This document shows, piece after piece, positions 1 through 64,000 of a stretch of DNA of 64,000 bases. The stretch spans positions 41,299,739 to 41,363,738 of the forward strand of contig NC_089749.1 in the NCBI RefSeq assembly GCF_040412425.1, in the 5' to 3' direction. The position numbers and the translations under genes were made by a program. The stretch's first letter is position 1, and each line of letters begins with the position of its first letter. The notes beneath the pieces were generated by a model. The model was not told the origin of the DNA and searched no databases. It was given only the letters and a program-made list of their open reading frames with translations. This DNA is from Macrobrachium rosenbergii (taxonomy: Eukaryota > Arthropoda > Malacostraca > Decapoda > Palaemonidae).

Positions 1-258
1 ATCTGCATTGGCCCTATTTTCAGCCCTAATGGCTGCTTTCCTCTTCTTATCTCTTTCTAATTTCTCTAGATGAGATTTCAAGGTTTTCCATTTCTTATCC
101 TCCCAATCCTGACACTCTATGAAAGTATTATCCTTAATTCATTCTTGCCCCCTATATTTAGTGCATTTTGTATGAGAATAGTATGAGAGTTTAGTTAGCC
201 TAGTTCTACAGCCCTCAGAACAAAAGCGAATACTAGATGAACTGGAATCCAACATCAT
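1..258 (-). pseudogene. Gag-like ORF N-terminus of a retroelement (runs off window edge)
   Basis: Reading the minus strand from an ATG at 258 gives a peptide starting MMLDSSSSSIRFC with the pattern C-x3-C-R, then H-x2-C. After an in-frame TGA (139-141) it continues with FIECQDWEDKKW and a basic stretch KLERDKKRKAA. This cysteine pattern followed by C-x-D-W...W...H-L-x-K-L-E and a basic run is the N-terminus of Gag-like proteins common in crustacean retroelements (DIRS/LTR type, by family knowledge). The TGA probably replaces an arginine codon, so the copy is dead. The rest lies left of position 1. About 300 bases upstream (259-590) show no other gene and may be its 5' leader. The assignment rests on the motif alone. 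Confidence 0.45.
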
Positions 259-650
259 TACCTAAGTAATACCTAAAGTTAACTCAAACAACAATCTAAC
301 AATGATAGCAAGCCACAAAAGCAACAAATTCTGAATACTTCACCAAACTCACAAGTAGCTGAGCGAAAACTGATTTTGACCGGAAGCCGGTAGAAAACGA
401 ATTGAGCTCTCTGCTGGGTTGTTTCCTCGAGTCCCGGATGGTGGATGGTAGGCGGGACCTTGTCACCTACACAATAACTATCAATAGTAGTGCCACCGTG
501 TGAATTTTGAATTTTTAAGCTGCCGTAGGTTAGGGAACCAATAGCTATGTAATTACTTGGTAAGTTACTTATATAAAATGGAATGTTTACATCTGGGCAG
601 ATGGGACTCCCGCCTCCCAGACAGTAGTTAACTGCCTAACCACCTTGTTT
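259..650. other. Non-coding, nothing recognised
   Basis: There is no ORF or repeat I can support here. On the minus strand it could be the 5' leader of the Gag-like ORF at 1-258. A GC-richer patch around 370-500 has no recognisable motif. Confidence 0.3.
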
Positions 651-654
651 GAAG

Positions 655-1335
655 GTTCAACGGCTGTTTCCAGCTTCGCTAAAAGTAATTCCTAATGTAA
701 AGGACCGATGGTTTGTATATCAGTTGGAACAAATACCACTTCTTATAAATTACAGGAATGTGATAGTTCTGAATAAGCCAATCTAAATGATCCAGTCCAG
801 TCCTCCCATATATTTATTATACTGGGAATTGAGAAATAGTTGAGGAACAAGTATTTCTTTTCTACGACTGGTTCAGCATTTCCAATAGGGTTGGCAGTTT
901 GATGGTTGCTAGCAATTGTAAATATGCTCTTGTCACATCATTTCACAAAGAACAGTTCTTTTTATTCAAATCTGTAATCAGAATCCACAATCTTCTTTTT
1001 TTGTTCTTTATCATCCTTCAGTGGGCATTTGGGTGTTCGTTTGAACATACTATTCCATGTCAGTCTGATTCCAAATTGTTTTATTTCTACAAACAGGTCA
1101 TAACTTGAAAAAAATTATCAACAAATTTTGTGGTCACATGGGTTCTCAAGGAGACTAATCACAGACATACAGTTATCACTTCTGAACCTAGGATGTCATT
1201 GTTTTTTGGCAACAAGAATAGAATTTGATTGCTTCCTTGATATAAATACAATTAAATCCTTTATCTCTTACGCAGTTTCCTGCATTTTCATTGTGAACAA
1301 AATGAAGATATTGCTTACTGTTTGATAATTAAGAA
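655..1335 (-). pseudogene. Decayed piggyBac-type transposase
   Basis: Minus-strand reading, crossing several stops and frameshifts, gives pieces in the right order for a piggyBac (PGBD-type) transposase. First is a ...YLYQG... piece near 1230, then LGSEV near 1190. Next comes HVTTKFVDNFFSSYDLF (about 1080-1140), which matches the family's D-N-F-F-T-S block. It is followed by a G-x-R-x-T-W/G-T-x-R-type segment with CPLKDDK, a CDKSIFTIASNH piece (family: W-x-D-x-K-x-V-x-x-x-S-N), QYNKYMGGLDW near 800 (family: Y-N-x-x-M-G-G-V-D) and a KKWYLF piece near 725. That covers the catalytic core and C-terminal part. The N-terminus and TIRs were not found. At least four stops or shifts make it non-functional. 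Confidence 0.72.
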
Positions 1336-2100
1336 TCAGTTTTTTGTCATCATTTTTCAAATAGTCCGAGTTTCAATCTTCATCCAAACATCAATAAAGT
1401 AATACTGTTCATTTGGCAATCTGTGGCAACCTGAAAGCAATCAGTCCTCATCCAAACACCAATACAGTAAACAATAAGTGTCCTAGGAAATTTTTCAAAC
1501 AGTTTGTTAACAGAATAAAATCATGTATAGTTTTCTGAAGAAAGTAAGTATTAAATTCTCTGCAAATTTCCTTTAGTATATTCATTGCAAAAGGAAAGTT
1601 CAAAAATTTCAGTTGGCCTCCAATTGCTCATGGTCCTTTTTTTCAGGACCAAAATTTTGTAACATACTGTTCTAAACCAAGCCATTTTAGCACATTTAAC
1701 AAACTTTATAGGGGAGTTAGAACATTCAATTACCCTCTGTGTTAGTATGGAATACATAGGACTTCAACTTACCCAAAAAAAATTTTGAATGAAAATTAGG
1801 AAAAACGAGGTCTGTCCTTCCACTACAGTTTTTCACACGATATTGAAAACAGTGACTGACAACAATGTTGCCAATATCCATCAAAATATAGTTCAAATGT
1901 CTAAAAGACACTTCAATCTTCACGACTACTGTAACTGAATGTACTGCATCTCATAAAAGTTTCACTGATTACAGGATATTATTGGTAATTCCTTTGGTCC
2001 TAAAAAAGGGCCAAGGGTGCTAATGGGTTAAAACCAACGGGTTTGTTTCACTGTTTATCCCTCTTTCCCCTTGTCTAGAGAGGGCAGGGAGACATGCATC
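1336..2100. other. AT-rich non-coding; possible piggyBac N-terminal remnant
   Basis: Two minus-strand ORFs of 65-68 codons lie here with no recognised motif. Their position, upstream of the piggyBac relic on the same strand, would suit its N-terminal region, but I see no residues that prove it. Confidence 0.25.
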
Positions 2101-2144
2101 TGCTCAATCTACAAAAAAGATGGACAAGAGATCCCCGTCATGTA

Positions 2145-2424
2145 CAGGCAGTCCCCGGTTATCAGCGGGGGTTCCGTTCCCCACAGTGTGACAATAACTG
2201 AAAATCGGCGATAATAGCAGCGATCCCTGGTAATCGGCACTGATATCCAGCTATTGGCGCCGATAAAAGGGGACCAGCGCTGCTGATAAGTGGGGATCAG
2301 CACCAATAATCGGAGGTCGGTGCCGATAACTGGAGATCGGCACATATCGGTGCCGAAAATCCAGTTATCGGCATCACTAGCCAAGTGCTGTAAAACCGGA
2401 TCGCCGATAACCGGGGACTGCCTG
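2145..2424. mobile_element. 280 bp inverted-repeat MITE with internal CCGATAAC minisatellite
   Basis: The ends are a perfect inverted repeat: CAGGCAGTCCCCGGTTATC at 2145-2163 and its reverse complement ending at 2424. Between them, short units built on GCCGATAAC/CGGTTATCGG repeat in degenerate form and in both orientations. The CAG...CTG termini recall hAT-type elements, but I see no matching 8 bp flanking duplication, so the superfamily is unassigned. It has no coding capacity; ORFs reading through it are by-products of the repeat. Confidence 0.6.
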
Positions 2425-2429
2425 TTCTC

Positions 2430-2944
2430 ACTTGCAAACTTCATCCTTCCAGCACATGACGGCTCACTACCTGACTCTTTGCCCTACAAGAGAGAAAGGT
2501 GAAAGAGAAAAGGAAGGAGACCAGTCACTTACATACACTCTCTCTCATTTACCAAACACCTTGGACAAGCAGCTACCTGTCCGCTTGGGGGAGCCATGTG
2601 AGCTACACAACTTGTTGGGGAAATGCCACAGGGCCCAAGGAAAACATGTCCCAAAGGAAAAACAAGGTGAATGTGGTCAGGCACAAAGATATACCTGCCT
2701 GTAATACCTTGCTGAACCAACAGTCTCTTTTGGAATGCCAGGGGCAGGCAATGCCCCTAACTTCATGAACGCAATCTCTTTCTGGTTTTGTGAGACTATG
2801 AAATGGGTGTACGCTTTGTTTGATGAAGGAGACAGGAGTATGGTACGTGTGAGACCTGAGATGTCTCATTCACAGGGGCGAGATGCAGGTTTCCTATTCC
2901 CATAAGAAGGACGCGTATCATTTCACGGCCTAGAAGGGTTAACG
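2430..2944. other. No gene seen
   Basis: Four short overlapping ORFs on both strands have no recognisable motif or consistent composition. I treat the stretch as non-coding. Confidence 0.3.
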
Positions 2945-4640
2945 TCACATCCATGGCCGACTGAATCCGATGGCAGTCATGTCTCTCTTAGGAGATCGCG
3001 ATAGAGAACAACGAGACAATAACGGGCGAGTCTGCAAGCCTAACCTATCTGGCATAATTGCACAGATGTTTCTGTCTTCATCGACATGTCTGTCAACATG
3101 ACCATGTGAATTAGAGCCATGATCACGAACCCTCTTGGGAGAGCATGAATGAGAGCGATGGTAAGACGGACGTTTATCAGGATGAGAGCTGACAGGACTC
3201 CTGGAACAATGTTGTCTTACAGAACAGATGTGAGAACTCGAACGCGATGCCACGTCCCTCGCAGGCAAACAAGAACAAGGAGACCAATGAGGTGACAAGG
3301 GCCATCACCGAGTGCACACACCCGGACGTGCCGAATTCTGGATGTGCGAGGGGGGGACTGCAGGACACAGAGGGAAGGGGCAGTACCCTAGATCACTCCT
3401 CCACCCAGGATTTCTTGATAGGAGCCTTGTCATCTTTCCTTCGAACCTGCACAGGACAATCGAGGTAAGACCTCTTTGGGAACGAGACAGACAAACGTGA
3501 CACATCAGCACCAGGAACATGTTCACGAGCAGGAGAGCCATGTACATGGTCGGAAGACGATGCAGAAACAGAAATGGTCTTACGACTCTTCCGGTGGGGA
3601 GCAGCGACAAAGTCCCTAATCCTCCGTCTGACAGGGGAGGACCGGACAGGGGAAGAAGACGAAGAAGACAATGATGGAGAGGGAGGTCTACGCCATTTCT
3701 TCTTCAAAGCACGTCCATACCTCTCTTGGAAAACAATGTCGACTCTGTCTACCACAGCCTAAACAAGCAAGTCTGGAGACAGAGTAGGAGTAGATGTCGA
3801 CACCACAGAGTATATCTATGACAGCTGAGAAGTCACAGGGACTGAGGCTCTAGGCACATGAGCAAGGCGAGCCACTGGTCTAGAAACTGTCATGGCAGTT
3901 GAGGTGAGACCCTGAGAAGACGTCACCTTCGGAGAAGTTGATCCAAGATGATAGCAGGGACGTCTGATGCAGACGAGACGAACCAGGAACAGCAGCGCTC
4001 GACCCAGATGAGTGATGGGCAGGAGGACTGGGAACTGTCATTGCAGCTGACACGGGAATGCAAGAAGACATGAGGTTGGATAACAGGCCATCTATGGTTG
4101 GTACCCCTGACAGGCCTAACGAGGCCCAAGTGTCCGACATCTTTAGCACATCCGATCCTAAAATAGTAGAACAAGATGGCGCTGCCTCCACCCTACTGAG
4201 AGAGTGGGGGCAGCAAAAGGGATATCTCCTGACCCCTCTCCCACAACTTCCAAGGGTGAGGCCATGGAAGAATGGGAAGGGGTAAAATCTTCTAAAGAAG
4301 AAGCAACTGAAGGAAGTTTGGACAAGGAAGAGGCAGAACAAAGGGGAGTTTGAGGAGCATCCATTGAAAGAGAGAAGAGAACCCTTCCCAAGATGGTGCC
4401 TCTGGCTTCCTCTTATATTGCCTCTTCTTGGCAAAGACCCTCCATTGCTCAGGAGACAAGAATGACACTCAGGGAAACGATTAGTTACGTTACAAGCATT
4501 AGTCCTGCATCTCCTGCAAGTAGAATGAGGATCAGTCTCATACAAAGCAAGAAAACAAGAGCAAGGTTAGTTAGCTAATCCAGGACATTTCCTCTGAGGC
4601 TTAAAAGGCTTAGATGAGTTTTGGGTTTGCATAATCAACA
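2945..4640 (-). pseudogene. Degenerate Gag-like ORF with Cys motif and Ser/Arg-rich tail
   Basis: On the minus strand the N-terminal part (about 4600-4450) reads LYETDPHSTCRRCR...C, then C-x2-C with PEQW and a basic KKRQYKRKPE stretch in a shifted frame. This is the same kind of Gag-like signature as at 1-258: D-P-H-x3-C-x2-C-R, C...C-x2-C. Downstream, in changing frames, come runs rich in S, P and R (SSSSSPVRSSPVRRR near 3650; repeated SRS, SPKR and HRSHS near 3150). Such SR-rich tails accompany this motif in DIRS/LTR-type Gag-like proteins. Several frameshifts and stops break it. No RT or integrase is adjacent. An LTR retroelement and a DIRS-like element are equally possible sources. Confidence 0.5.
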
Positions 4641-5935
4641 GCCAAAACACATACAAAATAGTACTATATCACAACACAAAATTCAAACCAAGGGAAACAC
4701 GGGCAAGAGAGGAAAACATCGGCTTTTGGGAGGAAGGGCAGCAGCACGTCCTACCAGCAAGGCGGTAAAGAAGAAACTGAACACGTCACAGGGTTAGGAG
4801 GGCTGTGGTTGCCTCCTTGCAGATCCCAATGGCTGATCCCTGATGCCACCAATTCTTTGCATCACAATTTTAATTGTTTTTTACTGGTTTCCAGCTGGTG
4901 CTGGAAGATTTATCCTTACACTAAGACATGGGTTTGTTCCGCATATGAACCATTACTGCTTTTTACATTTTTTTATCTTGAAGTGATTTTGTGTTAAGTA
5001 ATATTTCTTTTAGTCTGAGTTTGTGTCTATATCTGTAAGTACACAAGCATCATATACAAAACACTACACATGTACTGTGGCTACCTCTCTCTAGTGCAGT
5101 ACTGTACATTTAATGACACTTATTTAATGCAGTCCCAAATTACATGTGTACTGTACTTAATACAGTAATGTAATGTTACATACATATATTTTTCAGTCTC
5201 TCTCTCCCTCTCTCACCATTTATTGAACACAGTACAGTAGTGTATTTAATAGAACACATTAAAAGTACTTTGTTTTTTCCTACATAATCAAACCATAGCC
5301 TTTTACACTGGTGTACAGTATCCTTCAGTGCAAGCTGGAATGGTTGTTAAGCTTGGTAACAAGGTCACTGAATATTAGTTATGGGGAGGGAGAGTGAGAG
5401 AATACCTTTCACTCAACCCCACCACTGCCAAGCACTTTTCCTTTGGTCACAGAGACAAGGCTGAGGCGAGTTTGAGGTAAGAGGCTCAGGTTTTTATACT
5501 TTGAAAAAACAAATTACCAACACTTTAAAAATCTGTTATTTGCTCCCAAGGAAATACAAACCATTGCCTTTTATACTGGAGACTGACTTCTTAGGTGGAA
5601 GGTCATCTCTGACAACTGACTGGAATTTAATCCTACCCAGAATTATTATGGTCCCTTCACATATGCGAGTAGGGCATATGTAACCTCCTACCCAGTCTGC
5701 GTTATGGGATGACAGAACAGTAGGACCCTAGGTGTGAGTGAAACTGACATTAAGAAAGAACTCAATCAAGTCAGGGGATATCACAGTACCATGAAATCCC
5801 CTGTATGGGGTTTAAATCATGACGCGTTCAGAATCTAGCTCTACCCGCAGCTTTCCTCCTTGTTGAAAGGGAGAGCAGGGTGAGACATACCTTAGTTAGT
5901 AACCACTTCATACCCATTCTCTTCTATCTACCAAA
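4641..5935. other. Non-coding, AT-rich
   Basis: I see no supported gene. The stretch 5085-5310 is rich in TACTGTA/TACAGTA-type short palindromes. Isolated ORFs near 4809 and 5501 have no recognisable content. Confidence 0.3.
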
Positions 5936-6213
5936 GTTCCTCTTTGGAGGAGTGGTAGAGCTTTCGACTGGCACGCTGTTGGCTCAGCGTTCGACTCTCC
6001 GACCAGCCAAAGAGGAATTAGAGGAATTTATTTCTGGTGATAGAAATTCATTTCTCGTCATAATGTCGTTCGGATTCCACAATAAGCTGTAGGTCCCGTT
6101 GCTAGGTAACCAGTAGGTTCTTAGCCACGTAAAAATAAGTCTAATCCTTCGGGCCAGCCCTAGGAGAGCTGTTAACCAGCTCAGTGGTCTGGTTAAACTA
6201 AGATATACTTTTA
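5936..6213 (+). mobile_element. tRNA-derived SINE, copy 1
   Basis: The head has RNA polymerase III-type boxes: an A-box-like GTGGTAGAGCTTTCGACTGG (5952-5971) and a B-box-like CGTTCGACTCTCC (5988-6000). The body is shared with the copy at 23299: ...TTATTTCTGGTGATAGAAAT... then ...GTTGCTAGGTAACCA... and ...CTAGGAGAGCTGTTAA.... It ends in AACTAAGATATACTTTT in both copies. Two copies with the same head, body and tail define a SINE rather than a tRNA gene. I cannot name the family. Confidence 0.75.
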
Positions 6214-6428
6214 ACCTCTCCCACTTTGAGGAAGATCACAAAACATGCTCCTTACAGATGAAAAGACAACTATAAACCCTATTCCTATAAGAAATACAAT
6301 AGCCTACCTGTGTGGGTCAACTACTAGAAGAGACAAGAAGCATCCAGTCCCTCAAAATGCCTTTGTGCTTGCTTTTTCTCCGTTTATTAGGCAAAGTGAA
6401 AACATGAACAAGAATTAACCAAAAATTA

Positions 6429-7022
6429 GGTATTTCTAAATAATAGATACACGGCGGGTATTTAGCAAGAAATGGCAGTTTCTTATAGTATTTTGGTTGC
6501 TTATTTACAATTTAACATTATTTTTTGGGGGTCGGCTGTAATTAACCTATAATTAACTCCTGAAGTCCATCCAACAAGGGGTTTCCATATGCAATCTTTA
6601 CCAAACAGAGCATGACTACGTCTGTTTCGAACGGTTCATATCCCGTCAGGCATGTGCAATACCTTGGAAACTGGTTTTTTCTACACTTTTAGGGCTTCTG
6701 ACACTGGCGGTGCATTTGTTTGTTGTCGGCCAAATGGAATGTCCCTTTGCCGTGTTTAGTACTGGCTGGGGGGGCAGTATCCATACGTTAACAAGTTATT
6801 GCACTTGCCAGATGGGGTATGAACCGTTCCAAACAGACGTAGCCGTGCTCTGTCTTGTGAAGATCACGAATGGAAACCCCTTGTTGGATGGACTTCAGGG
6901 GTTAATTACAGGTTAATTACAGCCGACCCCCGAAACATAACGTTAAATTGTAAATAAGCAAAATACTATAAGAAACTGCCATTTCTCACTAAATATCTGC
7001 GGTGTATCTATTACTTAGATCT
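6429..7022. mobile_element. Foldback element, about 230 bp inverted arms, 11 bp target duplications
   Basis: The left arm (6429-6667) and right arm (6791-7022) are imperfect inverted repeats. Landmarks shared in opposite orientation include the AATAGATACAC block, GAAATGGCAGTTTCTTATAG, GGGGGTCGGCTGTAATTAAC, and CATCCAACAAGGGGTTTCCA. The arms enclose a loop of about 120 bp with no gene. The element is flanked by the identical 11-mer ACCAAAAATTA at 6418-6428 and 7023-7033. Long arms plus 9-11 bp duplications are typical of Mutator-like (MULE) elements, so this may be a non-autonomous MULE; that is inference, since no transposase is present. Confidence 0.75.
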
Positions 7023-7033
7023 ACCAAAAATTA

Positions 7034-8425
7034 CATTAAGGGGTTTCTACAAACTCTCAGCCTACTGAGAGTGAGAAGAGACAACACTCGACAGCAAATG
7101 AGAGCGGGGTATTCAGCACTCATCCCTATTAACCACAAGTTAACTAGCCTACCCTGTTACAATGTTTCAATAGCTAATTCCAGCTCAAACTGAGGAATAC
7201 TCCTACATAAAATCCAATGGTTTGCATTTCACAGGAACAAAAAAAAGTACATATCATATTTATTTTATTACCAGAACCTCTCTGAGTGCCATGTTTGGTA
7301 CCAGCCCCAAGGGAATGACTGCTGCAACACAAGAGAGAGATAGAAGCCTTAGTATCTCAGAAATATATATTTGCAGCATAATTAGGCTACATCATGGTAT
7401 TAATGTAAAACAATACCACACAATAGGCCTAAGTTTCAATATAAACAGAAGACAGTCATTCCAGTCACTGGTGGGCTGTAGCCTAGGTTAGGCTAGGCTA
7501 GTGGGGTGTGTCTTGGCATTCTAGGCCTACTTGGATGTGGGGGTTGACGCCTCCCCCAGGGTGATGAAAAATCACTGGCATTGTATCAAGGTTAGTTACT
7601 AGGATAGGCTACCGGTGCAGTATGCGGTCAGTGGTCAGGGTTGGGGGACCTGACTACCCTAGGCTATCTTCGCCTGAGCATTTTGAGGTGGCAGGCCCAG
7701 GGAACTGGGTAATTTTTGGGAAGACTCCAGCCAGCCATTTCGAAAGGCGCCACCTAGCCATTTGTGCATGGAAACCCATTTTGGGTTTTTCACGCAAAAA
7801 TGGCTAGGAAACGATAGTGCACTAAAAGAACCTAAAAATACCAACCTGTCGTAACCTAAGAGTGTGTGCTGGTTACATTTTTGCTGTATCAGCTATGGGG
7901 GGGGGGAGCAGGAATTGTCATACCTTATAAGTCATAATTTGATTAATTATTTTTCTCTGTTATTAGGCATTTGCAAAGTTTATGCATTGAGAAAAAATTT
8001 TTGTTTTGATGGGTTTCACCAAAGAAAAATATAAATTATAAAGTGGGAGGTGGGTGGCTGGAGTCTTCCGAAAAATAAGAGGGAACTGAAACCAAGCAAC
8101 TTTAACTTTAGGGTTAAAAAGCCTAACCTGCCCTCTGCCAACTGAATGCCGATTGTTGGGTGAAAAATGATCCTAGCTAAGGTCCGGGCTATAAGGCTAG
8201 GCACCACCTATGAGCATTTTCCACCCACAAATTATGAATGACAAGATATTCTATTTTACGTTGCGATACCCTAGGCCTAGACGTGTCATCCCAAGGGCAA
8301 AAAAGGCTGGCATTTTACCTTGGCAAGCCACGAGTAGGCCGTCAATATCCAACAGGCTAATAATACAGAACAAAAGCTGGTGGTCCAATGACCTAGCTAG
8401 GTATGGCAGGCGGCCTCCTCCTCAC
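7034..8425 (-). other. Non-coding; candidate intron 1 of the gene starting at 8460
   Basis: No coding exon was recognised. The stretch 7470-8300 has many TAGGCTA/TAGGCCTA-type words and a G9 run near 7899. If the donor at 8425/8424 is real, this is the start of a minus-strand intron. I searched by eye for a second exon that would continue a glycine-rich nucleotide-binding loop and did not find one. Confidence 0.3.
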
Positions 8426-8460
8426 CTCCCAACAATTCCAATTTTCTCGTCCCTGGCCAT
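8426..8460 (-). CDS. Candidate first coding exon (Rossmann-type N-terminus, lambda-crystallin-like?)
   Basis: On the minus strand an ATG at 8460, in good initiation context (CAATCATGGCC), opens MARDEKIGIVG. The exon ends after two bases (AG) of the next codon, directly at a donor that matches consensus (GGGAG|GTGAGG). A basic or acidic start followed by K-I-G-I-V-G is how NAD(P)-binding Rossmann proteins begin. With the split codon completed as Ser, it resembles the start of lambda-crystallin/L-gulonate 3-dehydrogenase homologues (I-V-G-S-G-x-I-G). That identification is inference from 11 residues. Start, donor and GC-richer surroundings support a real exon; the product remains open (other enzymes start similarly). 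The remaining exons would be at lower coordinates or beyond the window. Confidence 0.42.
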
Positions 8461-8573
8461 GATTGCGGTGGCAGCTGCAGCCTCTTCAGACTCTTTTCTC
8501 TTCTCTTCTGCCGAGACACAACTAATGCTCATTCAGTCACAGACTTCAGCGCTCCTCCTAAGCCGGCTACTGA
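8461..8573 (-). promoter_or_regulatory. Candidate 5' UTR and initiator for the exon at 8426-8460
   Basis: Upstream of the ATG, the minus strand is GC-richer than its surroundings and has an arthropod-type initiator match (TCAGT, 8569-8573), about 110 bases from the start codon. A CpG-rich stretch continues to about 8790. I see no TATA box at the right distance. This is a sequence-only guess. Confidence 0.25.
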
Positions 8574-9885
8574 TGCTCAGGGCCGATAAGAACGGTGGGC
8601 ACAGGGCACCGATGGATGCTGCGAAAGATACAGGTGTTGTCAGCCTATTGAGGTCCAAAGGTCACTCAACTCAACGGCGATCACACTCGTCCGGTTGCTT
8701 GCATGCTTCCCTGCTCGCTCCTCGCTCGCCCTCGGCCCTCGGTCTCTCTCCAAAACTCGTTTTAACACTTGCGGCGGATTTAGGGTCGCATGTTTTTTCT
8801 TCAAGCAATGGGGAAATTTTAAACATTTTATTAGGTTATCGACAGAACATAGATTATGAATCACCCGTCACCATATCTTGTAACAGGTAAGTCAGAGAAC
8901 AGGTACGTGACCTTTCATTGTGCGGAGGTTAATGTGCAGATCGGGACGGGGGCAACGGCCGTGGTGTTATTGTCCCGATAAGGCTTCCAACTTAGTGATC
9001 TTGTTCGATTCTTCACAGGATAACAAATACCGTTATTATCGTCAAACAGAGTTTTCAGTTAAAGCTGTCATCTCATTCTAAACAGGAATATCTTCTTATG
9101 TCAGCATGACAAGTAGTGTTTGTTTCTACACTTGACTAGACTAGGAAGGAATCAGTTAAATTGGCCGGGGTGGTTCAGTTCGTTATGTTTATTTATATTT
9201 TTTGTTGATCTCTGCGTTACTCTTAAGTCACGATTTCAGTACGGTTGATATTTTGTTGACATGTTTTGTTTCACCATAATACCGCACACGCATGCATAGA
9301 TGTGCATATACCAATACACACGTTGACAATTTTACATCTAGCCTGTTGCTGACATCCATACCAACGAATGAACCTAACATTTGCTTTGTACAGCAATGTC
9401 AACGTTGACCTGTCACCTCCCGTAATTAAGAGATAATTTTTAAAAACTGAATTTAATATTTGTTCTCATTTAGCTTTTATATAGGTAATATGAGCTTTCT
9501 AGTTTATGTATCAATGGTTAAGCCTAAGAATATGTTTTTTGACGTGTGAGTATGTGATCATCTCTGTCTTGAAGTTAATCTCGCCATTTTTTCTTTCCAC
9601 TTTACATTTTTAGAAAATCCATTTTTTAATATACAAAAACCTAAATTATGCAGTCTTTTCTGTGGAGCTAATGATGAGACCAATGTGTCTTCTTTGCTAT
9701 ATCAGTACTGATGACTTGTTCAATATGTCTTACGTTTGACGTTGTGTAGTATATATCACAATCACCCAGGTTAATATTATTTTTCATTCCGAACGGTAGT
9801 TGACTGACGATGTTAGTTTAAAGAAGGGGCTACTAAGAATCCTTTTCCAAGACACTACGTTTTCAAGTGGGACGTTTTTGAATGG
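8574..9885. other. Non-coding, no feature recognised
   Basis: A plus-strand ORF spans 8210-8890, but it is antisense to the candidate exon and has no family resemblance. From 8900 to 9885 I see no gene or clear repeat. Confidence 0.3.
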
Positions 9886-9889
9886 ATAT

Positions 9890-10245
9890 CAAAAATTTGT
9901 ACTTGAGAGTCACAGCTGTCTGAAAGTTTTCGTTGAAAATTGGCAGGTGACCACGTAATAGATTATTTTTGTAGGCTTTTTTGTATATCAGAGGAAAAAG
10001 AGCTGTTACTATTTACGTTCAAATCCTCTACAGATGTTGATCCAAACAGGAAGGGCACCAATACCATATTTTTGTGCCATACGAGTGATGCATTTACCAA
10101 TTTCTCTAACAATTTGCATTCGTAACAGTTCACGGAAATTTGTCTGTAATTGTTTACATTACTACGGTCTTTTCCTGGCTTGGTGATGGGAATAATTGTG
10201 GCTTTACGCCATTCTGCAGGGAACATAAAATATGGATTAGCCACA
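9890..10245 (-). pseudogene. LINE reverse transcriptase fragment
   Basis: The minus-strand ORF (10244-9963) contains EWRKATIIPITKPGKDRSNV, NNYRQISV and CKLLEKLVN. This is the conserved N-terminal RT block of Jockey/I/CR1-type LINEs (W-x-x-A-x-I-x-P-I-x-K-P-G-K-D... N-Y-R-P-I-S... K-x-x-E-K), with P changed to Q in N-Y-R-P. Only this block is recognisable. The fingers and palm continuation and the Y/F-x-D-D motif are missing, so it is a short truncated piece. Confidence 0.7.
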
Positions 10246-10386
10246 AATAATTATGAAACTGTAAAATGTGATTTGGCTAATGGTGATTATGTTTGATAAT
10301 TCCAAAACAAATGCTACCTATACCAGGAGCAGATTTACTACAACTTGGAGGGGCATAATTTCATTTTCCTTACTAAATTTTCTATT

Positions 10387-10387
<1 letters not shown>

Positions 10388-10464
<77 letters not shown>
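10388..10464. repeat. (AT)n microsatellite, left half
   Basis: Pure AT dinucleotide repeat of about 75 bases, running directly into the end of gypsy-1. Together with the tract at 15830-16026 it brackets the element. Confidence 0.95.
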
Positions 10465-10467
<3 letters not shown>

Positions 10468-10833
10468 GAGAGAGGTGCGAAATAATGAGCAGGAAGACAA
10501 GTACTGCTGGTTTATTGCTAAGAACTAGCTGCTTATACAGCAGGATGTGGAAGTCTGCGTAGTTTGTAGAGTCCGCTGGTAGCCTAAAAGATTTACAGGT
10601 GACCTGAGGTCAAACTAATTCCTTAAAAAACAGGACAGGTTCATACAGAGAACATAGTGATCAACAATGTCTGACATACGATATAAATAACTCGTTACTT
10701 GTACATACTACATGATAAATATAAAGACTGATCGACAATTAGGTCGATAAAATATTCTGATCGACCTTAGGTCAGAAAACACCGGAAAACGGATGTTCTC
10801 TCAGAGAACGCGTTGAGCGGGGACTTTACAACA
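10465..10833 (-). repeat. gypsy-1 3' LTR
   Basis: On the plus strand it begins TGTGAGAGAGGTGCGAAATA and ends GGGGACTTTACAACA. It matches 15445-15831 with scattered substitutions and small indels. Confidence 0.88.
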
Positions 10834-10839
10834 CTTCCC

Positions 10840-12256
10840 AAAGACGGAGGCAACGTCTGATTAAACCAGGTATCTGCTGGGGCGACGAAGGGGCCCTCCT
10901 TTCTTGATGTCAACTGAAGAGGGTGGTCACCTTCCCTGGTGTCCTCTGCAGTGGTTTGTTGAGATGCCTTTCCGTCAGGTTTCTGGATTTTCCGGGGATG
11001 CCCTCGCCTCCTTCCTGTGACCAGGGTTGTTTGAGGGGCTGCCGCATCCTGCAGGAGATCTTGGGGTCTGCCTTCATTGCCCCCTCCAGGAAAAGCAGGT
11101 TTGAGACGATCCATTGACACCCAGTCTTCCCGCCCATGGATGGTTATTTGGAATGCCTTCTTGTTCCTTTCCAGTACAAGGAAAGGTCCCCTGTAGGGGT
11201 TAGTCAAGGGTGGACGTACGGCATCGTCCCTGACGAAGACGTGGGTGGAGGAGAACAGCCTGGGGGGCATGAAGGGGGATGTCCTGTCAGTGAATGTCTT
11301 TTGGCAGGGGGTGAACTTTCCAACCCTGTCTCGGAGCCTCTGCATTCCTATGTCGTCCCTGTTCTCTGCGATGAGTTCCCCCATGGACTACCAGAGTCTC
11401 CCCGTAGACTTTTTCCGCTGAGGAGGGGTTGCCGTTGGCTCTGGGGGCCATCCTCAACCCGAGGAGGACCCAGGGCAGCTGGTACTTCCACTTTTCAGAG
11501 GAGCAACGAGCCATGAGGGACGCCTTCAGAGACCTATGGAACCTTTCCACCATTCTGTTGGCTGCGGGGTTGTAAGCGGTGGTGCTGTGGTGAGTGGCCT
11601 CATTAGATGTGGCAGGGCGGTCCATAGCTCGGACAGGAAAATGGGTCCCCTGTCTGTCGTTATGTCGTCTGGGACACCGAACTGGCTGATCCAGCTGGAG
11701 AGGAGGGCTTCCGCGCATGCACTGGAGGTGGCTTCTTCCATGGGTGTAGCTTCGGGCCACCTGGTGGGGCGGTTGATGACTGTCAGTAGGTATCTGGCTC
11801 CTCCTGATGGGGGAAGAGGTCCTACTATGTCGACGTGGATGTGCCCCAAGCATCTCTCTAGCTGGGGGAATTCGCTCACTTCCGATTCGATGTGCCGTCC
11901 TACTTTGCTTGTCTGACACTGCATACACTGTCTTGCCCAGGCCATCACTTCTTTCCGTATGCCATGCCAGACGAACTTCTCCATCAGCAGTCTGGCTGTT
12001 GTCCTTCCGGAGGGGTGGGACAGGCCGTGGATGATGTTGAAAACCAGCCGACATCTGGAGACAGGTACCAGGGGGCAGGGGTGTCCAGTACTGACATCGC
12101 TCAGTAATGTTGATCCTCCTGAGCTGAAGGGCACGCCTTCCACTTCAGCGACGTGACGGCTGTACGGTAGGCTGGGGTCTCAGGGTCAGCAGCCTGTTCA
12201 TGGGCGAGGTCTTGTAATCGATCCCAAGCTGTACGGAATCGATCTCGATTCTCGCG
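10840..12256 (-). pseudogene. gypsy-1 integrase (C-terminal part of pol)
   Basis: Minus-strand segments give the HHCC zinc-binding region (HGLSHPSG ... CMQCQTSK, about 12050-11920). The catalytic core follows: first Asp in HVDIVGPLP (about 11830), second Asp in DDITTDRGP (about 11660) and Glu in NRMVERFHRSLKASL (about 11540). After that comes a GPY/F-like segment (RPPLTNPYRGPF) and a basic tail rich in K, R and P. D, D and E are all present but lie in different frames (shifts near 11620 and 11300), so the protein cannot be made. Confidence 0.85.
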
Positions 12257-12670
12257 CAGAGGTTCCCAAACTTTTTGTTCCTCGGTACCCCTTGGGCATT
12301 TTTATAGGTTCCCATGTACCCCTAACACTAAAAATTAAGCTTAATATTAAAAAAGAACACTGACGCATCGGTAAACACGTCCTGTACCTGTCATTTCTGG
12401 ATTGGTACAGGTAGTCCTACAGATCTACACTGCAGATACAGCCATGTGAAATTTATAATAGTAAAACACAAATGGTATTACCTTACTCCCAATAAATTTA
12501 AATAAAAGTTGTGCTAATCAACATGAGGAAATTGAGAAAAGTGCAATCTGAGTGCAGATTACAACACCATGTAATGTACAGTAGTAATTATTTTCTTCAG
12601 ACCAAATGTACCCCCTGAAATGTGCAAATGTACCCCTGGGGGTACATGTACCCCAGTTTGGGAACCCCTG
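12257..12670. mobile_element. hAT-like MITE inside gypsy-1 pol
   Basis: The termini are CAGAGGTTCCCAAACT and, in reverse complement at the other end, CAGGGGTTCCCAAACT. The CAGNGG start and lack of coding capacity fit a non-autonomous hAT element. Tandem GTACCCC words occur near both ends. It separates the RNase H region from the integrase of gypsy-1; gypsy-2 has no insertion at the equivalent point. A clean 8 bp target duplication is not visible; only a short CTCGC is shared at the junctions. Confidence 0.75.
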
Positions 12671-12679
12671 AGCGAGGGC

Positions 12680-14480
12680 GTCGGCTACCAGGTTCTCCCT
12701 GCCAGGGAGGTATTTAATGGTGCAGGTGAACTCCGCTTCGTGAAGGCGTGGACCAGCAGCTGGTGGTCAGTCCAAATAGTGAAGGGCGTCCCCTCCATAC
12801 TGCCTGGTATACTGCAAGGAGTTCTCGGTCGAAGGTGCTGTCGCGGGACTCGGTGGAGTTTAACCTCCTACTGAAGAAGGCAATGGGTTGAGGGGTCCCT
12901 CTGATGACCTGTTCCAGGACTGCTCCACAGCGACGTTGCTGGCATCCGTCGTCAGCTGGACGGAAGCGCTGGGGTCCTGGTGGGCCAAAGATGTTGCTTT
13001 GGCAAGGGAGGCCTTCGTCAGGAGGAAAACCTCCTGCTGGTCAGGGCCCCACACTAAGGTCTTTGGACATCCCTTGAGGACCTCCATCAGGGGGACCATG
13101 GTGTGAGCAATCCCCAGGATGAATCTTCTGTAGTAGTTGACTATCCCGAGGAATTCTTGTACAGCCCTGATGGAGGTAGGGGTGGGGAACTTCTCGACAG
13201 CTTCGACCTTTGATGACATTGGGCGGACGCGGGGATATCTTGTGGCCCAGGAACTCCACCTTCTCGATGCTGAAGGTACATTTGTCAAACCTGACAACGA
13301 GGCCACTCTCCTGCACGCGCTGCGGGACCTTTCGGATGTGTCGCAGGTGTTCCTCCCGGGATCTGGAAAAGATTAAAATATTGTTGATGTAGCACACGCA
13401 GAAGTCCAGGTCCCCCAGGATGCTTTCCATCAACCTCTGGAAGGTTGCGCCCGTGTTTCTCAGGCCGCAGGTGGAGAAGGCGAAGACACAGGACCCGAAG
13501 GGTGTGACGATGGCGGTTTTGGCGATGTCCTCCAGCGCTACTGGGACCTGAAAATAAGATTTTAGTAGGTCCATTTTGGAGAATATCCTGGCCCCGTGGA
13601 AAGAGGCCGTCAGGTCCTGCATGTTCGGCAGAGGGTAGTGGTCCAGTTCTGTTGCCAGGCTCAGCTGCCTGTAGTCGCCGCAGGGCCTCCAGGTGCTGTC
13701 TGCTTTCTGCACCATGTGAAGAGGGGAAGCACATGGGCTGGGGGCCTTCTTGCATATGCCCATCCTTTCTATCTCTGCGAAGGCCTTTTTGGCCTCCTGA
13801 AGGCACTGCAGGGGAAACTGTCGGAACTTCGCGTGCGTCGGGGGACCCTTTGTCTTGATATGGTGGTATATCCTGTGTTTGGCAGGAGTCCCGGGCATCT
13901 GGTGGAGCCCAGGTTTGAAGACCTCCAGGAACTCCTTCAGGAGGGAACCATACTGGTGGGGCACAATGAAACAGATGGCGGGCTCCCTGGGGCACGGCGA
14001 CAAGGGCAGGGACTGGCAGGACTGGGTGTCCAGCAGGCGTTTGCCGCCGCCGTCGACTGCTAGACTGAAGTGGGCGAGGAAATCCGCCCCCAAGAGTGGA
14101 GTCCTGACATCCGCAATGATGAACTCCCAGCTGTACCTCCAGCCAAGGATGGAGATCGACAGGAGCTTGGTGCCGTAGGAGAGGATGGGGGACCCGTTTG
14201 CGGCCATCAGGCAGGTAGTTGGGGCCAGCGGTCATCTGCGGTCCTCTCCTGAAGGTGGAAACACCAAACATGTGGCTCCAGTGTCTACCAACATCATCCT
14301 GCCGGAGATCACATCACGGACGTAGAACCCTACTGGTAAGGGGCCCCTGGGTATTTTTGTTGTTGCTGCCATGGCGGCCTGTGGGGTTGGCCGCCGCCTC
14401 CTCCATTTTTTTGAAGGGAAGAAAGGGCAGGGGCTTCGCACCTCCGGGTGGCTCTCCTGAACCTCCGGTGGAAGTAGCAT
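12680..14480 (-). pseudogene. gypsy-1 protease, reverse transcriptase and RNase H (broken pol)
   Basis: Protease: GRMMLVDTGATCLVFP (active-site DTGA) at about 14300. RT: ELDHYPLPNMQDLTASF, KMDLLKSYFQVPV, TPFGSCVFAFSTCGLRN and, at the catalytic box, CVCYINNILIF. The usual Y-x-D-D has become YINN, so the polymerase site is lost. RNase H: LTTDASN near 12950 followed by a shift. Frames change at least three times. Protease follows gag through a -1 shift (see 14373-14411). gypsy-2 keeps YIDD at the same place. Confidence 0.88.
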
Positions 14481-15217
14481 AGCCCCGGCCCTTCCCTCTT
14501 CTGCTGGTGGGACAACCTTTTCTGCTCAATGGAGTTGACGGGCTCCATGGTGGGGTCCTCCAGCAGGAGGCAGTTGGTGGAGTGTGCGGGTGAGGTCACC
14601 CGCTTGGCCACCTTCATGGAGTCCGTCAACTACTGCGCCAACCTGATTAGGTCCTCAACCAGCAGAGTGTACTCGTCTGTGATCTGTCCACGGACCTCCG
14701 GCAGTAGCTGCCATAGGTTGATCTCCCTCGACAGACTGATTTCCTTGTGCCTGCCGCTGCTGTCAGTCTCGGGGAAGAGGAGGAGGTCCTAGAGGGCGTG
14801 CCACACTTCCAAGAGGTTTCCCTCCTGCCGGGGGTTGAGGGCGAGGGAGCGGGCAGCTCACTCGGAGACCGGCAGGGAGCAGGTCTCGGCAAGAGTGGAT
14901 TTCAGTTCTTGGAAGGTGGCGGGGACTGACGTCATCATCAACCAAGGGGCGATCTTCTTATATATCTCCCCCGGGAGGGCATTAATGGCGATGTCCGCCT
15001 TCAACACCTCATCAGTCAGGCCTGCTATTCTGAATTGCCCCTCGATCCTGCAGAACCAAGACGCTGCTTTCTCCCTGGTGAATGATAGCAGCCTTATGTT
15101 AAGGGCTGTCTTTGGTTGGTCCATCAGGGGGGCCATCGCATGGGGTGGCAGTACCAGTGTGGTGGTGCGCGCAGGAGGGGGTTGCGAGAGGGAGGTGCCT
15201 GCCTCCAAGAAGTTCAC
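14330..15217 (-). pseudogene. gypsy-1 gag
   Basis: On the minus strand from 15217, a Ty3/gypsy Gag capsid region is visible (FTREKAASWFCRIEGQFRIA ... FQELKSTLAETCSLPVSE). In the same frame further on there is a zinc-knuckle-like C-x3-H-x6-R-x2-R-R-C (GLCYFHRRF...RRC, near 14470). Stop codons interrupt it between about 14860 and 14630. The frame stays open past the heptamer at 14405-14411, overlapping pol by about 100-150 bases. Confidence 0.8.
14373..14411 (-). promoter_or_regulatory. Candidate -1 ribosomal frameshift signal, gypsy-1 gag/pol
   Basis: On the minus strand the heptamer A AAA AAT (14411-14405) is in the gag frame. It is followed by a 9-base spacer and a 7 bp stem (GGCGGCC/GGCCGCC) with a 9-base loop. 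Slipping -1 moves from the gag zinc-knuckle frame to the protease frame. The same layout is found in gypsy-2. Confidence 0.65.
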
Positions 15218-15444
15218 GGTAATTTGTATGTGGTTGGGCTCACGCTAATACACGCTGGGCGAGCGTGCCGTGTGGGTCTGCTAATGACGCTGGCGACCTG
15301 CTAATGAGGGTCGGTTAACGCCCAAATGCTTTGTTAGAGCACCGTAGTTAGTCCGTTAGGGGCGTGGATTAGGTTCATTGGGCCAAGACTTAGTCACCGT
15401 TTGGGTCTGTTAATGGCTTCTGGGAACCACTCCGGGGGTCACCA

Positions 15445-15829
15445 TGTGAGAGAGGTGCGAAATAATGAGCAGGAAGACAAGTACTGCTGGTTTATTGATG
15501 AAAACTAGCTGCTTATAAAGTAGGATGCGGACATCTGCGTAGTTCGCAGAGACCACTGGTACAAAGATTTACAGGTGACCTGAAGTCAAACTAATTCCTT
15601 AAAAAACAGGACGGGTTCATACAGAGAACATAGCGATCAACAATGTCTGACATACGACATAAGTAACTCATTGCTTGTACATAATACATGATTGTTTAGA
15701 AAGACAACATATACACAGTTTACAATTATGATGATAAATATATATTCTGATCGACCTTAGGTTGATGAAAAGGCACCGCAGAAAACGGGATGTTCTCTAC
15801 AGAGGATGGGTTGAGTGGGGACTTTACAA

Positions 15830-15831
<2 letters not shown>
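15445..15831 (-). repeat. gypsy-1 5' LTR
   Basis: Begins TGTGAGAGAGGTGCGAAATA on the plus strand and ends ACTTTACAATA, merging with the adjoining (AT)n tract. It has a roughly 40-base segment (near 15690-15740) that differs from the 3' LTR. Confidence 0.88.
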
Positions 15832-16448
<617 letters not shown>

Positions 16449-17222
16449 TGAAATACTGTTATAGTGCCTTTTCTTGGCGTTTTAATAATTAGAGACACGA
16501 CAGAATACAAATTTACCATATACAGAAAACCACCTTTCTCTCTGTCATACATCCATTTTTATAGCTATCATGATATCTCTATCAAGATTGGCATGGCCAG
16601 CAATTTATTCTTAAGATCCTTAGGGATTTGCTCCCCAGATTTCCTGGAAAAGGAAATTGAACTAATCCGTAAGCAGCTGTCATCTTTAAAGTACCCTGAC
16701 CATATAACTGAGAAAGCGATCCACAGAGCAAAAACAATTTTCTACTGTAACCCCCCTCTAAATAAGACCAGAGAGATGCCCAACAATAAAATAAAAATCC
16801 CACACCTGGACAGGATTAAGACGTTGACACAGACACTTGGAAACTCTAATCCTTTTGCTTTTACCTACCCAAATATCTTAGACAAATCCCTGATTAACGT
16901 CCAATAAAAACCAGTCCCCAGAGACACAGGAGTTTACAAAATCCCTTGCCTCGATTGTGACCAGCCTTACATTGGTTTTACAGGCAAATCACTCTCCCAG
17001 AGGTTAATACTGCACGAACGTTCAGTTAAGTACGGACAACAGAGCTCAGTTGTTTCTAACCATATAAATAAGCATAATCACGGAATAAACTGGAATATGT
17101 CTTGCATAATTTACAGCAGCAATTGTCGGTTCAAAAGCCAGACGGTGAAATCAGCCATGATTAAACAAAGAAATACAATGAATCTTTTGAAGAGGCGCCT
17201 GGGATTCAGACATTATAAATAA
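16449..17222 (+). pseudogene. Penelope-like element: RT C-terminus plus GIY-YIG endonuclease (PLE-1)
   Basis: It reads CLPFLGVLIIRDTTEYKF, then YRKPPFSLSYIHFYS and LFLRSLGICSPDFLEKEIELI. This is the Penelope RT thumb and linker pattern (L-P-F-L-D-V-L...Y-R-K-P-T...Y...S). After an in-frame TAA at 16905-16907 the same frame continues with TGVYKIPCLDCDQPYIGFTG...LILHERSV, a GIY-YIG nuclease module with its C-x2-C insertion, and ends at TAA near 17220. The copy is 5'-truncated (fingers and palm missing), and the single stop suggests a fairly young relic. Penelope elements use this nuclease for integration. The stop falls exactly between the two modules. Confidence 0.85.
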
Positions 17223-17440
17223 AATCTTCCTCCAACCAGCGATTACGAAGATTAAAGGGAAATTGCCAATTGGAGTGGTGTAATGGCTGACCTATGGACC
17301 TTTTGGTATAAATACTGCTTTTCTGTAACCTTTTCTCATTCAATATTTGCCTAAGGAGAGAGACAGTTTGGTCTCTGAAATATAGCCTTTACTTTCTACA
17401 TTTTGGCATTTTTTGGGCTCCTTATATCGCCAAGTTGTGA
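17223..17440 (+). repeat. Penelope 3' terminal sequence
   Basis: This follows the GIY-YIG stop. Its words (TATAAATACTGCTTTTCTGTAA; CCTAAGGAGAGAGACAGTTT; TTTACTTTCTACATTTTGGC) recur in reverse complement at 24850-25020, which identifies it as a repeated 3' end rather than unique sequence. Confidence 0.65.
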
Positions 17441-17449
17441 AATTTCCTG

Positions 17450-17579
17450 AATGTTTGGGAATTTTTCTCTGTTTCACAGCCAGACAGTTAATGTGGATGA
17501 TCAAAGAAAAAGGACAGACAGCCAAACGGTCAATGTGGATGATCAAAGAAAAAGGACAGTCATGGAATGGAGAATACTT
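17450..17579 (+). pseudogene. Mariner-type transposase fragment, left part (split by gypsy-2)
   Basis: It encodes MWMIKEKGQSWNGEYF up to the gypsy-2 junction. When the element and one ACTT duplication are left out, the frame runs on into the segment at 22699 with no base gained or lost. Only the part just upstream of the second catalytic Asp region survives on this side. A 42-base tandem duplication (17478-17561) repeats MWMIKEKGQ. Identification depends mainly on the right half. Confidence 0.55.
17478..17561 (+). repeat. 42 bp tandem duplication
   Basis: The block containing AATGTGGATGATCAAAGAAA occurs twice with a 42-base period (ATGTGG at 17491 and 17533). It is in frame (14 codons) within the mariner fragment. 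Confidence 0.8.
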
Positions 17580-18001
17580 TGTAAAGCCATGTTGTACAGT
17601 CTCTCCTGATCATGTTGTTTGTAAAGTCCCCACTAAGCAAGTTTTCTTTGATGACGGCCCATTTTCTTTGTACCTACGATTCGTCACGCTGGACGGGCCA
17701 GGTCACATAAAATTCAATTGTTTAAACTGTGTATGCAATTATTTATCTGTTCATCAACTGTGTACTGTGTATTTCTTCTTTCGCAGGCGTCAAGATTATA
17801 CTCAACTTTGATTCTGTCTATTGTTACATTGTATATTGTACTCATTCACTGTATTTATTTATTAATTGTTATTGACCTCAGCTCACCCTTGCTTCCATTG
17901 TCTTCCGCGGCCCGAAGCCAGTCGGCCGCTATATAAACCGCCTGGACCTTGAATAAATCAGCAGTAACTTTTACCTGCTCGTTTCTTTTGCACCTCTTGT
18001 A
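17580..18001 (+). repeat. gypsy-2 5' LTR
   Basis: It starts TGTAAAGCCATGTTGTACAG and ends CACCTCTTGTA, 422 bases, matching 22278-22698 with few differences. It ends TG...TA rather than TG...CA. Confidence 0.9.
17930..17957 (+). promoter_or_regulatory. gypsy-2 LTR TATA box and poly(A) signal
   Basis: TATATAAA (17930-17937) is followed 14 bases later by AATAAA (17952-17957). The close spacing means R and the poly(A) signal overlap the start region. The 3' LTR keeps both (TATATAAA near 22627; AATAAA at 22649-22654). Confidence 0.6.
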
Positions 18002-18002
18002 G

Positions 18003-18019
18003 TGGTGACCCTGGAGTGG
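18003..18019 (+). other. gypsy-2 primer binding site
   Basis: TGGTGACCCTGGAGTGG begins one base after the LTR, as expected for pairing with a tRNA 3' end (...CCA). gypsy-1 and the small LTR element at 25268 have the same TGGTGACCC start. I do not assign the tRNA. Confidence 0.7.
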
Positions 18020-18235
18020 TTCCCGAAGCCATTAGCGGACCCATACGGCGACTCAGTCTTGGCTTCAGGAGCTTACTCTCGCCCTTAGCAGACTAATCAC
18101 GGCGCTGAACCAGCATTTGGGTGTGCTGACTCTCGTTGGCAAAATCACCAGCGTCATTAGCGGACTCACATGGCGCGCTCCTAAGTGCGTTTTGACACGA
18201 GTACTCTACTCCATATAAGAGGGCAAAGAGCGAGT

Positions 18236-19085
18236 ATGGACGTGGACATCCACTCCCTCGTTCAATTAACTGCTGACCTCGTGGATTCGGAGGTCTACCT
18301 CCCTCCCATATCACCCGCGCCCGTCCCCGCGCCGAGGCTCTCACGCTCCTCCACACCCCTGCCCGTGCCCCGCACTCTCCCCAGGGCTGCCCTGTCCATA
18401 AAGTTGCCGCCGTTTACGCAGGGGAATCCATCGGCGTGGCTCTACAGGGTCGAGAGCCAGTTCAGGATTGCGGATCTTAACGACGAGGTGCTGCAGGTGG
18501 ATATAGTACTCAACACCCTGCCGGAGGATATCTACAGTAAGCTCATCCCATGGGTGTCTGAAGCATGCCCCCTTACCTACCACCTCTTGAAGAAAACCCT
18601 CCTCCAGACATGCTCCCTGCCGGTTGCCGAGCGGGCCGCCCGTGCCCTCGACCTCGCCATTAACCCATGGCAGGATCACAGCATCATGGAGTCATGGGGC
18701 ATGATCCGAAACCTCCTCACCATCCCAGACACCGACGGCAGTAAAAAGAAGCGCGAGATAAGCCTGTCGCGGGAGATCCTCCTCCGTCAGCTCCTCCCAG
18801 AGGTCCGCACAAATCCCAGAGCCCTACGCGATGCCCCTCGAAGACCTGATCATCTCAGCACAGCACTTGACGGACCCCATAAAGGCAACAAAGCTGGTAC
18901 CAGCGCCCACACACCCAGTCAGCGCCATCCAGCAGGAGGAGGGCGCAGAGGAAGAGGTCAACGTCGTCACCAGGAGGCGCCCAGCGCCTCCCAACAGGTG
19001 GAATTCCCTGGGTCTTTGCCACTACCACAGGCGGTTCGGCAAAGACGCCCGGAACTGCCTGCTGCCCTGTTCAGTCGCCTGTTGA
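18236..19085 (+). pseudogene. gypsy-2 gag
   Basis: The most likely start is MDVDIHSLVQLTADLV at 18236, because an upstream ATG at 18185 lies closer to the leader. The capsid region reads LPPFTQGNPSAWLYRVESQF ... LLKKTLLQTCSLPVAERAA, typical of Ty3/gypsy Gag. Near 18812 a one-base change moves the frame; the continuation (MPLEDLIISAQHLTD ...) leads to a zinc-knuckle-like LCHYHRRFGKDARNC and ends at TGA 19083-19085. That TGA sits where gypsy-1 has CAA, just inside the frameshift heptamer. So this copy has one frameshift plus one premature stop. Confidence 0.85.
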
Positions 19086-19123
19086 AAAAACGGGGGAGGG
19101 GGCGGCCAGCAGGACAGGCCGCC
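19085..19123 (+). promoter_or_regulatory. Candidate -1 ribosomal frameshift signal, gypsy-2 gag/pol
   Basis: Heptamer A AAA AAC (19085-19091), 9-base spacer, then GGCGGCC (19101-19107), a 9-base loop and GGCCGCC (19117-19123). The -1 product enters the protease frame (LLKKRG). Stem, spacer and loop lengths are identical to gypsy-1, while the loop sequence differs. In this copy the zero frame already stops at the TGA overlapping the first A. Confidence 0.68.
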
Positions 19124-19660
19124 ATGGCAGCACAAGAACCCAGGGGCCCAGAACCAATAGGCTTCTACGTCCGCGACACCGTCTCTGGCAGGATGATGCT
19201 GGTCGACATAGGGGCCATTAGATCAATCTTCCCGGCATCTAGAGAGGACCGCAAGCGGGAACCGGACCCGGCTGCCTCCCTGACGGCCGCCAATGGGTCC
19301 CCCATCCTCTCCTACGGAACCAGGCTCCTGTCGATCTCCATCCTTGGCCGGAGGTACTTCTGTGACTTCGTCGTCGCGGATGTTAGGACCACTCTCCTGG
19401 GTGCGGATTTCCTGGCGCACTTTGGGCTGGCAGTCGACGTCGGTTGGAAACGCCTCCTAGATACAGACTCCTGCCAGTCCCTCCCGTTGGCAAGGGGACC
19501 AAGGCGCCCACCATCTGCTCTGCTGCCCCCCACCAGTACTCGCAGCTGCTGACGGAGTTCCCTGACGTGTTCAGGCCCGAGCTCCGCCAAAAGTCCGGGG
19601 CCCCAGCCAAACATGGCATATATCACCACATAAAAACAAAGGGGCCCCCGGCACATGCGA
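19092..19660 (+). pseudogene. gypsy-2 aspartic protease region
   Basis: In the -1 frame: PIGFYVRDTVSGRMMLVDIG (active-site triad DTG changed to DIG), the flap region, and the second conserved block LLGADFLAHFGLAVD near 19400. The Thr-to-Ile change would be expected to abolish activity. Past 19490 the frame shifts to the ORF starting 19444, which reads PHQYSQLLTEFPDVFRPEL, the usual protease-to-RT linker. Confidence 0.82.
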
Positions 19661-21573
19661 AGTTCAAGGAGGCTTGCCCCTCAACGCCGTCAGGAGGCCA
19701 AGGACGCATTCGCCGAAAAGGAACGGATGGGAATCTGCAAGAAGGCCTCCAGCCTGTGGGCCTCCCCCCTCCACATGGTGCAGAAACCGGACGGTTCCTG
19801 GAAACCCTTCGGCGACTACAGGCGACTCAACCTGGCAACGGAACTTGACCATTATCCCCTGCCGAACATGCAGGACCTCACGGCCTCCTTCCACGGGGCC
19901 AAAATATTTACTAAGTTGGATCTCTTAAAATCCTATTTTCAGGTACCAGTCGCGCCAGAGGATATACCAAAGACTGCCATCATCACACCTTTCGGGTTCT
20001 GTGTGTTCACCTTCTCTACATTCAGCCTGAGGAACGCTGGGGCGACTTTCCAGCGGCTCATGGACAGCATCCTGGGGGACATAAAGTTCTGCGTCTGCTA
20101 CATAGATGATATCCTTATATTTTCCAGGTCCCACAAGGAGCACCAGAAACATATCCGGGCAGTCCTGCAGCACCTGCAGGAGAACGGCCTCGTTGTACGT
20201 TTTGACAAATGCACCTTCGGCGTACAGAAGGCCGACTTCCTGGGCCATGAGGTATCCCAAGAGGGCGTCCATCCGCTCACATCCAAAGTCGCAGCTGTCA
20301 CCATGTTCCCCGTCCCCACCTCCGTCAAGGCCGTCCAAGAATTTCTCGGGATGGTGAATTACTACAGGAGGTTCATCCCCGGGATCGCACACACCACGGC
20401 CCCTTTGAAGGAGACCCTGAAAGGCCGACCAAAATCCTTGTTGTGGGGACCCAGCCAGCAGCAGGCCTTCAACCTGACGAAGGCTGCCCTCGCTGAGGCA
20501 ACCGCCTTGGCCCACCAGGATCCCAGTGCCCCCCTCCAGCTGACAACGGATGCCAGCAACATTGCCTGTGGTGCTGTCCTGGAACAGGTCATCAACAGCG
20601 CCCCCCAGCCCATCGCCTTCTTCAGCAAGAAGTTCAACCCCACAGAGGCCCGCTACAGCACCTTCGACAGGGAACTCTGCGCAGTGTACCGTGCAGTCCG
20701 GCACTTCAAGTTCCTCCTGGAGGGCCCACCCTTCACAATCTATACGGACCACCAACCACTAGTCCACACCTTCACCAAGCAGGGGGACGCGTGGTCCTCT
20801 AGGCAGCAACAGCATCTCTTGGCCATCGCTGAGTTCACCTGCTCCATCAAGTACCTCCCCGGCAGGAAAAACCCGGTGGCAGACGCCCTCTCCAGGGTCG
20901 AGCTGAATGCGTTGCAGCTGGGAATCAACTACGAAGACCTCACCAGGGAGCAAGCCGCCGACCCAGAGACCCCAGCCTACTGCACCGCCATCACATCCCT
21001 AAAGTGGAGGGACGTGCCCCTCGCCCCCGGGGGCCCAAATCTCCTCTGCGACGTCAGCACCGGTCAGCCCCGCCCCCTAGTGCCAGCCTCCCACCGCCGC
21101 CAGGTATTCGACATCATCCACGGCCTGTCACACCCCTCCGGCAGGACGACGGCCAAGCTGCTGTCAGAGAAGTTCGTCTGGCATGGAGTGCAGAAGGACG
21201 AGAGGACCTGGGCAAGACCGTGCCTGCATTGCCAAATCAGCAAGGTGGGGTGGCACACCGAATCCAGGGTAGGCGAGTTCCCGCAGCCAGGGCGGCATTT
21301 CGGCCATGTGCACATCGACATCGTCGGGCCCCTTCCCCTGTCAGGCAGGTCCAGATATCTCCTGACGGTGGTAGACTGCTCAACAAGGTGGCCCGAAGCC
21401 ACGCCAATGCAAGAAGCCACCTCCAGTGCCTGCGCCGAGGCCCTACTCTCCAGCTGGATCAGCTGCTTCGGTGTCCCTGATTACATCACGACCGACATTG
21501 TGGTCCGCCCTGGTCCAGCTGCTGGGGACAGCTCATCACACCACCACGGCCTACAACCCAGCCGCCAACGGCT
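19655..21573 (+). pseudogene. gypsy-2 reverse transcriptase, RNase H and integrase N-terminal half
   Basis: A 641-codon open frame. RT: GICKKASSLWASPLHMVQKP, TELDHYPLPNMQDLTASF, KLDLLKSYFQVPV and the intact catalytic box CVCYIDDILIF. RNase H: LTTDASNIACGAVL (D), FDRELCAVYRAVRHF (E), FTIYTDHQPL (D), all present. A tether/chromodomain-free linker leads to the integrase zinc region (HGLSHPSG...CLHCQISK) and core HIDIVGPLP. Shortly after YITTD the frame breaks by a small deletion relative to gypsy-1 (RGP... is missing), and the frame then runs out of phase to 21573. Apart from the ends this is the best preserved polymerase in the window. Confidence 0.9.
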
Positions 21574-22241
21574 TGGTTGAGCGTTTCCACAGGTCCCTGA
21601 AGGCGTACCTTATGGCCCGCTGTACCACCGAGGACTGGAAGTGCCAGCTGCCGTGGGTCCTCCTCGGGTTGATAACCGCCCCCAGGGCCGACGGCGGCCC
21701 TTCCGCGGCCGATAAAACCTACGGTGAGCCCCTCGTGGTCCCGGGCGAACTAGTGACAGAGGATCGCCACAACCCATCGGTCCAGAGGCTTCGCGAAATC
21801 GTCGGCAAGTTCGCCCCCTACAAGAGAACATATACCAACAGGTCGGCCACCTTCACGCTGCCCGGGCTGGCCTCCACTACCCACGTCTTCGTCAGAGATG
21901 ACACTGTCCGCCCGCCACTGACCAGGCCCTACAAGGAGCCCTTCCACATGCTGGAGCGGAACAGCAAGGCATTCCTGCTCGCACTCCACGGGAGGAACGA
22001 TTGGGTGTCAGTTGACCGGGTCAAGCCTGCCCTCCTGGAGGAGGACACAACCGCCAGCACACTGCACCTTCTGCTGGTGCAGCCACCGCCACAACCGGGC
22101 CCTCACAAGAAGCGGAAACGCGGCCACCCCCGGAAAAGGCCGCCCACACCCACATTCAGCCACCCTCGCACACAGGACGTCCCTCCGTTGTCCTCACGCA
22201 GCCGGGGCACTCTTCAACGCCCCTGCAGATACGACGATTAA
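21500..22241 (+). pseudogene. gypsy-2 integrase C-terminal half
   Basis: It continues the integrase in another frame: TTAYNPAANGLVERFHRSLK holds the catalytic Glu. Then come WKCQLPWVLLGL, a GPY/F-like RPPLTRPYKEPFHMLERN and a basic proline-rich tail (KKRKRGHPRKRPP). It stops at TAA 22239-22241, about 20 bases before the polypurine tract. Confidence 0.85.
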
Positions 22242-22277
22242 TCAGACGTTACCTACGTCTTGGGGGGGGGGAGTATT

Positions 22278-22698
22278 TCTAAAGCCAAGTTGTACAGTCT
22301 CTGCTGATCATGTTGTTTGTAAAGTCCCAACTAAGCAAGTTTTCTTTGATGACGGCCCATTTTCTTTGTACCTACGATTCGTCATGCTGGACAGCCAGGT
22401 CACATAAAATTCAATTGTTTAAACTGTGTATGCAATTATTTATCTGTTCATCAACTGTGTACTGTGTATTTCTTCTTTTGCAGGCGTCAAGATTATACTC
22501 AACTTTAATTCTGTCTATTGTTACATTGTATATTGTACTCGTTCACTGTATTTATTTATTAATTGTTATCGACCTCAGGTCACCCTTGCTTCCATTGTCT
22601 TCCGCGGCCCGATGCCAGTCGGCTGCTATATAAACTGCCTGGACCTTGAATAAATCAGCAGTAACTTTTACCTGCTCATTTCTTTTGCACCTCTTATA
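22278..22698 (+). repeat. gypsy-2 3' LTR
   Basis: It matches the 5' LTR from TCTAAAGCC (terminal TG changed to TC) to CACCTCTTATA. It contains the same TATA and AATAAA elements and is followed by the target duplication ACTT. Confidence 0.9.
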
Positions 22699-23114
22699 AC
22701 TTCAGAGAAACTGTGCTTACTGGTGGAGTATTTCCTTTCCTCAAAGATCCTGAAAATGTGTTACCTGTTGAAGAAGTCACATTTTTGCATGGTAAGGCAC
22801 CATGTTTCAAGGCTCTTCAGACAAAGGAGCTGCTTTGAAACAGTGGTATCGATTTCTTCTCGTCAAGTGAATTTCCAGGTAGCTCACCTGGCCTTATTGT
22901 GTGTGAAAACATTTGTAGTATTTTAAAGGATCGTGTTGAAGCGCGCACAGTGAACTCTGATGGTATACCAAGCCTCAACAACCTGCGAAGAGAGGTGACC
23001 AAAGTGCTCAGGGAAATGGAGTTTGAGTCTCAGCTTTTTTGCGATTTGCAGAAATCATACCCCTCAAGAATGCAGGCTGTGGTACAGGCAGATGGAGGCC
23101 ACACAAAATATTAA
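22699..23114 (+). pseudogene. Mariner-type transposase fragment, C-terminal part
   Basis: It reads GGVFPFLKDPENVLPVEEVT, then FLHGKAPCFKALQT (family F-x-H/Q-D-x-A-P-x-H), an in-frame TGA near 22836, and SSPGLIVCENICSILKDRVE. That last block corresponds to the mariner/Tc1 block W-P-x-x-S-P-D-L-N-x-x-E-x-x-W-x-x-L-K, with Asp changed to Gly. It ends SYPSRMQAVVQADGGHTKY plus a stop, the usual mariner-type C-terminus. Two of the catalytic-region Asp residues are altered. It is contiguous with 17450-17579 once gypsy-2 is taken out. Confidence 0.72.
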
Positions 23115-23216
23115 ATACTCAGAGAGAAACTTAAATAAATACCTGTTCTGAATTACTTTTGTTTTTGTCCATATCAATTTTAGTTTATGCTGTAGAGGGG
23201 GCTCTAATTTCCACCC

Positions 23217-23221
<5 letters not shown>

Positions 23222-23298
<77 letters not shown>
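23222..23298. repeat. (AT)n microsatellite
   Basis: About 77 bases of AT repeat abutting the second SINE copy. Confidence 0.95.
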
Positions 23299-23301
<3 letters not shown>

Positions 23302-23579
23302 CCTCGTTGGGCAAGTCGGTAGAGTTGTCGCCTAGCACTCACTAGGCCCGAGTTTGAGTCTCCGGCCGGCTAATGAAGAATTAGAGGAATTTATTTCTGG
23401 TGATAGAAATCCATTTCTCGCTATAATGTGGTTCGGATTCCACAATAAACTGTAGGTCCTGTTGCTAGGTAACCAATTGGTTCTTAGCCACGTAAAATAA
23501 GTCTAATCCTTTGGGCCGGCCCTAGGAGAGCTGTTAATCAGCTCAGTGGTCCGGTAAAACTAAGATATACTTTTTTTTT
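23299..23579 (+). mobile_element. tRNA-derived SINE, copy 2
   Basis: Head with A-box-like AAGTCGGTAGAGTTGTCGCC and B-box-like GAGTTTGAGTCTCC, then the same body and AACTAAGATATACTTTTTT end as copy 1 at 5936. The tail is T-rich rather than A-rich. It begins right after an (AT)n tract. The tRNA-like head differs more between the copies than the body does. Confidence 0.75.
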
Positions 23580-24744
23580 ATAATTTGCAAGAAGTCGCTA
23601 AGAGCCAACCCTTTAGAATGTTAAGAGTGGGTTTGTCGCTGCATAGCCGACCCAAGTTGACCCAGATACCAACGCATGAATCTTATCAGTATTCTCATCT
23701 GTCCCTTCCTTACCTGAGACAGACATTTGGGTGGCAGTGCCAGTCCCTTAAGCAGCTTAAATTAACTAAGCTGCTTAAAACAACCATTCTATGAGACAGA
23801 GTGATTGCGCTGAATTGTCTTTCCACAGGACACCTAGGGAGATGCAAGCAGATGGTCAAGACACCTGGAAGATGACACATCTTGGGCACAGTCACCATAC
23901 AGGCCCAACATCGGGGCTCCCTACCCCTGGCAGATGCCTTAAAAGGAGCCAGGACAGGGAGATCTTTGCAGTCAGCCAGACACGCGCGGGAGATCGCTAC
24001 AAGACGCTGAGAGGCGCCCCCTGCCCTGTCACCACCCTGAACCTCCTGACTCAGAATCCAGTTCCTTCATCACCACATGGACGGATTTCCCAAGTGAACT
24101 AGTGTAGAGTGCCACAAGTGTGATCGCCCGTCGTCATTCTTCGCCAGAGACCCGCTACCCCCTATGGTAAAGTACAAGTGAAGGCTTTTCAGTCATGACA
24201 TTTTGCCCTTAGAAGTGTTTATTGAGTGCCAGTATATCTCTGTATCCATTGTGACATTTTACCCAGTGCTACTTCAAGTGTTAGTGTTCTAGTGTTAAGT
24301 GCTCATTCATTCCTCGAAACCTTGGCACCCTCGGTGTAGTCTCAATCCATCTGTATGTTTTCCATTTTCCCTTACTGGCGTGTAATTCTCAAATCTCTCT
24401 TGCAGAGGGACTCATTTGCCGTGGATTCTTCTTGGGCTGTGCCTTGCGACCGCTCAAGTCTCCAGTAGGAAGACCTCCAGGCTTTGCAAGCCTCCATATT
24501 ATTTACTTTTCCATTTCTTTTGATCCTTTTATTGTAAATACAATTACTTTAGTTAACCCCAGTGTTTACGTAACATTCCCTCATGAAGTAGAGCCCTAAG
24601 CTCATATGATACATCCCTCTTTTTTCTTTTCTTTTTATGATGTCCTGGGCCGTAAAGTCAGATTTTCAAGGCCAAGTAAGTAAAATTCCGTTGCTGACCT
24701 GTTAAAGTTTTCTACAAATCCAGAAAACCAGGAAAATCACAAAA

Positions 24745-24746
<2 letters not shown>
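23580..24746. other. Unassigned; possibly an LTR-like or intergenic segment
   Basis: A plus ORF at 23791-24102 (103 codons) has no recognised motif. The part 24100-24600 has GTGTTAGTGTTCTAGTGTTAAG-type short repeats. I find no partner repeat in the window and leave it unassigned. Confidence 0.25.

Positions 24747-24840
<94 letters not shown>
24747..24840. repeat. Compound (AC)n(AT)n microsatellite
   Basis: About 35 bases of AC repeat followed by about 58 bases of AT repeat. Confidence 0.95.
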
Positions 24841-24842
<2 letters not shown>

Positions 24843-24849
24843 CTGGAAT

Positions 24850-25267
<418 letters not shown>

Positions 25268-25896
25268 TGTAAGAGCCCTGACGCTGTCTCTTCCAAACAC
25301 GTGTGTGTTAGTGTGTTCGTCGATCGTCATCATCGGAGTCGACAGGACAAAACAGGAGCGTCTCGTTTTCTTTCTCTACAGGAACGCGATTTCAACCATA
25401 CAATATTTCAGTCTTTCTCCCTAAGCATTGTTGTCTTAACGTATGTACAATCACCACTACTTGCATTGCCATGCAAGCATTCTAATCATGTACTCATAAT
25501 GTTCCAACGAATCTTCTGTATCAAACTGTGTGTATGTTTCTGTTTGTGAAGACAAAAAGGTCTCTCCATTTCACATTTATTATGCTATTGCATTGTATCC
25601 ATTAATCTGTCTTGAATCTCATGCAATTGGCCATATGTAGAATTTCCTGACCCTTCCACTGATGTATGTTTCATCACCATATGTTAATCATGTCTCTTGA
25701 TATCGCCATCTGTTTGTCTGCCGACAAACACAGATGTCTGAACCTTTATGTCCGTTTTACCTGTCTGTGTGTAGACGCTACATTACCGCTTCAAAAAATA
25801 ACATCTTCCAAGATTCTGTACATTTATCTCAGTAAGGAACAACCAATAAACCAGTTAACACCCAGCCAGTATGTCGCTCATAACCCAGTCCTTACA
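25268..25896 (+). repeat. LTR, left copy, of the TRIM-like element
   Basis: 629 bases. Roughly ten small differences from the right copy by eye (for example GACAAAAAGG versus GACGCCAAAGG), so roughly 98% identical and a young insertion. Confidence 0.88.
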
Positions 25897-26439
25897 CTGG
25901 TGACCCCGGAGTGACTCGAAGGACCCGGCCGACCCAAGATGACGACCCACGCCTGATAGACCCTTCGCCGCCTCGCTGTTTCCCGCCGTTCCTGAGTTCT
26001 CAGTATTAGTCCGACCCTCCGAGATGACCCACTCCACCACCGAGCCCTGGATACCTCCTCCAGGAAACCTGAAGCCGCCCCGCACTTACTGGACGAGCTG
26101 ACCAACGAAGGACCAGCCACGTCATCCTTCAGCCTGCTGCCGCCCTCTCGAGCTGGCTACCAGGATCAGCCGCCCGTCATCCTTCAGCCCTCGAGCCGGC
26201 CACCGAAGGATCATCCGACGTCACCCTTCAACCAGCTCCGTCCTCCGCGAGCTCCTGCTGGCCGTGCCGCCCTTCAGCCTCCTACCCGCCCCTAGCCCAA
26301 GCCCTTCGAGCCAACTACAATTGTCGCCAAGACAATTTCCGTGATCGATGCCTCGCTTGTGGGGAACATTGAAAGCCCGTCGCCCCGACGCCGTCTCTTC
26401 AAACAATCAGACGTTACACACGTCTTGGGGGAGAGTACT

Positions 26440-27066
26440 TGTAAGAGCCCCGACGCTGTCTCTTCCAAACACGTGTGTGTTCGTGTGTTCGTCGATCGTC
26501 ATCATCGGAGTCGACAGGACAAAACAGGAGCGTCTCGTTTTCTTTCTCTACAGGAACGCGATTTCAACCATACAATATTTCAGTCTTTCTCCTAAGCATT
26601 GTTGTCTTAACGTATGTACAATCACCACTACTTGCATTGCCATAAGCATTCTAATCATGTACTCATAATGTTCCAACGAATCTTCTGTATCAAACTGTGT
26701 GTATGTTTCTGTTTGTGAAGACGCCAAAGGTCTCTCCATTTCACATTTATTATGCTATTGCATTGTATCCATTAATCTGTCTTGAATCTCATGCAATTGG
26801 CCATATGTAGAATTTCCTGACCCTTCCACTGATGTATGTTTCATCACCATATGTTAATCATGTCTCTTGATATCGCCATCTGTTTGTCTGCCGACAAACA
26901 CAGATGTCTGAACCTTTTATGTCCGTTTTACCTGTCTGTGTGTAGACGCTACATTACCGCTCTGGTCAATAACATCTTCAAGATTCTGTACATTTATCTC
27001 AGTAAGGAACAACCAATAAACCAGTTAACACCCAGCCAGTATGTCGCTCATAACCCAGTCCTTACA
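26440..27066 (+). repeat. LTR, right copy, of the TRIM-like element
   Basis: 627 bases, same ends as the left copy. An AATAAA-type signal (CCAATAAACCAG) lies about 50 bases before the LTR end in both copies. Confidence 0.88.
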
Positions 27067-27070
27067 GACT

Positions 27071-27305
27071 CTGTCGTCCTTTACTTAGCAGACTGAAGAA
27101 ATATAAAAGTAAGTTTACAAAGAAAACTCATATAAATGACAGATGGGGATTACAAAGGAGAAATATGTACCTGGAATCCAACACAATTCAAAAATTAGTA
27201 GAACTGCCAAAACAGGGTTAAATATTTAAGAGGTTTTACAAAGGATTAGGATCAACGTTCAGAAGCAGGGACAGGACAATTAAAAGATTATACAAGGGGT
27301 GACTG
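27071..27305 (+). repeat. Continuation of Penelope-type fragment
   Basis: It follows on from 25267 across the LTR element. A plus reading gives a basic peptide with RWGLQRRNMYLESNT. It may be a Penelope 5' leader or N-terminus, but I recognise no diagnostic residue. Confidence 0.3.
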
Positions 27306-27379
27306 ACCACCAAAAAATATTAGTATAAAATAATTCTTTTTTTTTGTAAACAATATCAATTTTTGCAAGATGAACATTT

Positions 27380-28064
27380 CTACAAATAAAAAATTATATT
27401 AAACAAATGAATATATAGAAAATATATATAAAGTAACTGGTTTCTAATTAAGTCAGTGATTTTATCTTTTATGTCATTCTTGAACATTCTTCTAATACAG
27501 GGGTCCAAATAATACATGCCAGGGCTAAGATTAAAATTACAACTGGAAGTAAGCTGTATAATAGCAGATTCTAAAAGATTTCTTGAAGAGAAATCTTTCG
27601 CTCTGGCAATCACTGAACTTTCAGTCCAATTTATCCTGTGAGAGTTTTCACTTAAATGAATGAATATAGCATTGGATGTTTGCCCAGTTTTGACAGAATA
27701 CTTATGTTGTTTAATCCGTACATCTAAATCCTTGCTTGAATGACTGATATAAAAAGAGGGGCAGTCCAAACATAGAATTTTATATATTACGTTGTTGTTT
27801 TCCTTGGGTTTTTTTTATCAACATTCCTTTAGTGTGTTATTATAGGAAAAAACAAGGTTGACATTAAAAGATTTTAGAAATGATTTTATGCTTTCAGAGC
27901 CACTAAAATAAGGCACATTAAGACTGTTCTTAGGGGTTTCTTTCTCCATGTTACTTCCACTATAAACTTTTTGTGGGCTTTAATATAACAAATACCCAGT
28001 ATATGTGAAGCATAACATAAATCTGTCCCTATTTTTCTTATGTATTCGATTTCTTGATCCAGAT
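27380..28064 (-). pseudogene. Penelope-like element PLE-2, 3' part (GIY-YIG)
   Basis: On the minus strand YLDQEIEYIRKIG (near 28040) and a shifted KETPKNSLNVPYFSGSESI give the linker region. After a frame change comes YKILCLDCPSFYI...VRIKQHKYSV, a GIY-YIG module in which the first glycine motif is degraded. ENSHRINWTES is the usual downstream block. Frameshifts near 27950 and 27810 disable it. It is the other half of the RT segment at 32335-33264; a LINE sits between them. Confidence 0.8.
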
Positions 28065-28115
28065 ACTTACCTTACCTTACAGACCTTACAATTCGTTTGG
28101 GTTGCCCCAGGTCCC

Positions 28116-31105
28116 TCAGTGTGAGGCACCTTTGATGTCTACCAGAGAGTTGCTAACGCATCTTCCGGTATATTTTGCATCTTCCAGTCTTGGATGGTCT
28201 GGGATGCATCTTAGATATTTGTCGAGCTTATTCTTAAACACATCTACGCTCACTCCTGTTATGTTCCTCAGATGAGCTGGTAGCGCATTGAATAGAAGCT
28301 GCATTATCGATGCTGGTGCGTGGTGGATTAATGTCCTGTGTGCTTTCCTTAATTTTCCTGGTATAGTTTTTGCACTATTAATCTACCTCTGCTTGCTCTT
28401 TTGATAATTTTAGTTCCATGATGTTTTCGGTAATTCCTTCTATCTGTTTCCATGCTTGAATTACCATGTAGCGTTCTCTTCTCCTTTCAAGACTATATAA
28501 ATTTAAGAATTGTAGTCTTTCCCAGTAGTCAAGGTCCTTAACTTCTTCTATTCTAGCTGTAAATGACCTTTGTACACTCTCTATTTGTGCAATATCCTTT
28601 TGGTAGTGTGGGTACCATATTATATTGCAATATTCAAGTGGACTACGTACGTACGTTTTATAAAGCATAATCATGTGTTCAGCTTTTCTTGTTTTGAAGT
28701 GCCGGAACAACATTCCCATTTTTGCTTTGCATTTTGCCAATAGAATTGCTATTTGATCATTGCATAACATATTCCTATTCAACATCACACCAAGGTCTTT
28801 AACTGCTTCCTTGTTTGTGATTGTCTCATTATTAGGTCCTTTATATGCATATAGCATTCCTACTTTATCACCATAGTTCATTGATTCAAATTTATCAGAG
28901 TTAAATACCATCCTATTTATCTCTGCCCATTTATATATTTTGTTTAGGTCTCTTTGTAGCGAGTTCCTATCTTCATCACAAGCAATTTCTCTACTTATTC
29001 TTGTGTCATCTGCGAAACTTCTTTACTACTGAGTCCTTAACATTACTGTCTATGTCTGCAATCATAATCACAAACAGCAATGCAGCTAACACCGTACCCT
29101 GTGGTACACCGGATATTATCGTAGCTTCATCCGATTTCTCATCGTTTGCAATCACTATCTGTTTTCTGTTTTGCAAAAATTCTTTTATCCATCTTCCTAC
29201 TTTGTCAACACTGTTATGTTTTCTAATTTTTTTTGCTAATATATTATGATCTACCTTGTCAAAAGCTTTTGCAAAGTCTAGGTAAACCACATCTGTATCT
29301 TTTTCATTTATCATATTTTTATATATGCTTTCATGGTGGACTAACAGTTGGGTTTGTGTACTTTTTCCGGGTACAAAACCATGTTGTCCTATATTGAACA
29401 ATCTATTTTTCATTAAATGTTTCATTATATTTTTTTTCATTACCCTTTCATATACTTTCATAATATGAGATGTCAGACTCACAGGCCTATAATTACTTGC
29501 CTCTAGTCTTGAACCACTTTTGAAAGTAGGAGTAATATATGCTAATTTATGCTCATCATAAATCTTGCCTGTATCTATACTTTGTCTTAATAATATTGCT
29601 AGTGGCTTTGCGATTGAATGAACCACTTTCTTTAACAATATGGCAGGTACTCCATCTGGTCCTGCTGCTGATCCATTTTAATTTCATTAATAGCCTGCAC
29701 AATATCGGCCTCTGTAATATCTATATCTGATAAGTATTCAGTATTTTCATCTCTTATTTCTGTATCATTATCTTCATTGTCAATTCTAGGTGTAAATTCA
29801 CTCTTATATCTTTCTGCAAATATGTTACATATTTCCTTTTTTTTCATTCGTTAATCGCCCTTCAGTTCTTAGAGGGCCTATTTCTACTCTTATTTTATTC
29901 ATCTTTTTGCATATGAATAAAAATTTTTAGGGTTTTGCTTGATATTTTGTAGTGTCATTTCTTCTAAGTTCCATTTTTCATTTTCTTTTGATTGTATAAT
30001 CTTTTGTTCTGCATTTTCTATCTTACTTTTTAGTTCCATCACTTTCCATGCATTCTTTTCTTTTGCAAGAGCTTTTTCCACTTTCTAATTTTCTGGAACA
30101 AGATCCTTCTGTCTCTTGGAATTCGTGACTGATGATTACTTTTTTCTTCGGTATATATTTTTCCAATATTTCCTCTAATATTTTATATAATATATCGGTA
30201 TTTACCTGTATATCATCACTTACAAATATGTTTTCCCATTCTTTGTTTAATTCTTCATTTATTTTTGACCAATTTATATTCTTACTATAGAAATTGTATT
30301 TTCCATATCCTTCCCATTTTTTTCGTCTCTTGCTTTTCTGTTTTTGTATGTTCTGGAACGGACTGTTAGTTCTATGACATTATGGTCCGAAATACTCGTG
30401 TTATATACTATTATTTCTTTAACATAGTTCACCTCATTCACAAATACTAGGTCTAAAATATTATCCTTTCTTGTTGGTAGGTGATTTATTTGCTGAATGT
30501 TATGTTCTAGTAGCATATCTAATAGCTTTTCAAATTGCCTCTTATCTTCTGCACTACTATTGCTCTCTTTTTTATATGTATAAATACAACCACAGTCTCC
30601 TATTCGTTCTTTCCATTCTACAAAAGGAAAGTTAAAGTCTCCGTTAGGAGTATAGTCCAGTCCTTGTGATTTCTACATATTTCATCCAATTTTTCAATTA
30701 TTATGTCAAACTCTTTAGTATTAGGGGTCTATATATTACAATGTTCACTAATTTTTCAGATTCAAATTCTACCGCTATTAATTCACATTCTGTGTTACTA
30801 TATTTCTCACAGATTTTTCCTTGATTGGCATCTCTCCCATATATCGCAGTTCCCCCTTGATTTCTATTTTTTCTATCTGATCTATAAGTTTGGAAACCCT
30901 TTATCTGGTCATCATTACCAGTCTCTTGGGAATACCAGGTTTCACTTATATTCAATATTTCTATTTTTTCATTTTGGGTTAGTTCTTCTAAGAACTCTAT
31001 CTTTCTTTTTGAGTTACTCAAAACTAAACCCTGTGCGTTCATCACTATGATGGTTTGCGTATTATCTCCATTATCTAATATGGGTAATAATAAGGATTTT
31101 CCCAT
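28116..31105 (-). pseudogene. LINE ORF2: AP endonuclease and reverse transcriptase
   Basis: Endonuclease: MNAQGLVLSNSKRKIEFLEE, ILNISETWYS (catalytic Glu), GGTAIYGR, GDFNFP (near 30640), and SISDHNVIELTV (terminal S-D-H). RT: LAYITPTFKSGSRLEASNYRPVSLTS, KVYERVMKK, GFVPGKSTQTQLL, VVYLDFAKAFDKVDH, SGVPQGTVLAALLF, then FADDTRIS at 29016-28995, reached only by a frameshift. C-terminal: SPLEYCNIIWYPHY and LFNALPAHLRNITGVSVDVF...FKNKLDKYL. The catalytic Asp residues survive, but there are about six frameshifts or stops. The pattern fits the CR1/L2/Jockey group. Confidence 0.88.
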
Positions 31106-31234
31106 GTCTCTTTCCTGTTCTGATATGTTGATCTTTTTTTCATTTCCAGAAATTCGTACATTAAAAAATCCAACTTTTCCATTATATTTGATCTTCCAGC
31201 TTCATATTTATTCACTTTGTGCATAAACCTGCAC

Positions 31235-32326
31235 TTATCTCCATATCTGCACCATCCCCAGCATCATAGATACATTGCTTGTTCCTTGTGCTATATCTAG
31301 GTGCTGATGGCTCATATCGTGGTGCTGACATTTCATAATGTGTTGTTGGCTTGCTTTTGCCTTCATCACATGATCTTTGTTCTTTTCTTTATTTGTTTCA
31401 TTTTTACCTTGGTTTTTTATATGTATTTGATTTTGATTTTGGTTTTTCATGGCTACAGGATGCATGTACCTACATTTCTTATTAAACCTACATCCATTTC
31501 CTTCTTTCCAGTTTCTACATATTTTTGGATGTAGATCGCTGCATTCCTCTTCATAGCCATCTAGATATGCACATTTGCCATAGATCTCATAATTGTGACA
31601 TATCTTGGGATGTTTGTAATAACATCTTTCATCAAACCCGCAATTCCCTCTTTTCAAAAGGGTGCATACTGTGTCTTTCTTTTCTTTTTTTTTTTCTTGT
31701 TCTTTCCCATCAGTATGGAGATCCGGGTACAACCTCTTTGGGATTTTATTTTGATTCATCATGTCATAATTTATTTCTTCATATGTATGTTGCTGTATTG
31801 CCTCATATGTAGAATCTATGAGTTTCTCTGCATCCATACTATTATCCTGTTCTTTGTTTTCATTAATCTTTTCTCTCTCTTCAGTCTTATTTTCTTCTTT
31901 TCTATTTTCCTCTTCTTCCTCTTCTTCATCTTCTTCATCCTCCACAATCTGTACATTAAGTCTTGATTTAATGACCTTGTCTATCCATACTAGACATGTT
32001 GAGCAAAATATTTTTGTGTCCTTATTTCTATTTTGCTCTACTTCAGCACATGAAGGGTGTGTCGGTACATGGCAAGCATAGCATTTCCTAATCAGGTTTT
32101 GTGGATTTACAATGCTATACCACACTCTACATAGTTTACATGCTTTAGGCATCCGTTTGCCTATTGCATCAATCAATATATTCACTAATTCCACCATACT
32201 TATTTTCTTTGATGGAATGTGTTGATTTTTGTAGATTTTCTTTATAAGTCTTTTGATAACTTGAACTTTCATTGGTATCCCTTCTATTATTTTCATTATA
32301 TTTTCTACTGGTGACTGACAAGGCAT
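31235..32326 (-). CDS. LINE ORF1 with PHD-like and three CCCH zinc fingers
   Basis: Intact 363-codon ORF starting MPCQSPVENIMK. Residues about 80-130 have CKLCRVW...CYACHVPTHPSC...FCSTCLVW, a cross-brace (PHD/RING-like) Cys/His pattern. Residues about 150-200 are strongly acidic (runs of D/E). Residues about 235-310 carry three CCCH-type units: CGFDERCYYKHP, CAYLDGYEEECSDLHP and CRFNKKCRYMHP. The tail is rich in N, Q, K and H. Its position upstream of the endonuclease/RT ORF2 makes it the LINE's nucleic acid-binding ORF1. LINE ORF1 proteins more often use CCHC knuckles or esterase/PHD modules; the PHD-plus-CCCH combination is unusual to my knowledge. It is uninterrupted, unlike ORF2. Confidence 0.75.
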   Translation of the reverse strand: MPCQSPVENIMKIIEGIPMKVQVIKRLIKKIYKNQHIPSKKISMVELVNILIDAIGKRMPKACKLCRVWYSIVNPQNLIRKCYACHVPTHPSCAEVEQNRNKDTKIFCSTCLVWIDKVIKSRLNVQIVEDEEDEEEEEEENRKEENKTEEREKINENKEQDNSMDAEKLIDSTYEAIQQHTYEEINYDMMNQNKIPKRLYPDLHTDGKEQEKKKEKKDTVCTLLKRGNCGFDERCYYKHPKICHNYEIYGKCAYLDGYEEECSDLHPKICRNWKEGNGCRFNKKCRYMHPVAMKNQNQNQIHIKNQGKNETNKEKNKDHVMKAKASQQHIMKCQHHDMSHQHLDIAQGTSNVSMMLGMVQIWR

Positions 32327-32334
32327 AATGCTCT

Positions 32335-33264
32335 TAAAAACATAAAAGAAGAAATGGATATTTTGATATTATGGTGATGGTCTGAATAAAAATGGACATA
32401 AGTTATGTTGTTGGTTGGCTTCCTATAAATACTGAATTTGCATTGAAATGGTTCTCTATGTATTAAGACATCCAAGCAAGGGAGGCAGTTGTCTTTTTCT
32501 AATTCTAAAGTGAACTTAATGGTTATTCAAATTAGAGGGCAAATCATTTACATCAATTCCAGCAGGCAAAACAGCTAGAATATCATCAACATATCTATAC
32601 CACTTTAAAGCAATATAAATGATATCAGGTAAATATCGTTTTTCAAAGAATTCCATATACAAGTTTGAGAGGAGTGGAGATAAAGGGTTGGTCATTGCCA
32701 TACCAAATATTTGTTGGTAAAATTCACCATTATATATAAACTTACAATCACAAATGCGCAACCTAGTGAGTGAAATAATATGACTTACAGGTAGAGGTAA
32801 TTCATGACGGATTAGTTCATTACTAAGATACTCTAAAATAGAATCTATAGGGACTTTAGTAAAAAGAGAACAAACATCAAAACTAATGAATCTATCAGTG
32901 GGGCAATTATATATATGAGAATCGGAGATAGTTCCAAGTAACGGGGACAAGAGCTTGGTAATATATTTCAAAAGTTTATATGCTATTGAGCCAACACTAC
33001 TGATGATAGGCCACATAGGATTATTATCCGTGTGCATTTTTACTAATCCTTACAAGTAAGGTAACGAGGGAAATTTTACTGACAACTGACCTATTAGTTC
33101 TTTTTTTATTTTTGAGGATTTCTTCAGTGCTATTGAAATTTTTTTATGTCTTGATCAAGGGGATTTTTTTTTAGTTTATGTAAGTCGTATCATCATCCAG
33201 CAGGACTTGCATACGTGATATGCAGTCAGCTTTATCTAGAATTACAATACTGTTCGACTTATCA
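32335..33264 (-). pseudogene. Penelope-like element PLE-2, 5' part (RT)
   Basis: On the minus strand: PIISSVGSIAYKLLKYITKL, then FISFDVCSLFTKVPIDSILE (first catalytic Asp), then GEFYQQIFGMAMTNPLSPLL, LYMEFFEKRYLP, and KWYRYVDDILAV (YVDD intact). The start of the thumb follows (CLPCLDVLI, YRKPTNNITYVHFYS, FMFLRALC). The ORF up to 33037 is open for 173 codons; it then stops and shifts. In GMAMG the last Gly is changed (GMAMTN). It joins the 3' half at 28064 once the LINE is removed. Confidence 0.85.
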
Positions 33265-33271
33265 GCATTTG

Positions 33272-33915
33272 TGATAAGTCGAATAGTATTGTAATTTTAG
33301 ATAAAGCTGACCACATATCATGTATGCAAGTCCTACAGGATGATGATACAACTTACAAAAACTAAAAAAAATCCTCTAGATCATGTCATAAAAAAATTTC
33401 AACAGCACGGTGAAAAAAAAAAATCCTTAAAGATTAAAAAGAACAAATTGGTCAGTTGTCAGCAAAATTTCCCTTGTTACCTTGTTTGTACGGATTAGTA
33501 AAACGCACAAAGAAAATAATCCTATGCAACCTATTATCAGTACTGTTGGCTCAATATCATATAATCTTTCGAAATATATTACCAAGCTCTTGTCCCCGTT
33601 ACTTGGAATTATCTCCGATTCTCACATATATAATTCTCTAGATTTAGTTGATAAATTAACCAAAATCACTTTTTGCCCCACTGACAGATTCATTAGTTTT
33701 GATGTTAGTCCCTATAGATTCTATTTTAGAGTATCTTAGCAATGAAATTATCCGTCATGAATTACCTCTACCTGTAAGTCCTATTATTTCACTCACTAGG
33801 TTGTGCATTTGTGATTGTAAGTTTATATTCAATGGTGAATTTTACCAACAAATATTTGGTATGACAATGGGCGACCCTTTATCCCCACTCCTCTCAAACT
33901 TGTGTATGATTGATT
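33272..33915 (+). pseudogene. Penelope-like RT fragment PLE-3, head-to-head with PLE-2
   Basis: Plus-strand mirror of PLE-2: PIISTVGSISYNLSKYITKL, FISFDV, VPIDSILEYLSNEIIRHELP and GEFYQQIFGMTMGDPLSPLL, with a frameshift near 33700. It keeps a segment (near 33640) absent from PLE-2. It stops at 33907, where an unrelated LINE tail begins. The arms meet around a 7-base centre (33265-33271). Confidence 0.82.
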
Positions 33916-36489
33916 GATTGATTATGAAATTTAGGTCTTGAAGACCAAGCGCCGGAACCCTGCAGGATTATTCAGCGCCGTAATGAAGGTGAAATATATA
34001 AATTAATGATAGGATTGATAATGAATGGGTGAATGATGATATAGTAGTAAAATTCAGTCTTAAAATATGAACGTAAAAAATGAAGAATGATATTAAATAA
34101 TACCAACAAAAAATAAGTATATTCTAAACTTTTATATTCAAAATATATACTTAGTATAGGAATAAATATGACTAAAATCTTTATTAAATATACTGAAATT
34201 ATATCTCATTAAAATAACCAGCTTCTTTCAGATAACTCATAAGGTTATCTACCTAAATGTCATCATTTAAAATTTCTAAAATAGTCTTCCCGGTTAGTAT
34301 GTACTTTGCCCTCAGGCGATTAAATTTAGAACAGCGCACCAGCATGTGCTCAACGGATAGCTGACCACCACAGTGAGCACAAACTGGGGCACTGGCTCCT
34401 TCTAAAATAAAGCTATGAGTGAAGCAGGTATGGCGAGTCCTAAGCCGTGTTAGGATGATCTCAAATTTTCTGTTACGATTAAAACCCGAATTCCAAAAAT
34501 CGATACATTTTTCTAATGTTTCTGTACTTCCTATTTGTGGATAAAATGACGGAAGTCCATCTCTGCTGCCATTTTGTTTGAATGTATCGTCTGATAACTG
34601 AACGCATATCCAAATGTGGCACCTTATTAGTTAAGAAATCACATCTTGCAGCATCCTTTGCTTTACTATCAGCCAGTTCGTTCCCTTCTAGACCATTGTG
34701 CCCAGGAATCCAACAAAACTTTACTGATTTGTGGCGAACAGAAAGGTATATAAAAAGCCATTCTTGAGCCTTTTGAATTAAGGGATGGGTAGGGTTAAAC
34801 TTCTTCAGGGCTTCTAAAACACTCCTTGAGTATATATTACTGTGGATTTAAATTTCTTATCAGATGCAAGATTTAAAGCATCAACTATGGCTGTTGCTTC
34901 AGCAGCGAATATGGATGAAGAGTCTGATAACTTTTTTAGATATGATTCCCCCTCACACACCACTGCATATCCTACTCCATCTTCCGATTTTGATCCATCA
35001 GTACAGATTTTCCTGTCATTGATAATTGCCTCTCATCATGCTCCAAAAAATTGTTTCTGACTTCTTCCGGACGATCTTTCCTCTTTGTCTCTTTAATGCA
35101 GGCATCTATTGCTCGAATAAACCATGGAGGGAGAGCAGGATGTTTCACTTGTAGGATCTTCTGCGTTTTTATACTTTCATCCTCCAGTTCACCAAGTTGT
35201 CTGATCTGAAATGAGTCACACTATTTTAAGATATCAAAAGAAGGATTCTCCTTCGAGCTTTTCAGCCGCTTGGTGTGCCTCAGACCTAGCTCATGTCTCC
35301 TTAAGTCCAGTGGTAGCTACTGGGAGTCTACATAAATACTTTCATTGGGTGAAGTTCTAAAATCTCCAGTGCAGATCCTTAGCCCCATATTATGCACAGC
35401 GTCCAAATCCTTAAGTTTACTGGAGCAGATGAGTATACTTGGCAGCCATAGTCTAACTTACATAAACATACTGCATTATAAAGCCTTAACAACGATTTCC
35501 TATCAGCACCCCAATTAAAATTGGATACTACTTTTAAAATATTCATCAAAGACTATTCCTAAAAATTTTACTTCAGTAGAGTAAGATAAAATAATTCCAT
35601 TTAAGGTAAGAGTTGGAATGGTTTCCTTAGTTCGGCGTCTGCAGAACCGAACAGCGACAGTTTTAGATTCGGAAAATCGAAACCCTTGCTCATTAGCCCA
35701 CTTGCTTACTTTATCGATGGCTCTATGCATGAACCTGCTAGTAGATGTTGCATCATATCCTGTGCAGCACAGAGCCAAATCATCTACAAATAAAGAGCCT
35801 TTTACTGATGATGATATCTTTTCTAATACTCCATTAAAGGCAATAGCAAAGAGGGTGACACTAAGGACACTACCCTAAGGAACTCCCTCTTCTTGTCAGA
35901 AAGGTCGTGGTACATGATTCCCAACTCTTACTTTTATATATCTTTCTGATAAAAAAGAATTTATAAATCAGATAATTTTTCCTTTAATGCCCATCTTATA
36001 CAACTTTTTTTATAATACCATAACGCCATGTGGTGTCATATGCCTTTTCCAAATCAAAGAAAACTCCTATTGTTTGGCTCTGTTTAGCAAAATCTTGCTA
36101 TATTTGGTTTGAGAACCTGAGCAAGGGATCTAAAGTAGATCTAGTTGTCCTAAAGCCAAACTGGAATGGAGAAAGCAATTTATTTGTTTATAAGTGCCAT
36201 ACAAGTCTGGTGTTAATCATCTTTTCCATCAGCTTACAAACACAACTGGTGAGAGCTACTGGTCTGCAGCTCCTGGGTAAGCAAGATCCTTGTTTGGTTT
36301 CTTCATAGGGAGGGTTAATGATAATTTCCAGCTCTTAGGAATAATACCAGTTTCCCAGATTTCATTTATTATATCTAAAAGAAATTTCTTTGACTTTCCT
36401 GGGGGATGTTTCAGCATTTCATAGAGTATTTTATCTTCACCAGGGACTGATGGTTTGGTATTCTGTGGTGTCTCCATGTTGATGGACAT
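33916..36489 (-). pseudogene. I-superfamily-type LINE with RT and RNase H (5'-truncated)
   Basis: On the minus strand from 36489: KPSVPGEDKILYEMLKHPPG ... GIIPKSWKLSLTLPMKKPNK (RT start), FDLEKAYDTTWRYGI (near 36050, catalytic Asp), GVP-stop-GSVLSVTLFAI (Gln to TAG), GSLFVDDLALCCTGYD (35790-35779, F-x-D-D intact) and VKFLGIVFDEYF. An RNase H domain follows: DGSKSEDGVGYAVV (about 35010), FAAEATAIVDAL (catalytic Glu, about 34900), VKFCWIPGHNGLEGNELADS (about 34700). Multiple stops and shifts. The 3' end is a (AATC)n-like tail next to 33916. An RNase H after the RT is typical of the I group; the exact clade is open. Confidence 0.85.
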
Positions 36490-38448
<1,959 letters not shown>

Positions 38449-38695
38449 CTTATTATTATTATTATTTTTATTATTATTATTATTATTAAGAAGAAAGTAG
38501 ACCCTCTCTTAAATAAGGCATGTTAAACAGGATGGCTGCATAATTAAGAGTTAATTTATACTAAGTATTCTCAGTTTTCCATATGATTCTTTTCCTTTCT
38601 ACCTTAATATTGGACGAGTGCCCATTGTCTGTATTTTGGTAAGGAGAAATACATCAGCAGAGTGTTTACAGCAGTTTTGATTCTCTATACAACAG
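38449..38695. repeat. (ATT)n followed by a third, diverged palindrome arm
   Basis: ATT repeats to about 38487, then AAGTAGACCCTCTCTTAAAT ... ATGGCTGCA ... CATCAGCAGAGTGTTTACAG. This is a diverged copy of the left-arm inner segment (37790-37990). A matching inverted scrap precedes (AAT)n at about 37445-37470. Confidence 0.65.
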
Positions 38696-38699
38696 GTGA

Positions 38700-40199
38700 T
38701 CCCCTAGGAAAAAGAGCTGTGGAGGCCAACCATCAGAAAAGAAGAAAAAATTTGGGAGGTAAACCCAAGGAAAAAAGGCTTGGGAGGCAAAATGAAAGGC
38801 GCTGCCTGTCAGCGTCCCTAGCAAGTGAACCAGTCAGGAGTCTCTATCTGCGGACAGCGATCTTCCCATCACCACCACCCCCACTCTCCAAACAGTGGAG
38901 ATTTGGTTGGTGGGGGTGGTGGCACTGGAAAGATTACTTCCAGTGGATGGAGGCTCCTTATTGGTTTGCTCACCAACAGACAATTACTGCCCACGCAGGA
39001 GACTCTCTTCCTACAAACGTCATTGTGGATGGCAATGCCCACCAGGATCCCTGGAAAGTGAACCAGTCAGGAACCTCCATCCACTGGCAGTGATCTTCCC
39101 AGCACAACCATCTCCAATGCTCACACAGGGGGGAATGGTTGCACCTATGGATGGAGATTTCTGATTAGTTCACTTGCCAAGGATGCTGGCGGGCAGTGCC
39201 ATCCAAACCGACATGTGGAGGAAGAGAGTCTCCTACACAGCATTCAGACTGGTCTTCTCTCTCCTGATGTGCAGGGCTTCCTGGAGGCATGGGCGGTAAT
39301 TGTCCATTGGTGAGCAAACCATTCAGGAGCATCCATCCACTTGCAGTGATCTTCTCAGTACCACCAGCCCAATCTCCAATGCTTGCACAGGGGGAATGGT
39401 GCAATATCTGTTGCACCTATGCAAGCACTGGAAATTGTGGGGGGAGTGGCTTTGGGAAGACCACTGTCAGTCGATGGAGGCTCCTGATTGGTTTGCTTGC
39501 CAATGGACAATTACTGCCCACGCCTCCGAGAAGCCCTGCACATCAGGAGAGAGAGAAACCCAGTCTGAATGCTGTGTAGGAGACGCTCTTCCTCCACACG
39601 TTGGTATGGATGGCTCTGCCCGCCAGCATTCCTGGCAAGTGAACCAATCAGGAACCTCCATCCACTGGCAGTGATCTTCCCAGCAACCATCTCCAATGCA
39701 CACACAGGGGGAATGGTGCAAGCATCTGTTGCACCTATGCGAGCGCCGGAGAATGGTGGGGGATAGGGGGTGATGGTGATGGGAAGATCACCGCCAATGG
39801 GTGGAGACTCCTGGTTAGTTCAGTGGCCAGGGCTGCTGGCAGGCAGCACCATCTATACCGACATCTGGAGGAAGAGAGTCTCCTGCATGGCATGTAGACT
39901 GGACTTCTCTCTCCTGATGTGCAGGGCTTCCCAGAGGCGTGGGCAGTAACTGTCCGTTGGCGAGCAAACCAATCGGGAGCCTCCATCCATTGGCAGTGAT
40001 CTACCCAATACCACCAGCCCAATCTCCAATGCTTGCACAGGGGGAATGGTGCAATTTTTGTTGCACTCATGCAAGCATTGGAGAGTTCGGGGGAGCGGGG
40101 GGGGATGCTGGTGGTGATGGGAAGATCGCTGCCAGTAGATGGAGACTCCAGACTGATTCACTTGCCAGGGACACTGGCAGGAGGCACCTTTCATGTTTG
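38700..40199. repeat. Satellite of inverted, about 300-base units
   Basis: Recurring blocks in both orientations: TGGCAAGTGAACCAGTCAGG, CATCCACTGGCAGTGATCTT, CCAATGCTTGCACAGGGGGA, TGCAAGCACTGGAAATTGTG and TCTCTCCTGATGTGCAGGGC, about four or five times each. Each unit is itself partly self-complementary around the GCACAGGGGGAATGGTGCAA...TTGCACC block. The many 80-140 codon ORFs on both strands are the same repeat read in different frames and not genes. Confidence 0.75.
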
Positions 40200-40388
40200 C
40201 CTCCCAAGTCATTTTTCCTTGGAGCTTACCTTCCCAATTTCTTCTCTGAGACCCCAGCTCTTTTTCCTAAAGGGTCACCTCCCCAGTTCTTTTCCCTGGG
40301 GGATTGCCTCCCCAGTTCTTTTCCCTGGGGGATCGCCTCCCTAGTTCCTTTTCCTTAGGGATTGTCTCCTTAGTTTTTTCCCCTAGGG
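40200..40388. repeat. About 33 bp minisatellite, left part
   Basis: Units around TTTTCCCTGGGGGATTGCCT and CCCCAGTTC, period near 33 bases or a little less. Related sequence in the opposite orientation occurs at 38700-38800 (AGGAAAAAAGGCTTGGGAGG). Confidence 0.75.
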
Positions 40389-40753
40389 CAGGGGTTTTCA
40401 ACCTGGGGTATGTGTACCCCAGGGGGTATGCCAAGGGTCAGTTAGAGGGTATGCTCTCCCCACGGGTCGTTAGGGTTAGGGGCCTGGCCGCCCACTGATT
40501 GCATAGCCACAGGTAAATAATTATAAACAATTTTCTTTATTTTTTATGGAATTCTTTGTGTTTACAATATTGTTGGTTATGTCAGGAGAGTTGTGTACTT
40601 ACTTTCCTTCAGTACAGTACTTGCAAATATACACAATGGAATGTTTTTATGCAGTTGTTTTGTTTTCTACTTTGTACAATGTGAAGGGAGTACATTATTG
40701 ACATTAAAAATACCCAAAAGGGTACGTACGGAGAAAAAGGTTGAAAACCTCTG
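40389..40753. mobile_element. hAT-like MITE in the minisatellite, with 8 bp target duplication
   Basis: Termini CAGGGGTTTTCAACCT and, in reverse complement, CAGAGGTTTTCAACCT. It is flanked by CCCTAGGG (40381-40388) and TCCTAAGG (40754-40761), which match at six of eight positions. The minisatellite continues on the far side. It is related in its ends to the MITE at 12257 (CAGRGGTTYYCAAMCT). No transposase. Confidence 0.82.
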
Positions 40754-40885
40754 TCCTAAGGGATAGCCTCCTCAGCTCTTTTTCCTAGGGAATTGCCTCC
40801 ACAGTCTTTCTTCCTGGGGGATTGCCTCCCTAGCTCTTTTCACTGGGGGTTTGCCTCCTCAGATTTTTCCTGGGGAATCCTCATC
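40754..40885. repeat. Minisatellite, right part
   Basis: It continues the units of 40200-40388 (TTTTTCCTAGGGAATTGCCT, CCTGGGGGATTGCCTCC) and runs directly into the acidic tail ORF of the DnaJ pseudogene. Confidence 0.75.
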
Positions 40886-40892
40886 TGATATC

Positions 40893-42530
40893 TCATTAGG
40901 CTCCTTCAATAGACTCATCATTGGAGCCATTATCAGACTCCTCAAGTGAATCATTATCCCATTCATCTTGTGATTCTTCACTAGTGTCCTCTTGAGATTC
41001 TTCACAAGATGTATCGTCAAATTCATCACCAGAATAATTATAGCCTTCCTCATCTGATTCTTCAATATATTCCTCATTGGGAATATCTTCAGATTTATTA
41101 ATGGAATCAGAGTCCAATGCACCATCATCATTATCTTCATCATCGTCCTCCTCATCCTCCAATTCTTCATATGGACCATCATCCTCCTCATCCTCCAATT
41201 CTTCATATGAATCATCATCCTCCTCATCCTCCAGTTCTTCATAAGAATCATCATCCTCCTCCTCCAGGTGGTCAACATTTGATTCATTCTCTTGATAATC
41301 ATTATAGGAACATTCCATTAATACTGAATTTCCTTCAGCTTCAGCATCATCCTCCGAATCAGATTCATATTCATCAGCAGAATCAGAATTATATTCACCA
41401 TCCCAATCACTTTCTGATTCATCCACCTCTTCATCATCTAACCATTCTGGCAGGTTAGGATTTTCAAATATTTCAGCTGCATCTCTTCAATAGCTTGCCT
41501 GGTCTTGTCATATTTTTTCCTCGTCTTTGCATTACTTAATAAATCGTTTGCATAGTTGATTTGTAGCATGATCAAATGTGCTCTGTCTTTGTCAGCCTCT
41601 TGGTTCTTATCTGGGTGGGATTTTAGGGCTCTCCTCCTGTAGGCATTTCTTATTCCATCCTGAGCAATATCTCTCTCAACACCTAGGACTTTGTAGGGTC
41701 ATCTATATTGTTGCATTCTCTCCAGGTCTTCAGCAAGTGATATTATGTATTCTCCCATTTCATCCTCTTCTTCTAGCCTTGTAAACTCAGCAATAGCATC
41801 TCTGCATCTTCCTAGTAATAAGAAGTACAAGCCTAGTCGTAACCTGCAGCCTTCCTGACCCTTATCCACAGCAAGAACGTTGAGGAAACATTCACATGCC
41901 TCTTTCAACTTTCCAAGCCTGCAGAAAATATTCCCGGTAATTCTGGCCAAGTCGACGGATACCCAAGGATAGAGACATCCCAGAGACATGGCCAAAGCAA
42001 TATTTTCCAGGGCGGCGTCAAAGTCCTTGGCATCAATCATCCCAGGAAGAGCTTCCCATAGCATCCTCTACTGTACAAATTCTTGTGCTATCAATGCCCT
42101 TGGGTGATTTGGGCATACATCTACCACCTGTGACAAAAGCATTCTGGATTTCCAAAACTCTAAATTACATGCACTAAACAAAGCAGACTCTTTTGATAAC
42201 ACAGGTCTCCTTGAACTCTTTGGGAAGTTCATTTAACATATCCTGGGCCTCCTCTATCCTGGCTAGTGTCAACAAGCATATTACCTCCTTAACACGAAAC
42301 TCTAACTCATTGCCATACTGTTTAAGGATAATTCTTAATTGTCATTATATCGGTCTGCTTCAGATTTGAGCACTGCTCAACGATCAAGAGTTTCCTTTAG
42401 CACGTTCTTTTGGGTCAGCTTGTATTCTGCCTCTCAGAGCTTGCCTTGTATCTCCAGAGCCGTCTTTTCTGCCTCTTTAAGGGAGTCAATTAAGATTTGT
42501 TTTGATGGTAGCTCTTTTTCATCATTGTCT
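40893..42530 (-). pseudogene. TPR-DnaJ-acidic-tail retropseudogene
   Basis: Minus-strand pieces in order: a helical region (LARIEEAQDMLNELPKEFKE near 42250), then WKSRMLLSQVVDVCPNHPRA. After a TAG comes a 121-codon block (42064-41702) with TPR-like helices (ARITGNIFCRLGKLKEACEC; GLYFLLLGRCRDAIAEF). A TGA is followed in the same frame by YKVLGVERDIAQDGIRNAYR and RRALKSHPDKNQ, a J-domain with the HPD motif (HPDK at 41617-41606). A one-base shift near 41480 leads to NPNLPEWLDDEEV and a very acidic tail (many E/D/S) with a three-fold repeat of DDDSYEELEDEE, ending at 40893. The TPR-then-J order resembles DNAJC7/DNAJC3-type co-chaperones; the acidic tail is not usual there. No introns and at least four lesions suggest a retrocopy. 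Confidence 0.68.
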
Positions 42531-42534
42531 GGGA

Positions 42535-43162
42535 GCATCATTGTTCCTTGTGTATAGTTTAGTGTTTCATGGCTGGTTACTGTAACTTTTATTTCATTTA
42601 TGTTGGTTATTTGTAGAAAGGTTGTTGATTGGGCTTTGGTTGTTCTTTGTATTAGCCATTAATTGTTTTTGATATGTCTACATTTCATATCTTGTGTGGG
42701 GTGTATATTTAATAATTTGTTCTCTAATATGGCTGGTGAGATCTGCTTTTCTGCTTTTAATATTAAAAATCTGGACCAATTGTCTGGTCCAAAAATATGT
42801 TCAAAATGAACTAGCGTTGGATTGATTCGATAGATATTTCTTTTTATTTTTTCACATTCATCGTTGATGAGTTGTCTTGTGTTGATGGGGTTTTAGGAGG
42901 GTTTTTAGAATTATTGTCCATTATGTTGGTTCCAGTGTTATGATACTGAGTTTACCAATTTGTTTTTATTTGTTTCTTTTTGATTTTCTAAACTCCCTGA
43001 GTTTTTAGGAATTGATATTTTACTTGGGACAGGATGTTCCTTTGTAGCATTTATATCCATACTAAGGAGATTCGGGAGTGATGTTCCAATGGTCATTGAC
43101 TGTGCCAGAATTTTACCATCATGGGGTCCAGGGGTACTGAAATCCTTAAGACTACTTTGCAT
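42535..43162 (-). pseudogene. LINE ORF1 (Gag-like) fragment
   Basis: Minus strand from ATG at 43162 (MQSSLKDFSTPGPHDGKILA), a stop after 74 codons, then in another frame FEHIFGPDNWSRFLILKAEK...ENKLLNIHP and, after further lesions, EIKVTVTSHETLNYTQGTM. The blocks W-x-R-F-L...L and V-x-x-H-x-T-L-N-x-x-x-G are the RNA-binding-like signature of Jockey/RTE-type ORF1 proteins common in decapods (family knowledge). The next expected block is missing and the TPR-DnaJ sequence starts instead. Confidence 0.55.
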
Positions 43163-43860
43163 AAAATAAGAGAAAGAAAAAAAATAAATAATAAATCTTG
43201 AAAAGATATCATTGGCTTTTTATGAAGTTGAATATTCCACTCATGGCACAATGTGGGAATTGACTCCCAAATGTCCGCGTCCCTACCCTACCCCGAAAAG
43301 GGGATGGCATATCATAATTAGTATGGCCCAAGTGTAAGCAAAACCCACTTGCTAGGACTGAGTGTATTGTAATAATACAGTCATCCCCATCCTAATCACA
43401 ACATGGGCTAACCGGACAGAAAGCCGAGAGTCCTATTCCTAGAACCAGGCCCCCTGGAATCCGTGGTCCAGCTCCACAGAATAGTTCCGCCTGAAAAACC
43501 AGGTCCGAACATTATCAGGTAGTTGATGGTTCTACCACAGTTCCCACTATTTAGCTTCAGATTCAACTTCACTCCATGCCATGATATGTTTTCCTATTTA
43601 TTAATTTTGGTAATTTTGAAAAAGTGGAAAAATCCACAAAATTATTCCTAAAGCGTATTTATATATATGTGGGACACTTGGGATCAAACTTAGGGAAAAT
43701 AGATCCCTAGGTTCGAGAGCCCCCTCACCACGTCAAGGTGGTCCCAATTTGAGGGGGCAAAAAACCAGAGAGGCACATAACTCTCTTATGCCCTCAACCT
43801 CCACAACACTTGAGAACCTGCAATGTGGTACTCAACTATTCCTTTTATTAATCTTGAAAC
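43163..43860 (-). repeat. Probable LINE 5' UTR
   Basis: It lies directly upstream of the ORF1 start on the minus strand. It is GC-richer than its surroundings and includes blocks such as GTTCCGCC, CCCCTCACCACGTCAAGGTGG and AGGTGGTCCCAATTTGAGGG that look like structured leader. Assigned by position only; the boundary at 43860 is approximate. Confidence 0.4.
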
Positions 43861-44344
43861 ATGGTTGTAAAGTACTTCACCTTTAAAAACCAAATTTTTG
43901 TGAACTGCTTTCGTTTGGGGAAGGATGGATTGCTACACCTCTCCCGATCTCCGTTACGTTAAAAAGTAGTTGTACTATATTCTTTTCTGATATGTGAAAA
44001 CTTTATCCAAAACTGTTAAAAGTATTTACTGTATAACATCTAACAAGTAATGAGCATAAATTGTTCTTAAGGATTAGTAGTAAATGATACTTTTAACAAC
44101 AAATCATTTTTTAATAAATGCCATTGTTATACTTGTATCTTTGAATTAGTATATTTCGTAGCATACCATTTATGAAATAATGCTACTGTACAGTAATGCA
44201 AACCATGGAAATAAAAACGATATAACAGTTAAAACTGAAGCTGACAAAGTATTATACATACATAGACATATGATGCTATCATTACTAATAATGAAGAATC
44301 AGGCTTATATTAGTGGTTTATAACTGTAAGTCTGAGAAGTTTTT
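43861..44344. other. AT-rich, no gene seen
   Basis: Nothing recognisable on either strand. Confidence 0.35.
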
Positions 44345-44650
44345 GATGACGACGATGAACTTTTAAATATAAAGGCAGACATGAACAAAACCTCAGGGGT
44401 AGTAACTGAAGAACAGGCTCTTAATTATATTGGAGGATATACTGTATTGTGAAAAAAATTTCCATGAAATACCCCAACTTAGGATCTAAAAGTAAAATGA
44501 AGTAAAAAATTATGGTGATTCATGGATCCAATGTGGGTGAACTGTATGCACCATCTAGTGAACTTTTCTCTAATTTAGTTGAGAGGAATTTTTAATTTTA
44601 TACACGGAGAAGGCCTTTCAAAAGGAAAGAATTGCTTAAATGGTAGTTTT
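44345..44650 (+). pseudogene. Possible P-element/THAP-type transposase C-terminal relic
   Basis: Plus-strand reading with several stops and a shift: EEQALNYIGGYTVL (family Y-I-A-G-Y-V-x-x-K), then NVGELYAPSSELFSNLVERNF (family G-x-L-x-x-P-S-x-x-F). These two blocks in this order and spacing occur at the C-terminus of P-like transposases in arthropods. No upstream portion is visible. Low certainty, because the fragment is short and damaged. Confidence 0.35.
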
Positions 44651-46990
44651 ATTTACCTTCTACAATACATGTTTCCCCATTTTTTATCTAAAAAATAACA
44701 ATGTATATCCAAATACCTATAACCATTATTTACAATTACTGAGCCTTCCAACCATTACCTAACTGCATAAAGAAAAGACAAGTTTAAAGTTCAATGAAAA
44801 CAAAAAAGAAACTAGCTCTCACTATCATTTCTTGGATTCAAAAACCATAATTATGAGCCAGGCCTTGCAATTAATCCATCAGATCCATGATAATTCAAAA
44901 GATTTCCTTTCCGGCTTTTCACAAATTCCAGAGGCATAGAGAAATTTAAAAAATGAGAGATCTGGATCGAGACAGACTGACAGTTCCCCAAAACAGACCG
45001 AAACAGACTGACTAAACTGCAAACCAAATTAAATCTAAAATACTTGTTTATACAGTATATGTATAGAAGACTAAAATGACCTACAGTATTATTTCTAGAC
45101 CATTGTTTCCTTGTATGCTTGGCCATTAAGCCATTGCCCATCACCAGTGACGACATTATCATGTACGACATGTTGACTTGCAACATTTTGACTGTGGCAA
45201 CATTTTGACTGTGACAGCATATTGATGCTTGGCATTTTTTCGCGCAACATTTTGATGGGCTACATTTTGACATGAAACCCTATGTTCTGGTTCGTTTACA
45301 GAATGGTGTTCATTCCTCTGCATGATCTTTGTCTCAGGATGCAAATCTGGCCAATGACGCTTCTTACGTCCTTATGCCAGTTCCAAAGGGGAGTCTGACT
45401 CCGCAGAGGTAGGCCTACTTCTCTTCTGTTGGTATTCATTGAGCCCTGCCTATTTGTGGTCTCCTATGGGCTGGGAAGGGCTATTTGGAGAGTCTGCTCC
45501 ATTTCAATTCCCACTCCTACTCTCCCGTACCTGTTCCATCATGCTACCCATCCTGCTCACGCCCTGTGATTCTTTGTTGAGGGTCTGCCACGACGCCAAC
45601 AACACCTCCCACGGAAATTCCTTAGGTACAGAAGAAAAAGGAAAAAAAAAAAAATGTTCTCACCAGGCATGATGGGTAACGGAGGAGTATGGATGGGTAG
45701 CGTGGGTGAGGGAGAAGGGATGCAGGTGATGTAGGGGGAAGATTCTCTGAAACTGACAAAGCTTCTTTCTCCACCTTTTCTCATATTTTTCCCACTGAGA
45801 AAGTGGCCATTTTTCACACACTCTACAAGTGGACTCCTGGGAACATTCAAGTCCCCTAAAAGAAATACAAAATGAAGGGGGTCGACTAACACAGGCAACA
45901 TGAATTTTCTAAATGATTTGTCTTTGCTTGTGCTTGTCGTAATTCATGTTTCCCATTTTCTTCCACGGTGAGGGCAGAAACAGGAACCCACTTCTATATC
46001 ACTTGCTGGGGTTCTGCACTTAGAAAACAATCCACACTTTTCCCAACAAAGTTGGTGAATCTTCACAACACTGCACTCCATAGTGTTCCATATAAGATTT
46101 GTATAATACTGTACTTATTAATACAGTCAAATTTCTTTGTCGAAAGTCAGGTAAGACTAAATAACTTGCCACAACAGCGCTTGATCATGTGATCAAGTCA
46201 CTCTGGTTATCTCTTCTGTTTCGCTGATCGAGACTTAATTTCTTATAAGCCAGTAACGAAACTTTGACACAGACCGGCAAAAAATCAGTAGTATGCAAAG
46301 GGAAAAGAACAAACCCACATAAAAACACACAAAGTTAAAGAGACCACGAGATGCAGTAGCGTCTAGGTATGTTGTATCACGCACTCGGCTGGAAAGCAAT
46401 TGAACATGCGTGGTAGGATCAGACCAGGGTAGACTAGGATAAGCAGGAAACTAGTGGATTTCAGTAGAATGAGTCTATATTCAGTCGAGGCATGCGAAGC
46501 ACAATGGAAATCTCCTATATATGAAGGTGTAGGGAGGATTCGTATTGGAACAAATTAGGTTTTCCCAGTTCATTATTATTGTTAAGCAGTTTAACCAGAA
46601 GTCAAAGTTAAAATGTTTAACTCTTATAGGTCTGTTCCAAATGGCTTGTCTTTAATAACAGAATTCAGATTTAATCTAATAACTTGCAAATCTTTTATAA
46701 CTCAACAGTCAGTCAGATATAAGGTACATCAGCAAGAGAGTGACACCTGAAACCAAGTGCTGTACTGTAGGTGGTGCAGAAATGGTATTATAGTCTTACC
46801 CAAGGATGTTCTTTGCACTCCTTGATATGCAACTCCTGTCTCTGAGTCTTCTAACTTAAATTCTTGGTTGGCTGATGCTTGGTAATAGGTTCTTGTACAG
46901 CAGTGGCTTGTACCTTATCTATAAAGCAAAACCTTTATAATAACGGTTATTATGTGGTTTGTTTATCAAAGGATACAATAAAAATAAGCT
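44651..46990. other. AT-rich, no supported gene
   Basis: A degenerate tandem of 17-20 base units around ACATTTTGACTGTGGCA lies at about 45165-45290. A minus ORF at 45901-45557 and a plus ORF at 45439-45672 overlap each other and lack recognisable motifs. Around 45660-45760 the DNA is purine-rich (GGGTGAGGGAGAAGGG). Confidence 0.35.
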
Positions 46991-49900
46991 CACTGTAAAA
47001 ATATTTATTTGTCCTTCACAGACATGGCAGCAGCAGTAGCAGCAGCTACAACAATAATAATAACAACAACAACCTTTGGAGGTGATAAAAGTATTGCTAC
47101 AGCAGGGGGAAGTGTCCACTAATTGACAGGGCTAGACTCTAGAATATAAGTTTAGCAGTAGAACACTAATCATACAGTAAAAGACTAAATGCATTTTCAA
47201 TCATATGGAAAGGATCAGCTACAATACAGCAAACTCAAAAGATAGGTGAACACTTCCAAGCCCCATCTCCCCCTTATCCACAAAATAAGCCTCCCTTCAT
47301 TATGAAAAATTGATGAGCACCTCCCTGTCACAGGGTGCTGTGACACAAACAAAATTTTCACATGTTACCATCACTCAACTCCTGTGCTACAACAATTGAC
47401 TGTTTCACAGTATTTCTTTATTAGACTTAAACTGCAAGTAAACAGCACTGCTTCTCTTCTGTCTCTTGATTAATTCATTTTTAATTACAGTTTAACAGCT
47501 CTGACCATTAAAATTAGTAAATGTAAAATACTGTAGGCTATTACAAAAATACACAAGACTTGAACACTACACAAGTAATCTGATCGAAAAAAAAAAAATA
47601 CAATTACCAGTAATTCAGTTTACATAAAAATATTGCACCACTGAATATGAGAAACTACCAAATCACGACTCTCAGTTTCACATTACTGTACCATGCTAAC
47701 TTGTATTGGTGGATGACCAAATACTATGTATTTTCTTGAACAACAATACTCTAAAAAGGGAAGTACTTTCCTTAAAACTGAAAATTTAAATCCACCATAA
47801 AAATTTTTCATGCAACGTGACTTACCTTTTTAGCAAGATGAATACAAAACTGCCTGAACACTACATAAAGGTACAGTATACACAGTGGCAGGGCAGTTCT
47901 TTTCTGTAGCACTCTCAGAAAGAAATAACCCTAGGACATAACTAGCTATTCAAGGAATATCTTTGGTACACTATGACCTCTCATCAATAATTGTTTAAAT
48001 TCAAAACTACACTAGCCACTCACGTACTGCACTACGTTACAGTACAGTACCGTACTGTAAGAAAGAATGTCTGTATAACAAATGACGACAGAGGTGACAA
48101 AGAGGGAGATACTGAAAAATGACAGGCACCTGTCCTGTCAATCCAAAGGGTTTTTTTTGTACAATGGTCCCTATAATTTGGCAGACAAAATTTCGACACC
48201 TGCAGGGTCTTTCATCAGAAGTCTTGTTAATGATCCTGATACACCACTGAACATTCTTGTATAATTTGCTAATGCTTCAGAATGGAAGATTTTCTTTCTA
48301 CAATATTTGGTGTGATTCAACAGGCCCATATGTGACCAGTGAACAAGTCTGTTAATAGAACAGACAAAGAAAGTATATTTTATAACAGAGAATAGATTAA
48401 ATTTATCACAGCAAAATAGCACACTATTTAAGACAAGCTCCTTTACAGTGTAGTAAGTAGTAACATGTCTTCGCATTCAAAAGAAACTATGGAATCTATA
48501 ATCAATATATAAATCACCTTGGAAGTATTCAGTAAGAGAGAGATGTAGAATACCAAAAAGTTACTCAAAAGAAATTCTAAATAGCTCTATGTTGTCATGA
48601 AAAACTTAAGCCTTTGTACAAATCTTCTCATCCAATAACTGTTTGAATCCCTTGTACCTTGTAGAATTGCACAATACACAAAAGAAGAAAGAAAATTACT
48701 TTGAAAAGCATGTAATAAAGTTTTTTTAATCATGTTACATATAGCACTAACTCTGAAAATTTCAAATTTCTTGTGTTATGCAAAGGGCCTCTGTGAAATT
48801 CCACCACTCGTGTCTTTCCTGTATCTATTAATTTTAGTTTGATATATTAAAGGACAGCCAGTTCCTTGTCTTAGCAGTGCATAAACAAGTGACAATAAAT
48901 GATTGGGAGCCAACAAAAGATAAATAACAATTCATAAGTTTACCCCAAATGTCTTCACAAGAGGTTAAGATAAGATGTGAGCAAATTAATACAAAATATA
49001 CATGTCAAAAGTATTAAAGTGTTCTAAAAAAAAGCTATTAATATGTTTGTGTAGATACAAAACCTTGTTCTACCCAAAGCAATTTGCAAACTTTGGAAGG
49101 TGCTCAAGGAATGGTGCAATTTTTCTTAATCATTTTAGAATGATAAAACAAATAAATATCAAGTTATATCCAGCCATAATTACATCAGCTTAAAATAAAA
49201 ACTAAATACTGTATCCATATATTACATTTAAATACTGTAGATGAAAAAATAAAGGTAACAGATTTGTCAACATCCAACTTAAAACACAGTAAGCTATCAA
49301 CAGCAAAACCATACTGGGGCTAGTAAACAGATACATATCTTGTTCGCCTGTAGAAACGGTGATATTAACCCTTGTTTACACTTTCCAAGTCCTGGTCTAA
49401 CTACCTTACCACATCATTCCCAAGCCTTCCCTACTAATGTTGGCTTGAAAGGTACATGGAATGTAACCATACACTTTCTTTAAAAAATTTACTGACAATT
49501 TTACTTTTGTGCTGGAGTCTTCATTTCTGCACTGATCCTTCCTCTTGGAAACAAGCACTGCTTCAGGTTTGTTTTTTTAAGAAGCACAACCATTGCAAGC
49601 CTTGTAATTATTTTACAAAGTTATACTCGAGAGATTTTTCACTTTTCAAGTCCAAATGATTTTTTTACATCACCAGTATGGTTTCTGGAAAACTTTTAGT
49701 TACTGAGATTTTTCAATTTTATTTGCTGGGCTCCCTTATGGGAACAAGATTCTTTTAGCCACACTCCTCACTTTCTTTCCCCTTCCTAGCAAAATAATAT
49801 TTTATTTTTTCTCTCTAATTGCTTTATAATTTGCTACTGTGAAACGTAAAATTGCTCATAAGATTATTGTGCTGTTCCTTGGGATTTTGTCTTGTCATAT

Positions 49901-52900
49901 GTTTTCTTTATCAGTGATCAGTGTCTGGCAAACTCATTGCCTGTATGCACTTAACCAACATTACTTAACCCTCTACAACTCTTGTAACATCAAATAACAA
50001 TCATCTTCTGCCGTTTGAATTCAGTTCTGTATTGAGATGATTCAACATGAAGACCAAATAATTCACCAAATTTTAATGATTTCAAAATTTTTCCCTTCCC
50101 TCTTGTCTGCTCTCATTCAACTCATTTTGGAGTAATGAAATCTCCTATCTCCTCTATTAACAATGTTTGTTCACATTTCATCCAACTTGTTTTGGAGAGT
50201 TCATAAACTGTTTGCCAAACCCAGTTCTAAAAATTTACATACTGCCAGGAAAAATCTTTTTGGTTATTAAATACTTAAAATTTGTATAGTCTAATTTTCT
50301 TGTTTGTAATTTTATTTTTATATGTGAGGTGTATTTTTCTTTACCAAAAGCAAGATCATTTATTTAACAGTAAGTTATTCTTTAATATTTGGTATAAAGC
50401 TGTCATAAGTAACAATGGCTCCAGACACAGTTGTTTGGTCCATTCAATAAGTCGACTGTAAGTAAAGAATGGCAACTGTATTGGAGAAAAGCAAACCTTT
50501 ATATTATCATCTCTGCCATTACCACTGAAATGTGACACAAAACAAATATGGGAAAATATATTATTAACAGATTCATTAGAAATGCACTGTCTCAACATAT
50601 TTTTCTCTATGTTACATTACAGTGATAATGGCAAAGATAAAAACATAAAAGCTTTACTTTTCTCCAGCAACTTATCACACAAAGTAAGTGACTGTATCTA
50701 GATACAGTGTATTCCTCATAACTTTATTCCCACCATTCAAAAATAACTTTCACTTGAAAAAATGATCTTGCTTCTAATAAAAAATATACACCTCAATTAT
50801 ATAAAAAAAAATATAAACAAGGAAGTTAGGGCCATATAATTATAAATTATTTAATATGCCAAAAATATTTTAAATAAAAATTAATGTGAATTTTAATACT
50901 ATTATTGTATTCACATTAGCTTACCTGGTACATTTACCCTTCTGTCTCACAGAAGTGGCTTAAAGGATTTAGGTTTCACTGAAGTCTATGTTCCCTAAAC
51001 TGTATTTTAGCGCTGTGCAGAAATACAAAGAAAGAAACATTCTTGATGGCTCAATCTGCTGGCAGACAAGCTTAACACTTCACACAAAATGTAGGTCTTC
51101 AAATGCTTGTAACTATTTGTTTGGTTTCCTTTTATAGCTATATTTTATCTTTTTTAATTTTATCTTAACAAAACTGTCAACCTGATGACAAGGCCAAGTT
51201 CCTGACAACTAGATACGAATGGTGCCATATCTAGAAATCAACTTCACCATCTTGCAAGGGTGAGAAAGACATTTATCATTACAAAAAAATATCTCAGAGT
51301 TCCGACCAAGAAGAGGAAGTACAACCATTTTACCTCCAGTTCTGCAAAGCGCAAATGATATACATTAGGACATCTGTAAGAGCTGATTTTTGGAGTTTCC
51401 AGCTGAAAGTCTACTGCAAGTTTCTTGATTTTCATCAACCTCCCAAAATGCTAAACTACAGTATATACTTGATCTGTGGGACATGAGAAGTGTACAGAGG
51501 CAGCACTGACTTCTACTGAATAATCACAGATGAAGACAAGGATCACATATTTCAAACAGGAAAGGGATCACATACATCAAAAGATGAAAGATAAATCAAA
51601 CGAAAAGCACAAAAGCATGAAAATATGTGCAGAAAACAACAGGAAATACTTTTCATAAAGGCAAAAGCAATGATGAAATGAGAAAAATTTAAAAAGAAAC
51701 TTCAGAATAAAGAGGTTGGGGCAGGGGCTATGAACTTCACTACAAGGTAGAACAGTAAGAATTTAGGTGTCTCAAAGCTGTAATAATAGCATTTGAAGAA
51801 CCCAATAAAAAAATTTGAGGTTATATTATCATACTTTCATAATTCATGAGAATTAAATTTCCAAAATATGGTATTTAATGCCATAAACAGCCTTCAGGCA
51901 ACAGAAGCAGAATACTCCTACCCTTATTTCAGTAAAAGATCTATCAACTTGTACAAGATTTGGAGGTAAATATGCCAAATATGAATACTGGTTTTGACTG
52001 CAAAGCCATATTCATTGAACAAGCCAAGATTTTGCATTCACATATGACCAGTGGATCTTCATCAAAAGTTTTCACTAAATATCCTACTTTTCCATTTTTT
52101 TATTAGTCCTATAAATCTGGCAAAAATTATACAGAAATGTTACATAGCTTGTGAATATATGGTAAACTTGTACAATCGATATCAAGCATTTCCAATTACA
52201 GCCACAGTCTCGAAAAAGTATATTTTTTTGTAGATTTTCATCTGCATTATACAACCTGATAACTGTATCTTTTGTAATGACCCAACTTAATTCTTAAAAT
52301 CATTAAGAACATCAACTTCACATTACACAAACAGTAACTTCAGTACAGTGGTGCATTGAGCAACATGGTTTGTGAAAGTTTCCCCTTCAGACAGTACCTA
52401 TGAACTGTAAGACACAAATCTAATCTATAATAGTACTGCAAAGCTATAAATATATCATTAACAACTGCGGCCTGTATAAGTCAAGACCTCTCTTACAGAA
52501 AAAAAGTGTCTATATTCTACACACAGAGCAACATAATAGAAAATTCTAATTAGAATAGTGCATATACAACAGACGTCCTTCACATGCCAAAGCCATATGG
52601 TGGAAATGTAGAGGATCACAGGAAATGATAAAAAATAAACATGAAAGAGAGATTCAAGTAAAATAAAATACTCCATTTTTGTAAATCAACAGTCACCTTA
52701 CATCTCCCCTAAGAACCAGACAAATCTCTGGGTAATACACTATTACTAACAAGAAAAGATACATAATACCATAAAAACACAGTACCTACAACAGAAGTGT
52801 GATAATGCACCAGGGCTTAAAGGTTTCTGGGACATTTATGTCTGTGACATGGAACAGTCAAAATTTTGAAACAAAATTCTCTGCTATTTTGCACTCATAA

Positions 52901-55900
52901 TTCCACAAGAAACTGTACAAAGATATAAAGGCTTTACAGCTTGAAAAAAAGAATTTTTTTATTGCTCAAGATGATTTTCTCTTTCAATTTTGAGCCACAA
53001 CACTAATTTCAACAATGAGTCTACTGTTCTTTAACTGAACAAATACACAGTAATTACCATGCAAAATAAAGACACTAGATTTTTTCCATAAAATATAACA
53101 ATAAATACAATACTGAACATTTAAAATATTTACTATTTAGCACACAGAAAAGCCCAGAGTAGGTCTGTAGTCTGGTTAAATTATTTTCTATAACCATACA
53201 GAAGGGAATGCAATTTTTAGAATGGTTGACACTGATTTCAAAAATAAAAATGTCAACTAATTAAAAGGGCCATTCCTTCTCCCATGCCTTGTAATAATTC
53301 TGTCTTCACATCCTCAGATGCTTGTGTGATGAATTTCTTCTCTATCTGATTCATCATAAGAACTAGCCTTGCATTTTCTTAGGGAAAACATGCAATGCAA
53401 TATCTACAGAAATGTTTAATACTAGAATATGTTGTGTCTTAATTGAAATGAATGCTGGAATGAATGGAATTAAGAGTTGCCATGTAAGTTGTGTAGAAAA
53501 CAAGTTACTGTATTGCACAATGATGTCAGTTGATGCCACTGGTGAGAATAAAAATGGAGCATACTAAAAAAAAGTGAATAATTTTAGTTCCTTCTTCAAC
53601 CTACAAAACAATGAAAAGCAGCTATTAGCACACACTTGTGGAATATGTTTACTCAGAATCTTAAATAACATTAACTGACAAAAACATTACTTTCTTGTAC
53701 TATACTTATGCAGGTATATTTCCTAGTAAGGACTACCTTCATTGTAAATACGACTGAAACTTCTTATTTGTACCTGGAAAAATGTGAAACCTCAACCACT
53801 GGGGAGCAAGTCCAGGTTCCCTGTAGAGAATGATTCAACCCAAATACTGTACTTTATGTTCTCAACAGAATAAAATAATGGACAGTATATTACAAGACCT
53901 TTCAAAATTTTGTAAAACTTAACAAAATACAGAACTCAGCATCTGAAAAAAATTTTCTTTAATGATATCAAAGATGATAAACTCACAAAATGTAACTTTT
54001 TCATATCACAGTATATTTCACATTAATAGGGAGTATTAAGATAAAAACTGTTGGTGTACAGATGAAACCACAATATTTCCATCAAATTCAGCATTTCCTC
54101 ATTATAAATATATTTTCATATGATGTATTAAAAAGTGTATAAGCAATAAACCTAATACAATCATCTACAGCCATCAGCATGTAAAACCACACTCTTTTTA
54201 ACACAGTATAGCCGTAGTAAAAAGTTAACAGTTCTTGAAAACATGAATAGCAGATGCGCTTTCTTTATTTTACGGAAGGGAGTTGAGAGAAAGGTGATTG
54301 CAAGTCATGAGGTGTGAATACTCTAACAACTACAAATTACTAGCCAAGAATTAGAGCTTATGTAATGCCAAAAAAAAAGAAATAGTCACATTAAAACTGA
54401 GCTTTTGATAACATGCAGTTTTATCATTAATTTCAAAGATTCAATGCCCTTTTCCCAATGAGTTGTAAAATAACAAGAAGTTAATTTTTATAATATGAAA
54501 TATTGTATTCTGCTTTATAAGAAAGAAGGAAATGCTAACATCACATACAATCGTGTACCTCAGCCTTCAAATATTTTCTTCCCACAACTACCCTTGAAAC
54601 TTTGACTCTTTTGGAAGCACAGCAGGGTAAACAGACCACAGAAAGGCAGCAAATGTAAAAATGACTTTCTTTCATAAATATGGATCATTGGCCTTCCTAA
54701 AATCTCTTTTGCAGTTGGGGAAGCATTTCATGAACAGTACCCTTAATCATTACTTAATGAAATTAGATCTTTGTGCACCGAATATAACCATCAGAGAAAC
54801 TGCTCATACCATGGTAAGCAAATATTGAAGTTACAGCATCATGTCAAACTTCACATTCTTTCATGGCAATACCACAACTACTGTCCTTCTTTAACAATAA
54901 ATGGTAACTCCATTTGTGTATAAACTGTTATTACTGCAATAATTTTATCATTTTGACAATGAACAAAATTTATGAATATGTAAAAGTAACCTTTGCTGCA
55001 AACAAATGTCATACCATCATACACATGAAGATTCTATTTATACTTTTTACTATCACTATTGAGACATGATGCACAAATAAGATATTTATGTTGCTCTGTG
55101 GCAGAGGATACTACAACAAACAGAAACATCACATAAGTCCAAATTTGAAGGTGATTGCAGAAGTATCTATTTTCTCTTGACTGCTGCATGAGGATGAGGT
55201 ATTGCAAAGAAAAATTATCTCACGTAAAATGAAAATACTGAGACTTCAACATAAGAATGCAAAGGTATTTCAAGAGATCAAGGGGAACAGATTATGGAAA
55301 ACCAAGATCAACTGTGATGAGATTTAAGCCACTTAAATAGCAAAAATTTAAAATTTCTGTATACACTGGTGAAAAAACTGGAACTAACGAATCCCATGCA
55401 TATCCAAAACACATATGAAGCTACAAATATCAGTAAGATTTCTATCCTCCACTTTGGTGTCAGTTCAAATTCATACCCAAGAAATGCCACATGCAGAGGC
55501 AAAACGGTTGGGGCATGTAATGAATAGCTAATATTATGTCATGTTAAGAGAAGACTCCCAGAGAGGAGGAAAATGCTTGGTCTTTCAAGATGTGATTCAA
55601 ACAGCATGTCAATACTGTCTACAGTATATGAAAAGCCTATAAATTGTACATAAAATACGGCAACTTCTTGATTACACGAGGGTGAAATGCTACAATCACA
55701 GCAGGAAACCATTCAGTAAAAGAACCAGCAAGTTTACTTTGACAAATTCATACTCAGACAGAAAAATTAAATACTAAATATTTTTGTCAGTGTAAAAATT
55801 TTCAATTATTTTAAGTAATTTTTACCATTCACAGTAAGGGGCAGATTGAAGATATGGAGAAAATAAAGTACAGCAAACTTGACACCTGTTCATTCCTTGT

Positions 55901-58408
55901 TCTGATAATACATTTTAAACCATAAATGTCAGAGGAAAATTACAGTTCTGTGCAGCTTCATAAAGGACAAACAAGTATTCAAAATTTTTCATTTACTTCA
56001 GAAAGTTATTCTACAATGAAGAGCCAAATACAATTGAAAGACACTGCTTAAATACAGTAGCTTCTTTATCTATTACCCATTATCATCAGTTTTAGAAGTT
56101 TTGATATAGGATCAAGAACTAATTTTATGGACTCTTATAATTAGATTAGGAATGACAACACAAACTGGTAAGTGTCGTCTTTATTCAAACTGTTGCACAC
56201 AATTTTACCAAATTTTTAATTTTGAGCAAAATTTAACCATAATGCCTTTTAATATCACATTTAAACACTAAGTAAATTAAAGATTACTTTGCACAAACTG
56301 CATATACATTAACTGTAATTAGTAAATTCAAATCTCAAACATCTTTTGAGCAACATTATATCTTGTAATGTACCTGTACTCAGGATCAACAAAGTTGATA
56401 ATTGTACATGTCAAAATCATACTGGAAGGATTAAAACTGTGTACAAAGGGAAGTGATGCTGAATATATGATACTAATACCGACCCAAAAAATAAGTTATT
56501 TCATCTGGTATTATTTACATAACAACAGACTTAAGCAGTACTCGAATACTATGATTCAAATTTTTGCAGTTATTCACAATAAAGTACAGTACTTGTGAAA
56601 AAAGTAAGTTTTTATTTGTTTCATTAAACAAATCAGTGATTTGGAAAATAGAACTTACATTACAGTATTTGATTATTACAATAAGAAACTCTTATATCCA
56701 AATTTTGAAAATGAACATCTCAAGGTATGCTCTTATATCCAACACTCAATATCATATTTGTGTGATCAGCAATAATTTTTTGGTCAGGCCTCCTCCACTA
56801 GATATAAATTAGTTTAAGGATCAGTACATTATGCTGCAGACCAGAAAGTCTGGGCCACAAATAAATCCTAAAGCCCAGGTTATGAAGGTATATGAATATT
56901 CAAACAACCAATGAAAATAAATTATGAAAAATAATCAAGGGTTGTAAAGAAAATTTCAACTCTGTCACCATTTCATTGCTTCCATCTTTTGGCCTGTGAT
57001 CATAGAGAATTAAAGCATTTCATCACCTACATTTAATCTTATTTCCAGATCTGAAGTGAAGAAGTCACAAAGAGTAATTTTGTATAGTAATGTAAGAGTA
57101 CTTCCTGGGGTACCTTGAGCCACTTCTCATCTCAAACATCCAAAACAGATCTCAGTCATATTAAGATGAGCCTATATTAGGTAATACATATACGCTCATT
57201 TTATGGTTACAACTTCATCATAACTAAACGATATCAACTGGATGTTGAAATCTTTTACTTAAATAACTAAAGCAATCATATTTTTCCTGAGTTGTTTGAA
57301 AAAAATACTATCAAACCAGACAATTAACACTGGTTTTGCTAAGAAAGAGAATAAGACAAAAATAGCTTCCATGACCATTGCACTTATCCTGGAGTTGCAA
57401 GAAATTAGATTTTCCATGGGAAATGCAAATACTGTAATGGATCTACGATGGTGAACAATTAAACTTCAATGGTTTCAGAACGGAAGAATTGATGGAATGT
57501 ACTGTGGTTAAATCACTTCTGATATCGTTTGATTCCCTATGAGAGTCCAGAATGTGGCTCGGAGGCTGTTAAACTGATTTACAATGATAGTGCACAAGTA
57601 CTGATAAAATAAACAGCAGTCAACTGAAAATATTAAAATTTCAGAAATTTGACTCAGCCCAGTACATATAACAAAAGCTGTACTGTAACAATAAAACCAG
57701 GAGTAGGGAGGCCCGCTGCTTCATTACAAATTCACAAATCTTTCAAACAGAAACACAGGACAACAACAACTTAAAACTGTAACTATATTTATGAAAATTA
57801 CTTTATATCATATTCCTCAAAGCAATAAATAAATATGGAATCTATCTGCCAATTTAACAACATTTTCTTTTTCTTAACTATACCATATATATGTTACCAT
57901 ACTAACAAACAACTTTTCAATACTGCATTCTTATATTGCAAAAACATCACATATCTTGCTGTAAGGGTTATAGAAATATGAATAAAACCATTCAAACATT
58001 TGTAGGTGTCTGTTCTGGATACTTATAAGTGTAGTGTGTTCAAGATTATACTTTGCAAATGACTTTACCGTATATAAATACAAATCTATCATAAATAAAA
58101 ATCTCATTAAAAATTTGTCAAATATACAATCTCTGCCTTTATATACAAAAGTAACACTACTTTCTTGGACCCTAGATCCCATCGCACAAATCAAAAGATG
58201 GACAAGATTCATGCCCTTCCTCTCTTATCCCTCAGCTTTGCTAAGAGCATCATTACCTTTTGAAAATGCATAGCAGAAAGGTTACCAGATCACATAATTG
58301 AAAGCCAACATTATCTCTAAATCTGTAACCTTACCACTCACATATCACCAATATGGTAGTCTTTTAACACTGAACCTAAACGATCCCTAAAACATCTTTC
58401 CAACAGGT
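46991..58408 (-). other. Long AT-rich repeat-poor stretch; candidate long 3' UTR and/or intergenic DNA
   Basis: I see no TE protein, LTR, SINE, (AT)n array or credible ORF over more than 11 kb, in sharp contrast to the first 44 kb. It begins with an imperfect CAG/AAC/AAT tract (47026-47072). On the minus strand it lies directly after the stop codon at 58409-58411, and AATAAA-type signals and TGTAAATA (Pumilio-like) words are scattered through it. The ORFs inside (for example 48476-48171, 50598-50356, 55502-55308) have no recognisable content. How far the transcript extends cannot be told from sequence alone. Confidence 0.4.
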
Positions 58409-58871
58409 TTAGGCTATGACACAAGCAGCACTTCCTTCATCTTCAATAACAGGTAAATCTTTCTGGCTACTTGTTAATTCTTCTGAAGATGAATCAAATG
58501 ATGCCTCTTCTGGAAGAGTCTCTACAGTACCTGAACTTTGTCGGGGCATGAGAGACATCTTTGGGACATTTGTTGTTAGCGGTGCCAACGATGACGGTTG
58601 CTGTTGTTGGAACGTTGGGGATTGTTGTAGCTGCTGGCTTGGCAGAAGGGGCTGCTGCTGATTTGCCTGATGTGATGGCGGAGGGGGTGTCGTCTTCACA
58701 GATGACCTAAGAATAGAATCTTGGCTTGGGGAGGGCTCGGACTCATGGCTTGTAGAGGGAGGACGGGAAGAGGGAGGACTGGGAGTCCTTGATGTTTCAC
58801 GAGTACTGGCTAACCGTTCCAAAACTTTCACTTGCCCCATTATTGCTCCAAGAAAGTTTTGATAACCCAAA
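58409..58871 (-). CDS. Terminal coding exon of an unidentified host gene
   Basis: On the minus strand a textbook acceptor (TTTGTTTTCCTTTTTTAG, AG at 58873-58872) precedes the frame LGYQNFLGAIMGQVKVLERL, which runs 153 full codons to TAA (58411-58409). The first base completes a split codon. After a short helical, possibly amphipathic start, the peptide is disordered in type: S/P-rich (SRTPSPPSSRPPSTSHESEP), then Q/P-rich (QQPLLPSQQLQQSP; FQQQQPSS), then acidic (ETLPEEASFDSSSEELTSS), ending DEGSAACVIA. Low complexity of this kind plus the splice site suggests a real C-terminal tail. I do not recognise the protein. Confidence 0.62.
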
Positions 58872-59609
58872 CTAAAAAAGGAAAACAAAGACTTTTAACT
58901 ATTTTTGCATCAACATTCCACTGCTGATATGCATGAAATAATGTTGGGCGATACCCATGTCTCTTTCATTTATTATGACGTGGCACATTGTAGATGGTAC
59001 TTTAGATTCCTTGTAATGGCCCTCCTGCCCAGCTGCACTGCTTTCTGTCTTTTACTTTTTATCTGTTCCCTTTGGTCTCTTCCCACTTAGCTATCCCACT
59101 TCTTCAACTTTACCTTACTCCAATTTTCATCTTTCATTTATTCTTAACGTCCTGATGATGTCATCTGATTTCCAGAAGTGGATATTCTGATGACAGTAGT
59201 GACATCGACAGAAAAATTTTTAATTGTAGTTGTTAATTAGGGTACAGGTTTACAATTCTTTATTCATGATTCTAAAATCCAAAAAGTTCAAAACCAACAT
59301 TCTTTTTTGTAAAGGGAAGTTTCCACTTTTAAATGTCAAATACAGTACTGTATTACAGTTGTACTTAAAAAAATTACAATTTTAATATCTATTTTACCTC
59401 CTATATACAATCATATTGCATATATTATCATCACAGTATTAGAATATAAAATAAGGATATTGCAAACATGTAACATTTGCAGTCTGGTAATAAGTCCATT
59501 CTCAAATCATCAGCTGACTGAGTTTCATCACCATCATCATTGCCATGTGCTGCTAAATGATAGCTGATTGAGTACTACCAACATTCTCACTGCCATTAGT
59601 TCTAGGCGG
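58872..59609 (-). other. Probable intron upstream of the terminal exon
   Basis: It begins at the acceptor above and contains no other exon I can support. The TIR element at 59610 would then lie inside this intron, in the opposite orientation to the gene. Confidence 0.4.
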
Positions 59610-59768
59610 GTCAAAATATGAAAAAAAGGGGGTCAACCCCAACAAATTGCTAGAAATTGTTTTTGCTTGTTTTTGGTTTCCTGATATCTGTAGATTAACA
59701 TACTAAAAGTCTACCAAGATTGGACTACCGGAAAGTGGGTAAAATTGGGTCAGTTCAAAGATGGGCGC
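59610..59768 (+). repeat. Left terminal inverted repeat of the FEN/PIN element
   Basis: Contains GTCAAAATATG, an A/G-rich insertion, CAACCCC, AAATTGCTAGAAATTG, AAAAGTCTACCAAGATTGGA, CTACCGGAAAGTGGG and AAGATGGGCGCC. It aligns by eye to the reverse complement of 62841-62990 with an insertion of about 10 bases near 59622. Confidence 0.7.
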
Positions 59769-59999
59769 CAAAATTTGAAAATTCATTGAATATGTTTCCT
59801 TATCGATAACTCGGTCATTTTCACCCAAAAACAAATAAAGTAAGAATGTTTTCCTATGTTTTTGAGTTTGTTCTTTCAATTGGAATTGGTTTTTATTTGG
59901 GTGTGGTCATGCCGTGGGGGTGCATTGAGGGTACCCTACCCCAAAATGGAATTTTGTCGGTTTCATAGGGAAGTATTTGTCCTCAAATCTAGTCCAAAC

Positions 60000-60125
60000 T
60001 GGCAAAACAATGCCTTTTCATTTGTTTTGTTCCTCTGTGTCTCTACAACTATACATCAAAAGTTTACCAAAATTGGAGGGCTTGAAAGCGGGCAAAATTG
60101 AGCTTATTCCAAGATGGCCGCTGTG
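60000..60125 (+). repeat. Subterminal direct copy of the TIR inner segment
   Basis: AGTTTACCAAAATTGGAGGG, CTTGAAAGCGGGCAAAATTG and AAGATGGCCGC correspond to the left TIR's inner 60 bases, about 350 bases further in and in the same orientation. Confidence 0.6.
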
Positions 60126-60219
60126 TTGAAATGACCCTCGGACTTAGTTTTCATTCCTTGACTTGCACAAAACATGCCTGTTTTTTTAAGTATTCATTTT
60201 ATCTTAACTCAGATTCACT

Positions 60220-62097
60220 TAGACATATAGGATGTCAGGACCATTTGGACACTGTCATCGTCCGTCTCTTTCGACATACAATCTTGCGATGCAAGAGTTC
60301 ACAGAACTATCATTTACTTCCAGTGAGCAACATAAAGAATCAACAACACCAAGGATACAAAGAGATCAAGAAGACAGTGTGAAACTCCTGCAGAAACTTC
60401 TTGACTGCAACCCATTCTCCAAAGATTCTGAATTAAGAAATGTTGTGACTGGGGTAGTGGCCAATGAAGATGTTAATGTGCATGAATATGAAGCTGTGGG
60501 CAAAGCGATAGTACAGAAAATGATCGGCCAGCCAATATTTACCTATTCCTTTAAACGAAAGGATAAAGTCAAAACTCTTGGCTACTCTTCGTCAGTGAAA
60601 GTTAATGCCGATCAAGTGATCAATCCTGAACTCCTATTTCAAAGATTTCTTGTTGTGTCACAAGCTGGGGATTTAACATTACAGGATATTATGGACTATG
60701 AACTCAGTCCATATCCTCCCACTCTTTTTGAAGCCAAACACGTTTTTCAGAAAGCAGACAAGCCTCAGTTGGCCGAGGCTCTACGTGATTTTGTGAGTCA
60801 ATCCTCTAGTAATGCTGTGATTACAGAATCGATACCTGAATCTGAACATTTTGTTCTTGATGGAGGATCTCTCCTGCATCGCTTATCATGGAAAAGTGGG
60901 ATCAGCTACGGCAAAATTGCTGAAGAATATGTCAATTTCACTTTTTCCAGGTATGGAATGGCTACCGTAGTTTTGATGGATACAGTGGTGAGCCCAGTAT
61001 CAAGGACAATGAACACCAGAGGCGACAACGTAAATCACACCAAGTGGTGCGTTTTGACTCAACACTGTTTTTTCAGGGAGAATGGAGGACTTTTTGTCTA
61101 ATGGTTGCAATAAACAACAGATGATCAACCTGATCTGCGACAAACTGAAAGACAGGGGATGTGAAGTTATCCATGCACATGGAGATGCAGATGTTGACAT
61201 TGTCAAAGCTGCAGTGGCATCTGCAAAACACAGAGACACAACTTTAGTTGGAGAAGACACGGACCTTCTAATTCTACTTTTATACTATACAGAAAGGGAA
61301 AGCAAAAAGCTCTATTTTCGATCGGACAAACTGAAATCTAAGTATGTTTACGATATCTGTTCTCTGAAAGAACTCCTAGGATGTGAAGTTTCCAGGCAGT
61401 TGCTTTTTGTACATGCGTTTACAGGTTGTGACAGCACATCAAGAATTTTTGGTATTGGTAAGAAGGCTCTATTTCAAAAATTGATCAAACGTGACTCTGT
61501 CATTAAGTCATGTGCGGCAGTCTTCACCACAGCAGATCAGGAATTGTCCACGATTGTTGATTCTGGATGCAAAACTTTTGTTTCTTTGTATGGAGGAAAA
61601 GTTGGGACACCCCTGGCAAACCTACGAAACACCTTGCTTGCGAAAAAAGTATCATCTGCAAAGTCATTTGTAAAACCCGAGAAGCTGCCGCCAACAGTAT
61701 CTGCTGCCAAGTACCACTCACTACGCACATTTTATCAGATCATTGTGTGGATGGGAAAAGACGGAATGATGGACCCAAAGAACTGGGGTTGGAAACAGGA
61801 AGATAGCTTTTGTTGCCAGTTATGACAGACCAGAAGCCAGCTCCTGAAAGGCTACTTAAAGTGATTCATTGTAACTGTACATCTGGCTGTTGTAATACAC
61901 GTTGTAGTTGCAGGAAGTGCGGTCTTCCATGTACATCCGCATGTGGACCTTGCCAAGCCGATCTTGTTTCAACCCAAATAATGAATGTACAGGGGACCCT
62001 GACGCAGATGCTGATGACAACCGTGCAGACAGTGCTGTATTTTAAACCACAATGTTGTGAGCAGAACACTGGCATAAAGGCATTTAAAATTGGTTGA
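60220..62097 (+). pseudogene. FEN/PIN-nuclease-like plus CXC-domain protein (disrupted, 5'-truncated)
   Basis: The frame from 60232 encodes YNLAMQEFTEL, a helical stretch (CNPFSKDSELRNVVTGVV; KRKDKVKTLGYSS; ELLFQRFLVVSQ), then the start of the nuclease fold with HFVLDGGSLLHRLSW (first Asp). A base loss near 60973 and a second shift near 61080 separate this from the next frame (61082-61825): HAHGDADVDIVKAAV, LVGEDTDLLILLL, HAFTGCDSTSRIFGIG. These acidic blocks are those of FEN/XPG/Asteroid-type PIN nucleases. It continues KLPPTVSAAKYHSLRTFYQI and WGWKQED, then a shift near 61815 to CNCTSGCCNTRCSCRKCGLP (CXC/tesmin-like Cys cluster). I know this as the C-terminal third of a widespread unnamed invertebrate protein; the N-terminal part is missing. 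Confidence 0.75.
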
Positions 62098-62840
62098 TGT
62101 TAGTATTAACTTTCTGTTTAAGTTGTGTTTCCGCTATGCAATTATGTCATAATACCGGACCATCTCATAATTAACTGATGAAGCAGAAGACTAAACTCGG
62201 TTAGTCTAAGGGTGAGGGGAGGTTGAGGATTGTTCAGGTTGTTGGCATCACTCATGTATTCTTTCAGAGGTCATTATGCCAATTTACCTTGGCGTTTTAG
62301 TCTCTTGAGGAGGGGAGGGGTTAATGGAGAGACTAACAAGTTAAGTTTTGTGTGGCATCAGCTGATTTTGAGATGGTCCCTAACGTCATGTGTTTATCTT
62401 TTGTGTCACATGGAAATCATAATCCATAACTTATCAGAGTCTATGGGATGTCATATTTTAGTTCATCGAAAGTCAATATTAACCAAATGTTACAAGGTTT
62501 GACACCATGTATGACAAGTAGTGTATATTGCATGGCTTATAACTGTGACGTATGATCATGAGGGTGAGGGTGAGGCCTTTCAAATTTCTGGTACCCATGG
62601 TATTTTTTCATTCAGATTAATTATGAGGGGTCAATATTTGGGTTTACTGCAATTTTTACTGTCCCGAACTACAAATCAACATTTTACGTCATTATGGCGT
62701 AATATTACGTCACAGGCTTGTCTAATGATGTAATCATTATCTCATTTGAATCTTAGCTATCATATTTATATGTGTTTGTAATACATTTATGGGGTCTAAA
62801 ACCAGCCATTTAGAAGTTTGCTGTTCATTAATTGTTCATC
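62098..62840 (+). other. 3' non-coding part of the FEN/PIN element
   Basis: Between the last gene remnant and the right TIR. Short ORFs here have no recognisable content. Several GTCATTATGGCG/TTACGTCA-like words lie near 62690-62710. Confidence 0.35.
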
Positions 62841-62990
62841 GGCAGCCATCTGGGATATTATGTAATTTTACCACTTTCCGGTTGACCAAATTTGGTAGAC
62901 TTTTGGGATGTACTAAAGTAGCCCCATACAAACCAAAATAACCAAAAAATGTTTTCTAGCAATTTTTTGGGGGTCAAATCCTATTTTGAC
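62841..62990 (-). repeat. Right terminal inverted repeat of the FEN/PIN element
   Basis: Reverse complement begins GTCAAAATAGGATTTGACCC and runs through AAAAAATTGCTAGAAAACA, AAAAGTCTACCAAATTTGGT, CAACCGGAAAGTGG to CCAGATGGCTGCC. Confidence 0.7.
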
Positions 62991-63051
62991 TTGACTATTC
63001 CTAAATGAAGCATAATTCTGAGATAGATTTTTATCATAAATTAAAAAAGCT

Positions 63052-63532
63052 GGGTAAAAAACAGGTTTTGACATGGGAAAAACCTATTTTTGGTAGTTGC
63101 TGTTGAGTCCTCAAGGAGTTACCTTCCATGGTCTACCAGAGCTCCATGGTGACCAAACTAATATCAAAGAATTCTCTCTAGTTGGTCTTTTGGCCAGGTA
63201 TTGTGTTGTAATGATTAACATTATAACACATGATAGAGTATATAATGGACTCAAAGATAAGAGGGCACTTTCCCTTATCTTCAGTGAAGCTGAACCCAGT
63301 TTTCCAACGTCAAAAGAACCTGCAAGAGAAGTGACTATTACACATGCGCATCCGCCTTCTTGTTTACAACCAGGCTGTTAAAAGACCAAGGAGCCATTAC
63401 TCTCTGTTGTTCAATGCAGGTTGATCCCTTGCCCAAATCCCATGCCTTTTCATCAGGGAAGTGGGAGGTTTTGAGAACTCAACAGTGGCTACCAAAAATA
63501 TCTTTTTCCTACGTCAAAACCTGTTTTTTGAT
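63052..63532. mobile_element. About 480 bp MITE-like element with 55 bp TIRs
   Basis: Left end AAAAAACAGGTTTTGACATGG...ATTTTTGGTAG...CTGTTGAGT (63052-63107). The right end is its inverted counterpart (63477-63532: ACTCAACAG...CTACCAAAAATA...CGTCAAAACCTGTTTTTT). No coding capacity; the ORF at 63097-63381 has no recognisable motif. A direct repeat TTGCTGTT..GTCCTCAAGGAG occurs just inside the left end (63094-63117) and just outside the right end (63538-63561). Confidence 0.65.
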
Positions 63533-63561
63533 AACGTAATTGCTGTTTCGTCCTCAAGGAG

Positions 63562-64000
63562 CTTTACAAAGAAATTGACAGGTGACGAAAAAGGCTTAAG
63601 CTCTCGATTTTTAATCCCAACACCCAAAAGAAAATATCATTTCCTGTCCAAGGTAAAGCACCAGAATTCAAGTCCCATTCTTTATTCCAAATACTCTTCA
63701 GGTTTTGATACAAAGGAACAAGAAACTATACACTAACTTACGTTTTAGGATGTAGTTCTACAGTGGCTTACCTAAGTATGCTGGGTCTGGTTGTAGTACT
63801 GTCGCCCCTCTCCCAGCGATAGTTAGCATACTCACCGTCAATATGACCACTGGTTTTCTGCCGCAGCACCTAGGGGTTAAGACTAACTATGCCACCTACT
63901 GATACACAGTGTAGTCAAATTTGTTTGAACATGTGGCAATGATTTAACTGATGACCACCCTGTACCTTCAGAGACTTCTTCGAAAGAGACATTTCTGAAG
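63562..64000. other. No gene seen
   Basis: Apart from the read-through ORF 63461-63736 with no recognised motif, nothing can be supported up to the window end. Confidence 0.3.

Follow-up and report, generated by a model that had tools for sequence, protein, structure and literature searches.

A dead, internally deleted copy of a terminal-inverted-repeat DNA transposon, probably of the AcademX lineage, whose relatives encode a transposase-like protein fused to a FEN-type nuclease in Macrobrachium rosenbergii

The stretch of Macrobrachium rosenbergii DNA analysed here, hereafter the window (64,000 nucleotides of contig NC_089749.1), contains near its right end a 3,395 bp mobile element. The element is very probably a dead, non-autonomous copy of a cut-and-paste DNA transposon with terminal inverted repeats (TIRs), and its parent would have encoded a transposase joined to a FEN-type nuclease and belonged to the AcademX lineage of the Academ superfamily. 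A preliminary description of this DNA had proposed that a class II element encodes a FEN nuclease. That proposal stands: the gene lies between TIRs, and profiles of its longer relatives match Exonuclease 1.

The element occupies positions 59603..62997 (+ strand), with ends TAGGCGGGTCAAAATA... and ...TATTTTGACTTGACTA, and its boundaries come from other genomic copies. Of the 19 copies that have a left end, 12 start to resemble the window precisely at 59603 (the others at 59586–59608); of 20, 14 cease to do so precisely at 62997 (the others run up to 63006), and every outlier is at most 17 bases off. Flank comparison places the two copies of a TTC target duplication at 59600..59602 and 62998..63000. 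The left TIR, which is imperfect, was delimited by alignment to the right one and covers 59603..59790 (+); the right TIR, from self-alignment and genome copies, covers 62824..62997 (−). In a blastn comparison of the element with the window, 59622–59790 aligns with reversed 62824–62987 at 69% identity over 173 columns (E 9e-17). The local alignment score of the pair is 86, and the best of 500 dinucleotide-shuffled pairs reached 32. When 350-base pieces of the window were paired at random, 5 of 2,000 pairs scored above 86; this sample includes overlapping pieces and other window repeats, so equally strong repeats are present elsewhere in the window. Allowing up to 3 mismatches, a search with a 27-base TIR pattern finds just the two TIR sites in the 64 kb. 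The imperfect TIRs of about 150 bp first noticed by inspection thus survive alignment, with corrected outer ends, and so does the subterminal direct copy at 60015..60121 (+), which repeats the inner part of the left TIR and matches 59660–59768 at 69% (blastn, E 1e-8). The 3' non-coding part holds an internal inverted repeat (62157..62379; 51-column arms, 78%). Sixteen of the 20 fetched copies have it in the same position, so it is not a private insertion of the window copy.

The element is mobile, as target duplications, an empty site and many near-identical copies demonstrate. The 3.18 Gb assembly was searched with the right TIR, and the 40 matches scored from 72 candidates comprise 5 left ends and 35 right ends (counting the window's own and one partial end, 90 of 150 bases). 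Identity is at least 97% in 24 of the 35. Twenty copies were fetched; 19 of these and the window form a set of 20 with both ends, L015 having no left end in its fetched stretch. The target duplication that the preliminary description proposed to look for is 3 bp long: identical 3-bp flanks stand at 18 of these 20 copies, with 16 different triplets among them. Two copies lie in simple sequence, where a flank match is weak (L017, L025), one has a possible 4 bp duplication, TAAT (L018), and one has no target duplication at its flanks (L012). The empty site comes from L026, which interrupts a Gypsy-like reverse transcriptase gene that is also broken elsewhere. When its 60-bp flanks are joined with one ATA removed, 40 codons stay open, MEELLGDLPFCMFYIDEILIFSPNLKQH..., and these match the Gypsy copy in the window; both read FYIDEILIFSP in frame. 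Together with the TIRs, these duplications and this empty site bear out the assignment to class II.

The window itself is rich in other repeats. Two Gypsy-like retrotransposon coding regions were recognised by eye, at 10767–14313 (−) and 18185–22241 (+), each broken across several frames, along with non-LTR and Penelope-like coding fragments at 28378–31201 (−), 27380–27814 (−) and 32516–33049 (−), the latter two resembling GIY-YIG and reverse transcriptase segments. Just outside the element, at 63056–63529, is a MITE-like unit of 474 bp whose 59 nt arms are 86% complementary. About 0.7 kb to the left of the element is a 161-aa Ser/Pro/Gln-rich open frame (58409–58894, −), which could be a host exon.

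Most of the copies carry the FEN part of the gene. Among the FEN matches listed, 30 of the 35 right ends (window counted) have one no more than 4 kb away on the same strand; TIR copies elsewhere do flank the FEN gene. The remaining right ends, which have no listed FEN match, are of several kinds. The one on C26 (L022) is 80% identical to the window over 60460–62997, FEN part included; those on C10, C7 and C15 have the transposase half of the gene beside the right TIR; and the partial end on C24 has neither half among the matches listed. The gene is also far from single copy: the FEN piece has at least 152 genome matches (149 of 2,706 candidates scored; several matches can share one locus), and a longer relative used as query has 61 (47 of 5,953 candidates scored), with identities from 30% upward.

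In the window copy, the gene consists of four frame-shifted open pieces. FEN-type acidic blocks follow one another in the expected order and are spread over three open frames. The first piece (60223..60966, +) begins with a linker that follows the transposase part in longer relatives and contains the block LDGG (~60856–60867). The second, in another frame (60967..61060, +), contains FDGY (~60972–60983), and the third (61079..61807, +), for which the profiles of relatives match Exonuclease 1, contains GDADVD (61181–61198), GEDTD (61250–61264) and GCDSTS (61424–61441). The acidic blocks and frameshifts recorded at the outset are therefore real. The fourth piece (61870..61953, +) is a Cys-rich tail, and similar tails occur in L029, L033, L034, L036 and L037. 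Its description as CXC-like holds for the spacing of the cysteines, which fits CXC (tesmin/TSO1-like) domains by eye; in the Pfam scan no CXC model reported the tail. The view that this is a derivative also holds, although its truncation at the 5' end does not. The window copy begins directly after the E block of the transposase part, at a junction near 60230 where other copies have further sequence, and a sister copy (L019) retains the E block. This places the loss of the transposase part in an internal deletion, and "internally deleted" is preferable to "5'-truncated" since the copy retains its left TIR together with ~0.6 kb of subterminal DNA on that side.

What did the complete gene look like? 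Nine relatives were selected for their protein matches and long frames, with TIRs playing no part in the choice. In all eight that could be tested, TIRs enclose the gene (131–446 bp, 71–87% identical, E at most 3e-23); the left side of the ninth, L035, reads N. As a control, 60 overlapping 7.5-kb pieces were drawn at random from the window, and 3 contain a TIR-like pair under similar limits (120 bp, E 1e-20, span 2.7–6.5 kb). Bracketing of the FEN gene by TIRs thus extends to diverged lineages. The ends of the relatives are mostly TAG...CTA, the exceptions being L034 and the right end of L031, and five of the seven with both ends visible have, by eye, target duplications of 3 bp (L029, L030, L036, L037) or 4 bp (L032); none was seen at the flanks of L031 and L034. 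Six relatives span ~5.2–6.0 kb, L036 and L037 are ~3.2 kb derivatives, and the left end of L033 lies beyond the fetched stretch.

The longer relatives encode two Cys zinc-finger blocks, the motifs DNxD, TFDQPLY and IEQ, the FEN blocks and the Cys tail. None of the fetched copies has the whole protein in a single frame. However, a single frame covers E block, FEN and tail in each of L029, L033, L034 and L036, and another, in L031, extends from the zinc fingers to beyond the E block, so the overlapping frames describe one fused protein. The relatives thus encode a longer protein than the window copy does, as had been anticipated. TFDQPLY and IEQ are present in all eight covering rows of alignment A1; in DNxD, the second Asp is present in 6 of 7 rows (in L034 this stretch is out of frame) and the first in 4 of 7. 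The D...D...E part is probably a transposase and may have a DDE fold; fold searches on it returned no significant match. No kinship with hAT transposons is claimed: these make 8-bp target duplications, and the alignment to the hAT transposase Hermes ends before the E at 521, with no sequence match.

The two halves also meet in the subfamily of the window copy. A locus on C74 (L038 and L015; C74:5458725–5464999), ~98–99% identical to L026 and the window, holds the left TIR together with the zinc-finger, D, D, E, FEN and 3' parts in a span of 6.3 kb. The last 2 kb on the 3' side are inverted, which places the right TIR inside, and the outermost ~20 bases of the left TIR are missing. The two pieces are nearly complementary, with ~40 bases lost between them; two adjacent insertions, rather than an inversion, could also have produced this arrangement. 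A further copy, L026 (C10), has the same TIRs and the opposite gene half, keeping the zinc finger and D...D part and missing the FEN part. L026 and the copies on C7 and C15, with the transposase half and no listed FEN match, thus complement the FEN-only copies. The transposase half occurs at 96% identity or more in just 4 places in the genome.

The nuclease is related to Exonuclease 1. Profile searches match this protein at E 2e-6 and 9e-9, the sole matches below 0.01, and it is the best solved-structure match from one relative (E 0.09). The acidic columns D137, D139, D164, D166 and D217 are invariant across the 9 rows aligned. Between lineages, pN (0.28–0.52) is lower than silent differences (0.67–0.79), a comparison of which only the direction is safe since silent sites are near saturation. 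In the dead sister copies L033 and L034, replacement and silent values are about equal (0.098 and 0.102). Hence the FEN nuclease appears, from these substitution patterns, to have been under purifying selection between lineages, in parent elements rather than in the copies. None of 21 elements of the window subfamily (20 fetched plus the window) has three marker strings of the gene in one frame. This test used exact strings and frames of at least 100 aa and may overlook diverged copies such as L022; its set represents L015 by its 3' piece only and includes L026 without its FEN half. The window subfamily therefore looks like a set of non-autonomous derivatives moved by protein from elsewhere.

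Which kind of transposon is this? The nuclease of AcademX elements is XPG-type, and a Cys8 finger is present in them. The family described here resembles them in being a TIR DNA transposon with a nuclease, a target duplication of 3 (sometimes 4) bp, a length of ~5–6 kb and a probable DDD/E transposase; the window copy, at 3.4 kb, is a deletion derivative. Academ elements have been described as encoding a DDD/E transposase, and curated ones in bivalves average 5,565 bp (PMC10294476). A passage of another account gives duplications of 9 or 10 bp for AcademH and 3 or 4 bp for AcademX, lengths tied to the encoded helicase and nuclease, respectively (PMC10045372). Unlike AcademH, to which it would be related at the superfamily level if it is indeed Academ, the family has duplications of 3–4 bp, and no helicase family was reported in the proteins of the five relatives scanned (part of the loci). 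In a comparison by description, as far as that passage goes, no difference from AcademX was found, and nuclease, duplications and size fit that lineage. Academ is almost limited to bivalves among the animals examined (PMC10294476), which neither fits nor excludes the assignment. The family is thus likely to belong to AcademX, a described group rather than a new one, and the suggestion that it is undescribed, with no transposon assignment, is probably wrong. Relative to Exonuclease 1, FEN1 and XPG, with which it shares ordered acidic blocks, the nuclease of this family differs in being joined to a transposase-like part and to a Cys-rich tail and in residing inside a mobile element.

Other explanations are less probable. 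The family could represent a truly undescribed TIR superfamily, not Academ, in which a FEN nuclease is fused to the transposase. No Pfam model scored above its cut-off, no phage record matched and no solved structure was matched by the one window piece used as query, all of which would suit such a superfamily; nor did a search find a paper that pairs Academ with XPG, which means little because the main AcademX/AcademH paper lay outside that search. This explanation is nevertheless unlikely, given that one account ties AcademX to a nuclease and to 3 or 4 bp duplications (PMC10045372), that Academ is listed with a DDD/E transposase, and that its curated bivalve elements have a fitting mean length (PMC10294476). 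A bolder form of it, in which the superfamily is distinct from Academ and the fused FEN/EXO1-type nuclease performs a strand-processing step that cut-and-paste transposition cannot do without, is similarly doubtful.

Two further explanations start from the imbalance between the gene halves: among the matches listed, FEN is found at 30 of the 35 right ends, and the transposase half at 4 places at 96% identity or more, with C74 in both counts. Such numbers could arise if the FEN half were kept in deletion derivatives by more than chance, since it helps them to move, for example in cis. This is very improbable: the motif test finds the FEN frames of the fetched window-subfamily copies broken, and one successful early deletion derivative accounts for the excess. 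The same numbers might be expected if the FEN gene were host-derived cargo caught by an unrelated transposon. That is the least probable explanation of all, because FEN is in frame with the transposase-like E block in the diverged L029, L033, L034 and L036, one locus of the window's own subfamily has both halves, and no intact FEN gene was detected by the motif test in its 21 elements.

The preferred explanation, an AcademX-like transposon and its deletion derivatives, suggests how the family may work. The parent element would be ~6 kb long and encode one large protein, with Cys zinc-finger blocks at its N terminus, then a probable DDE transposase and a FEN/XPG-type nuclease, and finally a Cys-rich CXC-like tail. 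The D...D...E part would make the DNA cuts, and the tail and zinc fingers would bind DNA. The nuclease would act in transposition, perhaps by trimming flaps or gap intermediates when the element excises or inserts. Derivatives like the window copy would be moved by the protein of fuller relatives.

What are the implications? Target duplications, an empty site and TIR bracketing give a mobile-element identity to a large family of FEN/CXC proteins previously known as uncharacterised invertebrate proteins. Gene sets that count these proteins as host genes would require masking. Moreover, with a FEN nuclease in frame with a presumed transposase and apparently under purifying selection, it becomes possible to test directly whether a flap-type nuclease plays a role in transposition.
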